The notes under the pieces are model-generated. The model was not told the DNA's origin and did no database searches. It saw nothing but the letters and a program-made list of their open reading frames with translations. Below are positions 1 through 64,000 of a stretch of 64,000 nucleotides of DNA, piece by piece (position 1 is the first letter of the stretch; every line of letters starts with the position of its first letter). Origin of the DNA: Caldilineaceae bacterium (GTDB taxonomy: Bacteria > Chloroflexota > Anaerolineae > Caldilineales > Caldilineaceae); assembly GCA_022827195.1 (NCBI GenBank), contig JAJDTL010000030.1:124001-188000 (forward strand), read 5' to 3'. The position numbers and the translations under genes are program-made.

Positions 1-607
1 CCCGTATCATGACGGCAATGTCGTGCTCCTGACAGTAGGGCAGGAACTCATTTTCGGCTGCCCGGTTCAGCAGCGAGTAGTCCACTTGGACAACACTGCA
101 CGTCCCCTCCCGGTTGAATCGCTTAAGCACCTCAAGGTCGTTGGTCGAGATTCCATAGGCGCGCAGGCACCCCTCATCCTTCAGCGCCTCAAACCCTTCG
201 AGATAGACCGTAGGGTCGGCCAGGTCTCCCTTATGGCACAGGATAACGTCCACCCAGTCTGTCCGCAATCGGCCGAGAATGGCATGGCCCGAGATGCGGA
301 TCGAGTCCACGCCGGTCTTGGGAATCTCGCTGCCGCTGCGCACGCCCCAGTTGCCGATTTTGCTGACCAGCAGGACCTTATGTCGGATGCCGCCCAGCGC
401 CAGCCCGACGCGCGACTCCGAGAGGCCGTTCGGGATGCCGTAGGACTCAGCCACGTCAAACAGGGTCATTCCGGCCTCGTAGGCCGCTCGCACAGTGTTC
501 CAAGCCGTGGCCTCGTCAACCTCGCCCCACTGGTTGCCGATATTCCACGCGCCCAACCCCACTGCCGACACCTCCCAACCGAGTTTGCCAAACCGTTTCG
601 TAAGCAC
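1..607 (-). CDS. Aldo/keto reductase, C-terminus cut by window edge
   Basis: About 202 residues are visible and the 3' end lies beyond the left edge. The protein reads as an NAD(P)H-dependent aldo/keto reductase of the AKR superfamily (cytoplasmic TIM barrel). The catalytic tetrad is visible in order: Asp and Tyr in LFDVAESYG, Lys in LLVSKIGNWG, and His in VILCHKGD. A GTG start at 607 is chosen because GGAG lies seven bases upstream and the family's N-terminal strand (KRFGKLGWEVSAVGLGAW) begins right after it. The substrate cannot be told from sequence. A second AKR lies at 40620-41606 but is not closely similar. It is transcribed leftward, away from the gene-free island that follows. Confidence 0.88.
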   Translation of the reverse strand, partial: MLTKRFGKLGWEVSAVGLGAWNIGNQWGEVDEATAWNTVRAAYEAGMTLFDVAESYGIPNGLSESRVGLALGGIRHKVLLVSKIGNWGVRSGSEIPKTGVDSIRISGHAILGRLRTDWVDVILCHKGDLADPTVYLEGFEALKDEGCLRAYGISTNDLEVLKRFNREGTCSVVQVDYSLLNRAAENEFLPYCQEHDIAVMIR

Positions 608-1363
608 AGGAGAGCTCCAATCGTATGATACGAATGCGTTGTGTGAAGAATCTGGACTTTCACAAGGCGGTGCAGAGATTGTCTTCCATCGCGCCTGTTT
701 GCGCAAAACTCGGTCGAGCAAGCGAGAGTAGCCCTCTGACACTAGAGCGATCTGGCCCGCTAAGCGCGACTGCTTCCCCTATGCCACCAGGTGTCTCTGC
801 CCAACAATCGCGCCGGCGCAACGGACATGACTCCAGGTCACCCCTTCTCTCATCATCCACGGTCCATAGAGGGACCCTTGGCAGAAGCGAACACCTACAT
901 CGAGAACTGACAAAAAAGTGAAATTGCCTGCAAGAGCCGCCAGCACGAGCTATACTTGGACCGGGACCGGCTCGACCAACACCATCACCGGCAGGAATGA
1001 AAACCCGACAGGCAGCACATCGCCCAAACCCCGGCAACGACAGCCCGGCCCTCATTCACCAATCAGGGCCAAAAAGACCGACAAATGACCAAAAATAGCC
1101 AAAAACGACAAAAAGAGACGAAAAACCCGGCAAATGGCCTTCAAATGTGCTACGCTGGTATCAACATCTACAGCCGACCGAGTCAATGAGTGACGAGAAA
1201 CTGAAAACCAATGACAAAGTACACGAAGCCCTGACAGGAACCACCCGGACACCGTGCACCCGCCACCAATAGACGGCCGCGCTTACCGCCTCCAAACACA
1301 GGAAAAATGAAGCTGACCCGACCTGACCAGACTTCACCGGACCTGACCGGACGCAACGCGCCC

Positions 1364-1393
1364 CTTCGTGTGAATTCGTGTCCTTCGTGGATC
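1364..1393. repeat. TTCGTG-type dispersed repeat, copy 1
   Basis: Three TTCGTG units lie within 30 bases, ending in TCCTTCGTGGATC. A near-identical arrangement is at 54240-54269 and a diverged one (TTCGCG units) at 55717-55746. All three copies lie in the two gene-free islands, none between ordinary genes. I recall similar TTCGTG-rich intergenic repeats in other environmental bacteria, but this is memory, not a search result. Confidence 0.6.
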
Positions 1394-1661
1394 GCTAGGC
1401 TGTCGCCAGCGCCATCTGTCAGGAAACTTGCCTACCGGGCAATGCCAATGCGAACAAGTGACTTAGCCGGTACACGAAAAACTGGAAACGAAAAATCCGC
1501 AACAAATTGGCGTTGTTGACATTTCCAGTGAACGGTCGGCAAAAGTCGTCATCGACAGGTTTCCTGCGTACAGTTCCAGCACCGGTTCCCCTGAATCTCG
1601 TAGCGAAGACCCTTGCCTGAGCTGGTGCAGTGAACTATGTCAACTGTAAGAATCAGATCAA

Positions 1662-1702
1662 TCAGACGAATCAGAGTTCAGACAATTGTCAACCAGTCCT
1701 GG
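1662..1702 (+). repeat. 40-bp dispersed repeat, copy A
   Basis: Diverged member of a four-copy family with the core AGTTCAGACAAnTGTCAAC. Copies B (2380), C (53683) and D (55616) share the core, a leading TCAGA and a trailing CTAG or CTGG. Copy A begins TCAGACGAATC and ends AGTCCTGG. It sits just upstream of the ~480-bp element. Confidence 0.7.
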
Positions 1703-1704
1703 AA

Positions 1705-2190
1705 GGAAATTCGCGCCCGAACCATCCCCAATCTGCCCGGGAGTCCTCGCGCCGGCCGCGCCCTCACCAACCAGTTTTCCCAAAAAATCCTGGGGGAGCC
1801 CCGACTATGCGCTACATTGGTCCTTACAACCGCCATTCGCGCCCCCGGCCCCGCCGCGACTTGACACTTTGCGACCAATGAAGACAGTCTGCCCATCCTA
1901 CCAATGTCCCCCAACCATGCCGAGCGCACCGCCGCACTCCCTGCCCAGCCTTGCCGCATCCGTCCACTGTCCGCATTTCACAAAGGACCGTCTTTTCGTA
2001 CGTCTCAGATCGTCTCAGATCGTCTCAGATCGTCTGGGATCGACTCAGATCGTCTGGGATCGTCCGAGCACGCCGCTGTCCACCGCCCGGCATTCCCGCA
2101 GAAATGCCGAGATATTCGCCCGATTCCGCCCGCCAGACCGGCAAAAAAAGCGCGTCAAAACGCGTCATTTCGCGCCGATACGCGGCAAAA
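1705..2190 (+). repeat. ~480-bp dispersed non-coding element, copy 1
   Basis: This stretch aligns by eye with 54326-54790 in the same orientation. The match is patchy at first (AAATCCTG..GAGCCCC, ATGCGCTACA), then strong from TTGCGACC through CCGCATTTCACAAAG and CATTCCCGCAGAA to CGATTCCGCCCGCCA. It contains the decamer array at 2001-2070. The two copies differ by exactly one 10-bp unit inside the array, which would shift any reading frame, so the element is read as non-coding. Function is unknown. Candidates are a protein-binding or structural element, a non-coding RNA, or a non-autonomous mobile element. Confidence 0.72.
2001..2070 (+). repeat. 10-bp iteron array (CGTCTCAGAT), copy 1
   Basis: Six full decamers and a partial seventh follow without gaps: CGTCTCAGAT three times, CGTCTGGGAT, CGACTCAGAT, CGTCTGGGAT, then CGTCCGAGCA. 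Most junctions create GATCGTC, so GATC recurs every ten bases, about one helical turn, on one face of the helix. No spacers separate the units, so it is not a CRISPR array. The partner array is at 54611-54670. Confidence 0.85.
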
Positions 2191-2379
2191 TACACCCGCA
2201 AACGCCCTGAGAAAAAAGTTTCTTCGCGACTGATAGGAGACATTGACATTTCCAACTGCTGGTCAACAAATGTCGCCATCTACAGCATTCCTGCGTTCAA
2301 CTCTGACTTTGTTCCGCCAAATTCTTGGCGCGAAGACAGCCGCGCGGGACGCAGCCTTCAACTGTTTCCATTACAAGAA

Positions 2380-2419
2380 TCAGATGAGCTGAGTTCAGAC
2401 AAATGTCAACGAGCACTAG
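2380..2419 (+). repeat. 40-bp dispersed repeat, copy B
   Basis: Reads TCAGATGAGCTG, then GTTCAGACAAATGTCAAC, then GAGCACTAG. It matches copy D almost base for base over the central 18 nt. An AAGAATCAGA run precedes both copies A and B. A tandem 13-mer begins immediately after it. Confidence 0.75.
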
Positions 2420-2471
2420 AAATCAAACACTGAAATCAAACACTGAAAACTCAAAACTGAAAACTCAAAAC
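2420..2471 (+). repeat. Short tandem repeats (13-mer and 14-mer)
   Basis: AAATCAAACACTG occurs twice in tandem, followed directly by AAAACTCAAAACTG once in full and once in part. The tract is A-rich, abuts copy B of the 40-bp repeat and has no coding signal. Confidence 0.8.
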
Positions 2472-2508
2472 CAACACGACATCCCCCTCCCGAAAGAAAA
2501 AAAACCGC

Positions 2509-2538
2509 GACATTTGGGGACATTTGGGGACTTATGTC
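2509..2538 (+). repeat. Phased GACATT motif, copy 1
   Basis: Three 10-bp units in a row: GACATTTGGG, GACATTTGGG, GACTTATGTC. The same design occurs at 54945-54984 (four units) and 55159-55188 (three units), always ending in GACYTATGTC. An A-rich run (AAAGAAAAAAAACC) lies just upstream, comparable with AAGAAACCTTTTTCGG before the 54945 copy. It may be a binding site, but the function is unknown. Confidence 0.65.
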
Positions 2539-3035
2539 GCACTTTCACGCCAAAGCGAGAGGGCCGCGGCCCCGCAAGACAAAGGCCTCAAACGACCGCT
2601 ATGTCAATTTCGCACACGCAGAAAACGGAGCCGACAACCAGGAGAACCAGGATGGACGCGGCGGGTTGCGAGAATCGAAACTTTACCACTAAAAGGGGAA
2701 GTAGCCAAAGAGGGTCTCAATTTCTCACCATCGCGTCTGCCCCCGAATTGGATGGTCCGACCCTCCGCCACGGCGCCTTGGTCGTTAAAGCGTCTACCAA
2801 AATGCACGCTAGAACCGTAGTCCCAAGAGATTTGCGAGTCACCTCGAGGCTGCTATAGAGTTCACGCGCTGCTTTCGACCGCATGATGATTGAAAGACCG
2901 ACAGTATGCACGGCCAAATGAATTCTTCAAGGTGCAGGCAGTCTGCCTTTCCCGGGTCCGCCCAGTTGAAAGGCGAGCAGACAGAACCCGAACCTCCGCA
3001 GGCTTGAATCCGTTACTTTTCACCTGGAGTTATGT

Positions 3036-4379
3036 ATGACAACCCGCCCCAACATTTTCGTCATCCTGACCGATCAGCAGACCCAACAGGCCATCAGCGC
3101 GCACGGCAACCCACATCTGCACACCCCGCACATGGACACACTCGTCCGCGGCGGAGTCAGTTTCGAGAAATCCTACTGTACATTTCCCGTCTGCAGCCCC
3201 GCGCGCAGCAGCCTCCTGACCAGCCGCATGCCCCACGAGACCGGCGTCGAGGTTACCGACCCACCGATACGGCCCGGAATCCCGACAATGGGCGCGCACT
3301 TTCGCAACGCCGGCTACCGGCCCTACTATGCCGGCAAATTGCATCTCGGCCCCAAATTCAAGAAAGGCATCGAGGCAACGAGCGAAGGGCCTGGATTTGA
3401 ATACCTCGGGGACGAATACCCGGAAGGCGTACCCCGACAGCTGGGCACCGACACCGACCCGATCTGGACCGACGATGCGCTGGCGTTTCTGCGCGCTCAG
3501 AAGTCGTCAGACTGCGAGACCGACGAGCCCTTCCTACTGGTCGCCTCGCTCCACAATCCGCATGACATCTGTTACTGGTGCATGGACAGGAGGGAGTTTC
3601 TTGAGATTCCGCCCGGCAGCGAGTTGCCGCCCCTGCCGGAGAATTTCGAGCCCCTGCCGGATGAGCCCGAGTTCATCGGTCTCTGCCGCCGCCGCGCCGT
3701 CTACGCGCCTGAGATCGCCTACACGCCCGGTTGGGACGAATCCGAATGGCGCAGATACCTCTACGCCTATTACCGCCTGGCCGAGCGCGTCGATCATCAG
3801 ATCGGCAGGCTTCTTACGGCTCTGAAAGAGAGCGGGCTCGACCAGGATACGCTGATCGTGCTGACCAGCGACCACGGCGAGGGCGTGGCCGCCCACAAGT
3901 GGGTCACCAAGCTGATGCTGTGGGAGGAGGTGGTCAGGGTGCCCTTCGTGGTCCGACTCCCCGGCGCCGTCCCGGAAGGCCGCATCGACCGCAAGCGTCT
4001 TGTCTCCGGCCTGGACCTGCTGCCGACCCTCTGTGACTACGCCGGAATCTCAGCACCTGAGGGCGCGCAAGGAATCAGCCTTCGTCCGCTGATCGAAGAC
4101 CCCGCACTGCCGGGCCGTTCTTGCCTCGTGTCCGAGCTCCAGGCCTTCAGAGATGACGTGACCAAAAAGGCGCGCATGATCCGCACCGCCCGCTTCAAGT
4201 ACATCGTCTTTTCCCACGGCGCCCGCCCCGAGCTCCTCTTCGACCTCGAAGTTGACCCCGGCGAAACCAAAAACCTGGCCTATCAGCCCGAATTCAAGGA
4301 GACTGTCGCCGCGCATCGTGTGCTATTGCGGCAGGAGATGATGAAATCAGACGACCCGTTCAAGCTCCCCGTCGACTGA
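3036..4379 (+). CDS. Sulfatase (alkaline phosphatase superfamily, type I)
   Basis: A 447-residue type I sulfatase, hydrolysing sulfate esters on an unidentified, probably glycan or small organic, substrate. Metal ligands open the protein (TDQQ, residues 12-15). Cys53 in CSPAR is the signature residue that a formylglycine-generating enzyme oxidises. GKLHLG (K101, H103), LHNPHD (H173) and SDHGEG with Lys288 (residues 278-288) complete the usual active site. The start at 3036 has GGAG six bases upstream; an ATG at 3032 is out of frame. No signal peptide is visible, so it is probably cytoplasmic. No formylglycine-generating enzyme or transporter lies nearby. It is the first gene after island I and stands alone on its strand. 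Confidence 0.93.
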   Translation: MTTRPNIFVILTDQQTQQAISAHGNPHLHTPHMDTLVRGGVSFEKSYCTFPVCSPARSSLLTSRMPHETGVEVTDPPIRPGIPTMGAHFRNAGYRPYYAGKLHLGPKFKKGIEATSEGPGFEYLGDEYPEGVPRQLGTDTDPIWTDDALAFLRAQKSSDCETDEPFLLVASLHNPHDICYWCMDRREFLEIPPGSELPPLPENFEPLPDEPEFIGLCRRRAVYAPEIAYTPGWDESEWRRYLYAYYRLAERVDHQIGRLLTALKESGLDQDTLIVLTSDHGEGVAAHKWVTKLMLWEEVVRVPFVVRLPGAVPEGRIDRKRLVSGLDLLPTLCDYAGISAPEGAQGISLRPLIEDPALPGRSCLVSELQAFRDDVTKKARMIRTARFKYIVFSHGARPELLFDLEVDPGETKNLAYQPEFKETVAAHRVLLRQEMMKSDDPFKLPVD

Positions 4380-4435
4380 CATTCCAGATTCAGCCGGCCT
4401 CAGGCCGAAACCGCCTATTCTCGCACGGTGAACGC

Positions 4436-5233
4436 TCACTTTCTGCGTCGCGTCCAAAAGGCCAGGTATGGCGGGCTGACCGCCTTGTAATGTTCCCAGC
4501 TGCCGGGCTCGGGGTCCTGCTCGAGCGTTCTGTGCTCCTCAAAGGCCAGGATCTCGAAGCCATGCGCGATCAGCGTGTTGATGAAGGTACGCATCGTGTG
4601 GCGAAACTCGCGCGGACCGGGCACTTCGCTGGTCGTACCGTCTTCCCGCTCTACGCTCCAATTGGCCGTCCCGTAGATTGCCTCGGAGTCAATCTCGCCG
4701 TCAGCGTAGATCGAGTTCGAAGAATAGCCACGCACCGGATCATAGTCATCCGGGTCAAACGTCTGCGTATAGGGATTGTGCCACTGGACGTGGTAGAGCC
4801 CGCCAGGTTTCACCACGCGGGCGACTTCGGCAAAAACCGGCTCTACGTCCGGCACGAAGTTGATAGAATAGGGCTGGTAAACGATGTCGAATGCGTCCTG
4901 CACGAAGCGTGAGAGTTCGCGCATGTCGCCCTGGTGCAGTTCGGTCGCCAAGCCGTAATGCTCTGCCGCCCGCCGGTCCTGTTCGAGCTGCTCGTCCGAA
5001 AGGTCCAGCACGGTCACGTCCGCGCCGAGCAGACCGAATGCAACCGACTGCTGCCCGCCGCCCCCGGCCAGCAAGAGAACGTGCCTGCCCTTGACGTCGC
5101 CGAGCAGGCCCGATCCATCCACCATCTCCCGCGCCGTTTCTTCGTCCAGATCGAGCTTGAGCCGGGAATAGAGCACGCCGGCGCGCACGAGGCCGTTCCA
5201 GCGCTCACGATTGACAGCCGAAAGGTCGTCCAA
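4436..5233 (-). CDS. Class I SAM-dependent methyltransferase
   Basis: A 265-residue Rossmann-fold methyltransferase. The SAM-binding motif I is VLLLAGGGGQQS (about residues 52-63), a glycine-rich variant without the acidic residue often seen at its start. VTVLDLSDEQL follows as motif II and RVVKPGGLYHV marks the post-core strand. The acceptor substrate is unknown; the C-terminal half is rich in acidic and aromatic residues (DPDDYDPVRGY). The start codon is TTG, with GGAG nine bases upstream. It converges with the sulfatase and is followed upstream by a PhyH gene on the same strand after a 111-base gap. Confidence 0.85.
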   Translation of the reverse strand: MDDLSAVNRERWNGLVRAGVLYSRLKLDLDEETAREMVDGSGLLGDVKGRHVLLLAGGGGQQSVAFGLLGADVTVLDLSDEQLEQDRRAAEHYGLATELHQGDMRELSRFVQDAFDIVYQPYSINFVPDVEPVFAEVARVVKPGGLYHVQWHNPYTQTFDPDDYDPVRGYSSNSIYADGEIDSEAIYGTANWSVEREDGTTSEVPGPREFRHTMRTFINTLIAHGFEILAFEEHRTLEQDPEPGSWEHYKAVSPPYLAFWTRRRK

Positions 5234-5344
5234 TATATTCTACTCCGTTAGCAAATTGGGGGCTTCTCATGATTCCGCGGTAGGGCGGCATGCACCGCAC
5301 CAATCGTTCAAATCCGGACTCGTTGCACAGTACCTGCCCTAAAA

Positions 5345-6151
5345 TCAAGCCGCCGCCATGTCCTCAGTGGCCGGATGGCCCAGGAGGGTCTGCCAGCATT
5401 CGAGTCTAATGCGCCGCTCCTTGTAATGATCGCTCTGTGAAACGCCCAGGGGATTGCCGAACGTCAGTATGTTGACAACGTCCTGCGCCTCCCCGCGAGC
5501 GCCCCAATCTCGCGGTCTGTTGAGTTCAGCTGGATCGTGGTCCCAGGTCGGTGCAACATTGTCGCCCGACCGATTGAAGAGGAACTTTATCATGTGCCGC
5601 TTGACGGGCGAGCGATTGCTGGCCGTCCCGTGCCACAAGTCATAGTGCGTGAATGCGACCGTCCCGGCCGGCACCGTCAGAGGGACCTGTCCCCGAATGT
5701 TCGTGTAGGTCGACATCCTGTCGGTCGGGGCGTTGCGAAACTGCGTGCCCGGAACGATAACCGTCGGTCCCATCTCGGCGCTGATCGTGTGTGGGTAGTA
5801 GAGCCCCAAGAGTCGGTCAATACCGGTGCTGCGGTTGTTCGTGCTGTCCTGGTGCCACTGCATGTGTCCCGAACCGGGCAGCTTGCAGTGCCAGTGGCGA
5901 TGGCTGTTGACGCTATAGTCCCCTCCCAGCAGACTAGTCAGCGCGCCCCGCACGGCCGGATGATCGAGCACCTTCCACAGCTCGGGGATTGTTTCGGTGA
6001 TGGCGTCGCCCGGATTGGCGCCCAGGTCGTCCAGCCGCGCCGCAATCTGTTCATTCAGGCCGGAGGGAAGGTCCGGTTCAACCAGGTGGTAGCCATTGAC
6101 CAGAAAGCGGGCCATCTCTACGTCGCTCAGCAAATGCTCTCTGCCAATCAC
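5345..6151 (-). CDS. Phytanoyl-CoA dioxygenase (PhyH) family, canonical HxD
   Basis: A 268-residue Fe(II)/2-oxoglutarate oxygenase. The facial triad is intact: MQWHQD (H100, D102) and HYDLWHG (H174). A basic RSPVKRH segment follows and could carry the 2OG-binding Arg. It should hydroxylate an unidentified substrate using O2 and 2OG. The GTG start overlaps the stop of the upstream small gene by four bases (GTGA), with GGAGG about seven bases before it, so the two are probably translationally coupled. This is the conventional member of three PhyH proteins here; the other two (39772, 51028) lack the Asp. Confidence 0.9.
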   Translation of the reverse strand: MIGREHLLSDVEMARFLVNGYHLVEPDLPSGLNEQIAARLDDLGANPGDAITETIPELWKVLDHPAVRGALTSLLGGDYSVNSHRHWHCKLPGSGHMQWHQDSTNNRSTGIDRLLGLYYPHTISAEMGPTVIVPGTQFRNAPTDRMSTYTNIRGQVPLTVPAGTVAFTHYDLWHGTASNRSPVKRHMIKFLFNRSGDNVAPTWDHDPAELNRPRDWGARGEAQDVVNILTFGNPLGVSQSDHYKERRIRLECWQTLLGHPATEDMAAA

Positions 6152-6432
6152 GAGACGACCTCCATCTTTTGCAGAATGAATTCGTAGCCGATCATGTCCA
6201 GGTCCGTGTCGCTGAAGGGGGACTGCAAGTGAGGAAACTGGATGATCTGCCAGCCGTCTATCAGCGCGTCATGCACCGTCGCGTAGGGCCATCCAAACTC
6301 TCCGCCGCTAATCTCAACCCGAAAACCCTCGGTCGGCTCGATTTGCGTGTATCCGAGGATGTCGGAAAAGACGCTGGGCGTACGCGCATGCAAGTACAGC
6401 AATCTCTGACGCGGCTGGAGGCGCGGGTCCAT
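6148..6432 (-). CDS. Small protein co-translated with PhyH
   Basis: A protein of about 94 residues that I do not recognise. It is acidic, soluble and without membrane segments (for example GYTQIEPTEGFRVEISGGEFGW and IQFPHLQSPFSDTDLDMIGYEF). The ATG at 6432 is preferred; a TTG at 6474 would add 14 residues. Its stop overlaps the PhyH start by four bases, which suggests coupled expression and perhaps a partner or regulatory role for that oxygenase. It is divergent from the amidohydrolase at 6575, so 6433-6574 should hold two promoters. Confidence 0.6.
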   Translation of the reverse strand: MDPRLQPRQRLLYLHARTPSVFSDILGYTQIEPTEGFRVEISGGEFGWPYATVHDALIDGWQIIQFPHLQSPFSDTDLDMIGYEFILQKMEVVS

Positions 6433-6574
6433 CGCTGGTACGGTCCTGGAGGCGCGGTTGATGCCGGCTGGCAATGGCTCGATATTATAGCGGACGGCAT
6501 GCGCGGCGGCAAGCCCTTCCCGCGAGACTCTTGACTGCCGACCTGCTTCGCGCTAGAATTCACCCATCCGGGAA

Positions 6575-7801
6575 ATGATAGATCTGACCCGGACTTGGCC
6601 GCAAATGAGCGGACCGGCAATGCCATCAGGACCCGAAATGCCCATCTCCCAGTCGTCCCCGGCAACCGCGCGGACGGTAGCATCAGGCAATGGACGGAGC
6701 CCGCGCCACCAGGAGGCTGCCCTGGACAGGCCCGCCAAGCAGCATCCACCTTCGCTCCATCGCGTTATCGACTGCGACATCCACAATGAGGTGTCGTCGA
6801 TAAAAGACCTGATACCCTATCTGGCCGACTACTGGCGCGATTACATAAGCAATTCGGCCTTCACCGGCCCGGGTGCCAACGATTATCCTCCCGGCGCGCC
6901 TACCTCGGCCAGACCGGGCAGCGTCCCGCGCGGCGGGCGGACTGCAGGTTCCGGTTTGCAGCTTGTCCAGGAGCAGGCTCTCGCCCCTTTAGACACGGAG
7001 ATAGGTATCCTCAACTGTACCTACCGCGTGCAAAGCATCAAGCAGGAAGACCTGGCTGTGGACCTGGCAACCGCGGCCAACCGTTGGCAGATCGACGAGT
7101 GGCTGACGCCGGAGCCGCGCCTGCGCGGCTCGCTGGTCGTGCCCAGCCAGACGCCCGCGCGCGCGGCAGATGAGATCCAGCGCTTCGGCGAACACCCGCA
7201 GTTTGTTCAAGTTATTCTGCCCGTGCGTTCCTACATTCCCTACGGCAGCCGATTCTACGATCCCCTATACGCCGCCGCGGTCGAGCGCGACCTCGTCGTC
7301 GGCATCCACTTTGGCGGCGCGCCCGGCCATCCGCCGACGCCAGTGGGATGGCCCTCTACCTATCTCGAAGAACACGCCGGCATGGCGCAGGTCTTTCAAT
7401 CGCAGGTCATCAGCATCATCGCTGAGGGCGTCTTTGACCGCTTTCCCGACCTGCGCATGGCCCTGATTGAGGGCGGCTTCATCTGGATGCCCTCGCTGAT
7501 GTGGCGCCTGGACAAGGAGTGGAAGGGGCTGCGTTCCAATACGCCCTGGGTTAGACGCCCGCCGTCGGACTACATCCGCGACCATTTCCGCTTGACTGTT
7601 CAACCGGTAGGCGCGCCGCCGGAGCCGCGCTATATCCTCCAGACGATCGAGCAGATGGAGTCGGAAACGATGCTGATGTTCGCCACCGACTACCCGCACT
7701 GGCACTACGATGACGACGATGAGGCTTGGCCCGTGGCGCTGCCCGAACCGCTCAACGGCAACATCTGGTCCGAAAACGCCCGCGCCTTCTATCGACTTTG
7801 A
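6575..7801 (+). CDS. Amidohydrolase-2 family metal enzyme, paralog 1
   Basis: A TIM-barrel member of the amidohydrolase-2 group, which includes ACMSD, 5-carboxyvanillate and resorcylate decarboxylases. Likely metal ligands are CDIHN (D68, H70), GIHFGG and FATDYPHW. The family mostly hydrolyses or decarboxylates; the substrate here is unknown. The first ~60 residues are Pro/Ser-rich and unlike paralogs 2 and 3, and the ATG at 6575 has a poor ribosome site, so the true start may be a later ATG (6605, 6620 or 6641). Paralog 2 begins 11 bases downstream with a good ribosome site, so the two are probably co-transcribed. Confidence 0.85.
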   Translation: MIDLTRTWPQMSGPAMPSGPEMPISQSSPATARTVASGNGRSPRHQEAALDRPAKQHPPSLHRVIDCDIHNEVSSIKDLIPYLADYWRDYISNSAFTGPGANDYPPGAPTSARPGSVPRGGRTAGSGLQLVQEQALAPLDTEIGILNCTYRVQSIKQEDLAVDLATAANRWQIDEWLTPEPRLRGSLVVPSQTPARAADEIQRFGEHPQFVQVILPVRSYIPYGSRFYDPLYAAAVERDLVVGIHFGGAPGHPPTPVGWPSTYLEEHAGMAQVFQSQVISIIAEGVFDRFPDLRMALIEGGFIWMPSLMWRLDKEWKGLRSNTPWVRRPPSDYIRDHFRLTVQPVGAPPEPRYILQTIEQMESETMLMFATDYPHWHYDDDDEAWPVALPEPLNGNIWSENARAFYRL

Positions 7802-7812
7802 GGAGACCCCAC

Positions 7813-8928
7813 ATGACGCTGGGACTGGAATTAGGTGAAAGGCCGGCAGCCGTCGTAAAGACCCGACTGGCGGTGATCGACACCGACATTCACAATTTCG
7901 ACGTCTACGACGATCCTATCTTCGACCAGATCTTTCTGAACTATCTGGCGCCCGAATGGGTGGACCATCACAAGATGATCGGCTTGCGCGGCCATTACGG
8001 CGGCACTTACCCGCGCGCCCAACCCAACGCCGCCCGCACAGACTCTTGGCCCCCTAGCGGCCGCCCGCCGGGCACCGACCTGAATTTCATGCGCGAGCAG
8101 CTGCTCGACGCCTGGGACATGGACTACGGGATCCTGAACCCTCTTGCGGGTGTCGGTAGCCAGGTAAACAGGGAGTACGGGGCTCAGTTGGCACGCGCCA
8201 TCAACGACTACCAAATCGCCGAGTGGCTGGAGCACGAGCCGCGCCTGCGTGCCTCGATGGTCGTCAACTACGAGGACGCCGAGCTCGCGGCCGAGGAGAT
8301 TCACCGCCTGGGCGATCACGACGGCTTCGTACAGGTCCTGCTGATAACCCGGACAGAGGAACCGCTCGGGCGGCGCAAGTATTGGAAGATGTACGAAGCC
8401 GCCCTCGAGTACGACCTGCCTGTCGGCATCCATTTCGGCGGCGGTGGCAGCCACCCGCTGACCGCCGGCGGATGGCCCTCCTACTACATCGAGGACCATT
8501 GCGGCATGCCGCAGGCGTTCCAGGCACAGGTCGCCAGCCTCGTCTGCGAGGGCGTTTTCGAGCACTTTCCCGAGTTGCGGGTGGCCATCATCGAAGGCGG
8601 CTTCGCTTGGTTCCCCTCGCTCGCCTGGCGCCTGGACCAGAGTTGGCAACGTCTGCGCGCCGAGGTTCCCTATCTCAAAAGGGCGCCGTCCGAGTACATG
8701 CAGGAGCACTTCTGGCTGTCCACGCAGCCAATGGAGGAACCACGCCATCAGCGCCATTTTGAACAGCTGCTGGAACAGATGGACGGCGGCAGCCACCTCA
8801 TGTTCGCCACCGACTATCCGCACTGGGACTTTGACTCCCCCGACCGCGCCCTGCCGGCGACGCTCCCGTTCGAGACCAGGCGAAACATCATGGCCGAGAA
8901 CGCCCGCGCCTTCTACAAGCTACCCTAA
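7813..8928 (+). CDS. Amidohydrolase-2 family metal enzyme, paralog 2
   Basis: A 371-residue paralog of the gene before it. Shared landmarks are DTDIHNFD (D25, H27), LPVGIHFGGGG, an IEGGF strand and FATDYPHWDFD near the end. The spacing of motifs matches a divalent-metal TIM barrel. The start at 7813 is fixed by AGGAG seven bases upstream. The closest relative in the window appears to be paralog 1: both share the NARAFY ending, the WPS-Y segment after GIHFGG and the EGGF--PSL-WRLD block. A recent duplication followed by substrate divergence is the likely history, which is inference. Confidence 0.87.
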   Translation: MTLGLELGERPAAVVKTRLAVIDTDIHNFDVYDDPIFDQIFLNYLAPEWVDHHKMIGLRGHYGGTYPRAQPNAARTDSWPPSGRPPGTDLNFMREQLLDAWDMDYGILNPLAGVGSQVNREYGAQLARAINDYQIAEWLEHEPRLRASMVVNYEDAELAAEEIHRLGDHDGFVQVLLITRTEEPLGRRKYWKMYEAALEYDLPVGIHFGGGGSHPLTAGGWPSYYIEDHCGMPQAFQAQVASLVCEGVFEHFPELRVAIIEGGFAWFPSLAWRLDQSWQRLRAEVPYLKRAPSEYMQEHFWLSTQPMEEPRHQRHFEQLLEQMDGGSHLMFATDYPHWDFDSPDRALPATLPFETRRNIMAENARAFYKLP

Positions 8929-8949
8929 CTTGCGAACCGGACGCATGTG

Positions 8950-9819
8950 ATGGGCGGAATCGGCCGTTTTCTCACCTCGCCTCTGGCAACTGTGCAAGGG
9001 GAGTCTCTGACCCCGGCAGATCTCCTGCTCACAGTTGCGTCTGTTTTTTTCTTCTACCTGCTGGCGCGGCTGGCGGCCCGGCAGTTCAGGCGCAAGGTGG
9101 AGCCGCGCCTCAGAATAACGGCGACGAACAAGCACCTGCTCCGCTCCACCGTCTACCTTTCCGTCCTCCTGGCAGGCATCTATACGTCGCTGTCCTTTCT
9201 GAGCGTCAACCTGTCGATCTTCCTGGTGCCGCTTGGCGCGTTGAGCATCGGATTGGGCCTCGGCCTGCAGACGCTGGCCAGCAACTACATCGCCGGGCTG
9301 GTGCTGATGATGGAGGGAACGATCCGTGACGGTGACGTAATCGAAGTCGACGGCATACGCGGCACAGTAATTGAGATCGGCCTGCGCACCACGGTTGTGC
9401 AGACCTTCAGCAACACCGAGGTGATCGTTCCGAACTCGCTTATGGTCTCGCAGCGCCTCGACAACTGGACGAAATCGGACCGCGTCCTACGTATCGAGTC
9501 CCACATAGGCGTTGCCTACGGGTCCGACATTGGCAGCGTGCACGAAATTCTGCATTCGAACATCGTCGGCCACTCGGCTGTTATTCCTGATCCGGAGCCG
9601 CGTACCTTTCTGGTTGAATTCGCCGACTCGGCGCTGCTCTTCCGAATCCAATACTGGATCGACGACCCCACCCAGCGCCTCTCCTCCCTGAGCGACATTC
9701 TGGAGGGGATTTACAAGGACATGGACGAACAGGGAATTGTCATTCCGTTCCCACAGCGGGATGTGTGGCTCAGGCGAGATCCGGCGGGATCGAGTCTTGC
9801 CGGCGCCGCCAATCTATAG
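8950..9819 (+). CDS. MscS-family mechanosensitive channel
   Basis: A 289-residue small-conductance mechanosensitive channel protein in the inner membrane. Two to three hydrophobic segments precede the pore helix (LGALSIGLGLGLQTLASNYI), whose Gly/Ala pattern is the MscS TM3 signature. The beta domain (RDGDVIEVDGIRGTVIEIGLRTT) and the conserved IVPNSLM follow, then the alpha/beta C-domain. The ATG at 8950 is preferred over the GTG at 8947; neither has a strong ribosome site. It lies 21 bases after amidohydrolase 2 and 66 before amidohydrolase 3, so it seems embedded in their operon. It may help export charged or osmotically active intermediates, but that is inference. Confidence 0.92.
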   Translation: MGGIGRFLTSPLATVQGESLTPADLLLTVASVFFFYLLARLAARQFRRKVEPRLRITATNKHLLRSTVYLSVLLAGIYTSLSFLSVNLSIFLVPLGALSIGLGLGLQTLASNYIAGLVLMMEGTIRDGDVIEVDGIRGTVIEIGLRTTVVQTFSNTEVIVPNSLMVSQRLDNWTKSDRVLRIESHIGVAYGSDIGSVHEILHSNIVGHSAVIPDPEPRTFLVEFADSALLFRIQYWIDDPTQRLSSLSDILEGIYKDMDEQGIVIPFPQRDVWLRRDPAGSSLAGAANL

Positions 9820-9885
9820 TATTCATGCAACCTGTGTTCTCTCCGTCTGACAAGTGCGGCCGCGAAGTCTCAAGGAGGCAGTTCG

Positions 9886-11025
9886 ATGAGCAAGCCGGGA
9901 GCAACCCCAATTACAGCGCCGGGCTGGACGGCCCAGGAGAAGGAAGGCGTCAAGATCGTCGACTGCGACGTTCACCACAACTTTGAACGGCCCGAACAGC
10001 TGCTGCCCTATCTCTCTAAGTTCTGGCAAAACCATCTGCTCGACCAGGGGCTGCACCTGCCCAGCGGCGGCTACTCAAACATCCCATACCGCACAAATCG
10101 ACCCGATCTGAAAGACCCCGGTCTGAAGGAGCGCGACTTCAACTTCTCGCTCGAGTTCCTGCAGCGCGAGCACCTCGATCCCTGGAATGTGGACTACGCA
10201 TTGCTGACCGGTCCGCCCCCGTTTTACGGCTATACGGGGCTGCCTGACCCGGACTGGGCGGCGGCACTGTGCCGAGCCTTCAACGATTGGACCATCGAGC
10301 ACTGGCTCGAAGAGGATGACCGCGTCGTCAACGCCATCCTTGTCTCGCCTACGGACCCTCCCCAGGCCGTTGCCGAGATCAGGCGGCTCGCCGGCCGCAA
10401 GGACACGGTCGCCGTAATGATCCCGATGGGCACCAGCATGCCGTTCGGCAACCGCTTCTATCATCCTATTTGGGAGGCATGTGAGGAGCACGGGCTACCG
10501 GTCGTCGCCCACATCGGCGGCGGCGGCGGCGCGGCGCGTACAACGCCCACACCGCTCGGGTTTCCAACCTACTACATGGAGTCGCGTATGAGCCGCCCCT
10601 ATGTGGCGAGCACGCACGCAGCTTCGCTGATCTGTGAAGGGGTCTTTGAGAAGTACCCCAACCTGATGTTCGCGCTGACTGAGGCCCAGCAGTTGTGGGC
10701 CGTCTCCGTCATGTGGCACATGGACTCCGACTGGAAAGCGATTCGCGATCAGACGCCTTGGCTTAAGCGTCTCCCCAGCGAGTACTTTCGCCAGCATATA
10801 CGCGTCGGCTCCCAGCCGATGCACGAGGCCGAGAGCACCGAGCAGCTCTACCAGTTCCTGGAGATGATGCACGCCGACGAAACGCTTGTCTACTGTTCCG
10901 ATTTCCCCCATTTCGATTGGAACGATCCGGTCACCACCTTTCCAAAACTGGAGCCCGAAGCGCACCAACGCATCTTTGCCGACAACGCCCTTGAGATGCT
11001 GAGAATGGGGGACCTTCTGCAGTGA
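9886..11025 (+). CDS. Amidohydrolase-2 family metal enzyme, paralog 3
   Basis: A 379-residue amidohydrolase-2 protein. The metal motifs are VDCDVHHN (D28, H30), LPVVAHIGGGGG and YCSDFPHFDW. It differs from paralogs 1 and 2 in having VVAHIGG for GIHFGG and a TEAQQLW block for the EGGF strand, so it is the most diverged of the three. Translation starts at an ATG preceded by AAGGAGG, the best ribosome site of this cluster. Its stop overlaps the GTG of the Rieske ferredoxin gene by four bases, which ties the two products together. Confidence 0.87.
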   Translation: MSKPGATPITAPGWTAQEKEGVKIVDCDVHHNFERPEQLLPYLSKFWQNHLLDQGLHLPSGGYSNIPYRTNRPDLKDPGLKERDFNFSLEFLQREHLDPWNVDYALLTGPPPFYGYTGLPDPDWAAALCRAFNDWTIEHWLEEDDRVVNAILVSPTDPPQAVAEIRRLAGRKDTVAVMIPMGTSMPFGNRFYHPIWEACEEHGLPVVAHIGGGGGAARTTPTPLGFPTYYMESRMSRPYVASTHAASLICEGVFEKYPNLMFALTEAQQLWAVSVMWHMDSDWKAIRDQTPWLKRLPSEYFRQHIRVGSQPMHEAESTEQLYQFLEMMHADETLVYCSDFPHFDWNDPVTTFPKLEPEAHQRIFADNALEMLRMGDLLQ

Positions 11026-11399
11026 CACGCGTTGTCGTCGCCAAAGTGAGGGAGATACCGCCGGGGGAACGCAAGATCGTTGTCCCGTTCCGCGGCCGCG
11101 CCGGCATCGGCGTCTTCAATGTCAAAGGTAGTTTCATCGCACTGCGCAACATCTGCCCCCATAAGCGCGGCCCCCTCTGCACCGGCGAACTGACCGGCCG
11201 CATCGATGCGGTCGCGCCCCCTTCCGGCCACGCTGCCGGCATGACCGTCGACGGCGACGGCGAAATCTTGCGCTGCCCGTGGCACCAGTGGCCCTTTGAG
11301 ATCGCGACCGGCCGCTGCTTAGTCGATCCGAAAGTACGGGTCAAGACCTACCCCGTACGCGTGGTCGGCAATGACGTTGTCGTCGAATTTGACGAGTAA
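11022..11399 (+). CDS. Rieske [2Fe-2S] ferredoxin
   Basis: A 125-residue single-domain Rieske protein, of the soluble ferredoxin-like type rather than an oxygenase subunit. The cluster ligands are C45-P-H47 (NICPHKRG) and C85-P-W-H88 (LRCPWHQWPF). The ~37-residue spacing between them is longer than the ~20 residues usual in small Rieske ferredoxins, and the insert is Gly/Pro-rich. The start is GTG at 11022, overlapping the amidohydrolase-3 stop (GTGA). No Rieske oxygenase or ferredoxin reductase is in the window, so the electron partner is unknown. Coupling to the amidohydrolase suggests an aromatic or heterocyclic degradation step, which is inference. Confidence 0.92.
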   Translation: MTRVVVAKVREIPPGERKIVVPFRGRAGIGVFNVKGSFIALRNICPHKRGPLCTGELTGRIDAVAPPSGHAAGMTVDGDGEILRCPWHQWPFEIATGRCLVDPKVRVKTYPVRVVGNDVVVEFDE

Positions 11400-11718
11400 G
11401 CTGAATGAAAACCTCCCGCTTTTGAACGGCCGGCGACAACGCCTGCATCCGGGTATCTGTCCTCCCTCGCGAAACAGACTGTTCTTCCCCAGCACCCCGG
11501 ATCGACGTTTGCCCCCTTGACTCGATCTGCCCGTTCCGTCTCCGCCGTCTTCCCTGCACTACAATTGAACCGGGATGGATGCGCAGTCTCGTTGCCGCGC
11601 GTTGAAGGCGCGGCGTCCTCGCATTCTATGCGCTCACCGCGTAGCAGAGTAGAATGAATTCAACTTTTCAGGAAGCCTTCGCATGGGGCTGCCCTACTTA
11701 CACGCTGGAAAGGCATTC
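11400..11718. other. Intergenic region before the DEAD-box gene
   Basis: About 320 bases without a gene. I see no terminator with a T-tract after the ferredoxin gene. The segment is GC-rich and has short self-complementary GC runs (for example GCGCGTTGAAGGCGCGGC near 11600) but no clear promoter consensus. An in-frame ATG at 11683 could extend the helicase by 12 residues, but its ribosome site is weak. Confidence 0.5.
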
Positions 11719-13248
11719 ATGTCAGAAGATATCGCTCCAGGCCGTCGCCAAAACAGTGTTGACCCTCATACATCGCCCGGACCGGACCCGTTCGACGAGA
11801 TCGTCGATCCTGCCGACCTTGTCGAACCGGAAGACGCCCTGCCCGCCATCACCCTGGCCGACCTGCCGCAGGAGGCCCAGGCCGCCGCGGCCACCGCCGG
11901 TTGGACGAGGCTGATGCCCGTCCAGGCGAGGGCGATCCCCTATCTGCTCGCAGGACGGGATCTGATGGTTCAGGCGCGCACGGGCAGCGGCAAGACCGGC
12001 GCCTTCCTGCTGCCGATCCTTCACCAGATCGAGACGAGCAAGAAGGCCTGCCAGGCACTGGTCCTCGCGCCGACGCGCGAGCTTGCGCTGCAGGTGTCGA
12101 AGGAGGCCGAGCTGCTGGGAGCCGCTGCCGGTGTGCGCAGCGTCGCCGTTTACGGCGGCGTCGGCTACGGCCCTCAGATCGAAGCGATGCGCGCCGGTGC
12201 CCAACTGGTGATCGGCACCCCGGGACGCATCCTCGATCATCTGCTGCAGCGCACACTGCGGTTGGACGACCTGCAGCTGCTCGTCTTCGACGAAGCCGAC
12301 CGTATGTTGTCAATGGGTTTCTATCCCGATATGCTGCAGGTGCAGACCTACCTGCCCTCGCACCCGATCAGGGGCTCGATGTTCTCTGCCACCTTCCCGG
12401 CCCACGTGATGCGACTGGCGCAGCAGTTCCTCTCGCAGCCTGAATTTCTAAGTCTCAGCCGCGATCGCGTGCACGTGGCAGAGGCAGAGCATGTCCTGTA
12501 TGCGGAGCCGGGCATGAAAAAGGATAGGGCCCTTATCCGGCTGATCGAGGTCGAGAATCCGGCCGCAGCCATCGTTTTCGGCACGACGCGGCGCACGGTT
12601 GACTATGTGACGATCGTATTGCAGCGCTTCGGATATGACGCCGACAAGTTGACATCCGATCTCAGCCAGCAGGAGCGCGAGCGGGTTCTGCGGCGGCTGC
12701 GAGAAGGCAGGCTGCGGCTCCTGGTAGCGACCGACGTCGCCGCACGCGGCATCGACATTCCTGAGCTATCCCACATTATCCAGTACGAGCCGCCGGAGGA
12801 TCCCGAGTCCTACATCCATCGCGCGGGGCGGACCGCGCGCGCCGGGGCCACCGGCACTGCGATCTCGCTGACGGCATCTTTCGATGAGCGAATGCAGATG
12901 GAGCGCATCGCCAAGCGTTTCGGCATTCCCCTTGAGGAGCGGAAGCTGCCCACCGACGAGGAGGTCGCGGCTACCGTTTCGGAGCGGGTAACTGCCCTGC
13001 TCGAGGCCAAGCTGCGCGGGCGCGACAATCTGCAGAGCGAGCGTATGCGCCGTTTCCGGCCGCTGGTAAGTGAGCGGCTGACGTCGGAAGAGGGGCAGAT
13101 TCTGTTGGCGATGCTTGTCGACGACTTCTACCAGGGCTCCCTGCATGCACCGCCCGTCTTGCCGGCCCAGAAGCCGGTCCCACAAGGCGGGCAGCAGCGC
13201 CGCCGACGCCGCAACCGGCAGTCCCGCAACCGCCGTCGCGACACCTGA
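11719..13248 (+). CDS. DEAD-box ATP-dependent RNA helicase
   Basis: A 509-residue RNA helicase that unwinds structured RNA, probably in ribosome assembly, mRNA turnover or cold adaptation. Motifs occur in order: Q-motif MPVQARAIP, I ARTGSGKT (86-93), Ia PTRELA, Ib TPGR, II DEAD (191-194), III SAT (223-225), V ATDVAARGID and VI HRAGRTARAG. The C-terminal extension lacks an obvious DbpA-type RNA-binding domain and ends in a strongly basic tail (RRRRRNRQSRNRRR) that likely binds RNA. GGAAAGG six bases before the ATG at 11719 decides this start. It ends 23 bases from the convergent nadE. Confidence 0.95.
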   Translation: MSEDIAPGRRQNSVDPHTSPGPDPFDEIVDPADLVEPEDALPAITLADLPQEAQAAAATAGWTRLMPVQARAIPYLLAGRDLMVQARTGSGKTGAFLLPILHQIETSKKACQALVLAPTRELALQVSKEAELLGAAAGVRSVAVYGGVGYGPQIEAMRAGAQLVIGTPGRILDHLLQRTLRLDDLQLLVFDEADRMLSMGFYPDMLQVQTYLPSHPIRGSMFSATFPAHVMRLAQQFLSQPEFLSLSRDRVHVAEAEHVLYAEPGMKKDRALIRLIEVENPAAAIVFGTTRRTVDYVTIVLQRFGYDADKLTSDLSQQERERVLRRLREGRLRLLVATDVAARGIDIPELSHIIQYEPPEDPESYIHRAGRTARAGATGTAISLTASFDERMQMERIAKRFGIPLEERKLPTDEEVAATVSERVTALLEAKLRGRDNLQSERMRRFRPLVSERLTSEEGQILLAMLVDDFYQGSLHAPPVLPAQKPVPQGGQQRRRRRNRQSRNRRRDT

Positions 13249-13271
13249 TCCCCTCGCATTCCAATCGAGAG

Positions 13272-15416
13272 CTAACCCGACTCCGGCACGTTTCTGCGCA
13301 GTTCGGCAAGCCAGGCGGCAGCCGAGGAATCGCTGGGTGCGCGCCAGTCCCCGCGCGGGCTCAACGAGCCGCCGCTGCCGACTTTAGGTCCGTTGGGAAC
13401 GGCAGTCCGCTTGAACTGGCTGATCTGGAAGAAGCGGAACAGGAAGAGCTCCAGCCACTTCCTTATCGCCGCGAGGTCGTACTCGTTGCGTTTGCTGTCC
13501 GGCAGAAAATCGGGCCACGGGCCGCGGCCGCGGTCTCCCCACGCCTGCAGTGCCATGAACGCAACCTTACTGGGCCGCAGGCCGTAACGGGAGATGTGGT
13601 AGAGAAAGAAGTCCTGCAGCTCATAGGGCCCGATTTTGGCCTCGGTTGATTGGGCCGGTCCGTCCGTTGTCCCGTCGCCCGGTACCAGCTCAGGCGAGAT
13701 TTCCGTGTCCAGCACCGACTGCAAAACGCGGCTCACCGCCTCGCCAAACTGCGAGGTGGCGATGATCCAGCGGATGAGGTGCTGGATGAGCGTCTTCGGA
13801 ACCGAGGCATTTACGTTGTAATGGCTCATCTGGTCGCCGACGCCGTAGGTAGCCCAGCCCAGCGCCAATTCGCTCAGGTCGCCGGTCCCAAGCACGAGCG
13901 CGTCGTTGTAATTCGCGAGTCGGAATAGGTGGCTCGTCCGCTCGCCCGCCTGGACATTTTCAAAGGTGATGTCGTACTCGGGGTCCTCCTCGGCGAACGG
14001 ATGTCCGATGTCGCGAAACATCTGCATTGCCGAAGGGCGGATGTCGATCTCGTGAGCGCTGACGCCGAACGCCTCCATCAGGCGGTGCGCGTTGCTGCGT
14101 GTTCCCGGGCTGGTGGCGAATCCGGGCATCGTGTACGCAAGAATGTTGGCGCGGGGCAGCTCCAGCCGGTCCATCGTGTGGGAGGCGACAATCAGGGCCT
14201 GCGTCGAGTCGAGGCCTCCGGAAAGTCCGACGACGACCCTTTGGATACCTGTGGCTCGAAGCCGCTGCATCAGTCCGTGCACCTGGATGTTGTAGGCCTC
14301 GTAGGCCTGTTCGTCGCGCCGCACGGCATCGCTCGGCACGAAGGGAAAGCGCTCGACCTTGCGCCGCAGACGGTCGATGCCCTGCGACAGGCTGACGCCA
14401 TCTTCCCTTTGCGCAAGCCCCGGCGTTTGAAAGGAGAATTCAACCGTCCGCATCCTCTCCAGCTGCCTGCTGTGCAGCGCGGCGGCGTCGTTGAAGCTAG
14501 TCTGACGCATTCGGCTCTGCGCCAGGCGCTCGGTGTCGATGTCAGCGGTGATGATCTGCTCATGGTCTGCGAAGCGTTTCGACTCGGCCAGCAGGTCACC
14601 GTCCTCGTAAATGAGCGCGTGGCCGTCCCACGCCAGGTCTGTGGTCGATTCGCCCGGGCCCGCGGCCGAATAAAGATAAGCTGCAATGCACTTGCCGGAC
14701 TGGCTGGCGCACAGGTCCTTACGGTAGTTGGCCTTGCCGATCGTGATGTTCGAGGCCGACAGATTCGCGAGTACTGTCGCGCCGGCCAGCGCCGCGTACG
14801 AACTTGGCGGGACCGGCGTCCACACGTCCTCGCAGATTTCCACGTGAAGAGTGAGCACTTCACTCCCGCCAACCGGCGGCTCGCGTCCGTCGTCGCTGCG
14901 CACCGCAGCAGGAGTCCCGGCCCGAAACAGCAGATCGTTGCCGAAGGGAACCGTCTCGCCCAGGAAGCGCACCTCCCTGCCGACCGCGTGGCCAGCCGCG
15001 CTGAACTGACGGCGCTCGTAGAATTCGCGGTAGTTGGGCAGATAGGTCTTGGGCGCGACTCCGAGAACGCGGCCTCTGTAGACTACGATCCCACAGTTGA
15101 ACAGGCGGTGCTCGAAGCGAAGCGGCGCGCCAATCAGGAGAACCGGCGACAACGTCCTGCTGGACTCCACAATCTTCCCGATTCCCGCTGTCACGCCTTC
15201 CAGGAGCGCTTCCTGTTGAAGGAGATCGTCAATGGCATAAGAGGATATGCCCAGTTCAGGGAACAGGGCGACCGCTGCGCCGGCGTCCGAAGCCTGCCTG
15301 GCCAGCCCCAGTGTGTGCTCCGTGTTGAACTCCGGGTCCGCAACGCGCACGTGCGGAACGCAGACCGCCACCCGGACAAAGCCATGCCGATATATGGAGT
15401 AGAAAGTGTCGGTCAT
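13272..15416 (-). CDS. nadE: Glutamine-dependent NAD+ synthase
   Basis: A 714-residue two-domain enzyme making NAD+ from deamido-NAD+, ATP and glutamine. The N-terminal nitrilase-fold glutaminase has the Glu-Lys-Cys triad: E54 (LFPELGIS), K123 (APKTYLPN) and C195 (HVEICEDVW). The C-terminal ATP-pyrophosphatase domain carries the P-loop LSGGLDSTQ (about 398-406) and the [15 protein letters not shown]-type region typical of the family. The length matches the long glutamine-using type known from mycobacteria rather than the short ammonia-only enzyme. A start at 15416 (MTDTFYS) is preferred over the upstream-extended frame, because family homology begins there. It is a single gene convergent with the helicase. 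Confidence 0.95.
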
Positions 15417-15736
15417 CTCGTTAAGGTGATTCCCTCTGTCCACTGGTGCAGATTGAGTACATATTCTGCGGCGTATTATGTTGGAATGTGACGGCCAAAG
15501 CAAGGCTCCATTGACACGAACTCCCCCAGTCTGCGATAATTTCAGGAATTATGTGCGGCCAATTCTGGCCATCCCCCGCGGGCATGCATAGGCGACGCCG
15601 CCAATCACTAACGACGGCATTCCAAAGCCGGTGGCCGTTATCTTGGCCGTTCTGGAGGAAGCGGAGCGCCGCAGCAATCGGCCGCGCGTTCCCAAGGACA
15701 GAAAGCGCAGACCCGGCTTAAATAAGAGACGCAAAG

Positions 15737-16807
15737 ATGAGCTGGAAAGTTGCCGGCATAAACTTTGACCATTCCCACATGGGCGACCTTTTGCGGCAGT
15801 GCCATGAGCACCCTGATGTAGAGATTGCCGGCGTCTGCGACAGGGAGAGGGACAGCATGGCGCCGGCGATTGCCAACTTCGGTATACCCGCCGATCGGGT
15901 ATTTGCCGACTTCAGGGAGTGCCTGGAAACGACCCAGCCGGATATCGTGATCCTCTGCCCCTCAACAGCAAGCCATGCCGATTGGGTGCTCAAGGTCGCA
16001 CAGTATGAAGTGCACGTTTTGCTGGAGAAGCCGTTCGCCTCCGATCTCTCCGCAGCCGACAGCATGATCGCGGCGATGGAGAGAACCGGCAAGCAGTTCA
16101 TAGTAAACTGGCCGCTCCGCTGGTATCCCTGCCACGTAACGGCCAAACGTCTGCTGGAGGAAGGGCTGATCGGTGAGCTGAACGAGGTGCATTACTACGA
16201 TGGCAATCGAGGGCCGCTATTCCACGTCGCCGACAAGGTGGAGACGGACGAAGAGTTCCGCCTTCGCAAGGGCGAGAGCTGGTTCTACCAGGAGGCCGAG
16301 GGCGGCGGCTCACTGCTCGACTACCTTGGCTACGGGGTCACGCTGGGAACCTGGTTCCTCGACGGACGCGCCCCGCTGGAGGTCACAGCTGTCGTCGACG
16401 AGCCGGTCGGCCTTGAGGTGGATGAGCACAGCATCACAGTCTGCAAATACCCGTTCGGCCTCTCCAAGTTCGAGACGCGCTGGGGTACCTTCACCGACCC
16501 GTGGACGCTGCAGCCGCAACCAAAGTGCGGCTTCGTCCTCAAAGGCAGCGAAGGGACCATCAGCAGCTACGACCACGAGGCGTCGGTGCGCGTCCAGACC
16601 CATGAACGCCCCGAGGGTTACCAACAGCCTGTAGACAGGCTGGCGCCACCCTATCAAAACGTAGTCCAGTATTTCATCCACTGCCTTGAAACTGGGCAAT
16701 CGCCTGACGGCCCGCTTTCGCCCGCGATTTGCCGCATCGGCCAGCAGATCGTCGACTCTGCGATACAGAGCGCGAGAGAGAAGCGTACGGTCTCCCTGCT
16801 GCCGTGA
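15737..16807 (+). CDS. Gfo/Idh/MocA-family oxidoreductase
   Basis: A 356-residue NAD(P)-dependent oxidoreductase of the glucose-fructose oxidoreductase/inositol dehydrogenase class. The N-terminal Rossmann domain is followed by the family signature VLLEKPFASD (Lys near 95), then NWPLRWYP and a C-terminal beta-sheet domain with a GGGSLLDYLGYG loop, where the catalytic Asp/His region of the family lies. The Rossmann start (VAGINFDHSHMGDLL) has His-Ser-His in place of the usual GxGxxG, so cofactor binding may be unusual. The substrate is probably a sugar or cyclitol. A tRNA-Val gene follows on the other strand. Confidence 0.88.
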   Translation: MSWKVAGINFDHSHMGDLLRQCHEHPDVEIAGVCDRERDSMAPAIANFGIPADRVFADFRECLETTQPDIVILCPSTASHADWVLKVAQYEVHVLLEKPFASDLSAADSMIAAMERTGKQFIVNWPLRWYPCHVTAKRLLEEGLIGELNEVHYYDGNRGPLFHVADKVETDEEFRLRKGESWFYQEAEGGGSLLDYLGYGVTLGTWFLDGRAPLEVTAVVDEPVGLEVDEHSITVCKYPFGLSKFETRWGTFTDPWTLQPQPKCGFVLKGSEGTISSYDHEASVRVQTHERPEGYQQPVDRLAPPYQNVVQYFIHCLETGQSPDGPLSPAICRIGQQIVDSAIQSAREKRTVSLLP

Positions 16808-16852
16808 CAAGAGTTCAATTGTGGTCCTGGCAATGGGAGAAAAGTCTGCAAG

Positions 16853-16926
16853 TGGGCGGTGACGGACTCGAACCGCCGGCCTATTCCTTGTAAGGGAATC
16901 GCTCTAACCAGCTGAGCTAACCGCCC
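16853..16926 (-). tRNA. tRNA-Val (anticodon TAC)
   Basis: A complete 74-nt cloverleaf reads on the minus strand. The acceptor stem is GGGCGGT/ACCGCCC with discriminator A. The D stem is GCTC/GAGC, the anticodon stem ATTCC/GGAAT around loop CTTACAA, and the T stem GGCGG/CCGTC with one G-U pair and loop TTCGAGT. The anticodon TAC reads GTA and related Val codons. The 3' CCA is not encoded and must be added. It is antisense-placed between two plus-strand genes. Confidence 0.97.
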
Positions 16927-16968
16927 AATCGAGAGCGTAGTATATACCACCTTGTGGAGGAGCGGGAA

Positions 16969-17799
16969 ATGTACAACCTGGAGGGAAAGACGGTTTTTGT
17001 CACCGGTGCAGGGGGCGAACACGGCATCGGGAGAGCGATAGCGCTGCGGCTGGCGGAGGATGGGGCCGACATCGCTGTGACCGATGTCGTAGAGAAACCA
17101 TATCCTGACGCCGAATGGGGCGGTCTGCCGGCCTTACAGGAAGAGATTGAAGCGATGGGGCGCCGTTCGCTGGCGCTGACCTGCGACGTGACGAATGCCC
17201 ATTCGGTCGAGGCCGCCATGCAACGGACGGCGGAGGCCTTCGGGCAGGTCGATATCCTGGTTAACAACGCGGCGGCACGCGGCGGCGGAGACCGTGTGCA
17301 GGTTGTCGATCTGCCGGACTACGAGTGGGACCGTGTCATGGCCGTCAATCTGAAGGGCACTTTCGTCTGCAGCCGCGCGGCCGCGCGACACATGATGAGC
17401 CGCGGCGGCGGCGGCCGCATCATCAGCGTCTCTTCAGTCTTGGGTCTGCGCGGCATCGCCCGCTTCGCCGCCTACTGCTCCTCCAAATTCGGTATCGTAG
17501 GCTTGACACAGGCCCTTGCCCAGGAGCTGGCTCCGCACGGAATCACCGTCAACGCCATCTGCCCCAGCCTGACACCCACCGAGCGGGTCGGGCACATGGT
17601 CAATCTGTTCGAAAACCCCCAGCTGCAGGTGAAGGAGGCGACCGACGCCCTCCTGTCCGGCGCCGCGGGGAGTACGCCGATTGGACGCCTCGCTCAGACC
17701 GACGACCTCGCCCACGCCGTCTCGTTCCTGGCATCGGACGGCGCCGACTTTCTAACCGGCCTTTCTCTTCCTGTCACCGGTGGGTCGTCCATGAGGTAA
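16969..17799 (+). CDS. Short-chain dehydrogenase/reductase
   Basis: A 276-residue SDR. The coenzyme-binding TGAGGEHGIGRAIA motif is near the N-terminus, a longer variant of TGxxxGxG. NNAA marks the structural Asn strand, and the catalytic residues are Ser in SVSSVLG and Tyr/Lys in YCSSK. The C-terminal FLTGLSLPVTGGSSMR is typical of the classical/FabG-like group. An ATG at 16969 with GGAGG seven bases upstream is chosen over the GTG at 16954. The substrate is unknown. The next gene, on the opposite strand, is an acetoacetate-decarboxylase-like protein, so a shared role is possible but not shown. Confidence 0.92.
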   Translation: MYNLEGKTVFVTGAGGEHGIGRAIALRLAEDGADIAVTDVVEKPYPDAEWGGLPALQEEIEAMGRRSLALTCDVTNAHSVEAAMQRTAEAFGQVDILVNNAAARGGGDRVQVVDLPDYEWDRVMAVNLKGTFVCSRAAARHMMSRGGGGRIISVSSVLGLRGIARFAAYCSSKFGIVGLTQALAQELAPHGITVNAICPSLTPTERVGHMVNLFENPQLQVKEATDALLSGAAGSTPIGRLAQTDDLAHAVSFLASDGADFLTGLSLPVTGGSSMR

Positions 17800-17857
17800 A
17801 CCAGCGGGCCGGCGAGTTTGGGCAGAACTTCCTGTCATGTCCTTAAGGGGCTGCCGG

Positions 17858-18694
17858 CTACCGCAGAATTCGTTGATCGCTGAGGTCCTTGCCGCCCACC
17901 GTCTGTGTGATCACTCCGCCGCGAAACTCCAGGATCTCCAGGTCGGCGAGACCATTGACAATATTGAACTGTGTCGGCATATCCTCCCAGCGGGCGCGAT
18001 GCCATTCGATTGTCCCTTGGCCGCGCCACATCCCAAGAACACGACGATTGGGCGTGTGCGCCGGCGTCAACACCGCATATTCTGCGTCTGCCGTGCCCCA
18101 TTCCCCGGTACGCGGCATGTACTTGTAGTGGAGCGTGCCGTCCCTGGATGCGCCGGCAGACTGGGCCTCTATCTCCTCCTCTGTAAGAGCTTCCATGCCC
18201 TCCAGCCCCATGTCGAGGAAACGGAATCCGAGCCAGCTTGCCGTACAATGCGTGGTCCCGTCGAATACGACAGGCTCGGGAAGTTCGCAGTAGATTTTGG
18301 AAAAACCCAGCTCCTCGCGGCCGGTCAGAATCGGGTCGGTCAGATTCTCCCACAGGACGAGCAGCAGGCTGCCGCTAACCTCGTCAATACGGCCCCGGTA
18401 CGAAACCGGAAACGAAGCCCCTAGCGTGTTGTATCCCCGCCCTGCCAGCCAGTCGATCTCTTTCATGTACGTCGCGGCAACCGTCACCACCGGCTCACCC
18501 TGCAGCGCAAAGCCCGGCGGCAGCAGCTTCTCCAGCGCTTCTGCGCGCGTGAGATAGCTGACCGCGTGAGACCGGCTCTTGGGGCTGTCAAAGCAGTCAA
18601 ACCCGCGACCGTCCGGCCCGCGTCGCGGGCCAGTCCGCGGCCCAAAGTGGGTCGGCATTCGGTACATTGCATCCGGTTCAAACGAGTAGGGCAT
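17858..18694 (-). CDS. Acetoacetate decarboxylase-like superfamily protein
   Basis: A 278-residue protein resembling the acetoacetate decarboxylase (ADC) superfamily. Landmarks are EALEKLLPPGFAL near residue 60 and the segment TGREELGFSKIYCELP, which corresponds to the ADC active-site region where a lysine forms the Schiff base; a Lys is present (FSKIY). True ADCs make acetone from acetoacetate, but many superfamily members act as Schiff-base aldolases, dehydratases or cyclases, so the reaction is not fixed. It is convergent with the SDR at 16969. AGGA precedes the ATG. Confidence 0.75.
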   Translation of the reverse strand: MPYSFEPDAMYRMPTHFGPRTGPRRGPDGRGFDCFDSPKSRSHAVSYLTRAEALEKLLPPGFALQGEPVVTVAATYMKEIDWLAGRGYNTLGASFPVSYRGRIDEVSGSLLLVLWENLTDPILTGREELGFSKIYCELPEPVVFDGTTHCTASWLGFRFLDMGLEGMEALTEEEIEAQSAGASRDGTLHYKYMPRTGEWGTADAEYAVLTPAHTPNRRVLGMWRGQGTIEWHRARWEDMPTQFNIVNGLADLEILEFRGGVITQTVGGKDLSDQRILR

Positions 18695-18774
18695 GAGTGG
18701 AGTTCCTGAATGGCGAATCAGGACCAGGCCTCGTCGGAAGGCCGTGTCTTGAAGGCGTTGCTCAGCTTCTCGAT

Positions 18775-21084
18775 CTACGTTTTCTCCAATGCTTCGTCCT
18801 CTTCCTCTCCCTGAGGCTCCGTCTTCAGGAGTACCTTCCGACCTTGACCTTCGCCCCTGTCCGCGCCGACCAAGCCCCTCGACTCCAAAGCCGAGACTAG
18901 ACGCGCCGCCCTTGGATAGGAAATCCGCAGCGCACGCTGCACGAAAGTGGCGCTGATCGAATTCTCCCCGCGTATAGCGTCAATCGCATCCGCCAGCAGT
19001 TCCTCCTCGTCGTCCAGCCTGTCGAGCACACCGACCCACGGCGCGACCCGCGCGGCCGGACGGTCCGGGCTTTCCTCGCCATCGCGGGCCTCCCACCAAT
19101 CGACCACGCGCCTGATCTCGGCGTCGTTGACGTAGCTGCCCTGGACCCTCTGCACAATTGCCTTATCCGGCCGCATGAAAAGCATATCGCCTTGACCCAG
19201 CAACTTTTCCGCGCCCGGTGTATCCAGGATGACGCGGCTGTCGGTCTGGCTCGTGACGGCAAAGGCAATGCGGGAGGGAAAGTTTGCCTTGATCAGGCCG
19301 GTCACGACATCGGTACTGGGCCGCTGCGTCGCCAGAACAAGATGAATGCCGGTCGCCCGCGCCATCTGCGCCAACCGAACCAGCTGCTTCTCAATCTCCT
19401 CCGGCGCCGTCATCATCAGGTCGGCCAGTTCATCGACGACCAGGACCAGGTGCGGCAGTGTATCCAGCTTCCTGCGCCGGCGGGCGTGCGCGTTGTAGGA
19501 GGCGATGTCCTTAACCTTGTTGGTGCGAAAAAGGTTGTAGCGGTCGTCCATCTGCAGAAGTAGCCAGGTCAGCGCGCCGTGGACATCCTCCACGTCGGTC
19601 ACCACCTTGCCAATCATGTGAGGAATGCGGTTGTAGCCGGGCAATTCGACCAGCTTGGGGTCAACCATGATGAAGCGCAGGCTCTCCGGCCCATGGTGCA
19701 TCAGCAGGCTGACAATCAACCCGTTGATACAGGCTGACTTTCCCGACCCGGTTGCGCCCGCTATCAGGAGATGAGGCGCGCGGGCCAGGTCCGCGACGAT
19801 CGGCTGCCCCGAAGTGTCGCGTCCGAGCGCAAGCGGCAGCATTCCGCCCCGCCTGGACATCTGCTTGCTCTGCAGAATTCCCTTGACCCCCACCATCGAC
19901 TTCTCCGGGTTCGGAACTTCGATGCCCACATAAGGTTGTCCCGGCACAGGGGCTTCGATGCGGACCGCAGGCGCGGCCAGGGCCAGCGCGAGATCGTCGG
20001 CCGCGGAGGCAATCCTGCTGACGCGGATCTTGCGTTTCTGGCCGCCGCGTTCGATGTACAAGGGCTGAACGCCAAACTGCGTGATCGTCGGACCGCAGTC
20101 GATGTTCACAATCTCGACCGGGATGTCGAAGTCCCTTAGCGTCTGGCGGATTATCTCCGCCATTCCTTCGATATCCCACCGGCGCTGCTCGGCATCGTCG
20201 TCCAGCAGCTCGACCGGCGGCAATGAATCAGCCTTGCGCGCCAGCCTGAGGGCGTTGCCTCCCGCCGCGCCGTTCCTCGATTTTCGCCGCGCCGGCACCG
20301 CTGCCGGCATTCGCAGCTCTGTCTGGACATGCTCTGCATTTGAGGACGCAGGGGTCGGCTCGGGCGCGGGCTGCCCTGCCTCCACAAGAGTTGCTTCAGG
20401 CTCACTGATCCGAGCCCCGCTGCCCCGCTCCTCTGCCGCAGGGTCCGGCCAGTATGCCTTCTCATGCAGTCCCTCAACCTCCGCCTCGTCGTCGGCCGAA
20501 ACGTTAGGACCCCTGGCCGTCGACCCGGAAAGAGATTTGGGCAGCAATGCAAGGGTCCCGGCCACGTAGACCAAAGGGGTGTGCCGGACCAGCAGGTATA
20601 CGCCCAGGAGGCCTGCAAGAACCGTCGCAAGAGTCGCAGGAACCTGTCCGAGCAGACCGATCAGGACATTCCCGGAGACCCAGCCCACCAGACCCCCCGG
20701 GACTCCTCCGCCCGGCCATGCCCAGTCCGCAATCTCCCGGCCGCTGATGTAATGCCATGATGCCAGCGAAAGGAGCAGCAGCTCTCCCCCAACGAGCGCC
20801 TCGGGATTGAAGTAACCGGCCTGTCGTCCCAACATCATCACCGCACCCGTGATCAGCAGGCTGAGCACGAGGGGCCAGGCCATCCTTCCCGCCAGCAGTG
20901 CGCACCACGAGTCGGGACCCAGCGCAAAGAGGTTGTAGCCAAGGTAGCCTCCCAGCGCAAAGACAGCCAACCCAATCGTTTCCCTGCCGAACTTCTGGAT
21001 CAGCGCGCCCAAAGCCCCCTGCATGTCGGCCATGGGGCCAGTTGTCTCGTAGTTTTTCCGCCGCCTGCGCCGCCTGACTGCCAT
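18775..21084 (-). CDS. ftsK: DNA translocase FtsK/SpoIIIE
   Basis: A 769-residue DNA translocase anchored at the division septum, pumping chromosome DNA and guiding dimer resolution. After a basic N-terminus (MAVRRRRRRK) there are four hydrophobic segments within about residues 35-185, then a Pro/Glu-rich linker. The motor follows with Walker A GATGSGKS (443-450) and Walker B LVLVVDELADL. The C-terminal ~65 residues form a gamma winged-helix (SATFVQRALRISYPRAARLV), the part that reads KOPS-type sites. A start at 21084 is chosen because a GGGGGGA run lies at ribosome-site distance. The short linker is normal for SpoIIIE-like proteins. The upstream gene ends 64 bases before it, so they may share a transcript. 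Confidence 0.96.
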   Translation of the reverse strand: MAVRRRRRRKNYETTGPMADMQGALGALIQKFGRETIGLAVFALGGYLGYNLFALGPDSWCALLAGRMAWPLVLSLLITGAVMMLGRQAGYFNPEALVGGELLLLSLASWHYISGREIADWAWPGGGVPGGLVGWVSGNVLIGLLGQVPATLATVLAGLLGVYLLVRHTPLVYVAGTLALLPKSLSGSTARGPNVSADDEAEVEGLHEKAYWPDPAAEERGSGARISEPEATLVEAGQPAPEPTPASSNAEHVQTELRMPAAVPARRKSRNGAAGGNALRLARKADSLPPVELLDDDAEQRRWDIEGMAEIIRQTLRDFDIPVEIVNIDCGPTITQFGVQPLYIERGGQKRKIRVSRIASAADDLALALAAPAVRIEAPVPGQPYVGIEVPNPEKSMVGVKGILQSKQMSRRGGMLPLALGRDTSGQPIVADLARAPHLLIAGATGSGKSACINGLIVSLLMHHGPESLRFIMVDPKLVELPGYNRIPHMIGKVVTDVEDVHGALTWLLLQMDDRYNLFRTNKVKDIASYNAHARRRRKLDTLPHLVLVVDELADLMMTAPEEIEKQLVRLAQMARATGIHLVLATQRPSTDVVTGLIKANFPSRIAFAVTSQTDSRVILDTPGAEKLLGQGDMLFMRPDKAIVQRVQGSYVNDAEIRRVVDWWEARDGEESPDRPAARVAPWVGVLDRLDDEEELLADAIDAIRGENSISATFVQRALRISYPRAARLVSALESRGLVGADRGEGQGRKVLLKTEPQGEEEDEALEKT

Positions 21085-21148
21085 ACTCAGCATCCCCCCA
21101 TGGCATCGACGCCGCGCCCAACTAGCGCGCGTGGACCGTCTGCCAGCA

Positions 21149-23233
21149 TCATCCGTCCTGACCGGTAAGCGCCACCGCATCCTCTTCCGGAATGTTAAAT
21201 AGCTCGTCCCAGTCCCCTTGCTCCATGTCGGTCAGCACCTGTGCCACCTGCCCGATGGCGGCCCGCTGCTTGCGGTAGAGATCGCTTTCGCTTATCGCCA
21301 GGCGGTTGGCAATGTCACGCACCTTTCGCCCCTGGATGAAGCGCATTTCCAGGATATTGTAGAGCAGCCACTCCGGCGTACTCAGGTCCTGTTTCCCTCC
21401 CGGCCGCAGATTCTGAATGGCCCGGCCCAGCACCAGCCGCAGGGCTTTGCCGGGATTGCCGTCCGCCTCTTCGATCACGCTGTCAACGAGCCGCAGCTGC
21501 ATCAACGGGCTGCGGATCAGCTTCGGTCCGCCCCAGTAGTGGCTGAGGGCATCCTTGACCCAGCTCTCGAACTCCGGGCTGTGAATCGGGCTCGGCTCCA
21601 GCAATTCCGCCGGCGGCACCTCCGTGTTTTCGGAAACATAGGGCACGATTCCACGAATCTGCTGGACGCGGTCAATGCCCGGAATGATCCGCCGCAACGC
21701 GACCATGACCTGCATCTGCAACTTGCGGTCGAGCAGGGCCATGCCTACGCTCTCCAACTGCTGCGCCAGTAGGGCCCGCTCCTCTCCGTTGATTTCCGGC
21801 GGATCCGTGCGGGCGCGCACGCCCAACATGCCCAACACAATATCCCCTTCGCGCTCTCTTGACGGTTCCATTACCGGCCAAAGCCAGTACCCACCGAATT
21901 CGCTCGGCTGCAACGCAAGCCCTGCCGGCCGCGCTGCTCCACCGCTTGCAGCCGGCGACTTTTGGCCGTTGACCTCCGACGAGAGCTCGATGCGAAGAGG
22001 CTTTCCGTTCTTGCGAACGCGCGCGAGCGCGTCGCTGAAAGCCTCGCTCCAGTCGCTGTCCTCGAGAATCTCCTGCCGCGTCCCCTCCGGTCCTACCATC
22101 GCCTCCAGGATCAGATCCGTCCCGATAGCTGCGGCCACGAATCCAGACCGGACGCGCAACATTTCACACAATATCGTGAGGTGGTTCTCAAGAAACTGGC
22201 GCAGGTCCGAAGTCGTCAGCAGCCGCCTGTCAAGTTCCCGCAACCAAGCGATCTCCTCATGGTCTTCCCCGTAAACAAGCCGGTCCGTTAGCGCCTTTGT
22301 TACGCTGAGAACAACCTGCGCAGCAACGATAACCCCTGTAATAACGCTGAACAGGACGATGTTGCGCGGCAGCCCGAGCATGTGCTCCACGGTCGGAAGT
22401 GTCTGCACTGCCAAGATGACCAGAATGGCGACGACCGGGCCGCGGGCGAAGTAGCGAATCAAACGGTACCGCACAACCCTGTCAGGCGTGTATACGCCAA
22501 AGAAGGCCACCGAGTAGCTCAAAATAACCAGCATCATGCCGATCGCTAAGTTGCCCAAAATGGCGAGCCCCAGGATCCATTCCGGAGAGAACAGCCCCAC
22601 CGAGGACTTGCCCAGGGCAATCAAATAGGGAAAGGAGCCGATGCCCGGCGCGGCCGACGCGACCAGGAGATAGGTCATGCGTTTGCGGCTCTCCGCCGTC
22701 AGACAGCGCTGGCGCGCCTTCCAGATGTTTGAATGCGAAAGGATGACTACCGCGCCGAAGAATGCAGCGAAAGGCCAAAAGAAAAGGCCCGGCTGCAGAA
22801 AACTGAAGAGGGGATCGAACTCGACCGGCCCCACAAGCATTGTCGAAAAAAATGCCAGCAGCGCGCTGAACAGGGAAAGAATGACGATGGCGACATTGAC
22901 CAACCGCCGCCTGTCCGTACGATAGTTCGTCGTGCGCAGAATCGAGTAGGAAAACGTGTAGTAGGCCCAAGGCAGCAGCGCGATGCCCAACCATTGGAAG
23001 CGCAGCCACAAACGGGCGGAGTCGGCGCTCACCACCCACCGCAACGCGACCTCTGAGGCGTAGGTCACCATGACCAGTCCGAGCAGGAACGCAAACCAGC
23101 GCGCCACCGGATGGCGAAAGTTGTACGTCAGCGTATAAGCCAGCAGCGAAAACGCCAGAATCACTACCACCGACGAGATCAGGGCATTCAAGAAGCCCAG
23201 CACGTCGGCGAAAGTCAACGTCAAGTCACTCAT
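21149..23233 (-). CDS. Membrane sensor: 7TM region, GAF-like domain, C-terminal HTH
   Basis: A 694-residue protein with about eight hydrophobic segments in residues 1-310, resembling the 7TM N-terminus of some histidine kinases. A cytoplasmic GAF-like part follows (about 335-510). The C-terminal ~70 residues (WLLYNILEMRFIQGRKVRDI, then ANRLAISESDLYRKQR) form a sigma-region-4/LuxR-like helix-turn-helix. No kinase H-box, ATP-binding N/G boxes, GGDEF or receiver domain is visible. It may therefore be a membrane-tethered one-component regulator, or the HTH may serve protein contacts. It lies directly upstream of ftsK on the same strand. The functional assignment is inference; the architecture is read from sequence. 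Confidence 0.75.
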   Translation of the reverse strand: MSDLTLTFADVLGFLNALISSVVVILAFSLLAYTLTYNFRHPVARWFAFLLGLVMVTYASEVALRWVVSADSARLWLRFQWLGIALLPWAYYTFSYSILRTTNYRTDRRRLVNVAIVILSLFSALLAFFSTMLVGPVEFDPLFSFLQPGLFFWPFAAFFGAVVILSHSNIWKARQRCLTAESRKRMTYLLVASAAPGIGSFPYLIALGKSSVGLFSPEWILGLAILGNLAIGMMLVILSYSVAFFGVYTPDRVVRYRLIRYFARGPVVAILVILAVQTLPTVEHMLGLPRNIVLFSVITGVIVAAQVVLSVTKALTDRLVYGEDHEEIAWLRELDRRLLTTSDLRQFLENHLTILCEMLRVRSGFVAAAIGTDLILEAMVGPEGTRQEILEDSDWSEAFSDALARVRKNGKPLRIELSSEVNGQKSPAASGGAARPAGLALQPSEFGGYWLWPVMEPSREREGDIVLGMLGVRARTDPPEINGEERALLAQQLESVGMALLDRKLQMQVMVALRRIIPGIDRVQQIRGIVPYVSENTEVPPAELLEPSPIHSPEFESWVKDALSHYWGGPKLIRSPLMQLRLVDSVIEEADGNPGKALRLVLGRAIQNLRPGGKQDLSTPEWLLYNILEMRFIQGRKVRDIANRLAISESDLYRKQRAAIGQVAQVLTDMEQGDWDELFNIPEEDAVALTGQDG

Positions 23234-23377
23234 TCGTTTCTTTTTCTGCCTATGCTGCCACTGCCCAATTCAAAAACGGTTCTGGGCCAAATCTGGTTCC
23301 TGCAGCCTTCCCCTACAAGCGGCTACAGAGAGAATTGGACTGTTTGGCGGCAGGATGCTGTCTGCCGCCATGAATCG

Positions 23378-24187
23378 CTACATCCCCCAGTTGATCCGTT
23401 CGCCGACTACGACCCACATGTCGTGCCGCTTTTCCAATTGAAGAAAGAAGTCGCCCGCGACCGTGGGCGTCCTCTGAATGAGCACGCGCACGCCGGCCCG
23501 GTCGACTGTTTCAAATCGTACCGTATCCATCTGGATGATCGGGCCCTCCACCGCCATGCTCTCGGCGCCGCTTTCCAGCCAGATCGTAGGCCCGTCAAAG
23601 CCCAGTTCCCCCAGCTGCTCGGCCGGATGGCGCACCAGGCGCAGCTGGGCCAGCATGCCGTCTTCCCCTGGCTCCAATTGGCGGCGCTGCCCTAACTTGT
23701 GGATCAACGCCGTCCGGCGTATGCGCATGCTATCCGGTTCCTGCGTATCGACGCAAAAATAGTAGTTGGCTAAGGCGTAGACCGGGCCGAAAGCGTTTTG
23801 CGCCGAAAGCAGGCCCAGGATCTCTTCGCGCACGCGATTCCACCGCGAACGCCACGGCGCCGCCGTGATCTGGTCGCCGTACTCCAGCAGCTTCAATGTC
23901 ATGTCGGCCCCGAGCCGGTTGATGATTGACGCCGGCGTAAGGTATGTCGGGTCCTGTTTCAACCGGGCCAAAAGAACATCGGGCGCCGCCTCCACCTCCT
24001 GCCAGTCTCGGAATCGGTAACGAGTGTTGATCGCAAAAAAGACGCCCAGTATCAGTGCCCCGGTCAGGAGCAGAACCAGCGTCCACAGGAAAGGATCCAT
24101 TGAGTCCAGGATCTGCTGGAAGGTGGGCAGACCGTCCAGGCCGAGCCGATCTAGCATCTCCTCTAATTGGTTTTCACTTTCGGACAT
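23378..24187 (-). CDS. Uncharacterised one-TM protein
   Basis: A 269-residue protein with no family I can name. A single hydrophobic segment (FLWTLVLLLTGALILGVFFA, about residues 33-52) follows a short acidic N-terminus. The rest is likely soluble: an alpha-helical region (about 60-165) with an acidic, Leu-rich pattern, then a beta-rich tail with repeated valines and Trp-Val-Val-Val (WVVVGERINWGM at the end). This suggests a membrane-anchored cytoplasmic domain. It is 144 bases upstream of the 7TM/HTH gene in the same direction, so the two could be partners. I have no evidence for an enzymatic role. Confidence 0.55.
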   Translation of the reverse strand: MSESENQLEEMLDRLGLDGLPTFQQILDSMDPFLWTLVLLLTGALILGVFFAINTRYRFRDWQEVEAAPDVLLARLKQDPTYLTPASIINRLGADMTLKLLEYGDQITAAPWRSRWNRVREEILGLLSAQNAFGPVYALANYYFCVDTQEPDSMRIRRTALIHKLGQRRQLEPGEDGMLAQLRLVRHPAEQLGELGFDGPTIWLESGAESMAVEGPIIQMDTVRFETVDRAGVRVLIQRTPTVAGDFFLQLEKRHDMWVVVGERINWGM

Positions 24188-24372
24188 GCGAAGTCGACTC
24201 GATACGGCGCAGGGACTGAATTGCTTACAAGCTGCTGCGAGAGAGTGTGACGGCTCTGCCTTCCTCCATAGCCTCCTTCAACTCTTTCCGCATTAGCGCA
24301 TACCCTGGCTCACTCCGAAAATGACATCCTACATTGCCGCCTCTAAGCAATTGTATCACAACCTGGCAGCGT

Positions 24373-25185
24373 TCAGCCCTCCTCCCCCTCCGATTCGAGC
24401 CAGGCAAGCAGCCCAAACAGACCGCAGTTGCCCCCTTCCGCACGGTGGCTGAAGAACTCCTCGGTGTTGCATGCCGTGTCTATCCCCGCCACCTCTACAT
24501 TCTGAGGGTGAACGCCGGCCGCGATGAGCTGTTCGGTGTTGGCCTGCCACAGGTCGAAGAATGGATTGGCCTCTCTGCCCCTTCGATAATGCAAATAACT
24601 CTCTCCCCGCGCCATATTTCCCGCTACGATCTGCCGCACGTCCTCGCCTACCTCGTAGCTCTCCGGCCCGATGGAAGGCCCGATCCCGACGCGCACATTG
24701 CCGGCATCTGTCCCAAAAGCAACCTGCATCGCCTCCAGTGTCGCCTCCGCGACGCCGCTCACAGTACCCCGCCAGCCCGCATGGCACGCACCCAGGACAT
24801 GGCGCGCAGCGTCATACAGGACCAGCGGCACGCAGTCGGCGAAGACAAGAAAGAGTGGGAGCCCAACCGCATCCGTGATCAGGGCATCGCACTGCTTCTG
24901 CCGGCTGCCGGCATCCATCCAGCCCACCCTTGCCACGGCCGTGCCGTGGACCTGGTGCGTGCGGACAGCATCGGACGGATCCTTGTGCAGCGCGTCACAA
25001 AAGCGCGCAAAGTTTTCCTGCACGCGCTCCTGTTTGTCACCCCGGCTGCGACTGAAATTCAGGCTGCGCCACGGGTAGGGCGATACGCCGCCGTGGCGTG
25101 TGCTGACGTGGGCCTGAATTGGGAGGGAGACGAGGCTCTCGAAGGCATAGGCCGCAATGCCGTTGTCGTAAGAGGTACGTTGCAT
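24373..25185 (-). CDS. pgeF: PgeF/YfiH laccase-domain protein
   Basis: A 270-residue member of the YfiH/LACC1 fold (old name polyphenol oxidase). The diagnostic motifs are RTHQVHG, FADCVPLVLYD and HAGWRGTVSG, which supply the His and Cys residues around the metal site, plus a Cys in IDTACNTEEF. E. coli PgeF removes mis-incorporated Ser from peptidoglycan precursors; related proteins act on purine nucleosides, so the exact substrate is not certain. The start at 25185 (MQRTSYDNG) lies 87 bases after the end of the radical SAM gene on the same strand, probably in one transcript. Confidence 0.9.
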   Translation of the reverse strand: MQRTSYDNGIAAYAFESLVSLPIQAHVSTRHGGVSPYPWRSLNFSRSRGDKQERVQENFARFCDALHKDPSDAVRTHQVHGTAVARVGWMDAGSRQKQCDALITDAVGLPLFLVFADCVPLVLYDAARHVLGACHAGWRGTVSGVAEATLEAMQVAFGTDAGNVRVGIGPSIGPESYEVGEDVRQIVAGNMARGESYLHYRRGREANPFFDLWQANTEQLIAAGVHPQNVEVAGIDTACNTEEFFSHRAEGGNCGLFGLLAWLESEGEEG

Positions 25186-25272
25186 TGGTTGAAACTGTTT
25201 CGGGAAGCCGGCTCTTGCGACCGTTTCGGCCGGGGGGCGGGTTTCACCTGCACCGTCTACGCGCTGGTGGAC

Positions 25273-27156
25273 CTATTCGAGCGGTATCGGCTCAACAGTG
25301 ACATTCCCAAGACCGGTCGCGTGCTGCTGCTCCCTGAGCTTGGTCCAGGGCAGCCAGTCCTGAGTACGCCAAGCGCCGCCCTTTGCCGCCGGAATGGGCC
25401 TGTTCTCGTTAGCGCCGTAGCGGAAAGCCCAGCCGTCGTCGCATGCCTGGCATGTTAGGCAGCCGGCGCTGTCCGGCGGGCACGAGAGGCCGGACCGCTC
25501 CTGCGTCGCCAGGCGAAGCTCGTAGTTGAAATAGCTCTCGCTTACGCCGCTTTCGACGATCTCCCACGGCAGCGGCGCGCCCGTTTCCCACCGGCCCAGG
25601 TAGTGTTCTTTGTCCAGGCCCTGCTCTTCCATCGTGCGAAAGAAGATGCGCGTGTTCAATTGCCCGGGCGGAATCTTCAGCAGCACATTCGCCAGCGCCC
25701 TGTCGCCGCGGCTCAACACCGCCTGTACCTCCGCCCATTCAGGCGAGTCCGCCCGCACCTCAACGCCATGCCTTGCCAGCGCACGATTGATGGTCCGCTG
25801 GCGCCGTTTTAGCTCCTTGGCCGCCATCATTCCTTCCCACTGGAATGGCGTATGCGCCTTCGGAACGAACGGCGTGGCGTTGATTGACAGCCGCCGCCTG
25901 TAAAGCTGTCTCGCCTTGAGTGTGAAGTCGATCAGCGCCTGGATATCGTCATCCGTTTCGGTTGGATGGCCTGTCATGAAATAAAGCTTAAGATGCGGAA
26001 AGTTGAACTCGCTTGCCAGCCGCACCGCCTGCATCATCTGCTCTTCGGTCTGCGTCTTGTTGATCACATTCCGCAGACGCTCGCTGCCAGCCTCCGGGGC
26101 CACCGTCAGGGTCTGGCTGCCGCCGTGGGCCATCGCCCTGATCAGCGGAACGCTGATTGGGTCCATCCGCATCGAGCTGGCGCTGATCGATGCGCCCATG
26201 CCCGCCAGTTCGGTCGCCAGTTCATCGATCTGCGTATGATCGCTTACCGCCGCGCTCACCAACCCGATGCGGTCGTGTCCCTTGCGTATCGCCGCCTCAG
26301 CCCAGCCCAAAAGCGTTGCCAGTGGCTGCTCGCGCGGCGGGCGGTAGACGTATCCGGCCAGGCAAAAGCGGCAGCCGCGCCCGCAGCCGCGCGCGATCTC
26401 CATCAGGTGCATGCCGCTGAACTCGGTATCCGGCGTGTAGAGGACAGAGTGAGTGGCGTACCTGTGCAACTCCCGCACCCAGAGCCGCTCCACTGGGCGG
26501 AACGCAATGTGATCGCGGTTGGAAGGGCGCAGGTGGGGAACGTAAAACCCCGGCTGTCGGTCCAGCCTTTCCAGGAGGCCCTCACGGTCTTCGTATAGAC
26601 CTTCGCGGCAGAGCGACAGGAATGCCGGCACTGCCTCTTCGCCCTCGCCAATGAGCACTGCATCGAAAAAGGGGGCCATCGGCTCAGGATTCATCGTGAT
26701 CCCTGGTCCGCCGGCTACAATCAGCGGCCAGGGCGACCCGTCCCAGCGCTCCCCGCGGCTGCGGTCCGCGGCTAGCGGAGGTATGCCGGCCTGGCGCAGC
26801 ATTTCCACGACATTGAAGTAGTCCATCTCCCACGAGATGGTAAAGGCCCAGATGTCGAATTCATCGGCTCGGCGTCCGCTTTCGATCGAATAAAGCGGCT
26901 CCCCCGCGGCGGCCCCGCCCTTCTGCCAGAAGATGCGTTCGCACACCACGTCCGCCTCATCGTTCAGCCAGCGATAAAGCAGCTGAAAGGCCAGGCTGCT
27001 CATCCCGACATAGTAGCTATTGGGAAATGTCAGCGCGACGGGCAGCCGCCCGCCCCAATCCTTGAAGACCGCGCCCTCCTCCAGCCGTCGCCCGCCGGCG
27101 TTCCGGCCCTGGGCCGTGCTTCTTTGTTGCAATGCGCGTCTGCTATGCTTTGCCAT
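25273..27156 (-). CDS. Radical SAM protein, TIGR03960-like
   Basis: A 627-residue radical SAM enzyme of the TIGR03960-like group, conserved in Chloroflexi and other anaerobes but without a settled function. The N-terminal part has a cobalamin-binding-like fold (FPNSYYVGMSSLAFQLL, then IVAGGPGIT). The 4Fe-4S ligands are C258, C262, C265 (IARGCGRGCRFC), with the radical SAM barrel after them. A Cys cluster near the C-terminus (CPPDSAGCLTCQAC) may bind a second cluster or zinc. In many genomes it precedes a DUF2344 partner; none is visible here. A start at 27156 is chosen over the GTG at 27180, although neither ribosome site is strong. Confidence 0.85.
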   Translation of the reverse strand: MAKHSRRALQQRSTAQGRNAGGRRLEEGAVFKDWGGRLPVALTFPNSYYVGMSSLAFQLLYRWLNDEADVVCERIFWQKGGAAAGEPLYSIESGRRADEFDIWAFTISWEMDYFNVVEMLRQAGIPPLAADRSRGERWDGSPWPLIVAGGPGITMNPEPMAPFFDAVLIGEGEEAVPAFLSLCREGLYEDREGLLERLDRQPGFYVPHLRPSNRDHIAFRPVERLWVRELHRYATHSVLYTPDTEFSGMHLMEIARGCGRGCRFCLAGYVYRPPREQPLATLLGWAEAAIRKGHDRIGLVSAAVSDHTQIDELATELAGMGASISASSMRMDPISVPLIRAMAHGGSQTLTVAPEAGSERLRNVINKTQTEEQMMQAVRLASEFNFPHLKLYFMTGHPTETDDDIQALIDFTLKARQLYRRRLSINATPFVPKAHTPFQWEGMMAAKELKRRQRTINRALARHGVEVRADSPEWAEVQAVLSRGDRALANVLLKIPPGQLNTRIFFRTMEEQGLDKEHYLGRWETGAPLPWEIVESGVSESYFNYELRLATQERSGLSCPPDSAGCLTCQACDDGWAFRYGANENRPIPAAKGGAWRTQDWLPWTKLREQQHATGLGNVTVEPIPLE

Positions 27157-27303
27157 TTCGAAGTGGCCGACCCTTCGCACTCCCCAATCGCCCGGATCTC
27201 TCCGCCAATCTTGCAGGCCCGGAGCAGCCCATTGTAGCCGGCGAATAGCTGCCGCGCCGCTGCCGCAAAACCCACTTTATCCTGTCATTTTACCACTCTC
27301 AGG

Positions 27304-27978
27304 TCATCCTCGCGAAAGCAGGGCAACCGCCTCGTCCCACTCCGTCGGCGTATTCGCATTGAAAAAAGAGTGCAGATCCGGGTCGAATGGTCGAACTGTC
27401 TCTCCCTCAATTGCACGTACCCGTATGTCGCCCAGGAAGCTGTCCATGTGCAGCGCTCCAGCCGCCAGGGAACTCTCCACGGCTGGCAGGCAGCGCCGGT
27501 GATAGAGCGCATGCAAGGGCTGAACTCTTCCGTTTACGGCAGCCACAACCGCGTCACAGTCATCGTCGGCGAGTTCGATCAAATGCCTGCAAACGTTCGG
27601 CGAGACCAGTGGCATGTCTCCCGCAACCGCCAGTGCCCAGCCCTCCACCCGCCGCAGACCGGTCGCAAGGCCGCCCAAGGGCCCTTGATTCGATTTATCG
27701 TCCGCTATGCAGTCGACTCGCACCCGGGAGCGCGCCGATTCCATTTCCAGGTTGGATCCACATGTCCCACGACGGCGCAAGGCCGCGCAAATCTTCGCGT
27801 CATTGGCAAGAACGAACGCATGATCGGCAATGGGCAGCAGCCGCTCGACCACGTGTAGGACCAAAGGGACGCCCTTCGGAGGCACCGGAAGCAGCAGCTT
27901 GTCCCTTCCCATGCGGCGACTCTTTCCCCCGGCCATAACCAAGAGAGTCACCCTGTTTTCCACAGTTCCCTTCGACAT
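27304..27978 (-). CDS. mobA: Molybdenum cofactor guanylyltransferase-like (MobA)
   Basis: A 224-residue nucleotidyltransferase that probably attaches GMP to molybdopterin to make the bis-MGD cofactor. It has the signature VMAGGKSRRMGRDK with the GTP-loop Lys, the QGPLGGLATG segment, the metal Asp in AGDMPLVS and the C-terminal FFNANTPTEWDEA. A start at 27978 (MSKGTVEN) is used because the upstream alternative would run into the terminator of acpP. No molybdoenzyme is recognised in the window, but a MOSC-domain protein lies at 44250. Confidence 0.88.
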   Translation of the reverse strand: MSKGTVENRVTLLVMAGGKSRRMGRDKLLLPVPPKGVPLVLHVVERLLPIADHAFVLANDAKICAALRRRGTCGSNLEMESARSRVRVDCIADDKSNQGPLGGLATGLRRVEGWALAVAGDMPLVSPNVCRHLIELADDDCDAVVAAVNGRVQPLHALYHRRCLPAVESSLAAGALHMDSFLGDIRVRAIEGETVRPFDPDLHSFFNANTPTEWDEAVALLSRG

Positions 27979-28015
27979 CAGGTTGCACGCCCCCCGCGAA
28001 ACGTCCGGTGCCAAT

Positions 28016-28044
28016 AAAAAAAGCGAGTTGCATACACAACTCGC
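28016..28044 (-). terminator. Rho-independent terminator after acpP
   Basis: On the minus strand the stem GCGAGTTG/CAACTCGC is perfect over eight pairs with a six-base loop, followed by TTTTTTTATT. It lies 34 bases past the acpP stop and before mobA, so it separates acpP from mobA transcription. Confidence 0.92.
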
Positions 28045-28077
28045 ATTGAGCTATTCGTCATGCGCTGCGTCTGAAGG

Positions 28078-28314
28078 TCAGGCAGCCTGTGCCTCAAGAT
28101 GCTTCACGACGTCGCCCACGGTCTCAATCTCCTGCGCCTGTTCATCGCTGATTTCGCCGCCGAACTCCTCTTCAAACGACATTATCAGTTCAACCAAGTC
28201 CAAGCTGTCGGCATCGAGGTCTTCCTTGAACTTGGCGTTTTCTGTTACCTCGTCCGGATCAACGTCCAACTGATCCACAATAATGTCTCGAACCTGCTCA
28301 AAGGTTGTTGCCAT
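28078..28314 (-). CDS. acpP: Acyl carrier protein
   Basis: A 78-residue acidic helical protein that carries growing fatty acyl chains on a phosphopantetheine arm. The attachment Ser sits in [12 protein letters not shown] (Ser37), the core ACP motif. AAGGAGG lies about seven bases upstream of the ATG, one of the strongest ribosome sites in the window, fitting a highly expressed gene. A strong terminator follows it, so it is probably monocistronic. No other fatty acid synthesis gene is adjacent. The AT-rich stretch 28320-28400 (minus strand TTAGAATGC) probably holds its promoter. Confidence 0.96.
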
Positions 28315-28572
28315 ACCTTGCCTCCTTGTTCAACCTTCTGAAACTGTGCCAAATGCTACTACTTTGCATTCTAAACCATAGAACACTAGAATCGAAGCAA
28401 AGTTACGAAATTCACGTGGTAAGTCATGCTAAAGTTGTTGCAGGACACACGGTTGGGGCCGAAAGAGTGTCTCAACAACCTTGAGCCTGAATTGACGCAG
28501 GCCAGATACATGATCTTCCGGGGTGACCGCCGGACATGAGCCCGAAGCAAATATCCAAATCGGAGGCGAAGC

Positions 28573-30774
28573 TTGTCGAACGCCGGACGCAAAGATGACC
28601 ACATTCGCATCAACCTGGAAGAGGACGTCGGTTTCCACGATCTGACCACTGGGTTCGAGCGCTTCCGTTTCGTCCATCAGGCGCTGCCGGAGTTAGATCT
28701 CGACGCGGTCGATACCAGTGTTGTCCTCTTCGGCAAGCGGCTTTCCTTGCCGATTCTGGTCAGCTCCATGACCGGGGGCACCGGAAAAGCGGGCCTGCTT
28801 AACAGGCGGTTGGCCGAGGCCGTGGAGCACAGAAACCTGGCGATGGGCGTCGGCAGCCAGCGGATCGCACTCGAAGACGGCGATACGGCCAGTTCGTTCG
28901 CCGTCCGCGATTACGCGCCAAATGCACTCGTCTTCGCCAACCTGGGCGCGGTCCAGCTCAACTACGGCTACACTGTCGACCAGTGCCGGCGCGCCGTCGA
29001 GATGGTTGAAGCCGATGCTCTCATCCTACATCTCAATCCATTGCAGGAGGTCGTGCAGCCCGAAGGAGACGTGCGCTGGGCAGGGCTCCTTTCCAGGATC
29101 GAAGCGGTCTGCTCCAGCCTGGATGTACCTGTCATCGCCAAGGAAGTCGGTTGGGGCATCAGTCAGCGGACCGCAAAGCTGCTGATAGACGCCGGCGTCG
29201 GCGCTATCGACGTTGCCGGCGCAGGCGGCACCTCCTGGAGTGAAGTAGAAAAGCATCGCGCCGTCACGGAGCGGCAACGCCGTCTGGCCGCTTCGTTTCG
29301 CGAGTGGGGTATCCCCACCGCCGCCAGCTTGGCATACGTTCTCGCCGCACGCGAACAGGCAGGAAGGCCCGAATTGCCTGTTTTCGCCAGCGGCGGCATG
29401 CGCGGCGGCCAGGACGTTGCCAAGGCTGCCGCTCTCGGCGCCGAGCTGACCGGCCTGGCATCGCCTTTCCTAAAGCGCGCCGTCGTATCCACACAGGCAG
29501 TTGTTGACGAAATCGACCTCCTGGCTGACGAGCTGCGTATCGCGATGTTCGCCTGCGGGGCGCAGGATATCCAGGGATTGCGCCATCAGGGCGTCCTGAT
29601 AGAAGGCGTCTCCTCACATGTGGCCGCGGCCGGCAAGCCATCCCTACAGGCGATGCCGGTAGAACCCGTTTCTTTCCCGCAGCGCGAGCAAGGAATTGAG
29701 ACTTCGCCTTCCGAACCGTCGAGCGGCGTGGGGCTGGCAAGTTTTGCCGCCCGATGGCTTCCGCGCGTGGAAGAGGAGATGCGGTCCACGCTTTCCGCGT
29801 CGCACCCGTCGCACGCGACGCACTATGCCATGATGCAATACCACATGGGCTGGGCCGATGAAGCGCTGCAACCCTGCACGGCACCGTCCGGGAAGCGAAT
29901 TAGGCCGCTGCTTTGTCTGATAGCCTGTGAGGCCGTCGGAGGTAATCCTCTCGATGCCGTTTCCACCGCCGCCGCCGTCGAAATCTTGCACAATTTTTCC
30001 CTGATTCATGATGACATCGAAGACGGCGACACAACTCGCCGGCACCGCCCCACCCTGTGGTCGCTGAAGGGCGTACCACAGGCAATTAATGTCGGCGACG
30101 GCATGTTTGCGCTTGCCTTTAAGGCGCTACTGCGCGCGGGCTGGTCGAAAGAGGACCACGCGGCATCTTCGCTAAAGCTCAGCCAAACTCTTGCGGCGAC
30201 CGATCGCTTTGCTCGCATGTGTGTAGCGCTTACGGAAGGACAGCACCTGGATCTGAGTTTTGAGGAACGTACGGACGTAACAGTTTCAGACTATCTTCAG
30301 ATGATCCAGGGCAAGACTGCCGCGCTGATCGCCGGTTCTTCAGCCTTGGGCGCTCTCCTTGGCGGCGCAGATGCCTGGCTGGTCGAATGCCTGGACAGAT
30401 TCGGCCTGAATATCGGGCTGGCGTTTCAGATTCAGGATGACATTCTGGGCATCTGGGGCGATCCTGCTGTCACAGGGAAGGCGGCGGGCAACGACATCCT
30501 TCGCCGCAAGAAAAGCCTCCCGTTGCTCTACACCCTTAAGCACCCAGCCGCCGCCAGTCTCATAGAGCCGCTTTGGCGCGATGACGCCGGCGAAGAAAGC
30601 TTGCCCGCAATTCTGTCTTGTCTGGAAGAGGTCAATGCAAAGGGATGGACTGAAGAAAGGCTTCACCACCACCACAGCGAGGGATTGCGAGCGCTAAGCG
30701 ACGCGCTTGGCTCCCAATCCGAGTCCTCACTGCTAAAGGACCTGGCTGACGAATTGCTGGTGCGGCGCCGGTGA
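28573..30774 (+). CDS. IDI-2 / polyprenyl diphosphate synthase fusion
   Basis: A 733-residue fusion of two consecutive isoprenoid steps. Residues ~1-350 match type 2 (FMN/NADPH) isopentenyl-diphosphate isomerase: [15 protein letters not shown] (64-70), HLNPLQE (153-159), AKEVGWGIS and FASGGMRGG (271-279). After a ~30-residue linker, residues ~385-733 match a trans-polyprenyl synthase: GKRIRP (440-445), first Asp-rich motif DDIED (480-484) and second motif QDDILG (621-626), with RRKKSLP near the end. It should turn IPP into DMAPP and condense them to a C15-C20 or longer chain. The start is TTG, supported by GGAGG six bases upstream. There is no stop or frameshift between the two parts. Confidence 0.93.
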
Positions 30775-30891
30775 GGAAGATGGCTGAGGGTGACGTTACG
30801 CTATCTTTGACCCAGATTGCCCCAATTGTCGTGAGAATCAACCAGCTACTCTCCGCGATTCCTATCCTGCATGGTCTGGCTTCATGCCCGG

Positions 30892-32475
30892 TCAGCGGGC
30901 TTCTTCCCAATGCTCAAGCACCTGTTTGAAGGTCGTGCATAGGGCGTCCGCGCTGGCACCGTCAAGCACTCGGTGATCGTAGCTGAGGGCGATATCCATC
31001 ATCGGGTGAAAGGCCAGGTGGTCATCCAATCTTGCCTCGTATGGTTTGCCGCGACTGATGACGACAGGCCGTTTCTCTATCGCTCCGGTGCCGAGAATGG
31101 CTACCTGTGGCTGCAGAATCACCGGTGTCTGGAACAGGCTCCCGGAGGTGCCGTAGTTTGTTAGCGTGAATGTGCCTTCCTGCAGGTCGGAGGCATTGAG
31201 TCTTCCCTCCCTGCCGCGCTCCGATAAGTCGGCTACCTGCCTGGCGATTCCCAGGAGATTCAACCCGCCGGCATCGCGGATGACGGGAACAACCAAACCA
31301 CCCGTCCCGGTGTCGTCGGCGGGAAGGGCCACGGCCATGCCGATATTGTAGATGAACTTGATGAGCAGCCCTTCCTCCGTCCACTCGGCGTTTCCCGCCG
31401 GCACTGCCTTCAGCGCCGCGACCACCGCCTTTACGAAGTAGGCGGTAAGCGTCAACCGTGCACCCTCGCGCGCAAACTCTCCCTTGTAGGCTTGGTAATG
31501 GCCTGTCACGGCACTCATGTTAACGCTGTGCACCGTTGTGACATGCGGAGCGGTGAAGGCACTCGCTACCGTGTTCCTGGCAATCGCCAGCCGCATTCGG
31601 CTGTGAGGAACCAGCTGCTCCCCGATCCTTTCCGGACCCGCATCTGGCAGGGAGCCGGTATCCGATTCCTTCTTCCGCTCCCCGTCACGTGGAACGGTCA
31701 ACCGGCCGCTCCGCGGGTAATCTGCGCTGGCGGACAGACCCGGGATCCCCCCTTGCTCCTCAGCGTAGCGTAGGAGGTCGTGTCGCGATAGAGCGCTCAG
31801 CGGCCGGTCCCCTGCGACTTCGTTCAAGTCCAGGTCGTATGCAGCGGCCAGACGGCGCACTTCCAACGGCGCAACATAATCGTATGCCGTTACCGGCCCT
31901 GTCGGAGCGCGCTCTTCCGCGCCTACCGGTTCTTCCTCCGGCAGTCCTTCCGGTCCCCTATCAGTTTTCCGTACCTGCACCTGCCGGCTTAGTAGATAGG
32001 TCTCGATGTCGCTCTTGGTTATGTGACTCTCGCCGAGTTCTTCCAGTGCCGTCAAAGATACGCCCGCCTCCTCAGCCATTCGACGCGCTACCGGCGTAGC
32101 CTTTATCCCGCCCTTCTGCGTCGGCGACAGTTCACCTTTTGTCCCGATGCCAGGTTCGTCGGTCCCCCCCTCTTCGGCGTCTCCCTCCAGGCCGTCGCCG
32201 CCCTGAAAACTCTCCCCGGAGTCTGGAACTGCTTCACCCGGTTCACCGATGACGGCGAGGATCGAGGTCAGCTCCACGATCTCGCCCGCGCCGAATCGGA
32301 TCGAAAGCACCGTGCCGCCGACCGGCGCGGGAATCTCCGTATCGACTTTTGCCGTGGCAATTTCCAGCAGCGGGTCGCCCGCGGCGACCTCCTGACCTTC
32401 GCTGACAAGCCAGCGGTTGATCGTCGCGTCCTCAATTTCTGCTCCCATCTCAGGTAGAGTAACTTCTGTCGCCAT
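30892..32475 (-). CDS. 2-oxoacid dehydrogenase E2 (dihydrolipoamide acyltransferase)
   Basis: A 527-residue core subunit that transfers the acyl group from lipoyl-lysine to CoA. The lipoyl domain (residues 1-78) has Lys43 in ATAKVDTE. Then come a long Gly/Glu-rich linker and two peripheral-subunit-binding-like domains: one around KATPVARRMAEEAGVS and one around APLEVRRLAAAYDLDLNEVA. The catalytic domain ends with SYDHRVLDGAS, the active His motif. Two binding domains are unusual for one E2. A GAGGAAG site precedes the ATG. It follows E1beta by 15 bases. The E3 subunit is not in this window. The acyl type (pyruvate or branched chain) is not certain. Confidence 0.93.
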   Translation of the reverse strand: MATEVTLPEMGAEIEDATINRWLVSEGQEVAAGDPLLEIATAKVDTEIPAPVGGTVLSIRFGAGEIVELTSILAVIGEPGEAVPDSGESFQGGDGLEGDAEEGGTDEPGIGTKGELSPTQKGGIKATPVARRMAEEAGVSLTALEELGESHITKSDIETYLLSRQVQVRKTDRGPEGLPEEEPVGAEERAPTGPVTAYDYVAPLEVRRLAAAYDLDLNEVAGDRPLSALSRHDLLRYAEEQGGIPGLSASADYPRSGRLTVPRDGERKKESDTGSLPDAGPERIGEQLVPHSRMRLAIARNTVASAFTAPHVTTVHSVNMSAVTGHYQAYKGEFAREGARLTLTAYFVKAVVAALKAVPAGNAEWTEEGLLIKFIYNIGMAVALPADDTGTGGLVVPVIRDAGGLNLLGIARQVADLSERGREGRLNASDLQEGTFTLTNYGTSGSLFQTPVILQPQVAILGTGAIEKRPVVISRGKPYEARLDDHLAFHPMMDIALSYDHRVLDGASADALCTTFKQVLEHWEEAR

Positions 32476-32490
32476 TGGTTAACTTCCTCT

Positions 32491-33531
32491 TTATGCCCGC
32501 TCCATCTCAAGAACAGCGGCGATAATCTCATCCTTCCAGGGGAGCACCTCTTCCTCCAGCGCCTGTGAAACAGGAATCGACACAGGCGCCATACCAAGAC
32601 GCCGTGCCGGTGCGCGTAACAAGTGCGGCGCCTCTTCATAGGCCCTCGCCACAAGCTCAGCCCCAATTCCGCAGTTGGCGTAGGACTCATGTACGGCGAG
32701 CAGCCGGCCGGTCTTTGCCACCGATTCCCACACCGTCTCTGCGTCCAGTGGCTCGACCGACCGCAGATCGACAACCTCGCAATTGATCCCTTGCGTGTCG
32801 TGCAATTCTGTCGCGGCCTCTAGCGCCTCAAGCAGGCAATAGCTGAAGCTGACAATCGTAATATCAGTGCCTTCCCGCTTCACTTCCGCTTTGCCGAGCG
32901 GCACAAGGTACTCTTCCCCCGAAGGAGGCGCTTCTCCACGCGTAAAGTAGAGCATTTTGTGCTCGAGAAACACAACCGGATTGTCGTCCCGTATGGCGGC
33001 CTTGAGCAGACCTTTCGCGTCGTAAGGGGTTGCCGGAGCAACCACCTTTATGCCTGGGAAGTGAGCGTACAGGCTGTCCACCGATTGGCTGTGCTGCGAG
33101 CCGTAGCCCTTGCCCCCTCCCTGCTGGCCTCGGATCACTATCGGAACGTTGAGCAGGCCGCCGGTCATATAAGCGTATTTCGCGATCTGATTGAAAATCT
33201 GGTCCGCTGCGACCAGGGTGAAGTCCATATACATCAACTCCACGACGGGGCGCATTCCAACGATTGCCGCGCCAAGTGCCATGCCGGTGAACGCCTGCTC
33301 GCTGATCGGCGTGTCCAGCACACGCTTTTCGCCAAACTCCTCCAGGAGGTGGCGCGTAACGCGAAACAGGCCCCCGTACCTGCCAACGTCCTCCCCCATG
33401 ACGAAAACACTCTCGTCTCGACGCATCTCCTCCTTCAGCGCCTCGTTTATCGCCTGGAGATAGGTAGTCCTACGCATTCTGGGTAACCGTGCCACTCTCT
33501 TTTTACCGTTGGTTCCGCTCTTCTGAGACAT
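32491..33531 (-). CDS. 2-oxoacid dehydrogenase E1 beta
   Basis: About 346 residues, the beta half of the thiamin-dependent E1. GEDVGRYGG and [20 protein letters not shown] near the N-terminus are the usual TPP-contacting strands, and [15 protein letters not shown] is the phosphate loop region. Adjacent in-frame starts are possible (GTG 33540, ATG 33534, ATG 33531, ATG 33477) and none has a clear ribosome site; I use 33531. With it, the gene overlaps the 3' end of E1alpha by 29 bases, implying coupled translation. E1alpha, E1beta and E2 form one operon. Confidence 0.93.
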
Positions 33532-34696
33532 CATTCCCACTTTGGGCTATCGATAGCCGCGGGTCGCCGGCGTCTTTCTTCGGATAAACGTAGACGTCCC
33601 GGTACGTTTCGGCAATGTCAGGCCAGGGGCTGTTCGATGCCAACGCCTCTGCCTCCTCGATCTCCCTTCCGGTTTCCTCCTCTATGGCACTCAGCTGCGC
33701 CTCGTCCACCCCTCTCGCAAGCAGCTTGCGCCGCAACACGGCAAGCGGCTCGTGCGCCTTCTGCTCTTCAATCTCCGACTCGGTGCGGTACGTTTCAAGG
33801 TCTCCTGCCATGTGGCCTGCCAACCGGTAGGTGATGCCCTCAATAAAGGTCGGTCCGGAGCCGGCCCTCCCCCTTTCGGCAGCCAGGCTCACGGCGGCAT
33901 GAACGGCCTCAACGTCGTTGCCGTCGATCTGCATCGACTCCATGCCATAGCCGCGGGGAAAGAGGTAGAGTTGTTCGACGGAGGAGGTCCGCCAGGTCGG
34001 CGTCATCTCCGAATAACGGTTGTTTTCGCAGTAGAAGATCAGCGGCAGCTTCCATTTCGCCGCGATATTGAAGGTCTCGTGCATGACGCCCTGGTAGATG
34101 GCGCCATCACCGAAAAAAGTAATGGCTACGCGCTCCTCGCCCCGCAGCCAGCTTGCCAGGGCCAGCCCCGCCCCGTGAGGTACCTGCGCGGCCACAATCC
34201 CGTTTGAACCCATAAGGCCGTGCTCGGGCGAAACGAAGTGCATCGACCCACCTTTGCCTTTGGCGAAGCCGCCGCTCCGGCCCATTACCTCGGCAATGGC
34301 CTCTACAGGTTCGATTCCCCACGCCAGACCATGGTGATGGCCGCGATAGGTACAGGTGATATAGTCGCCAGGTCGCAGGGCATGCGCCGCGCCGACAGCG
34401 TTCGCCTCATGGCCGATCGCCGTGTGCATCGCCCCGCCGATCTCTCCCTTCTCCGCCGCCGCCAGCAGCACCTCCTCCATTCGGCGGATTCGCAGAGACA
34501 TCCGGTACATCTCGAGCAGAGTCTCGGTGGGCAAGGCCGGAATCTCGATCTCCATCCCGGACTCCGAAGACGGGCGGTCCGTCGCCAATGATATCGGGGC
34601 CGCCGCACCGCTGCCGTTGTTCGCCATTGTAGGAGGGCCTGAACTAGCGCCGTCGGCCGTCAGTGACGCCCGCTCTCTCTGTCTACTGGTAGCCAT
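33503..34696 (-). CDS. 2-oxoacid dehydrogenase E1 alpha
   Basis: A 397-residue alpha half of E1. The TPP-Mg motif begins with [10 protein letters not shown] and ends with the Asn of CENNRYSE. The phosphorylation-loop-like segment after it ([11 protein letters not shown]) and [10 protein letters not shown] match the family. The first ~50 residues are Ser/Ala-rich, low in complexity and likely disordered, longer than usual. The ATG at 34696 has only a weak ribosome site. It is the first gene of an E1alpha-E1beta-E2 operon. Its overall look is of the pyruvate/acetoin type rather than branched-chain, but this is not firm. Confidence 0.92.
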
Positions 34697-34782
34697 CAGC
34701 TCTGTTCCCGTTCACCTGCTTCTCTCTTTGCGCCGCACACTAAGCTTGCCGGGTTATCGTTGCGACCGCCCCTTTTGCTCTC

Positions 34783-34814
34783 AAAAAGAAACGGAGCGCG
34801 CGACCGCACTCCGT
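34783..34814 (-). terminator. Rho-independent terminator after the PFOR operon
   Basis: On the minus strand ACGGAGTGCG pairs with CGCGCTCCGT, ten base pairs with one G-T wobble and a four-base loop, followed by TTTCTTTTTG. It lies 107 bases after the PFOR small-gene stop and 86 before the E1alpha start, so it separates the two operons. Confidence 0.88.
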
Positions 34815-34920
34815 CAATTGCCTCTCCAAGATTCTACTATTTCAAGCGCTAGGCCGATTGTGTGACGCACCTGCGTTTGCAATGGGCGTAACGGCTCGCT
34901 ACCTTCGGCGTCGCCGCTGA

Positions 34921-36573
34921 CTACCGAATCCCAGCCATCTCCTGCAGCAAGTGCCAGTTGGCAAGTCGGTCGGCCTGGCTATCCATCAGCACCTCTGACG
35001 GATTGCCCTCCCTGTCGAACTGCTTGGCGAACCGCCCTTCCGAACGGGCGAAGGTGATAAAGTCGATCGTCTCGCCCGTCTTCTTGATCGTGTACCAGTC
35101 CTCCTTCACCGCCGGGTTGCCCTGCAAGCTGAGACGGTCGCGAATCGTATCACCCTTGCGTGGGTCGTAGATAAACATCGGGAACGCCCGGCTGTCCACC
35201 GCCAATTTGGCCTGGTGGCGGGCCATGTTGTCGGCGACCCCGTGTTCCGGCTGGCACGTGGTGAAGACATTTACAATGGCCGGCCCTTCAAACTCGGCCG
35301 CCTCCAGGATAGACTTGTAGAAGTGGTTGGGAACGGCCTGCACCGTCTGCGCTACGTACGTGTTCGGGTGCATCATCGCAATGCGCCCCAACTCCTTGCG
35401 CATCTCCGTCTTGCCCGGAATCGCCTTGCCGTGCGAATACATCTTGGCATTCTGGCCCGTGAACGAAGCCGTGCTCGTCTGTCCCCCTGTGTTGGAATAA
35501 ACCTGCGTATCCAGCACGAGAACGCTGATGTTCATGCCGCTGGCCAGCATACGGCTCAGTGCCTGAAAGCCGATGTCCAGCATCGCGCCGTCACCGCCCA
35601 TCACCCAAAGCTGCTTGTCCTCCCAGCCCAACTGGTCCCAGCGCATACGCAAGCCCATCGCGAAGGTCGGGCCGTCCTCAAATAGCGAATTGCTCCACGG
35701 CACAATGTAAGGATTGTACGGATAGGTACTGCCGTAAACGGTGTTGCATCCGGTGCTCGCAGCGATTCCGACATTCTCGGAGCCATATTTGTAGCCGAGC
35801 GCAGCCAGCCACATGCGAATCGCCGTAGCCTCCCCGCATCCCGCGCACGAGCCCGCGCCGCCCACATAAAGCATGCTCTGTTCCGCCAGCATCATGTCCA
35901 CCGCAACGCGCTCGTTTATGAACTCCTGCGGCGTGGGCGGAAGCTTGCGGAAGAAGTCAATGCTCTTCTGATAAATCGGGACCGTCGTGTCTTCCTTCTC
36001 GATCATCTTCAGGGCATGATAGCCCAGGTCGTCGCAGGCCTCCACGCATTCGGCGCACCCTTTGCATTTCGTCGGGTCAATGAAGATGCCGAATTTGCCG
36101 GGCGTTTTCTTACGCTTGGCCGGAACATTGTAGAACTTGTTGGTCTCGGCGAACTGCTTCGACATGAAGTTCCTCTCGGCCTCGTCTTCGATGCCGTCCA
36201 GCGCAATGCTGAGTTCATCGTCGGTCACGACCTTGCCCAGGATCGCCGTATCCGGGCACTGGGTGACACAGCTCATGCAACCGGTGCAGTTTTCCTGGAT
36301 ATACTCAGGAATCTCCGGCGCAATATAGCTGAAGTCGCGAAAAGCTCCGGTCCCTGCCGGAATGACCGAACGGGCCACACCCGTATCTGCGTCCAGCGTT
36401 TCCGGCCCCGGCCCCTCGTTATACTCCTGGACCACGCGCTCAAAAAAGTCGTGAGCGTCAACCACCGACGCCTCGAAACTGTCATGGTAGCCGTTCTCTT
36501 CCGCGCCCTTCTCCTGGCCGTTTTCCGTGCGCGTCAGATTGCGAATGTCAAATGTGTTGATTGTAACACCCAT
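34921..36573 (-). CDS. Pyruvate:ferredoxin oxidoreductase, ferredoxin + TPP part
   Basis: A 550-residue second half of a NifJ-type PFOR. An N-terminal ~90-residue stretch leads into two 4Fe-4S motifs, C96-x2-C99-x2-C102-x3-C106 and C170-x2-C173-x2-C176-x3-C180. The TPP domain then has GSCAGCGEA (C243, C246, proximal cluster) and GGDGAM (326-331) with NTGGQTS downstream. Together with the upstream gene it would decarboxylate pyruvate to acetyl-CoA and reduce ferredoxin. NifJ is usually one chain of ~1170 residues; here it is cut between the gamma-type and ferredoxin domains. The two genes are 55 bases apart and share a transcript ending at the 34783 terminator. Confidence 0.94.
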   Translation of the reverse strand: MGVTINTFDIRNLTRTENGQEKGAEENGYHDSFEASVVDAHDFFERVVQEYNEGPGPETLDADTGVARSVIPAGTGAFRDFSYIAPEIPEYIQENCTGCMSCVTQCPDTAILGKVVTDDELSIALDGIEDEAERNFMSKQFAETNKFYNVPAKRKKTPGKFGIFIDPTKCKGCAECVEACDDLGYHALKMIEKEDTTVPIYQKSIDFFRKLPPTPQEFINERVAVDMMLAEQSMLYVGGAGSCAGCGEATAIRMWLAALGYKYGSENVGIAASTGCNTVYGSTYPYNPYIVPWSNSLFEDGPTFAMGLRMRWDQLGWEDKQLWVMGGDGAMLDIGFQALSRMLASGMNISVLVLDTQVYSNTGGQTSTASFTGQNAKMYSHGKAIPGKTEMRKELGRIAMMHPNTYVAQTVQAVPNHFYKSILEAAEFEGPAIVNVFTTCQPEHGVADNMARHQAKLAVDSRAFPMFIYDPRKGDTIRDRLSLQGNPAVKEDWYTIKKTGETIDFITFARSEGRFAKQFDREGNPSEVLMDSQADRLANWHLLQEMAGIR

Positions 36574-36628
36574 TAGAGTAGCCGCCTTTCGGGCCTGCGT
36601 GAATCAGTCGTCTGGTTGACGGAAGTCT

Positions 36629-38659
36629 CTACGAAAAGAGCGTAATCTCTGCGCCCGGGACAAGCACCGCCGCCGTAATGTCCTGCGCAATGATCTCCGG
36701 TGGAATCTCGAACGCCTCTTCGTAACCGCGACGCACGCAGCGCATATTCGCCTGCACAACCTTCTCGCCGCGGCTGCCGAAATACTTGCGCAGCGCCTGC
36801 TCCGAGCGTTCCATTACATCTTCGTCTTCCAGGTGCGCGTCGCGGGCAAATGGCGTCACCCGCAGGAATATCCCCAGCAGCACAATGCCCTGCATACGAA
36901 CTTCCAGGTCGGCTACCGGCGCCTCCTCGCGCGCGATCTTGGCGCCGTCCGCCGCAACCACGCGCAGCTTCTTGTCCCGAATCAACTCCTTCGCCTTCGG
37001 TGGCACATTGGACCACACATCTTCCGGCGTGCTCTTGTTCGTCTGCACGAACAACGTCCCTCCGGTCTGGATGCCGGCCAGCGGCTGGCTGGTGAAAAAG
37101 GCGTTGATGTCGTTCATCGGCACAAAATCAACATTCTTGAGCTCGCAGTGGGTAAGAATCGGCTCGTCCGCCACCGTCAGATAGTAGGTCGTGGGCAGAC
37201 CCTTCTTCTCTGACCCGTACTTCGGATAAGCCTGCACCTTCTTGCCGAAGATGTCGCCTGCAATTGTTGCAATCACCTTATTCGTTGTGACCGAGCCGTA
37301 CCCGCCAACCGAATGACCGCGCATCGAAAACGCGCCCTCAGGCCGCACGTCCGGGTCGCCGTTCAAGGGCAGCGCCAGGTCATGCTTGATGCCGACAACG
37401 AAAAATCGGGGCCCTTCCTCCTCCATGTTGCGGGCGATTGAAACAAAGTGTCCGGGCCGCACGTCGCGGCTGCCCAAACCGGCCGAACCGCTGTATATCT
37501 TGGGAATGTCATCAATCGCGGCGAAGCCCGGGCTTCCGGTGTAGGCGTCGGCAAATGCCGCCTTGATGTCGTTCGTCACAGGGTTGTTCGGCGCAATCGG
37601 ATCGTCCATCCTCTCAAGCACCGTGAAGGCACGCAAATGGCGCAAGGCCTCGACTATCTCCTTGCTGGGGAACGGCCGGTAGCACGTGATGTGCACCACC
37701 CCCACCTTGATCCCCTCCTCCCGCCGGATGTAGTCGACCGTCGCCTTGGCCGTCTCGATCATGCAGCCCATGCCAACAATGGCATATTCGGCGTCTTCCA
37801 TGCGGTAGCAGTCAATCATCTGGTAGCGGCGCCCGGTCAATCGGAAAAACTCGTCCATCGCATTCTGGACCGAGTCCCCCACGGTCGAGTAATAGTCGCG
37901 CTGGGCAATCTTGCCCTTCATGTAGCTGTCCTGGTTCTGCACAACGCCCGTCATAATCGGATTGTAAGGGTTGAACAGGTTGACAAGCTTTTCCTCCGGC
38001 CGGCCGATGTAACCTTTCATCATCTCCGGCTCGCACAAGAGCACGTCTTCGACCGTGTGCGTCGTCAGAAATCCATCCTGCACGTTGAAGAATGGCGTCC
38101 TGCTATCTTCGGCCGCTCGGCGGGCAATCAGCGCTAGGTCTCCCGACTCCTGGGCCGTTCGGCCAAACAGAATCCCCCAGCCGGAGTCCGACACCGACAT
38201 GACATCGTCGTGCCCGGCGTGAACGTTCAGGCTATGGCTCGTCAACGCCCGTGCACCAATGTGAAACACGACCGGAAGCCGCTTGCCCGAAATCGTGTAC
38301 AACACTTCGTGCATCAGAATCAGGCCCTGGCCCGACGTATAGTTACTGACGCGTCCCCCGGCCACGGCAAATCCTTCACACGCGGCAGCTGCGCTGTGCT
38401 CCGACTCCGGCTCGAGGAACTTCAGCTCGTCCCCCCACAGGTTGCGCGCGCCGTTCGAGACCGCGGCCCCGTAGCCGCCGCCCATCGTGGTTGATGAGGT
38501 GATCGGATAGGCGCAGGCCGCCTGCGTAATGTGCGTTTCTACCCACACCACAGAACCGGCTCCATCCGTCGTCGTTGGGATACCCGGGTACGGCACATGA
38601 CCGTTCTGGTTGTCTGAGAGTGCCTCAGGTAAACCGGAAACGTTCTTTGTGTCTGCCAT
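36629..38659 (-). CDS. Pyruvate:ferredoxin oxidoreductase, alpha + gamma part
   Basis: A 676-residue first half of a NifJ-type PFOR. It opens with THITQAACAYPITSSTTMG, the pyrimidine-binding domain start, and carries TSGQGLILM, HIGARALTSHSLNVHAGH and ERMDDPIAPNNPVTNDIKAA. The gamma domain follows (MRGHSVGGYGSVTTNK and TPFARDAHLEDE). It should supply pyruvate and CoA binding, with the next gene supplying Fe-S clusters and the TPP diphosphate site. The ATG at 38659 is chosen because AGGAGG lies six bases upstream; the ATG at 38665 would touch it. Such oxidoreductases are oxygen-sensitive in many species but work in some aerobes. Confidence 0.94.
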   Translation of the reverse strand: MADTKNVSGLPEALSDNQNGHVPYPGIPTTTDGAGSVVWVETHITQAACAYPITSSTTMGGGYGAAVSNGARNLWGDELKFLEPESEHSAAAACEGFAVAGGRVSNYTSGQGLILMHEVLYTISGKRLPVVFHIGARALTSHSLNVHAGHDDVMSVSDSGWGILFGRTAQESGDLALIARRAAEDSRTPFFNVQDGFLTTHTVEDVLLCEPEMMKGYIGRPEEKLVNLFNPYNPIMTGVVQNQDSYMKGKIAQRDYYSTVGDSVQNAMDEFFRLTGRRYQMIDCYRMEDAEYAIVGMGCMIETAKATVDYIRREEGIKVGVVHITCYRPFPSKEIVEALRHLRAFTVLERMDDPIAPNNPVTNDIKAAFADAYTGSPGFAAIDDIPKIYSGSAGLGSRDVRPGHFVSIARNMEEEGPRFFVVGIKHDLALPLNGDPDVRPEGAFSMRGHSVGGYGSVTTNKVIATIAGDIFGKKVQAYPKYGSEKKGLPTTYYLTVADEPILTHCELKNVDFVPMNDINAFFTSQPLAGIQTGGTLFVQTNKSTPEDVWSNVPPKAKELIRDKKLRVVAADGAKIAREEAPVADLEVRMQGIVLLGIFLRVTPFARDAHLEDEDVMERSEQALRKYFGSRGEKVVQANMRCVRRGYEEAFEIPPEIIAQDITAAVLVPGAEITLFS

Positions 38660-38945
38660 GGTCATCCTCCTGATGCCTGCATAGCGGGCATGGCAAGGCC
38701 GAACTTATGCCTTGCTCCAGTTTATACTACCTTCTAATCCAAGTTTACCACAGAAATGCACAACAGATCAAGCTCCGGCGTAGTCCATTTGACCAAACTG
38801 TCCCGCCCTTGTCCGCGGCCTCACCGCCAACTACATCATCCCTTCACGACAAACTCTCTCAGAAAGGAAGAGTTGGCTCTCCTTCGTTACGCCTTCATAC
38901 CCCCAGGGACGCTGAAGCCTTGCCCGTGAAAGGCTCTGCCTTCTC

Positions 38946-39596
38946 TCATTCAAGGGTCACGATCCCGTTCGGCGTTTCAAGCCTCGCCCGCATAGCCGCA
39001 GCCGGTCCGGCCGCCACCAGAATGTCGATGTGCAGCGCCGACAGCATCGGCTGCACTTCGGCAGGACGTGGATGAAACAAGGAGAGCTCCAGTAACCTCG
39101 CCCCCTGCGTCGATGTCTTCGCCGGATGCGGAGTACCCTCGCCCCACTCGATAAGAAACGGCACCAGGCCGTCGCCGGGAGGCGGCCAGCTTTCCTGCGC
39201 CTCCGGTCGCTTCGTCGTTCGCCAGCGCAGTTCAACACCGTCCGGCCGCGTTCGACCGCCTTCGACGATCACCCCCGGGTCATAGCCCGCCGCCTGCGCC
39301 GCCTGCGCCACCTCCTCCAACGATGGCGCCAGTACCGCCCAAGTAGTCAACTTGCCGACATGCAGTTCGTCCAGTCCGAAGGCTAGCGGTTCACCGGATT
39401 CTCCCGAACACTGAGCCGGGTCGGGGGCAATGACTTCCAAATAACAGCTCTGGTTCAATGAAAGCAGCGCGTTATGGGTTCCGTTCGGATGCTGACCGCC
39501 CGCCGAGGGCCGGACACCCAGCAGTGCTGTCAGCTTGTCTACAGCTTTGTCCAGGTCAGGCGCCGCATACACAAGGTGATCTGGTGAAAGGGCCAT
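38946..39596 (-). CDS. VOC/glyoxalase-like domain protein
   Basis: A 216-residue protein opening with SPDHLVYAAPDLDKAVDKLT, the beta-alpha start of a glyoxalase-like (VOC) domain. A weaker second half (PGVIVEGG then PDGVELRWRTT) fits the paired beta-alpha-beta3 units of this fold. Similar single-domain proteins are annotated Glyoxalase_3-like, with mostly unknown chemistry; metal ligands cannot be assigned with certainty (H7 is one candidate). GAGGGAAG precedes the ATG. It is separated from the PFOR operon by a 286-base region that should carry the PFOR promoter. Confidence 0.75.
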   Translation of the reverse strand: MALSPDHLVYAAPDLDKAVDKLTALLGVRPSAGGQHPNGTHNALLSLNQSCYLEVIAPDPAQCSGESGEPLAFGLDELHVGKLTTWAVLAPSLEEVAQAAQAAGYDPGVIVEGGRTRPDGVELRWRTTKRPEAQESWPPPGDGLVPFLIEWGEGTPHPAKTSTQGARLLELSLFHPRPAEVQPMLSALHIDILVAAGPAAAMRARLETPNGIVTLE

Positions 39597-39771
39597 TCTT
39601 CCCTCTTGGTCTGGTCGGCCTGTACCTATCAGCCGTCAACTGTAGTATAATCACGTAGTCGTCGACCGGCGGGCTTTTCCCTAGCTCGGCCGCAATCCTG
39701 GCACTTCAGGCAGCATTGTAGCCTACTCACTTAAGCCGACAAAATGCCTACGCCATCCAACAGGGACAGCG

Positions 39772-40608
39772 ATGAGCGACGAAATCCGCGAAGCGTCAGA
39801 AATCGAAATCTTTCTGTTCGACCTGAGGGGATTTCTTCTCCTCAAAAACGCGCTAACTTCGGCAGAAGTGGCCGCGTGTAACGCTGAGATCGACGCCGTC
39901 CTCCCCCTCAAGGTCGGCAACTGGGCCGGCTACATTCACGGCCATCAGTATGGGACCGACGATGGCCTCAACCTGCAGCAGATCTATGAGGCCGGTCCCG
40001 CCTTCGAGAGCCTGATCGACCATCCCGCCTGGATCGAGAAGGTCAAACTCTTCGTCGGCGGTGAAGGCACCTTCGATTACCACCATGGACCCCTCTTTAT
40101 CGACGAAAATTTCGCCAATCTGCGCGGGCCCGGAGAGGCCATCGGTATCCATTCAGGGGGACACTGGGGAGTGAAGCGCAACCAGTTCCGCTTCCATGCC
40201 GGGCGCTTTATGAGCGGACAGATAAACCTTCTTGTTGCCTTGACCGACATCGGACCGGGAGACGGCGGAACCATGGTGATCCCCGGCAGCCACAAGTCGA
40301 ACTTCCCGCCGCCGGAGTACGATGATCACACAATCGCGCTGGGCGGGTCAGCCGATGCCATCATCGGCGCCGAGGAAATCTATATGGACGCCGGCGACGC
40401 GCTCATCTTCGTCGATACGATCTGCCACGGCTCCGCCCGCCGCACAACCCAAGGCAACCGCCGCGTCGTCGTATTCCGCTACGGCCCCTCCTGGGGCTTC
40501 TTCCGCTTCGGCTATCGGCCTTCGCCGGAGCTCCTCGCGCGGCTCACGCCCTCCCGACGCCAAATTGTGTGGCCGCACGATGCAATGGAACGCGAGCCGC
40601 AGAAGTAG
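39772..40608 (+). CDS. PhyH-family protein with HxG in place of HxD
   Basis: A 278-residue PhyH/2OG-Fe(II) fold protein. The core strand DIGPGDGGTMVIPGSHKSN and the distal metal His in DTICHGSARR (H219) are present. The proximal pair, normally H-x-D, reads IHSGG (H127, Gly129). In Fe/2OG halogenases the Asp is replaced by Ala or Gly, which opens a site for halide, so this protein is a candidate non-standard Fe/2OG enzyme. That is inference from one motif; an Asp elsewhere could substitute. It stands alone between the VOC gene and an AKR on the opposite strand. Confidence 0.82.
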   Translation: MSDEIREASEIEIFLFDLRGFLLLKNALTSAEVAACNAEIDAVLPLKVGNWAGYIHGHQYGTDDGLNLQQIYEAGPAFESLIDHPAWIEKVKLFVGGEGTFDYHHGPLFIDENFANLRGPGEAIGIHSGGHWGVKRNQFRFHAGRFMSGQINLLVALTDIGPGDGGTMVIPGSHKSNFPPPEYDDHTIALGGSADAIIGAEEIYMDAGDALIFVDTICHGSARRTTQGNRRVVVFRYGPSWGFFRFGYRPSPELLARLTPSRRQIVWPHDAMEREPQK

Positions 40609-40619
40609 CCGCCTGCCCG

Positions 40620-41606
40620 TCATCTCATGCGCGAGGGCGCGAACCACATATCGAGGCTTTCTCCCAGCGCCTCTTTGAGCGCTTCGGTTGCCCGAGCAAG
40701 GCGTTGAATGACCTCCACCGAGAGTCTCAATTCGAGCGATGGAAGGTTGCGACGAACTTCCTCCGCGTTGCGCGCGCCCACGAGCAGCGAGGTCACGCCC
40801 TCCTGCTGCCGCAGCCATGCCAGCGAGACCGCAGCCATCGGTTCCCCCAATTCAGCGGCAATCTCGCGAATCTCGGCCACCGCCCTGAACAGCACGTCTT
40901 CGCAGCCGGGCTCGCCGTGCTCCGACATCGGCCGCTCTTGCGAATAAAGTCTTGTGCGCGCCAGACCCGCCGGCACTTCGTCAGCGTGAGCGTAACGGCC
41001 CGTCAGTACGCCCTGCGCCAGCGGGCTGTAGCAGATGACTCCGATTCCGTTACCCCGGCACAGCGGCAGCACAGCCCGCTCGATGCCCCGCCAGGCCAGG
41101 CTGTACGGCAGCTGATCGCTAAGGCATCGGCCCAGCTCGACCATCTCCGACAGGTCCCTGACCGCGAAGTTGCAAACACCATAGGCGCGGATCTTGCCCT
41201 GTTCCTGCAACCTCTCCAGCGCGCCGACCGTCCCTTCCAGCGGTACATCCCAGTTCGGCCAGTGAATCTGATAAAGGTCGATATAGTCGGTCTGCAACGC
41301 CTTCAAACTGCGCTCGCACGCGCGCAGCAATTCGGGCGGGTCCAGGTTGCCAGCGCTGACCTTGGTCGCCACGACCGCCGCGCCGCGCCGCCCCTTCAAC
41401 CCCCGTCCCAGCACCTCCTCCGAGCGGCCGTACCCCTCCGCCGTATCGAAGAAGTTGATGCCCTCGTCCAGCGCCGCGCGCACAGCCGCAATCGAGTCGG
41501 CGTCCTCCTGCTCCCCCCACACGTCCCCGCCCGCGAACGGCCAGCAGCCCAGCGCAATCGCGGAGACCCGCAAACCGTCGCTTCCACCCAGATCCCTGTA
41601 CTCCAT
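40620..41606 (-). CDS. Aldo/keto reductase
   Basis: A 328-residue AKR. The tetrad is Asp and Tyr in FFDTAEGYGRSEEV, Lys in VVATKVSAG and His in LYQIHWPNWD. VICYSPLAQGVLTGRY is the conserved barrel strand near the C-terminal third, as in the Tas/YajO and Gcy-like subgroup. NADPH-dependent reduction of an aldehyde or ketone is expected, substrate unknown. GGAGG lies upstream of the ATG. It converges with the PhyH gene at 39772 and is divergent from the esterase at 41732. Confidence 0.93.
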   Translation of the reverse strand: MEYRDLGGSDGLRVSAIALGCWPFAGGDVWGEQEDADSIAAVRAALDEGINFFDTAEGYGRSEEVLGRGLKGRRGAAVVATKVSAGNLDPPELLRACERSLKALQTDYIDLYQIHWPNWDVPLEGTVGALERLQEQGKIRAYGVCNFAVRDLSEMVELGRCLSDQLPYSLAWRGIERAVLPLCRGNGIGVICYSPLAQGVLTGRYAHADEVPAGLARTRLYSQERPMSEHGEPGCEDVLFRAVAEIREIAAELGEPMAAVSLAWLRQQEGVTSLLVGARNAEEVRRNLPSLELRLSVEVIQRLARATEALKEALGESLDMWFAPSRMR

Positions 41607-41731
41607 CCTTCACCTCCCCTTCTAAACTCTTCGTCATCGGTACGCTACCCCAGGGGCGAGGCTTTTGCAAGAGCCAAACTCGTGGTAATCTCAAGGCCAA
41701 TTCTGAATCGACCGTCGTGGGAGTCCAGCCC

Positions 41732-42787
41732 GTGCCAAGCATCCGCAGCCGCCTGTTCAAAGAGTTCTTTCGCTGGCGCAACAGCCGCCTTCCCCTTGAC
41801 CGCCCCATCGTTGACCAGCGCAGCTCGATCGACGCCCGGGGCGGAAAGCTACCCATGGCCCCAGGAATTCAGGCCATGTCCGTCGACGCAAATGGCGTGC
41901 CTGCGCAATGGCTCGACGCCCGCGATACGCGATCGGGCAGGGCATTCCTCTACCTGCACGGCGGCGGCTATTTCATCGGATCGTGCCGGTCCCACCGCGG
42001 TCTTGTATCTCACCTCGCCGCCGCCTGCCGCGCACGCGCTCTACTGCCCGAATACCGCCTCGCACCGGAAAACCCATTTCCCGCCGGCTTGCTGGACGCC
42101 CGCGCCGCCTACAGGTTTCTTCTGGCACAGGGCTATCCGCCTCACCGAATCGTTGTCGGCGGCGAATCCTCCGGGGGCGGCCTCGCGCTGGCGCTTCTCT
42201 ATACCCTGCGCGACGAGCGAATGCAAATGCCCGCCGCGGCCGTCCTCCTCTCTCCCTGGACAGACCTGCTGGGCACTGGCAACAGCGTGCGGACACGCGC
42301 CAGCCGCGAACCATGGCTCCGCGCTCCTGGCATCGAGCTCCTCGCCAATCGCTACCGCAACGGTACGCCCACTGACCACCCCTTTGTGTCGCCGCTCTAT
42401 GGCGACATGCACGGCCTGCCGCCGCTGCTGATTCACGCCGGCGATGACGAAATCATCCTTGACGACTCGACCCGCCTGGCCGCGAAGGCCGCCGCTGCCG
42501 GCGTAGACGTGACCCTCAAGGTCTGGGAGGGACTCTGGCACGCCTTCCCTGCCTTCTATCCCTGGGTTCCGGAGGCGCGTCGCGCCCACCGGGAGATCGG
42601 CGAATGGGTCGCCGCCACACTGCAGAAAGAGACCGATGATGATACGCTCAGCCGATGTACGCAGCCACGCCGAAGCGCGCCAGTGGGAGGCGCGTCTCAA
42701 CCGCGACCGGCCCCAACGTCCCCGAGTAGCCGCCTGGATCGTGTCCCAGATCGACAGCCCGCCGGCGGCCTCGCCGCGAGTGGTTGA
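41732..42787 (+). CDS. Alpha/beta hydrolase (HSL-type esterase) with overprinted tail
   Basis: A 351-residue alpha/beta hydrolase. The oxyanion-hole motif is LHGGGYF, the nucleophile elbow GESSGGG, and Asp and His appear in HAGDDEII and LWHAFP, all in the order of hormone-sensitive-lipase-type esterases. Such proteins end soon after the His (EWVAATLQKE), yet here the frame continues ~45 more residues of Ser/Pro/Arg-rich sequence. That tail lies out of frame within the next gene (42636 onward), a 152-base overlap. The GTG at 41732 (GGGAG seven bases upstream) is preferred over the GTG at 41717. Confidence 0.88.
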   Translation: MPSIRSRLFKEFFRWRNSRLPLDRPIVDQRSSIDARGGKLPMAPGIQAMSVDANGVPAQWLDARDTRSGRAFLYLHGGGYFIGSCRSHRGLVSHLAAACRARALLPEYRLAPENPFPAGLLDARAAYRFLLAQGYPPHRIVVGGESSGGGLALALLYTLRDERMQMPAAAVLLSPWTDLLGTGNSVRTRASREPWLRAPGIELLANRYRNGTPTDHPFVSPLYGDMHGLPPLLIHAGDDEIILDDSTRLAAKAAAAGVDVTLKVWEGLWHAFPAFYPWVPEARRAHREIGEWVAATLQKETDDDTLSRCTQPRRSAPVGGASQPRPAPTSPSSRLDRVPDRQPAGGLAASG

Positions 42788-43289
42788 GCTGGCCTGCGGC
42801 GCCGGCTACTTGGCCCAGGCCCTATTCCAACAGATCCCGGCAGCCCGCTTTTGCGGCTTCGATCTGTCCCCCCACCTTCTTGATTACGCCCGCGACCGGC
42901 TCTCCCCGCAAGAACCAGGCTCTCCTATAGACGGAGAGGTCGAATTTCGATGCGCCGACCTGGTAAACTCGGACTGGGAAAAGTCCCTTTTCGAATTGGG
43001 CTGGGCGGGGCAGGTGGACGCGGTTGTCTCGATGCAGGCGCTGCACGATCTGGGCGGACTCGAGCAGCAGACCGACGTGCTGGCACGTTCGCGTAGTCTG
43101 TTGCGCGCTGGGGGCCAGCTGGTCTACGCTGACCTGCTTCAGGACCCAGATGAACCGCACCCCAGCCGCTTCACCGTGCGCCAGCACCAAGAGTTGCTGA
43201 GTGCCGCCGGGTACGCGCCTATTGTTGCCGGGCAAGCCGGCGCCGAAGCCTCATTCGGCTATTTTGGCTGTTTCAAACGCCGCAGATGA
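42636..43289 (+). CDS. Class I SAM-dependent methyltransferase
   Basis: A 217-residue methyltransferase. Motif I is VVELACGAGYLAQAL, followed by FCGFDLSPHLLDYA and a post-motif strand LRAGGQLVYADLL. The N-terminus (EARQWEARLNRDRPQ) is of the kind found before motif I in small-molecule or quinone methyltransferases. The acceptor is unknown. Its start lies inside the previous gene; the ATGATG at 42636 gives the only frame that keeps the WEARL helix. Its stop overlaps the next methyltransferase start by four bases (ATGA), so the two are translated together. Confidence 0.85.
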   Translation: MMIRSADVRSHAEARQWEARLNRDRPQRPRVAAWIVSQIDSPPAASPRVVELACGAGYLAQALFQQIPAARFCGFDLSPHLLDYARDRLSPQEPGSPIDGEVEFRCADLVNSDWEKSLFELGWAGQVDAVVSMQALHDLGGLEQQTDVLARSRSLLRAGGQLVYADLLQDPDEPHPSRFTVRQHQELLSAAGYAPIVAGQAGAEASFGYFGCFKRRR

Positions 43290-44167
43290 ACGCGTCGACT
43301 CCCGCCCCTAGCGAACCGGTGCGCTCAAATCACGCTCTACCTTCGCCCTTGGCCCTTTTTCCCTACTACGAGAACGGCGACCAGCTGAAGCAAAAGCACC
43401 TGCGCTCCAACATGGCCTCAGGCCGGCGCTTCGAGTCGTGGGCGCTCGATCTGCTTCCCCTCAGTTCCGAAGAGAGCGTGTTGGACGCAGGCTGCGGCTG
43501 GGGCCGTTTTGCCTGGCCCCTTCTCGAAAAGTACGGAATGGCATCCGACCGCATCACCTGCTGCGACAGCTCGTTCGGCATGTTGCACTCCGCCGCACAG
43601 GAAGCAGTACGGCGCGGCCACCGCCCGCAATTCACGGCCGCCGATATCCGATACCTTCCTTTCCCGACCGGCTACTTTGACGGCGCGATGGCCAATCATG
43701 TACTCTACCATCTGTCTGATATCCGCGACGGCATACGCGACCTGGCGCGCGTCGTGAAAAAGGAAGGTTGGCTGCTGGCTACGACCAACAGCGATGAAGT
43801 CTCTGTGCCGGTCCTTGAGTATCACTATGCCGCGCTGGACGAGCTGGAGATCGACTACAGCCGAGAGTCCCGCTCACCGTTCTCGATGGAGAACGGCCGT
43901 CAACACTTGGAATGCGCCTTTGCTAATGTGCGTACCTTCTACTTTGATGACGAGACCCTATACCACTCGGCCGATGAGTTTCTGGCAGGCTACAGCACAA
44001 TCGGCCGCTACCGAAATCTTTTGGCACGCGCCGACGTCAGCCGCGCGGCAAAAGTACGGCTTCCCCGTCTCGTGAGGGCAAAGGCTGAAGAGACAATTCA
44101 CACGCACGGGGTGATACGCTCCCCCGTCCGCATGGGCGCTTTTGTGTGCCGCGAGCCGCTGGCGTGA
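43286..44167 (+). CDS. Class I SAM-dependent methyltransferase
   Basis: A 293-residue methyltransferase of the UbiE/Coq5-like type. VLDAGCGWGRFAWPLLEK is motif I, CCDSSFGMLHSA binds the ribose, and ADIRYLPFPTGYFDGAMANHV is the typical motif II/III region; VVKKEGWLLATTN follows. The long C-terminal part (residues ~190-293) has no second domain that I recognise. Two different methyltransferases linked by a 4-base overlap suggest successive methylations of one small molecule, which is inference. The MOSC gene follows 82 bases later. Confidence 0.88.
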   Translation: MNASTPAPSEPVRSNHALPSPLALFPYYENGDQLKQKHLRSNMASGRRFESWALDLLPLSSEESVLDAGCGWGRFAWPLLEKYGMASDRITCCDSSFGMLHSAAQEAVRRGHRPQFTAADIRYLPFPTGYFDGAMANHVLYHLSDIRDGIRDLARVVKKEGWLLATTNSDEVSVPVLEYHYAALDELEIDYSRESRSPFSMENGRQHLECAFANVRTFYFDDETLYHSADEFLAGYSTIGRYRNLLARADVSRAAKVRLPRLVRAKAEETIHTHGVIRSPVRMGAFVCREPLA

Positions 44168-44249
44168 CCAGGGGTAACCGGACGAATTTCCGACCTGGCA
44201 GCCTGGGCGTAAGACGGGCAAGAATGTCAACGAATCCGGAGATCCCCAA

Positions 44250-44777
44250 ATGAGCGGGCTGAATCCCGAAAGCGATGTAGCGAAACTTATGGCAAAACTG
44301 ACCAGAGATGGATCCGTAGAATGGATAGGTTTGCGCGGGGAACGGCGCGGCCCGTTGCAACCGGTAGAATCGGCCGCAGCAGTTCCTGGAAGCGGTCTTG
44401 AGGGTGACCACTTTCATGGCCAAGGGGACGGCAAGCGCCAGGTTACGCTGATCCAGGGCGAACACCTCGATGCCGTCGGCGCTTTCCTGCGAGAGCCGTC
44501 GCCCGATCCGGCACTGACGCGCCGCAATATCGTTGTGCGCGGTGTCAACCTTTTCAGTCTGCAGGACAGGCGCTTTCGCATCGGCGGCGCCGTGCTCGAG
44601 CACAGCGGTCCCTGCCATCCCTGCAGCCGCATGGAGGAAAATCTCGGTCCCGGCGGCTATAACGCCATGCGCGGCCACGGCGGCATAACAGCCAGGGTCG
44701 TCCAGGGCGGCACAATTAGCGTAGGTGACACGGTCGAGCGGCTTCCACTCGGTGAGGAAGTGGTCGAGGGCAGCTAA
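44250..44777 (+). CDS. MOSC domain protein
   Basis: A 175-residue MOSC domain, the sulfur-carrier module found at the end of molybdenum cofactor sulfurases and in mARC/YiiM-type enzymes. LEGDHFHGQGDGKRQVTLI and RRNIVVRGVNLFSLQ are the characteristic beta-barrel strands. The conserved Cys is in GPCHPCSRMEENLG, the site that binds sulfur or molybdenum cofactor, and the AMRGHGGITARV end is typical. GGAG lies seven bases before the ATG. Its stop overlaps by four bases the stop of the convergent glycosyltransferase. Confidence 0.9.
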   Translation: MSGLNPESDVAKLMAKLTRDGSVEWIGLRGERRGPLQPVESAAAVPGSGLEGDHFHGQGDGKRQVTLIQGEHLDAVGAFLREPSPDPALTRRNIVVRGVNLFSLQDRRFRIGGAVLEHSGPCHPCSRMEENLGPGGYNAMRGHGGITARVVQGGTISVGDTVERLPLGEEVVEGS

Positions 44778-45730
44778 CTTTCGGCCGCGACAAGCGGAGC
44801 ATAGACGGCCCGGAGACTGTCTGCTTCATCGTCGGGATTCTGGTACGCGCTCGCCGTCCGCCGTCCGTTCCTGGTGACCTGACCAAAGGCCGTCGGGTCG
44901 GCTGACAAGCGGCGAAGTACCTTTTCGAGCTGCTCGCCAAGTACAGGCAAATTCCCGTTCTCCACCAGGACGCAGTTCCGGGCCTCGCCGTCGCCATCCA
45001 TGTAGAAGCCGCCGATTCCACTGTATCCCACGACCAGGCAGCCGCAGGCCATCGCCTCAAGGACCGAGGTGTTCATTCCTTCCTGCATATTCGTCGACAC
45101 ATATACGGTCGCTTCGCGCAGGTGCCGGGCATACTCATCCTCGCTCAGTTCGCGCAGCGGCATCCATTCGAACTCGCTGAACGGCCTGCCTTTGGCGCAG
45201 AGTACGCTCTGCAGCCAGGCGGCCGAACGCTCCTTGCGGGTCAGGTAGCAGACCTTGGGTCGCTTCGAATTCGGCGCGTAGCGGTAGCGCTGCCCACTTA
45301 CGTATTCGCTGATCAGTGTCGCTTCGATCTCCATGCTCCAGCGCAAATACTCTTGGATCAGCGGCGACTTCGTGATCACCCGCTCGATTCCAAAAGTCCG
45401 CCAGTCTTGCCCGGCGGGAAGATTCCAATAGGTCGGCGACCAGCTTAGGGCAATCACGATGCGCTTACCGGCAAATCGGGCCGTCTGTTGCATGATCTGA
45501 GGCATCACTTCAGGGATGACGAGGATGTCCTGCGGCCTGAATTGGAGGCGCTCCGAAAGCCACATCGTCGGCGCCACGTAACCGTGCCAGGTCACCCGAA
45601 AAGGGCGCTTCCGGTGGACTATCCAGGCATCGAAGCCTTGCTCCACCAGGCGCTGCACATGGCGGTAGAGCGTTTTGATGCCCCCTGAAGGCTGGGGAAA
45701 GTCAGGGCAGAAGTAAAGTACGCGCGACAT
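44774..45730 (-). CDS. Glycosyltransferase, GT4-like
   Basis: A 318-residue GT-B-fold glycosyltransferase of the retaining GT4 type. The N-terminus FCPDFPQPSGGIKTLYRHV is the acceptor-domain start. The nucleotide-sugar EX7E motif is EGMNTSVLEAMACG, followed by LVVGYSGIGGF. It probably adds a sugar to a lipid, glycan or small molecule; donor and acceptor cannot be named. It is an isolated gene, convergent with the MOSC gene. Confidence 0.87.
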   Translation of the reverse strand: MSRVLYFCPDFPQPSGGIKTLYRHVQRLVEQGFDAWIVHRKRPFRVTWHGYVAPTMWLSERLQFRPQDILVIPEVMPQIMQQTARFAGKRIVIALSWSPTYWNLPAGQDWRTFGIERVITKSPLIQEYLRWSMEIEATLISEYVSGQRYRYAPNSKRPKVCYLTRKERSAAWLQSVLCAKGRPFSEFEWMPLRELSEDEYARHLREATVYVSTNMQEGMNTSVLEAMACGCLVVGYSGIGGFYMDGDGEARNCVLVENGNLPVLGEQLEKVLRRLSADPTAFGQVTRNGRRTASAYQNPDDEADSLRAVYAPLVAAES

Positions 45731-45817
45731 AGGCCATCTGCCTTATCATGTGGTTAAGTCCGGCTTACAAGGTGATCTCGTAGGCACTCGCTGAAATACA
45801 ACGCAAAGGAGATTCCC

Positions 45818-46756
45818 GTGCCCTATCAGATCCTGACCGATTCCGCACTGCCGCCGGAGATGGAGGAAATGCTGGCCGGCATCTGTGAAGTGCACGTCTG
45901 GGACCTCACCGAGGATGACCCGATTCTGCCCAGCATAGAAGGGTTCATCACCTACGGTCATCCGGTTGTGCTCGGCTCGCACATGGACAAGATGCCCAAT
46001 CTGCGCTGCCTCAGCAACTTCGGCGTCGGAGTCGATCACATCAACCTGGAAGACGCCAGGGCCCGCAGTTTGCCGGTCGGCTTTACGCCCGGTTTCGTCA
46101 ACGGTGTCACCGCCGACATGGCCTTTGCAATGCTCATGACCATCGGCCGCAACATCATTCAGGGCTGGCGCCACGCACACGGGCCCGACTATCTGGCCTA
46201 CGACGCCAACATCCTCCACGGCCATGAAGTTTACGGCTCGACGCTCGGCATTATCGGCATGGGACGGGTCGGCCGCGAGATTGCCCGCCGCGCCAGCGGG
46301 TTCGACATGACCGTCCTCTACCACAACCGCAACCCCAGCCCGCACGCCGCCGGACTGAACGCTTCCTACCGCTCGCTGGAGGCTCTGCTCGACGAGGCCG
46401 ACTTCGTCGTCCTCAGCGTTCCCATGTCCCCGCAGACCCGCCACCTGATCGGCGCGGTCCAGTTGGCTCGCATGAAGGAGACTGCCTACCTGGTCAACGT
46501 CGCCCGCGGCGGCGTTGTCGACCACGTCGCTCTAGTCGACGCCTTGCAACGCAATCTGATTGCCGGCGCCATCATGGACGTGACCGATCCGGAACCCCTG
46601 CCGCGCGACCATCCCTTGCTGCGGCTGGACAACTGCGTCATCCTGCCCCATCTCGGCAGCGCTACTTACCAGTCCCGTTTCCGCATGTCCCGTCGCACCG
46701 TCGACAACCTGCTCGCAGGCTTGCGCGGCCAAGAGATGCCCAGCCGCGCAGCCTAG
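45818..46756 (+). CDS. D-isomer-specific 2-hydroxyacid dehydrogenase
   Basis: A 312-residue NAD(H)-dependent dehydrogenase. The Rossmann signature is IIGMGRVGREIARR, and the catalytic Arg, Glu and His are in NVARGG, DPEPLP and LPHLGSAT. The reaction interconverts a 2-keto acid and a D-2-hydroxy acid, perhaps glyoxylate/hydroxypyruvate. The start is GTG with AAAGGAG upstream. A second member is at 49913. Its stop overlaps the stop of the convergent cytochrome peroxidase by four bases. Confidence 0.95.
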   Translation: MPYQILTDSALPPEMEEMLAGICEVHVWDLTEDDPILPSIEGFITYGHPVVLGSHMDKMPNLRCLSNFGVGVDHINLEDARARSLPVGFTPGFVNGVTADMAFAMLMTIGRNIIQGWRHAHGPDYLAYDANILHGHEVYGSTLGIIGMGRVGREIARRASGFDMTVLYHNRNPSPHAAGLNASYRSLEALLDEADFVVLSVPMSPQTRHLIGAVQLARMKETAYLVNVARGGVVDHVALVDALQRNLIAGAIMDVTDPEPLPRDHPLLRLDNCVILPHLGSATYQSRFRMSRRTVDNLLAGLRGQEMPSRAA

Positions 46757-48129
46757 CCCGAACTGCCAGATCCTTCCAAGACTTCAGGCGATTTCAGCAG
46801 CTCCGACGGCGCATCCGGCTCTGCGCTCAACGTCATCAGGAAAGCCTTGAGCGCGTCGCTCTGCTCAACCGTCAGCGCCAGCGGCACGAGGTCGGAGTGG
46901 CCCGGAAAGGCCGGCGGCGCGTGGTTGTAGTGGCGGATCACCGCGTCGAGGTCGGGGAAGATGCCGTTGTGCATATATGGGGCCGTGTCGGCCGTGTTGC
47001 GCAGCCCCGGCACCTTGAACGCGCCGACCAACTCCTCGCCCTCCATCTTGATGAACCGCAGCTCCACACAGTCTTCGCTGCCGGCGTCGCTGAACGGGCC
47101 CAGGCAGTTGAACGCGTCATCCACAACCAGGAACGTCCCCAGCGAGCGCCCCTGATCGAAATTCTCCCCTTCAGGCAGCGGCAGGCCGATGTTGTGAAAT
47201 GTGCCGTTCGTGAACAGCGGCCCATTGTGGCAATCGGTGCACTGCCCCTCGCCGATGAAGAGCCGCAGCCCCGCCGCCTCCTCCGCGCTGAAAAGCTCGA
47301 CCATGAGTCCCCCGTCATTTGCGACAACCGCCGCCGCATAGTCGTCAAAACGGCTGCGGCCGGGCAAGATCTGCCGCGAATAGGCTGCGATGCTCTTGCC
47401 GATATTGGCGAAAACGCGATTGACTATCCCTTGATCCTCGCTCGTCATCCCTTCCCACGCCGCGCGCACTGTTTCGTCTTCGACAGGTGCGGCGCTCGAC
47501 GGAAAGCGTGAATCGTCGGAAAGGTCGGGCGCAGGGCCGAAAAGCGCCTCGTACTCTTCAAGGTAGCTGTCCAGCACGTAGCGGGCATGCGCCATGCGAT
47601 TGCCCCCGTGCTCGATCGCGGCCTCCTGCGGCGCAAGTGCCTGCGCCCACTGGCTGTCCCTGCGGCCGTCCCAGTAGTACCAGTCGCTGTACCCTATCCC
47701 GACGATCGTGGGCGTGTGGCGCGGCGTGTCCGCGCCGCGCACGTTGGCGCGTACCTTGCCGTCGGTGAAATATAGTTCAGGGACGTGGCACGAGGAGCAG
47801 GCGACGGTCCCGTCAGGGCTTAGGCCGCTATCGAAGAAGAGCATGTGACCCAGCGCCACCGCCGCCGGGTCGTCGCCAAATGAGTTGGATGGATCGGGAG
47901 GGAGCGGCGGCAACCGGTCTATGCTTAGGGAGGCGATCATCCCCCGTTCGGCCTCGGTCCAACGGTGCTCGGGTCCTGCCCGGACTCCTTCATCGCCACC
48001 ATGTACCCCCAGTGTCGCTCGCAGAGCCGCGCCCGCAGGCCCGGCCCCGATCAAGCCGGACAGGACAGCCCCTGCCCCCGCGGCAAGGACCAGCACGACC
48101 GCCGCCGCGATAAAGAGAGTGCGGCGCAC
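46753..48129 (-). CDS. Di-haem cytochrome c peroxidase/MauG-like
   Basis: A 458-residue exported di-haem c-type protein. A signal peptide or membrane anchor (LFIAAAVVLVLAAGAGAVLSG) opens it. Haem-binding CSSCH (near residue 113) and CTDCH (near 298) mark the two haems, and the region around GTFHNIGLPLP matches the CcpA/MauG family. It reduces H2O2 using electrons from a donor, or oxidises a protein partner, outside the membrane. The GTG start lies three bases after the stop of the upstream lipoprotein gene, so they form an operon. Confidence 0.93.
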   Translation of the reverse strand: MRRTLFIAAAVVLVLAAGAGAVLSGLIGAGPAGAALRATLGVHGGDEGVRAGPEHRWTEAERGMIASLSIDRLPPLPPDPSNSFGDDPAAVALGHMLFFDSGLSPDGTVACSSCHVPELYFTDGKVRANVRGADTPRHTPTIVGIGYSDWYYWDGRRDSQWAQALAPQEAAIEHGGNRMAHARYVLDSYLEEYEALFGPAPDLSDDSRFPSSAAPVEDETVRAAWEGMTSEDQGIVNRVFANIGKSIAAYSRQILPGRSRFDDYAAAVVANDGGLMVELFSAEEAAGLRLFIGEGQCTDCHNGPLFTNGTFHNIGLPLPEGENFDQGRSLGTFLVVDDAFNCLGPFSDAGSEDCVELRFIKMEGEELVGAFKVPGLRNTADTAPYMHNGIFPDLDAVIRHYNHAPPAFPGHSDLVPLALTVEQSDALKAFLMTLSAEPDAPSELLKSPEVLEGSGSSG

Positions 48130-48132
48130 GCG

Positions 48133-48615
48133 CTAATTCAACTCGAATACGAATGTGACCGAGTCGCTTTGCCCTCCTGAGCTGATCTCCAGCGTCATCA
48201 CCCACTCGCCGGCCATATTGAAGCGCACTCCCTCCAGCAGATAGTCGCCGCCGCCCAGGTTCTCGGTCACCCGCGGCGCGGTCGGAAAGCCATGATCGTG
48301 TTCCGGCATGCCGCCGTCAATGGAGATCTCGGCATCGGATATCGCATTGCCGTCCGCATCCTCGACGTGGAGAGTCCAAGCATGCGTCTCGTTGATCACC
48401 ACCGGGTCCAGTCGGCTGACCGCGCGGACGGTGAACAGCCCGTTCTCGGAAACCTGCGGGTCGAGCTCGTCGGCGGCCATCGAGCCGCCCGACATGTCCA
48501 TCTCCTCGCCTCCGCCGTTCATTCTCATGCCGCCACCCTGGTCCGGCATGACCATATTGCAGGCGCCTGCGATATATGCCAGGGTCAGCAAGCAGACGGA
48601 CAAACATACTCTCAT
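48133..48615 (-). CDS. Met-rich YtkA/FixH-like lipoprotein
   Basis: A 160-residue lipoprotein. A signal sequence ends at the lipobox IAGAC (Cys19). Then comes a Met/Gly/Asp-rich stretch (MVMPDQGGGMRMNGGG and MDMSGGSM) of the type that binds copper, and a beta-sandwich domain with Ig-like features (TRVSEN-type strands, WTLHVEDADGNAIS, AGEWVMTLEI) resembling the YtkA/FixH family. A His-rich loop GMPEHDHGFP could also bind metal. It is the first gene of an operon with the di-haem peroxidase, so a role in delivering copper or electrons to it is plausible but unproven. GGGGAG lies eight bases before the ATG. Confidence 0.8.
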   Translation of the reverse strand: MRVCLSVCLLTLAYIAGACNMVMPDQGGGMRMNGGGEEMDMSGGSMAADELDPQVSENGLFTVRAVSRLDPVVINETHAWTLHVEDADGNAISDAEISIDGGMPEHDHGFPTAPRVTENLGGGDYLLEGVRFNMAGEWVMTLEISSGGQSDSVTFVFELN

Positions 48616-49912
48616 TCACAATTCTCCCCATTGAGCAATGTGATTGACGCGTTCTGAAGAAGTGTATCACAAATCTGGAGTTTCCTAATTTCCTGCATTA
48701 GGAGTCTTCTATCCGCCGAGTCGGAAGGGCGCTCTGCATGTCCAATGCCAGCCCCTGGACCCGCCTACATCACCATAGGCCGCAAAGCGGAAGCTCGTCC
48801 TCCATTTCAGAGAAAGACCAGTTCGAAGACGATGGCGTGAATCGAGAGCCGAGGGGAGTCTAACGGCAAGAGCGGTTGAGGGCTGGTCCCAGGCGCTGCC
48901 AAATGTCTCGGCTATACACAATCAAGAGTCTCTTGGGTCAATCAACAAAGATCACCGGCTGACACCACCACAGCGGTCCTTGTCAAAGCCGAACAGCCGC
49001 CGAAATACTCCTTGCGATACCACCAGCTGCCGCCCGCAGCGCCTTCTCTTGCCCCTTCACATCTCGTATGTCGCGCTCACGTCCAGAACATGATATGTGC
49101 TGCGGCGGAGTTAATTCTCCCAGTGCTTCTTCCCCGTGTTTGACTCAATCCCAAGATTCACATCACATCGGGGTGCTCTGTAGGGCATTTTCCGTAGGTC
49201 GTCCAATGCAGCCACCGCCGAGGGAAGTGAGTGATTACTGGAAAGTCCATACCTGCTGGCCGGTTCGCCGCCCCCCACAGGTTGGAGGACACGGCCGGAA
49301 ACCATTGCACGACGAAGGCCCTCTGCGACCTCAGAAGGTACGACAAAAGTTATATCGCCTCTTCCCCAATCTGCAAACCGTACGCTGGGCTTTTACAGCC
49401 CCGGCACGAAACGCACTTCCCTGAAGTTTCAGTCCGGCTCCTGATAGCCGCAGCGATGGCATATTGTCTTGCTCTCAGCCAGGTGTTCGCCTTCCGCCCA
49501 CGACAAAAGTTTTCCCTTCAGCATCACGTTTTCGGCAGACTTCAATCGCCCCCTTGCAATAGAAACTCACAGGTAATTCACGACAACACCTGTCCCAATC
49601 CCACGCCAAAAAGGATCGCAAACAAAGGGATTCCCTTTCGACTCAAAATCAGGACGCAAGTTCAGAGATAAGTGCCAAATCGGCAAACTGACGGCCGCTA
49701 CCTGCACGGCAGAATTGAAGTAGTCCAGGTAAGAGGACCGGCTGCCAGCCAGCGCGGCCAGAATTAGTGTAACTTTCAATGGCGGCCGGGCGGCCGTCCT
49801 GAGCGGTTGTGAGAGTACGTGAGAAAATAATACCTCGCGCCTTTTGCAGCCGCAAAGCAAAGGCTGTCATTTCTGTACATCTGCGTTTCCCGTCCCTCGC
49901 CGCCGCCGCCTT
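48616..49912. other. Gene-free region, possible decayed fragments
   Basis: About 1.3 kb with no convincing gene. A minus-strand frame at 49567-49860 has a hydrophobic, protein-like composition (LKVTLILAALAGSRSS, then GNPFVCDPFW) and might be a membrane-protein fragment, but it has no clear start or family match. Other frames are short and compositionally poor. None of the repeat classes of the two islands was seen here. The lipoprotein promoter (48616-48700) should lie at its left end. Confidence 0.5.
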
Positions 49913-50971
49913 CTACCCCGTCAACGCCTCCCAACGCGCCGCCATCCCGCGCAGCTTGGCCTGAAACTCCTCGGTCCCGAGCACCTCGCGATTCACCGGG
50001 TACGCCGGAATCTCACCCCTGAACAGCGCCAGCAAACTCTCGCACGCCATCGCCCCGTTCAACTCGTACAGGTCATCCGTCCACGCCAGCGCATGCGGCG
50101 AAAGGATCACGTTCTCCAACTCGATCAACGGATGGTCCACCGGCAGCGGCTCCGGCTCGACCACGTCCAGGCCCGCCCCCGCGATCGCTCCGCTCTGCAG
50201 CGCCGCAACTAGGTCGTCCTGGTTGACAATCGGCCCGCGCGCCGTATTGATGAAGAACGCGCTCGGCTTCATCAACGCGAACAGCCGCGCATCGACCAGG
50301 CCGCGCGTCTCTTCGCTCAACGGGCAGTTGACCGCGACGAAATCCGACTCGCGGAACAGCTCCTCGATGCTGACCAGTTCGACGTTTAGCGCCGCCGCAC
50401 GCTGCGGGTCGAGATACGGATCATGCGTGATCCGCCGCCCCAGGTCAAACGGGCCCAGCAGCCGAAACATCTCGCCGCCAATGTTGCCCGTACCGAGCGA
50501 ACCGACCGTCTTACCGCTCAGACCAAGCCCGCTTACCTCCATCTTCAGGTCCCAGCGGCCGATGCGCACAAGCTTGTCTTTGGCCACAACCCTCTTCGCC
50601 AGCGCCAAAATCAGGGTCACGATCGCCTCCGCCACCGGCTTGCGCACCGCGTCCACCGCGATCGTCAGTAGCACGTGGTTCGCGGTCAACGCCGCCGTGT
50701 CGACCATGTCGTAGCCGACACCCCAGCGCGCAACGCAGATCAATCGCCCCCCGCCGCCGACCGTCGCGGCATTATACGGGCTGCCCAGCGCGATCACACC
50801 GTCGAAGTCGGCGACCGCCTCCGCCTGCACCGGCTCTCCGTAGTCAACGTCAAAATAGTCCCATTCAACATGCGGCAGCGGGTCAACCAGGCGCGCCAGG
50901 ACCGGCTCGATCGTCCCCGGCGCAAACGTCTTGAATCCGGCCGATGCGCCAATGCGGAAAGGCTGAGACAT
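49913..50971 (-). CDS. D-isomer-specific 2-hydroxyacid dehydrogenase
   Basis: A 352-residue dehydrogenase. The cofactor loop is GSLGTGNIGGEMFRLLG, with catalytic Arg in NTARGPIV, Glu in VEPEPLP and His in LSPHALAWT. It is longer at both ends than the gene at 45818 and not closely alike. AAGGAGT lies just before the ATG. It is the last gene of an operon with PhyH and an enolase-superfamily enzyme, where it may oxidise or reduce a product of the other two. Confidence 0.94.
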   Translation of the reverse strand: MSQPFRIGASAGFKTFAPGTIEPVLARLVDPLPHVEWDYFDVDYGEPVQAEAVADFDGVIALGSPYNAATVGGGGRLICVARWGVGYDMVDTAALTANHVLLTIAVDAVRKPVAEAIVTLILALAKRVVAKDKLVRIGRWDLKMEVSGLGLSGKTVGSLGTGNIGGEMFRLLGPFDLGRRITHDPYLDPQRAAALNVELVSIEELFRESDFVAVNCPLSEETRGLVDARLFALMKPSAFFINTARGPIVNQDDLVAALQSGAIAGAGLDVVEPEPLPVDHPLIELENVILSPHALAWTDDLYELNGAMACESLLALFRGEIPAYPVNREVLGTEEFQAKLRGMAARWEALTG

Positions 50972-51027
50972 GGAGTAACTCCTTAGGTCTTTGTTTTCTG
51001 ATTCGATACCTTTGACAGGAGCGGCGG

Positions 51028-51780
51028 CTATCCTTGCTCCCCGTCAAACAGCGAGCGGCGCGAGTTGAAGTAAGGTTGCTCGAACAGCAGCCTCTGCCGC
51101 GGCGTCAGATCAACGCCTTCCGGCGGCTGCGTGTAGTTGGCGCTCCACGACTGCTGACCGGGGCTGTACTTGAACAGTAGCGAACGCCGCTGGTATTCCG
51201 CCTTCCATGCTGCCGTGCCATGCGTCAGCGCCTCCGTGAAGATGACCACCGACCCGGCCGGTGCCTCCGGCACCACGACGGCCTCGTGGGCCGCGTGCGC
51301 GGCCCGGATGCTCTCCGGGCACGCATAGTTCGCCTTGTGACTGCCCGGCACCGCGCAAAATCCCCCCAAGGCCGGACCCATGTCGGTCAGATTCCACGCC
51401 GCTACCGTCAGCCCGTTGTACATCCGCCCATCGCGAAACTGGAAAAACTCCGGCGGGTCGTATGGCGTGTTGCCACCGTGCAGCCGCAAAGACTCGGTGC
51501 CCTCTCGCATGTAGATCCCGTAGTAATGGTCCAGCCGAAACCCGTCGCCGAGAACTGTCTTCAGATAGGGCATGATCCGATCGTGGTCCAGCAGGTCCCG
51601 GTAGACCTCTCCCCACGCAAGGAATCCGCCGAAGCGCGCGCTCAGCGTGTCGTCCCCGGGCGGCGCAAGTGTCTGGCTGTCCATCAGACGGTTCAGCTCA
51701 GCCAGTTCCGCATCCGGCAACACATCCTCGATCACCAGGTAGCCGCGCAGGTCGAACAAATAGCGTTCCTCTTCGTTCAT
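51028..51780 (-). CDS. PhyH-family protein with HGG in place of HxD
   Basis: A 250-residue PhyH-family protein. The fold's core strand (MGPALGGFCAVPGSHKANY) and distal His (TEALTHGTAAW, H187) are intact. The proximal metal motif reads RLHGGN (H101, Gly103), so the expected Asp is Gly, as in 39772. From memory, LHGG is common in a large marine branch of this family, so it may reflect a true enzyme class rather than decay. A ribosome site (GGAGGGAGTGG) is present. It lies 33 bases after the enolase gene and 56 before the 2-HADH gene. Confidence 0.82.
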   Translation of the reverse strand: MNEEERYLFDLRGYLVIEDVLPDAELAELNRLMDSQTLAPPGDDTLSARFGGFLAWGEVYRDLLDHDRIMPYLKTVLGDGFRLDHYYGIYMREGTESLRLHGGNTPYDPPEFFQFRDGRMYNGLTVAAWNLTDMGPALGGFCAVPGSHKANYACPESIRAAHAAHEAVVVPEAPAGSVVIFTEALTHGTAAWKAEYQRRSLLFKYSPGQQSWSANYTQPPEGVDLTPRQRLLFEQPYFNSRRSLFDGEQG

Positions 51781-51813
51781 CCACTCCCTCCGACGGCGCG
51801 CACGCGCCGCGCC

Positions 51814-52956
51814 CTACGCCACCAGATTGTCCTCGATGTAGTCCCAGTTGATCTCCTGCCCCAGGCCCGGCAGCTGCGAAATATGCACGAAACCCTCTTG
51901 GTCCATCGGGTCGTCCAGGCGCTTGAGCCACGCCGCCGGCTCGTCATGGTCGATGAACGGATGCAGCAAGCCCCGCTCATAGTACTGCCCCGGAATACCC
52001 ATCGCGCACAGGGCGTGCAGATTGCCCGGCCCGCCGCCGTGGACCTCCATCCGCATGCCGAACGACTCGGCCAGATGGGCCACCTTCATCAGCGGTGTCA
52101 GCCCGCCCAGGTCGCCCACCCCGCCCCGCACCAGGTCGCACGCACCCGCCTTGATCCACTCCGCCCGCGTGTACATCTTTCCCTCCGCTGTCTCCGGCCC
52201 GCAGATGGGCAGCGACGTCTGCTCGCACAGCCATACGTAGGACGACATACTGTGCTCGTCCATCGGCTCTTCCATCCAGTAATAGTCCAGCTTCTCCAGC
52301 CCCTTGGCCAGCTCCAGCGCCTCCAGCCGCGAGTAGTAGTGGTAGGGGTCGAGCATCAGGTGCGCGTCCGGCCCGTACACCTCCCTCACCGCCGCGCACG
52401 CGGCGAGGTCGCGCTTGACGCTGGGCGCGCCCTCGTATGGAGGCTGCCACGTGTGCAGCTTGAACGCCGGGTAGCCGCGCCCAATGCACCAGGCGGCGAA
52501 CTTCGCATAGTCCTCAGGCGTTCCCAGGCCCCCGTCAACGTCGTCGCCGCACATCGTGCTCGCGTAGGCCGGCACCTTGTCGCGCGTCGCCCCCAGCAGC
52601 TTGTGCACCGGAATCTCGAGCGCCCGCCCCGCCAGGTCCCACAGCGCCAGGTCGACCGCGTTCAGGAGCCTGTCCGACATGGTCGCCAAGTTCAGCCGTT
52701 GCCGCTCCTTCAAATTGTGCCAGATCCGCTCGCGGTAAAATGGGTCTTCGCCAGTGATGTAGGGCTTTACCAGGCCGTCGATCAACGCCTGAGCGGGACT
52801 GCCGAAAAAGTATCCCTCGACGCCTTCGTCCGTATGAACTGTGAGCAGCGACTGAACCGCCTCATGCGGGTCGCCAGGGTGGCCGTGCCCTTCCGAATCG
52901 CGCACCGTGTTCGAAATGTATCGAAATCGGCGCACCGTCAGATCAGTAACTCTCAT
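51814..52956 (-). CDS. Enolase-superfamily enzyme, mandelate-racemase-like
   Basis: A 380-residue member of the mandelate racemase/muconate lactonizing enzyme family. The general base motif is FKLHTW (KxH), the metal ligands are the Asp of LMLDPYHYY, the Glu of YWMEEP and the Glu of CGPETAEG, and a GVGDLGGLT then MEVHGGG pair fits the Asp-His dyad of the mandelate racemase subgroup. An acid-sugar dehydratase or racemase is likely. A start at 52956 is fixed by AGGAGAG six bases upstream; an extension to 53169 has no homology. It begins a three-gene operon with PhyH and 2-HADH, probably for a hydroxy- or sugar-acid. Confidence 0.93.
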   Translation of the reverse strand: MRVTDLTVRRFRYISNTVRDSEGHGHPGDPHEAVQSLLTVHTDEGVEGYFFGSPAQALIDGLVKPYITGEDPFYRERIWHNLKERQRLNLATMSDRLLNAVDLALWDLAGRALEIPVHKLLGATRDKVPAYASTMCGDDVDGGLGTPEDYAKFAAWCIGRGYPAFKLHTWQPPYEGAPSVKRDLAACAAVREVYGPDAHLMLDPYHYYSRLEALELAKGLEKLDYYWMEEPMDEHSMSSYVWLCEQTSLPICGPETAEGKMYTRAEWIKAGACDLVRGGVGDLGGLTPLMKVAHLAESFGMRMEVHGGGPGNLHALCAMGIPGQYYERGLLHPFIDHDEPAAWLKRLDDPMDQEGFVHISQLPGLGQEINWDYIEDNLVA

Positions 52957-53763
52957 GGAGCTCTCCTGCCAGTGGTAAAACGGGTTGGGGACTACGGGGT
53001 CGCTCAGCGCGGCGCCTCGACGACGGCGGCACTCGCCCTCAGCCGAAGTGTAGCATATGCCTAATGTGGGCAAAAGCCAGGGCGTGCAGGCACAATCCAA
53101 AACTGAAGTACAGATTGGTATACCCCGGGCTACGCCCCCCTCAGTTCCTGGGCACTGGCCACTGACCACTGCCGTTTAGGCGGTAAGGCCCTACCGGCTC
53201 TCCCTTGCGCGGAGGAACTCCCCCCACAACGCCACCCTGGTTGTACCACCGCACGTGCGCGATTTCCGCCTGTCGTCGACGCCTCGCGCGCCGCCGCCGC
53301 CGTGCGGGAGCGATTCCAGCTTGCCTCCGACCCCGCGTGGACCGTGCCACCGTATGAACGCCTCTCAAACCGGTCGCGCGTTCAACCGGCGACCCCATCC
53401 CTGAGGTTCCTTGAACCTGCCCATCGGCCCTCCTAAAGGCCAGCAAACAGATTCCGCCACCGTTGGCATGAAACCGCCGCCAGACGATTCCAACCGTCTA
53501 GGGTGGGCTGCACGCAAAGAGTCAAGCTTCTATTCCATCCGCACTCCCCAATGTACTGCTTGTCAAGAGTGATATTCCGCTATGGACTACACGCGGCGTC
53601 CGACATTCAAGGGGGACTCGCCCCTTCCGGCTCTGAAGACCGGCGCATGAGCCCGTGCCGTCGGTTCTGTCCATCCCAGAAGTCAGACGAACTGTAGTTC
53701 AGACAACAATCAACGAGCCTAGTCCGTAGCAGTCCGTCTATCTGCCCACCTGGAGGCCAAACA
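52957..53763. other. Intergenic region, left part of island II
   Basis: About 800 bases without a gene. Around 53139-53173 there is a short CACTGGCCACTGACCACTG run, a low-complexity repeat. A minus-strand frame (53141-53446) is Arg-rich and does not look like a known protein. Copy C of the 40-bp repeat (53683-53722) lies at its right end, directly before the Cache-like gene. Promoters of the enolase operon should lie near 52960-53060. Confidence 0.55.
53683..53722 (+). repeat. 40-bp dispersed repeat, copy C
   Basis: Reads TCAGACGAACTGTAGTTC, then AGACAACAATCAACGAGCCTAG. It contains the inverted repeat GAACT-GT-AGTTC also present in copy D. It lies 41 bases before the Cache-like gene. Confidence 0.75.
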
Positions 53764-54312
53764 GTGCGCCGCCTCCCAACACTTTCCCTCGCCCTCTTGC
53801 CCCCACTCGCAATTCTCATGTCTTCCTGTAACCCCATTCCGACCAACAAGCAGCCAGTTGCCTACGCCCAGTCACTGGTGAAGGACGCGATCCCCTTCTA
53901 CAACGAGAACGGACGCGCAGCAGCCGTCGAATGCTTCAGCTCGCTCGACCAGGTAGTTGGACTAGGGTACGTCATTATCCTCGACGAAAACAACGTCTAC
54001 CTTGAGACCTCTTCCGTCCAACTCATCGGCAGAGACCTCTCAAGGCTCGAGGTCGTCAACGGGATCAGATCCAGCGAACACATCGCGAGCATCAGGACAA
54101 CAAACAAGTGGTTCAGCAACGTCTTCCCGAACCCCGAAACGAACGAAAAGCAAACGAGACTCGTCTGGTTCGTCCGCCGCGACGGGCTGGTATTCACCTC
54201 CGGTTCCTACGGGTTAGGGAAGCACTGCAAACCGTTTTCTTCGTGCAAGTTCGTGTCCCTTCGTGGATCAATCCAAGCGATTGAGAGAATCGAAACTCTT
54301 GGATTCATCTAA
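53764..54312 (+). CDS. Small Cache-like lipoprotein, possibly truncated
   Basis: A 182-residue exported protein. A signal sequence with lipobox LMSSC (Cys22) opens it. Residues 35-155 resemble a single Cache sensor domain: YNENGRAAAVECFSSLDQV, VVGLGYVIILDENN, IGRDLSRLE, WFSNVFPNPET and WFVRRDGLVFTSGSYG are pieces typical of Cache sensors that normally sit before a transmembrane helix and a cyclase or chemotaxis domain. None follows here. The last ~20 residues run into the TTCGTG repeat (54240-54269), suggesting truncation of a larger receptor and a new stop. The GTG start has GGAGG seven bases upstream. Confidence 0.6.
   Translation: MRRLPTLSLALLPPLAILMSSCNPIPTNKQPVAYAQSLVKDAIPFYNENGRAAAVECFSSLDQVVGLGYVIILDENNVYLETSSVQLIGRDLSRLEVVNGIRSSEHIASIRTTNKWFSNVFPNPETNEKQTRLVWFVRRDGLVFTSGSYGLGKHCKPFSSCKFVSLRGSIQAIERIETLGFI
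54240..54269 (+). repeat. TTCGTG-type dispersed repeat, copy 2
   Basis: Reads TTCGTGCAAG, then TTCGTGTCCCTTCGTGGATC. It closely matches 1364-1393 apart from one base inserted in the CCC run. It lies inside the 3' end of the Cache-like frame, so the end of that gene appears to be built from this repeat. Confidence 0.7.
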
Positions 54313-54325
54313 GAAGCAGACTAGC

Positions 54326-54790
54326 GGGAAAAGCGCACCCAAACGGTCCCAAACGCGCCTGCCGGTTCCGCCCCTTCCACCTGATCTTTCCGAAAATCCT
54401 GCAAGAGCCCCGGAAATGCGCTACACTGTTCCCTACAACCTTCATTCACGTCCGCGGCCCCTGCGCAACTCGACACTTTGCGACCCTTGAAAACCGTCTG
54501 CCCATCCTACTTACATCCTCCCAACCATGCCCGGCGCACCGCCGCGCCTCCTGCCAAGTCATGCCGCATCCGTCTACTGTCCGCATTTCACAAAGAACCG
54601 CTTTTTCGTACGTCTCAGATCGTCCCGGATCGTCCCGGATCGTCTGAGATCGTCTGAGATCGCCCGAGCGCACCGCCGCCCACCGCCCGCCATTCCCGCA
54701 GAATTGCCGCAATGTTCGCGCGATTCCGCCCGCCAAACCGGCTAAAAGCGCGCCACTCCGCGTCATTTCGCGTCATAATACGTCCCGACG
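54326..54790 (+). repeat. ~480-bp dispersed non-coding element, copy 2
   Basis: Direct counterpart of 1705-2190, in the same orientation. The best match is from GACACTTTGCGACC through CTGCCCATCCTAC, CCAACCATGCC and CCGCATTTCACAAAG to CATTCCCGCAGAA and CGATTCCGCCCGCCA. Spacing between the conserved blocks either side of the decamer array is exactly ten bases shorter here (52,610 versus 52,600 offset), one array unit. That rules out a conserved reading frame through the array. Confidence 0.72.
54611..54670 (+). repeat. 10-bp iteron array, copy 2
   Basis: Five decamers plus a partial one: CGTCTCAGAT, CGTCCCGGAT twice, CGTCTGAGAT twice, then CGCCCGAGCG. Compared with copy 1, several units vary in their middle bases, while the GATCG junction between units is kept. 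Conservation of the 10-bp period despite these substitutions suggests selection on spacing or on that junction. Confidence 0.85.
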
Positions 54791-54944
54791 CGCCCAGGAC
54801 AAGAGACAGCGCCCGAGCTGCCCCGACCAGACCGGAATTCAACCAACCTGAAACGACCGAATAGGCACGCAGACAGATATATAATGGCCATCAACGACCA
54901 CCAGGAGCGCCGCGACATCCGTGACAAGAAACCTTTTTCGGGGT

Positions 54945-54984
54945 GACATTGGACGACATTGGACGACATTGGGGGACCTATGTC
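54945..54984 (+). repeat. Phased GACATT motif, copy 2
   Basis: Four 10-bp units: GACATTGGAC, GACATTGGAC, GACATTGGGG, GACCTATGTC. The last half-palindrome GACYTATGTC is shared with the other copies. AAGAAACCTTTTTCGG lies just upstream. Confidence 0.65.
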
Positions 54985-55158
54985 CCCCTCGCGCGCCCAG
55001 CACCGCCCGGAAACGCACTGCCGGCCGCGCCCCGCAAATTTACGCCCGGCTCCGAACCTCTTCACGCGACCGAACATGCACGCAAACAGGCAAAAAATGG
55101 CGAACAACGACCACCACAAAGGGACCGTGCATCCGCGAGAAAAGACCTTTTATCGGTC

Positions 55159-55188
55159 GATATTAGCCGACTTTGGTCGACTTATGTC
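55159..55188 (+). repeat. Phased GACATT motif, copy 3
   Basis: Three 10-bp units: GATATTAGCC, GACTTTGGTC, GACTTATGTC. It is preceded by AAAAGACCTTTTATCGG, comparable with the leader of copy 2. The last unit matches 2529-2538 exactly. Confidence 0.6.
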
Positions 55189-55615
55189 GACCCAAACCCC
55201 CTGTACGCGGGCACAACGCAATGCGCGGCGACTCTCGTACCCGCCGCACACACCGGAACAGTACGATGCCCCCTGAAATGACTTTGGACCGCGCCGCCTC
55301 AGTCCCCCCGCGGCCGCAGAAGCCCCCCGTCCGCTACCTTCGCCCGAAACGCAAACGCCCAGCCGCCCTGGTTCGAACCGCGCCTGATTTTCTGCTTCAG
55401 CGCCACAACGTTCGCACCCGCCCGCAGCCGTACCGGCGCCGCCGCGCCCGGGACGCATCCTGGCTGCCCAGCTCGAACACCGCGCCGTTCACCCGCAGCA
55501 GCAGTGCATCGTCCCACCCCACCTGCATCGTCGCCTCCGTCTGGTCCCGAACCTCCAGTACACAGCGCGCCACCCCCGCGCGAGCCGTAGACGTTTACTG
55601 TGACCATCACACGAA

Positions 55616-55656
55616 TCAGATGAACTGTAGTTCAGACAAATGTCAACAATCCCTAG
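55616..55656 (+). repeat. 40-bp dispersed repeat, copy D
   Basis: Reads TCAGATGAACTGTAGTTC, then AGACAAATGTCAACAATCCCTAG. It has the inverted repeat GAACT-GT-AGTTC and the exact 18-nt core GTTCAGACAAATGTCAAC shared with copy B. It bounds island II on its right side, as copy C does on the left. Confidence 0.78.
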
Positions 55657-55716
55657 TTGTCGATGTTAGCCCAGAATCCTGAACACAAAGAGCACCTCCA
55701 ATTGCAGCCAGAAACG

Positions 55717-55746
55717 ATTCATTCGCGTCCATTCGCGTTAATCGGT
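55717..55746 (+). repeat. TTCGCG-type dispersed repeat, copy 3 (diverged)
   Basis: Contains CATTCGCGTCCATTCGCGTT, then AATCGGTG, a diverged version of the TTCGTG repeats at 1364 and 54240 (TTCGCG for TTCGTG). It lies 61 bases after copy D of the 40-bp repeat. Confidence 0.5.
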
Positions 55747-56125
55747 GTCCTCCTGGGCTCGTTGAGCAGTTGCAAGCCCCAAGACCAGGCCGCCTGGCGG
55801 CCACAAAACGCCAATCCCAAAAAGGGGCTCTGTAGCTGAGGGAATCGTGAGCATCCCACCTACACGGGCGTCTTCGCACAAAAGCTGCCCGGCAGTTGCC
55901 CGCGCCGAATTGTCACCTTCCCCACTTTTGACTGTGCGCTTCTGTGGTACAATGCCCGTATCCTCCCGGCCTGCATCGATCCGTTCAGCGCGGGCGCCTG
56001 CCGGCGCGCTGTGTCCGTGGAGCTTGTTCCTAGGTCCGTCTCATGGTGCGACGGCTGCAAGCTGCCGGTGAGAGCGTTGGCACGGCCGGGAGAAGAATCC
56101 TGCTGTAACACGAGTCGGAAACAAA

Positions 56126-58951
56126 ATGAGCGACGACAAGCAAGAGGAAGAGGATAACCAAATAGAGCAAGAGGGTGCTGACCGGCCCGAAAGCGGACCT
56201 GAATTCGGAACTGAGGACGCGCAGGAAGCCCTGCCTTCGCCGGAGGCCGAAGCCTCATCCTCAGCCCGGGAAACTGAAGGCAACGGCGCCGGCGCCGAGG
56301 CCGGGGACGGCGAAGTCGCCAAGGAGTCCCGGCTGACCGACGTCGCCGACGACTTGCCGGTCCTTCCTCTGCGAGGCATCGTCGTCTATCCCATGATGTG
56401 GCTGCCTCTTACCATCGGCCAGGAGCGCAGCATCAAGCTCGTCGAGGACAATCTGCCCCAGAGCCGCATAATTGCCCTCGTTACAAGCAAGGATGAATCG
56501 ATCGAGGAGCCGTCACCCGACCAGATCTACGAGATTGGTACCGCCGCCCAGGTTCACCGCGTCCTCAAAGCACCGGACGGAACCGTCCGCCTCGCCGTGC
56601 AAGGCCTCGAGCGCATCCGCCTCACCGAGTACATTCAGGAAGGACCCTATCTGCGCGCCCGCGTCGAAGTCCTGCCCGAAACACTCGAAGAGGGACTTGA
56701 CATCGACGGGTCCGCTCGCGCCGTCACCGACCTCTTCCGACGGCTTGTCGAGTTGGATGGCCAGATGCCCGATGAGCTGGCAGTGATGGCCGCCAACGTC
56801 GAAAACGCCCGACAGTTGGCCTACCTTGTCGCAAGCAGCATCCGCCTCGAGCTCGATGACGCCCAGCATTTGCTCGAAATGGACAACGTCCAGGAAAAAC
56901 TCCTCCGCCTGACCCAGCTTCTGCACGGGGAAGTCGATGTCATGGAGCTGGGCAACAAGATCCAGTCACAGGCGCAGGGCGAAATGGAAAAGATGCAGAA
57001 GGATTTCTTCCTGCGCGAGCAGATTAAGGCTATCCAGAAGGAGCTGGGCGAGGAGGACGAGCAGGAAGCCGACATCCGCGAGCTTGAGGAACGCATCGAG
57101 GCGGCAGGCATGCCCGAGGAGGCCCACAAGGAGGCGACTCGCGAACTGAACCGGATGCGGCGTATGCCGATCCAGGCCGCCGAATACAGCGTCATCAAGA
57201 CCTACCTCGACCTGATGGTCTCCCTGCCCTGGCAGCAGACAACCGAGGACAATCTCGATATCAACCACGCCCGTGATGTCCTCGAAGAGGACCACTACGG
57301 CCTCGACGAAATCAAAGACCGCATCGTCGAGTACCTCGCCGTCCGCAGGCTGCGCGCCGCCCGCAAGGCCGGGCAGACCGGCGAGAACGAGGAGGACGCA
57401 CGCGATAAAATCAGGCGCGAGCGCGAGGGCGTCCTACTCTGCTTCGTCGGCCCGCCGGGTGTCGGCAAGACCAGCCTGGGCATCAGCATTGCCCGCGCCA
57501 TGGGGCGGAAATTCATGCGCTTGGCGCTCGGCGGCGTGCGCGACGAAGCCGAAATCCGCGGATTCCGCCGCACCTATATCGGGTCCATGCCGGGCCGTAT
57601 CATTCAGAGCCTGCGCCGTGTCGAAACCAAGAATCCGGTCTTTATGCTCGATGAGGTCGACAAGCTCGGGCGCGATTTTCGCGGCGACCCCACCAGCGCC
57701 CTGCTCGAAGTCCTGGATCCGGAACAGAACCGCGAGTTTCGCGATCACTACCTCGACGTCGCTTTCGACCTCAGCGAGGTCATGTTTATTACGACCGCCA
57801 ATGTGCTGGACACAATACCCGGTCCGCTGCGTGATCGCATGGAGGTCATCCAGCTCAGCAGCTACACGGAGCACGAAAAGGTCAAGATCGCGCAGCAATA
57901 TCTCGTCCTGAGACAGATCAAGGAAAACGGGCTGCGCGATGGCGAGATCTCATTCACCGAAGAGGCCTTGCACAAGATTGTGCACGACTACACGCGCGAA
58001 GCCGGCGTCCGCAATCTCGAGCGCGAAATCGGAAAAATCTGCCGCAAGGTCGCCGCCACGATTGCCGCCGACGTGCCCTTTCAGCTGCAGGCCCCCCTTC
58101 CCCTCGGCCTCGACGATACGCCTTCTCAGCAGGGCTTCATCGAAGACCGACCTGGCGGCAGCGCCAAGCCGGGCAACGGCGCCTACGCCTACGAAACCGT
58201 CCTCATTTCGCCCGATTCACTGGTCGAATTCTTGGGACCGCGTCGCTTCCAGCGCGAGGAGATCGCCGACCGGACGCGTATCCCAGGCGTCGCCGTCGGC
58301 CTTTCCTGGACGATGACAGGCGGCGAAATACTCTTCTTCGAAGCAACCAAAATGCCTGGCAAGAAAGGGTTTGTCCTGACAGGGCAGCTGGGCGACGTAA
58401 TGAAGGAGAGCGCCCAGGCCGCGTTGAGCTATGTACGCAGCCGCGCCCGCGAGCTCAACATTCCTCCGAACTTTTTTGAGGATGTCGACATTCACCTTCA
58501 CATCCCCGAAGGAGCCCTGCCCAAAGACGGACCCAGCGCCGGCGTGACAATGGTCACCGCCATCGCCAGCCTGCTTACCGGTCGCTCCGTTCATTCCGAT
58601 ATCGGTATGACCGGCGAAATTACCCTCCGCGGCAAGGTCCTGCGAATCGGCGGGCTCAAGGAGAAGGTTCTCGCCGCAGCCAGGGCCGGCCTCAATACAA
58701 TCATTATGCCGGCCGCGAACGAGGCCGACCTCGAGGAGCTGCCGGAGATCGTCCGCGATTCAATGCGATTTATCCCTGTGGAGACGGTCGACGAGGTACT
58801 CGAGGCCGCTCTCCAGCGCGAGGTGGATCTGGAAACCGAGGACGCTGCCCGCGGCACGCACGCTCCCACCCCGGACGTGCCCGTCGCCGAGAAGGATAGC
58901 GATTCCTTGGAACAGATCGAGTACGCCTCACAAACAGGACTGTCCTGCTAA
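56126..58951 (+). CDS. lon: ATP-dependent protease Lon
   Basis: A 941-residue Lon protease degrading damaged and regulatory proteins. An unusual acidic, low-complexity N-terminal extension (~70 residues) precedes the substrate-binding LON-N domain ([13 protein letters not shown]). The AAA+ part has Walker A GPPGVGKT (442-449) and Walker B VFMLDEVD. The catalytic dyad is Ser804 ([10 protein letters not shown]) and Lys847 (GGLKEKVLA), 43 residues apart as in E. coli Lon. About 35 residues between AAA+ and protease (about 651-688) look like an insertion (Pro/Gly-rich). The ribosome site at 56126 is not strong. The PHP/AlbA_2 gene follows 25 bases later. Confidence 0.97.
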
Positions 58952-58976
58952 GAACGGGGCAGTTTCTAGATAGAAT

Positions 58977-60830
58977 ATGAGCAGAAGACGTAGATCGAGA
59001 GGCGCCCCTGCCGGAGGCGCGCAACCACAATCCGACGCCCGCCAGGGCCCCGAAAAACTCCGCTGGTACAAGGCGGATCTGCACACCCACACGCCGGCCT
59101 CAAACGACTACGAGGAGCCCGGCATCACATACCTTGAGTGGCTCGCGACCGCCCGTAAGCGCGGGCTGGATATCGTCGCAATCACCGACCACAATTCCGT
59201 CGCCGGTGTCGACGCCATCCGCAGCGAAATCGAGTGGTTGACTCGCCTTCAACAGCAGAACAGGCTCACCGACGTTGAACGCAGCAACCTTGAGCAATGG
59301 CACAAGCTGGCGAACGAGATTGTCGTTCTTCCTGGCTTCGAATTTACTGCCACCTTCGGCTTCCACATCCTCGCCATCTATCCCCCCGAAACAACGGTCC
59401 GCGAGCTGGAACACATCCTCCTGCGCCTCAATGTGCCGCAGGACAGGTTGGACGCCGGCTCTACCGAGACCGGCGCCAGCACCGACGTGATCAGCGCCTA
59501 CGAGACGATCGTCGACTCCGGCGGCGTCGCCATTGCCGCCCACGCCAACAGCACGCACGGCGTGGCCATGCGCAACTTCCCCTTCGGCGGACAAACCAAG
59601 ATCTCCTACACCCAGGACGCCAATCTCAGCGCTCTCGAGGTGACCGACCTTGAAAGTCGCAGCCGCAAGGCGACCTCCCGCTTTTTCAACGGCTCCAAAC
59701 CGGAATACCCCCGCAAAATGCACTGCATCCAGGGCAGCGACGCCCACCGCCTCAGCACCGATCCCCGCAACAGCAGGCGCCTCGGTATCGGCGAACGCGC
59801 CACCGAGCTGCTCCTGCCCGAGCCGTCGTTCGACGCTATCAGGGAACTGTTCTCCAGTCGCTGGTTTGACCGCACGCGACCCTTCCGCGCGCCGGAAAAG
59901 GTGGTCGATCATCTGGCCGCTGCCAGGGCCGAAGGGCCCAACCAGACCCAGAGTTTCCACGAGACCGCCAACAAGAAGGGAGGCCGGCAGACCGTTGTTC
60001 TCGCCGACCTGTGCGCCTTCGCCAACACCGACGGCGGTACGATCTTTGTCGGCGCCAACGCCCGCAAGGGCAGAGTGAAAGGCCTTACCAACTCAAAACA
60101 GGCCCTGAATGAAATCCAGCAGGCCATCACTGAACGGCTCACCCCCCCGCTTGAACCCCGCTACGAAATTATCTCGAACAGCGGCGCCGATGTGCTGCGC
60201 ATAGGGGTCGACGCCGGCGACGAAAAGCCGTATTGCCTGGACGGCTCCAAGTTCTACGTCCGAAATGACGCCGAAACCAGCCTGGCGCTGCGCGACGAAA
60301 TCGTCGCGCTCGTGCTCGAAAGCGTCGGGCTCAACGCCGACCTTGTCGGTAGCGAGGAAGGCGAGGGAACGTCGGCCGCGAATGAGTCACCGGAAAGGGA
60401 CAAGGATGGCGCCGCCCCGCCCGCGGTCACGAAGCGTACCCGCAGCCGTAAGGGGCAGCCTTCCCAAAAGGAAAACGATCCCTTCTATCTGCCCCAGGAC
60501 GGCGTTGAAATCGTGGACCGCGAGACGAGGGGCGACACGACTTACTATGTCGTCCGCAACCTGCGCAACCAGCGCTCCGTCGGCAACGTGACCCGCAAGG
60601 GCGCACGGAAGCTATGGAACTACGCCATCACCCAATACGAGGACAGCCCGGTCAAATCAGGCCAGATCCGCTGGAAGGAAAATGTCGGCATTGTCCGGTC
60701 AGCTAAGCGCGCCGGCAAGGTGCGCTTCGACCTGGCCCTGCGTGAAGGGTCCGACACTCGCATTTTTTACGGGGTCACTGAAGAAGGAATGGAAGGCGCC
60801 TGGGCGCAATTTGTCGATGAAGCCGAATAG
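58977..60830 (+). CDS. PHP domain / AlbA_2 (Schlafen-like) fusion
   Basis: A 617-residue fusion. After a basic N-terminus comes a PHP metal-hydrolase domain: HTHTP (H36, H38), ITDHNS (D71, H72), PGFEF (E122), AAHAN (H189) and GSDAH (D255, H257), all expected metal ligands. Residues ~325-445 form an AlbA_2/Schlafen-like domain with [20 protein letters not shown] and [14 protein letters not shown] charged linker and a C-terminal region (~500-617) of unknown fold follow. PHP enzymes hydrolyse phosphoesters; AlbA_2 domains bind nucleic acid or nucleotides and occur in some defence proteins. Which role applies here is unknown. It follows Lon at 25 bases. Confidence 0.85.
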
Positions 60831-60867
60831 TGGTATCAAATGTCAATCGGTTTCCCGCAGGTTGCAT

Positions 60868-61824
60868 TTACCAGACGTAGATGACGGCCACCACCGAAAG
60901 CAACCACAGGACCACACCCGCGAGCAACGGTCGATCTGAAAAAAGCAGGTCCTCCGGCGCGCCCCCCCTTTGCTCCACATGAATCAGGTAGAGATAACGG
61001 AAGACCACGAATACGATCAGCGGGACCGTCAGCATCATCTGCGCCGGCCCAGCCAGAGCAGTCTCGGCTTCGAAACTGTAAAGGGTGTAGCTGATTAGCC
61101 CGCTGACCGTCACGAGCCCTATAATCTGATCGAGAAATGGCAGATTATACTGGTCTAGGTTGCTCCTGTGGCCGGACGCAGTATCTTTGAGCAGCAGGAT
61201 TTCGTGCCTGCGCTTGCCGAAGCCGACAAAGAAGGCCAGCAGACTCACACAAATGTATAGCCACGGGCTGAAGGCGCTGACATGCACCGCGGTCAGTCCT
61301 GCAACCACTCGCAGGAGAAAGAAGACCGCGATCATCAATACGTCGATAATGACGAGCCTCTTCAAATAGAAAGTGTATGCCGCGTTCAGGACCAGGTAGG
61401 CGGCCACAGTCAGCCCTATTTGGGGATCGAATAAACCCGCCCCCAGCAAGCTTATAGCGGCCAGGAGGACGAAGGCCACCTTTGCCAGGGCGGGGCTGAG
61501 TTGTCCGTTAGCCAGCGGCCTCAGCCGTTTGCGGGGATGAAGGCGGTCGCTTTCTATATCGACTAGGTCGTTCAGAAAATAGACACTGCTGGAGACCAGA
61601 CAAAAGGCGACAAAGGCGATGGCCGCGGCAAGGATCAGGCTTGGGTCGAGTAGCTTACCATCAAAGATCAGGCCGACCAGCACGAAGCCGTTTTTCGTCC
61701 ACTGCTTGGGCCGCATCGTACGCAGCAGGCCGTAAAGTTGGGCTCGCAAGCCCGTAGGCCTTTCGCCTGCTGCATGAAGGCCGCCCCCGGAGACTGGGGG
61801 GGACTGCTCGGACGCGCTCGGCAT
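60868..61824 (-). CDS. Decaprenyl-phosphate phosphoribosyltransferase-like UbiA protein
   Basis: A 318-residue integral membrane prenyltransferase with eight or nine hydrophobic helices. The Asp-rich motif NDLVDIESDRLHPRKRLRPL is of the type known in DPPR synthase (Rv3806c/UbiA), as is LRTMRPKQWTKN near the N-terminus. DPPR synthase joins decaprenyl phosphate and PRPP, toward a lipid-linked arabinose donor; in this organism it may serve an unidentified cell-surface glycan. A start at 61824 is preferred to 61890 because AGGAG lies eight bases upstream. It is convergent with the PHP gene. Confidence 0.9.
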   Translation of the reverse strand: MPSASEQSPPVSGGGLHAAGERPTGLRAQLYGLLRTMRPKQWTKNGFVLVGLIFDGKLLDPSLILAAAIAFVAFCLVSSSVYFLNDLVDIESDRLHPRKRLRPLANGQLSPALAKVAFVLLAAISLLGAGLFDPQIGLTVAAYLVLNAAYTFYLKRLVIIDVLMIAVFFLLRVVAGLTAVHVSAFSPWLYICVSLLAFFVGFGKRRHEILLLKDTASGHRSNLDQYNLPFLDQIIGLVTVSGLISYTLYSFEAETALAGPAQMMLTVPLIVFVVFRYLYLIHVEQRGGAPEDLLFSDRPLLAGVVLWLLSVVAVIYVW

Positions 61825-62017
61825 CGTCAGGACTCCTGATCTTACTGCTCTCGGTCTACGCAAAAGAAACTCGATGAGAATTCTACCCATGATACTTTAC
61901 CCAACTTGGCGGGAGCAAACCTGACATTAGTCCGCGCCTCTTGTCCCCTTGGCCTTCCGCCACTCATAAAGTGCCGCATCTGATACCAGACCCCAGTTGT
62001 AACCAAGAAACATTGTC

Positions 62018-63427
62018 ATGGCAATAGTTCTAATAGTTCTGATAGTCTTCCTGCTCATTGCGCTCAATGGGCTCTTTGTCGCCGCCGAAATAGGCACCGT
62101 CGGCGCACGGCGGGCCCGAATTGCCCACCAGGCCGCCGAGGGCAACCGCTTTGCCAAACTGCTGCTGCCCCACCTCGAAAGCCCCTCAAGGCTCGACGAC
62201 TACATTGCCGCCTGCCAGCTCGGCATCACGCTCTCAAGCCTTGTGCTGGGCTTCTACGGCCAAGCCGTGATCACGCCGCTGGTCGCGCCGCTTCTGAGCA
62301 CCTCCGGTCTCGTGGCGCAGGCCGCTGCCACGTCCATCGCTGCCACCGGCGTCCTCATTGTACTGACTGTGATCCAGGTCACACTCAGTGAGCTCGCACC
62401 CAAGACCGTCGCTATCCAGTTCCCCGAACGCACGTCGCTGCTGCTCATCCTGCCCGTTTCCTGGTCTATGGTTGTCATGCGGCCGCTCATCTGGTTCTTC
62501 AACGGAAGCGGCCGCCTGATTCTGCGTCTCGTCGGGCTCCGTGCTGTCTCCGAGGGCCTCCACGTTCACGCGCCAGAGGAAATCCTGATGATGGTGAAGG
62601 AGAGCGGTGCCGGTGGCCTGCTGCAAGAAGGGGAAACCGAGTTGCTAGAGAACACTTTGCAGCTGAGGCAGCGCTCCTTGCGCACCGTAATGGTGCCCCG
62701 TACTCAGCTCTTGGCCGCGCCCGTCGAGATGGAAGCGGACGAACTACTGGATCTGCTCGCGGAATCAAGCCACTCGCGCCTGCCGCTCTACGAAGGCTCC
62801 ATCGACAACATCGCCGGGGTCGTCCATCTGAAGGATCTTCTCAGTCTGCGCCTCTCCCTGGGCGAAACCGGGCCCGGCCTGCCCTCCGGCGCGGCCCGCG
62901 TCGAACCCAGCGTTCGCTCTTTGATGCGCCTACCTCCTTTCGTGCCCGAATCGGCCTCGGTTGCAACTGTCTTCCGTCAGCTGCAGCGCGATCGATACCA
63001 CATGGCGGTTGTCATCGACGAATATGGCGGCACCGCGGGGATCGTTACTTTCGAGGACCTTGTCGAAGAGATATTCGGCGAAATAGCCGATGAGTTCGAC
63101 GCCGACATCCGCGATATCTTCTTCCGCGAGGACGGGCGCCTGCTGCTCGACGGAGACTTGGAGTTGGACCGGCTGGCAGAATTCCTCGGCGCACCCCTCA
63201 ATGTTGAAGACGTAGACACGGTCGGCGGGGCGATTCTGGCGGCGCTGGGCGCTATTCCGAAACCGGGCCAGACTGTCCAGCTGCAGGGCATCGAGTTCCA
63301 TGTCGAGCAGGTGAGCGGCTACGCAGTAGCCCAGGTCAGCGTCGAGCTGCCCCCGAACGCGGCGGCCCGCCTGCGCAAGAGGGCTGTGCCAATCGACCGC
63401 GTCGAACAGCTGGGGAACGGGAACTGA
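62018..63427 (+). CDS. CNNM/CorC-type (HlyC/CorC) membrane protein
   Basis: A 469-residue protein of the hemolysin-C/CNNM family, probably a Mg2+ or other divalent-cation transporter or regulator. A DUF21 membrane domain (LIALNGLFVAAEIGTV and AACQLGITLSSL are its signature pieces) is followed by two CBS domains (about 195-335, VVIDEYGGTAGIVTFEDL in the second). A C-terminal CorC/HlyC domain (GRLLLDGDLELDRLAEFL) closes it. It is followed by a related gene 4 bases downstream, so they form an operon and may work as a hetero-oligomer. Confidence 0.93.
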   Translation: MAIVLIVLIVFLLIALNGLFVAAEIGTVGARRARIAHQAAEGNRFAKLLLPHLESPSRLDDYIAACQLGITLSSLVLGFYGQAVITPLVAPLLSTSGLVAQAAATSIAATGVLIVLTVIQVTLSELAPKTVAIQFPERTSLLLILPVSWSMVVMRPLIWFFNGSGRLILRLVGLRAVSEGLHVHAPEEILMMVKESGAGGLLQEGETELLENTLQLRQRSLRTVMVPRTQLLAAPVEMEADELLDLLAESSHSRLPLYEGSIDNIAGVVHLKDLLSLRLSLGETGPGLPSGAARVEPSVRSLMRLPPFVPESASVATVFRQLQRDRYHMAVVIDEYGGTAGIVTFEDLVEEIFGEIADEFDADIRDIFFREDGRLLLDGDLELDRLAEFLGAPLNVEDVDTVGGAILAALGAIPKPGQTVQLQGIEFHVEQVSGYAVAQVSVELPPNAAARLRKRAVPIDRVEQLGNGN

Positions 63428-63431
63428 ACGA

Positions 63432-64000
63432 ATGGAATACCTGCTTCCTACCTTCATTATCGTCGCCTTGATCTTCTTCAACGGCCTCTTCGTAAGTGTG
63501 GAATTCGCCGTTGTGGCCTCCTCGCGGGCCCGTATGGCGCAACTTGCCAATCAGGGCTCAGCCCCCGCTGCCAGGATCCTGCGTATTCTGACCGAAACGC
63601 GCTGGCAGACCCGTTTTATCATCATGGCACAACTCGGAATCACGCTCTCCAGCCTCGGCCTGGGCATGTACGGAGAGCACACGGTCGCACACTGGATGCT
63701 GGAACTTTTGGAACACTACGGCGTCGAGCGCGGCTTCCTGACTGTCGCCACAGCACACAGCGCTGCCTCTGTCCTGGCTATCGCCCTCATGACCTACCTG
63801 CACGTGGTCCTCGGCGAAGTCATGCCCAAATCACTCGCGCTGCAGGCGCCGGAAGCAACTGCCCTGCGCGTTATCGGCCCCGTGTCGTTCATTCAGCGCA
63901 TCTTCTCGCCGGTCATCTTCGTCCTCAACGCGCTTGCGCGCGCCATCACCCGCGCCTGCGGCGTGCCCGAACGCGGCGAGCACGACCACATGGTATCCGC
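63432..64000 (+). CDS. CNNM/CorC-type membrane protein, C-terminus cut by window edge
   Basis: A partial gene: about 189 codons from an ATG at 63432, running off the right edge without a stop. It opens MEYLLPTFIIVALIFFNGLF and has the DUF21 pieces VEFAVVASSRARMAQLANQ, MAQLGITLSSLGLGMYGE and VLGEVMPKSLALQAPE, matching the preceding gene's membrane domain. The CBS and CorC domains would lie outside the window. GAAC..GAACG precedes the start, with no strong ribosome site; it begins 4 bases after the previous stop. Confidence 0.9.
   Translation, partial: MEYLLPTFIIVALIFFNGLFVSVEFAVVASSRARMAQLANQGSAPAARILRILTETRWQTRFIIMAQLGITLSSLGLGMYGEHTVAHWMLELLEHYGVERGFLTVATAHSAASVLAIALMTYLHVVLGEVMPKSLALQAPEATALRVIGPVSFIQRIFSPVIFVLNALARAITRACGVPERGEHDHMVS

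Follow-up and report, generated by a model that had tools for sequence, protein, structure and literature searches.

We found that two matching, iteron-bearing blocks in the genome of a Caldilineaceae bacterium (Chloroflexota) are best read as modules of dispersed non-coding elements, which would have multiplied as non-autonomous copies from a pac-like terS–terL control region; we assign this reading a probability of roughly 0.55. The elements form a non-coding family with 10-bp arrays, strand-specific promoter-like units, a bias in orientation relative to the downstream gene and a remnant of the start of terS, and in several genomes the same repeat unit lies both before terS and in dispersed positions. 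That TerS binds the arrays, that the promoter-like units are active and how the elements spread is what we infer from these sequence features. The stretch of DNA analysed, hereafter the window, spans 64 kb (C54:124001-188000) of a 5.2-Mb assembly, and the source genome is labelled G000; among named organisms, the nearest relatives of the window's Lon protein include Caldilineaceae.

Repeat arrays within larger non-coding elements

The initial annotation described two matching blocks with GATC-containing decamer arrays of six and five full units. Both arrays are present (Table 1): the first reads CGTCTCAGAT three times, then CGTCTGGGAT, CGACTCAGAT and CGTCTGGGAT, and the second reads CGTCTCAGAT, then CGTCCCGGAT twice and CGTCTGAGAT twice. 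In 200 shuffles of each array region, lag-10 identity reached at most 19 for block 1 and 20 for block 2. Consistent with the reported match, BLASTN aligned 1784-2174 with 54393-54772 at 81% identity, and the offset between the copies is 52,610 before the array and 52,600 after it, a difference of one 10-bp unit. The two blocks are not the pair that they were taken for, because the block occurs in G000 in seven near-complete copies as well as in fragments; the same seven copies rule out a simple two-copy duplication.

The block is a real feature, but it makes up only the central part of a larger element, in which four more 10-bp arrays lie. The view of a non-coding iteron element with repeats once per helical turn is supported and extended. 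Element 1 is delimited by imperfect, weak inverted end motifs of ~34 bp, and window 826-2606 and C54:8045-9703 contain the same modules, arranged alike. A lag-10 scan found five arrays in element 1 and four in element 2, some of the weaker of which score 20-21/30, at or just over the best shuffle; across the whole 64-kb window, lag-10 matches of at least 22/30 occur solely inside these two elements. The CCGGACCTGA-type array of element 1 resembles the CCCGACTTNN unit found before terS of two related genomes (G014 and G001), and the GACATTTGGG array of the R1 module has a period of 10 bp.

Table 1 Features of the two elements and their surroundings (window positions)
Feature	Position	Strand	Basis
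Reported block 1	1705..2190	+	Seven near-complete copies in genome; alignment
Reported block 2	54326..54790	+	Read directly; BLASTN to block 1
Element 1, ~1.95 kb, non-coding, weakly conserved inverted end motifs	760..2704	+	End motifs by profile; module order as at C54:8045-9703; lag-10 scan arrays at 1079-1126, 1308-1361, 1988-2075, 2145-2191 and 2500-2551
Promoter-like unit GCAA-N17-TATACT	930..956	+	Read directly; unit type strand-specific in family
10-bp array of phased A-tracts	1079..1126	+	Lag-10 match 21/30
Promoter-like unit GCAA-N17-TACGCT	1130..1156	+	Read directly; family unit type
10-bp array, CCGGACCTGA type	1308..1361	+	Lag-10 match 24/30
~175-bp separate repeat with GTTGACATTT inverted ends, left copy	1521..1696	+	Alignments; independent copies elsewhere
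10-bp GATC array, 6 units	2001..2060	+	Lag-10 match 28/30
10-bp array, CGCGTCAAAA type, behind A-tract	2145..2191	+	Lag-10 match 21/30
~175-bp separate repeat, right copy	2239..2413	+	Alignments
R1 module: A-tract, GACATTTGGG array, near-palindrome	2484..2590	+	Covariance model match E 4e-28, this copy being itself a member of the model
Decayed terS start, by position	2601..2660	+	Alignment with other copies
Element 2 and surroundings	54211..55879	+	Missing from orthologous G012 interval; lag-10 scan arrays at 54599-54689, 54745-54789, 54932-54991 and 55150-55196
Promoter-like unit GCAA-N17-TACACT	54401..54427	+	Read directly
10-bp GATC array, 5 units	54611..54660	+	Lag-10 match 27/30
10-bp array, CGCGTCATTT type	54745..54789	+	Lag-10 match 20/30, equal to best shuffle
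R1-type module with GACATTGGAC array	54919..55026	+	Model match E 5e-13; lag-10 match 24/30
Second, diverged R1-type module	55133..55192	+	Model match E 2e-4; lag-10 match 21/30

Other repeats were seen alongside these. The ~175-bp repeat also flanks the core as a repeat–core–repeat unit outside the larger element on three contigs (C43, C29 and C25), as though moved as a composite. Another intergenic repeat, rich in GGGGCGTTGCGGGGGGAGTCCCCCC, lies at window 53150-53390, C54:60302-62288 and C54:199055-199292, with several contig copies, and two similar ~700-bp tandem stretches at window 7088-7791 and 8212-8915 are apparently a gene duplication.

A protein-coding repeat was ruled out. Among eight block copies, variable sites show no preference for a codon phase (59/67/55), and every frame is broken by indels of 1, 2, 7, 10, 17 and 20 bp, in agreement with the earlier statement that no reading frame is conserved. 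A structured RNA leader or riboswitch was likewise rejected: Rfam gave no match in the element, its sole match in the window being a tRNA elsewhere, the covariation term of the core was unfavourable, and base pairs of the R1 module varied no better than those of shuffled controls. Conserved RNA structure, for which the initial annotation had suggested a test, thus found no support.

Distribution and orientation of the family

The dispersed elements are non-coding and 1-2 kb long, with R1 as their conserved 3′ module. The R1 model matched 32 copies in G000, 39 in G012, 8 in G015, 6 in G010 and fewer in five other genomes. Searching the reported block itself by BLAST among 40 relatives gave matches only in G014 (84%) and G012 (partial). 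Absence from related genomes, which the initial annotation had named as a ground for rejecting its reading, does not apply: the family occurs in congeners, with a patchy distribution within the genus.

The family has expanded in lineage-specific bursts. In a tree of copies, 24 G012 copies form one recent burst, and older G000 and G012 copies are intermixed. In the recent copies the ends are sharp and lie ~782 bp upstream and ~349 bp downstream of the point where R1 begins, and ~20 of these copies showed no consistent target-site duplication. One site is empty in G012: element 2 is absent from its lipoprotein–Lon interval, where homology ends at 54211 and restarts at 55880. Approximately eleven element sites lie at genes orthologous between G000 and G012, and the element sequences there are mostly not sisters, a pattern suggesting that old sites were used repeatedly or converted. 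Near element 2, the C terminus of a lipoprotein-like ORF (53764-54312) is replaced, relative to G012, by element-derived sequence. An unrelated 10-bp array of the CGCTCGTAAA type (lag-10 24/30) lies ~834 bp upstream of the Lon match in G005 (L292).

The gene downstream of the element is co-oriented with it in 73 of 76 loci and the upstream gene in 44 of 65, where half would be expected downstream by symmetry; genes were called with a crude, home-made codon-usage caller and some loci are orthologous between genomes, and the downstream bias far exceeds both caller errors and locus orthology. The pattern GCAA-N17-TAYNCT, picked after the copies were seen and counted in related, non-independent copies, has 86 occurrences on the element's own strand and 0 on the opposite strand (0.3-0.5 per genome set in shuffles), and its spacer is 17 in every unit, with 16-18 permitted. 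Given this post hoc choice, the relatedness of the copies, the 0 matches of a strict sigma70 scan in element 1 and a −35 of the TTGCAA/GAGCAA type, these data are no more than suggestive of promoter activity. Eight neighbouring genes that were tested, seven of them downstream of G000 elements, had no common function.

A stand-alone terS–terL locus preceded by iterons

Two copies in G000, at C54:224.8k and C14:1.1k, continue directly into a terS-like reading frame. At the C54 locus, terS (C54:224208-224741) is followed by a gene for TerL, which has the domains Terminase_6N and Terminase_3; at C14, terS is truncated. TerL homologues were found in 9 of 17 genus genomes and in 0 of 29 other family members searched, and nine genus genomes have an intact stand-alone terS, mostly then terL. 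TerS was assigned chiefly by its position before terL, and it had no match in Pfam and PDB. In G012, no terL was found despite the 39 copies, so copies persist without terL. Reading-frame and domain checks revealed no evident portal or capsid gene near terS–terL, and the neighbours are metabolic. IMG/VR phage contigs encode TerL proteins that are 54-58% identical, several of them followed by a portal-like ORF, so the terS–terL pair probably came from a phage. In those contigs, no 10-bp array was found in the 900 bp preceding terL. Just upstream of terS in three genomes (L167:9157-10335, L168:4491-5729 and L170:9140-10318) lies a gene with an IrrE-like Peptidase_M78 domain, the domain having been tested in L167; its product could be a linked regulator. 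G000 has a second TerS-like gene, at C10:251683-252090, which no iteron array precedes.

Upstream of most of the 11 stand-alone terS loci in the nine genomes, there is an A-tract and, after it, a run of short direct repeats. The repeat is GACATTTGGG, three times, in G000, which is the unit of the R1 module; a GTCGACTTGG-type unit, four to five times, at one locus each in G010, G011 and G015; CCCGACTTNN, five to six times, in G014 and G001; and CCGACTTNNN, three times, in G006. Lag-10 matches reached 24-29/30 at six of the 11 loci, a score equalled in 0 of 1000 shuffles (p<0.001), and 19/30 at the G006 locus (p=0.003). The second terS loci of G010 and G011 have ~20-bp repeats with lag-20 scores of 24-25/30, and in G005 (9-bp) and G012 the repeats upstream of terS are irregular. 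No such array (≤15/30) was present upstream of six TerS-like genes that are more distant.

The units found before terS recur away from it. Four-unit matches to GTCGACYTNN number 21 in G010, 21 in G015 and 15 in G011, all three of which have this unit ahead of terS; there are none in the 14 other genomes and none in the reversed control. The reported GATC unit was not found before any terS, and its link to terS runs through the shared element. Common descent alone can explain the shared units, without co-evolution with TerS.

Most native terS loci have direct repeats at the terS start, and the dispersed copies retain a terS remnant. After R1, a decayed TerS start can be read in dispersed elements, as at L140 (SDSHARKPWVQQPEEPG versus the TerS consensus TDKTAPKPWEQQPDEPP), and partial terS copies lie upstream of intact terS in several loci. 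The TerS-start peptide scored above 95% of shuffles at 14 of the 27 loci in G000 and at 10 of the 32 in G012, counts that include the terS loci C54, C14 and L235; for element 1, the TerS-start signal of the stretch 2601-2660 alone was not significant.

Alternative explanations

The elements could be large MITEs, selfish non-autonomous repeats of an ordinary kind that a transposase moves. Such a repeat would once have captured the terS control region, and its iterons and promoters would be passengers or transposase sites that today serve no terminase. This account is possible, if doubtful. The sharp ends and recent burst, the inverted end motifs, the smaller repeats nested within and the 39 G012 copies with no terL found all speak for it; however, recent copies share no consistent target duplication, arrays precede intact terS in several genomes, and co-orientation with the next gene in 73 of 76 loci is not predicted for a neutral MITE. 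That orientation bias, the promoter-like units and the approximately eleven sites common to orthologous genes of two species would instead suit a family of regulatory leaders, in which the elements are upstream regions of a gene set, the iterons bind a host regulator and terS is one member gene. We consider such a family quite improbable, as the downstream genes have no common function, the terS start itself belongs to the dispersed element, and the distribution is patchy in the genus with recent bursts.

The initial annotation had pictured a two-copy, origin- or partition-like design. What it described is instead an internal module of a genus-restricted, mobile-like repeat family linked to terS–terL. 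Direct repeats of 10 bp with GATC and nearby A-tracts do recall replication origins, partition sites or nucleoid-organising sites, but a role of this kind is extremely unlikely because the elements lie at dozens of varied sites and are strongly co-oriented with the next gene; their patchiness in the genus and their terS remnant also argue against it.

Discussion

We favour the reading that the elements derive from a pac-like terS–terL control region. In the intact operon, this region comprises sigma70-like promoter units, an A-tract, the iteron array and the start of terS. The native regions share the layout of SPP1 pac, and the iterons are therefore proposed to be bound, on one face of the DNA, by TerS or by a linked regulator acting on its own operon; the native site may be pac-like and autoregulatory, as is SPP1 pac. 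Dispersed copies would have kept the promoters and arrays, lost terS after ~20 codons and spread non-autonomously by transposition or gene conversion, and they would persist ahead of co-oriented genes, probably supplying or modulating transcription there. If copies were added in tandem one after another, this could account for the several iteron types within one element, and the partial terS upstream of intact terS fits such a process. It is also conceivable, though we think it unlikely, that a stand-alone TerS–TerL pair, once domesticated from phage, acts on its own dispersed iterons, by binding, by cutting or by marking DNA for transfer or recombination, and so spreads its sites; if so, iteron type and TerS specificity would co-evolve between species.

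These findings connect an intergenic repeat that had lacked an explanation with a pair of proteins that can be identified. They also provide a testable system: a single genus has several iteron types, and a number of these match the array before terS. If TerS binds the iterons, a protein that recognises packaging sites would here be at work outside phages, and the genus would offer a natural series for studying how a TerS ring reads direct repeats. If it does not, the family would still be a mobile-like element that places promoter-like units before dozens of genes. A search of the literature on Caldilineaceae intergenic repeats or stand-alone terminases found nothing relevant.

Several known systems invite comparison. 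Like MITEs and other non-autonomous repeats, the elements are multi-copy and non-coding, with lineage-specific bursts, and at their ends are similar, though weak and imperfect, inverted motifs; unlike MITEs, they are 1-2 kb long, lack a consistent target duplication and are strictly oriented to the downstream gene. The iteron regions of plasmid origins and partition sites resemble them in their tandem direct repeats near the helical pitch, but the elements have no tied rep or par gene, are dispersed and are gene-oriented. In known phages, TerS forms a ring that displays several HTH motifs. SPP1 and SF6 are phages of Bacillus. The pac site of SPP1 takes in direct repeats, promoters and the first part of terS, and the isolated DNA-binding domain of SF6 TerS shows little repeat specificity (PMC4737164). 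Unlike SPP1/SF6 pac, the region in the genus studied here shows no phage particle genes beside terS–terL, its repeats form 10-bp arrays accompanied by an A-tract, and truncated copies of it occur dispersed in the genome; what the two have in common is that direct repeats, promoters and the terS start are gathered in one region before terS.
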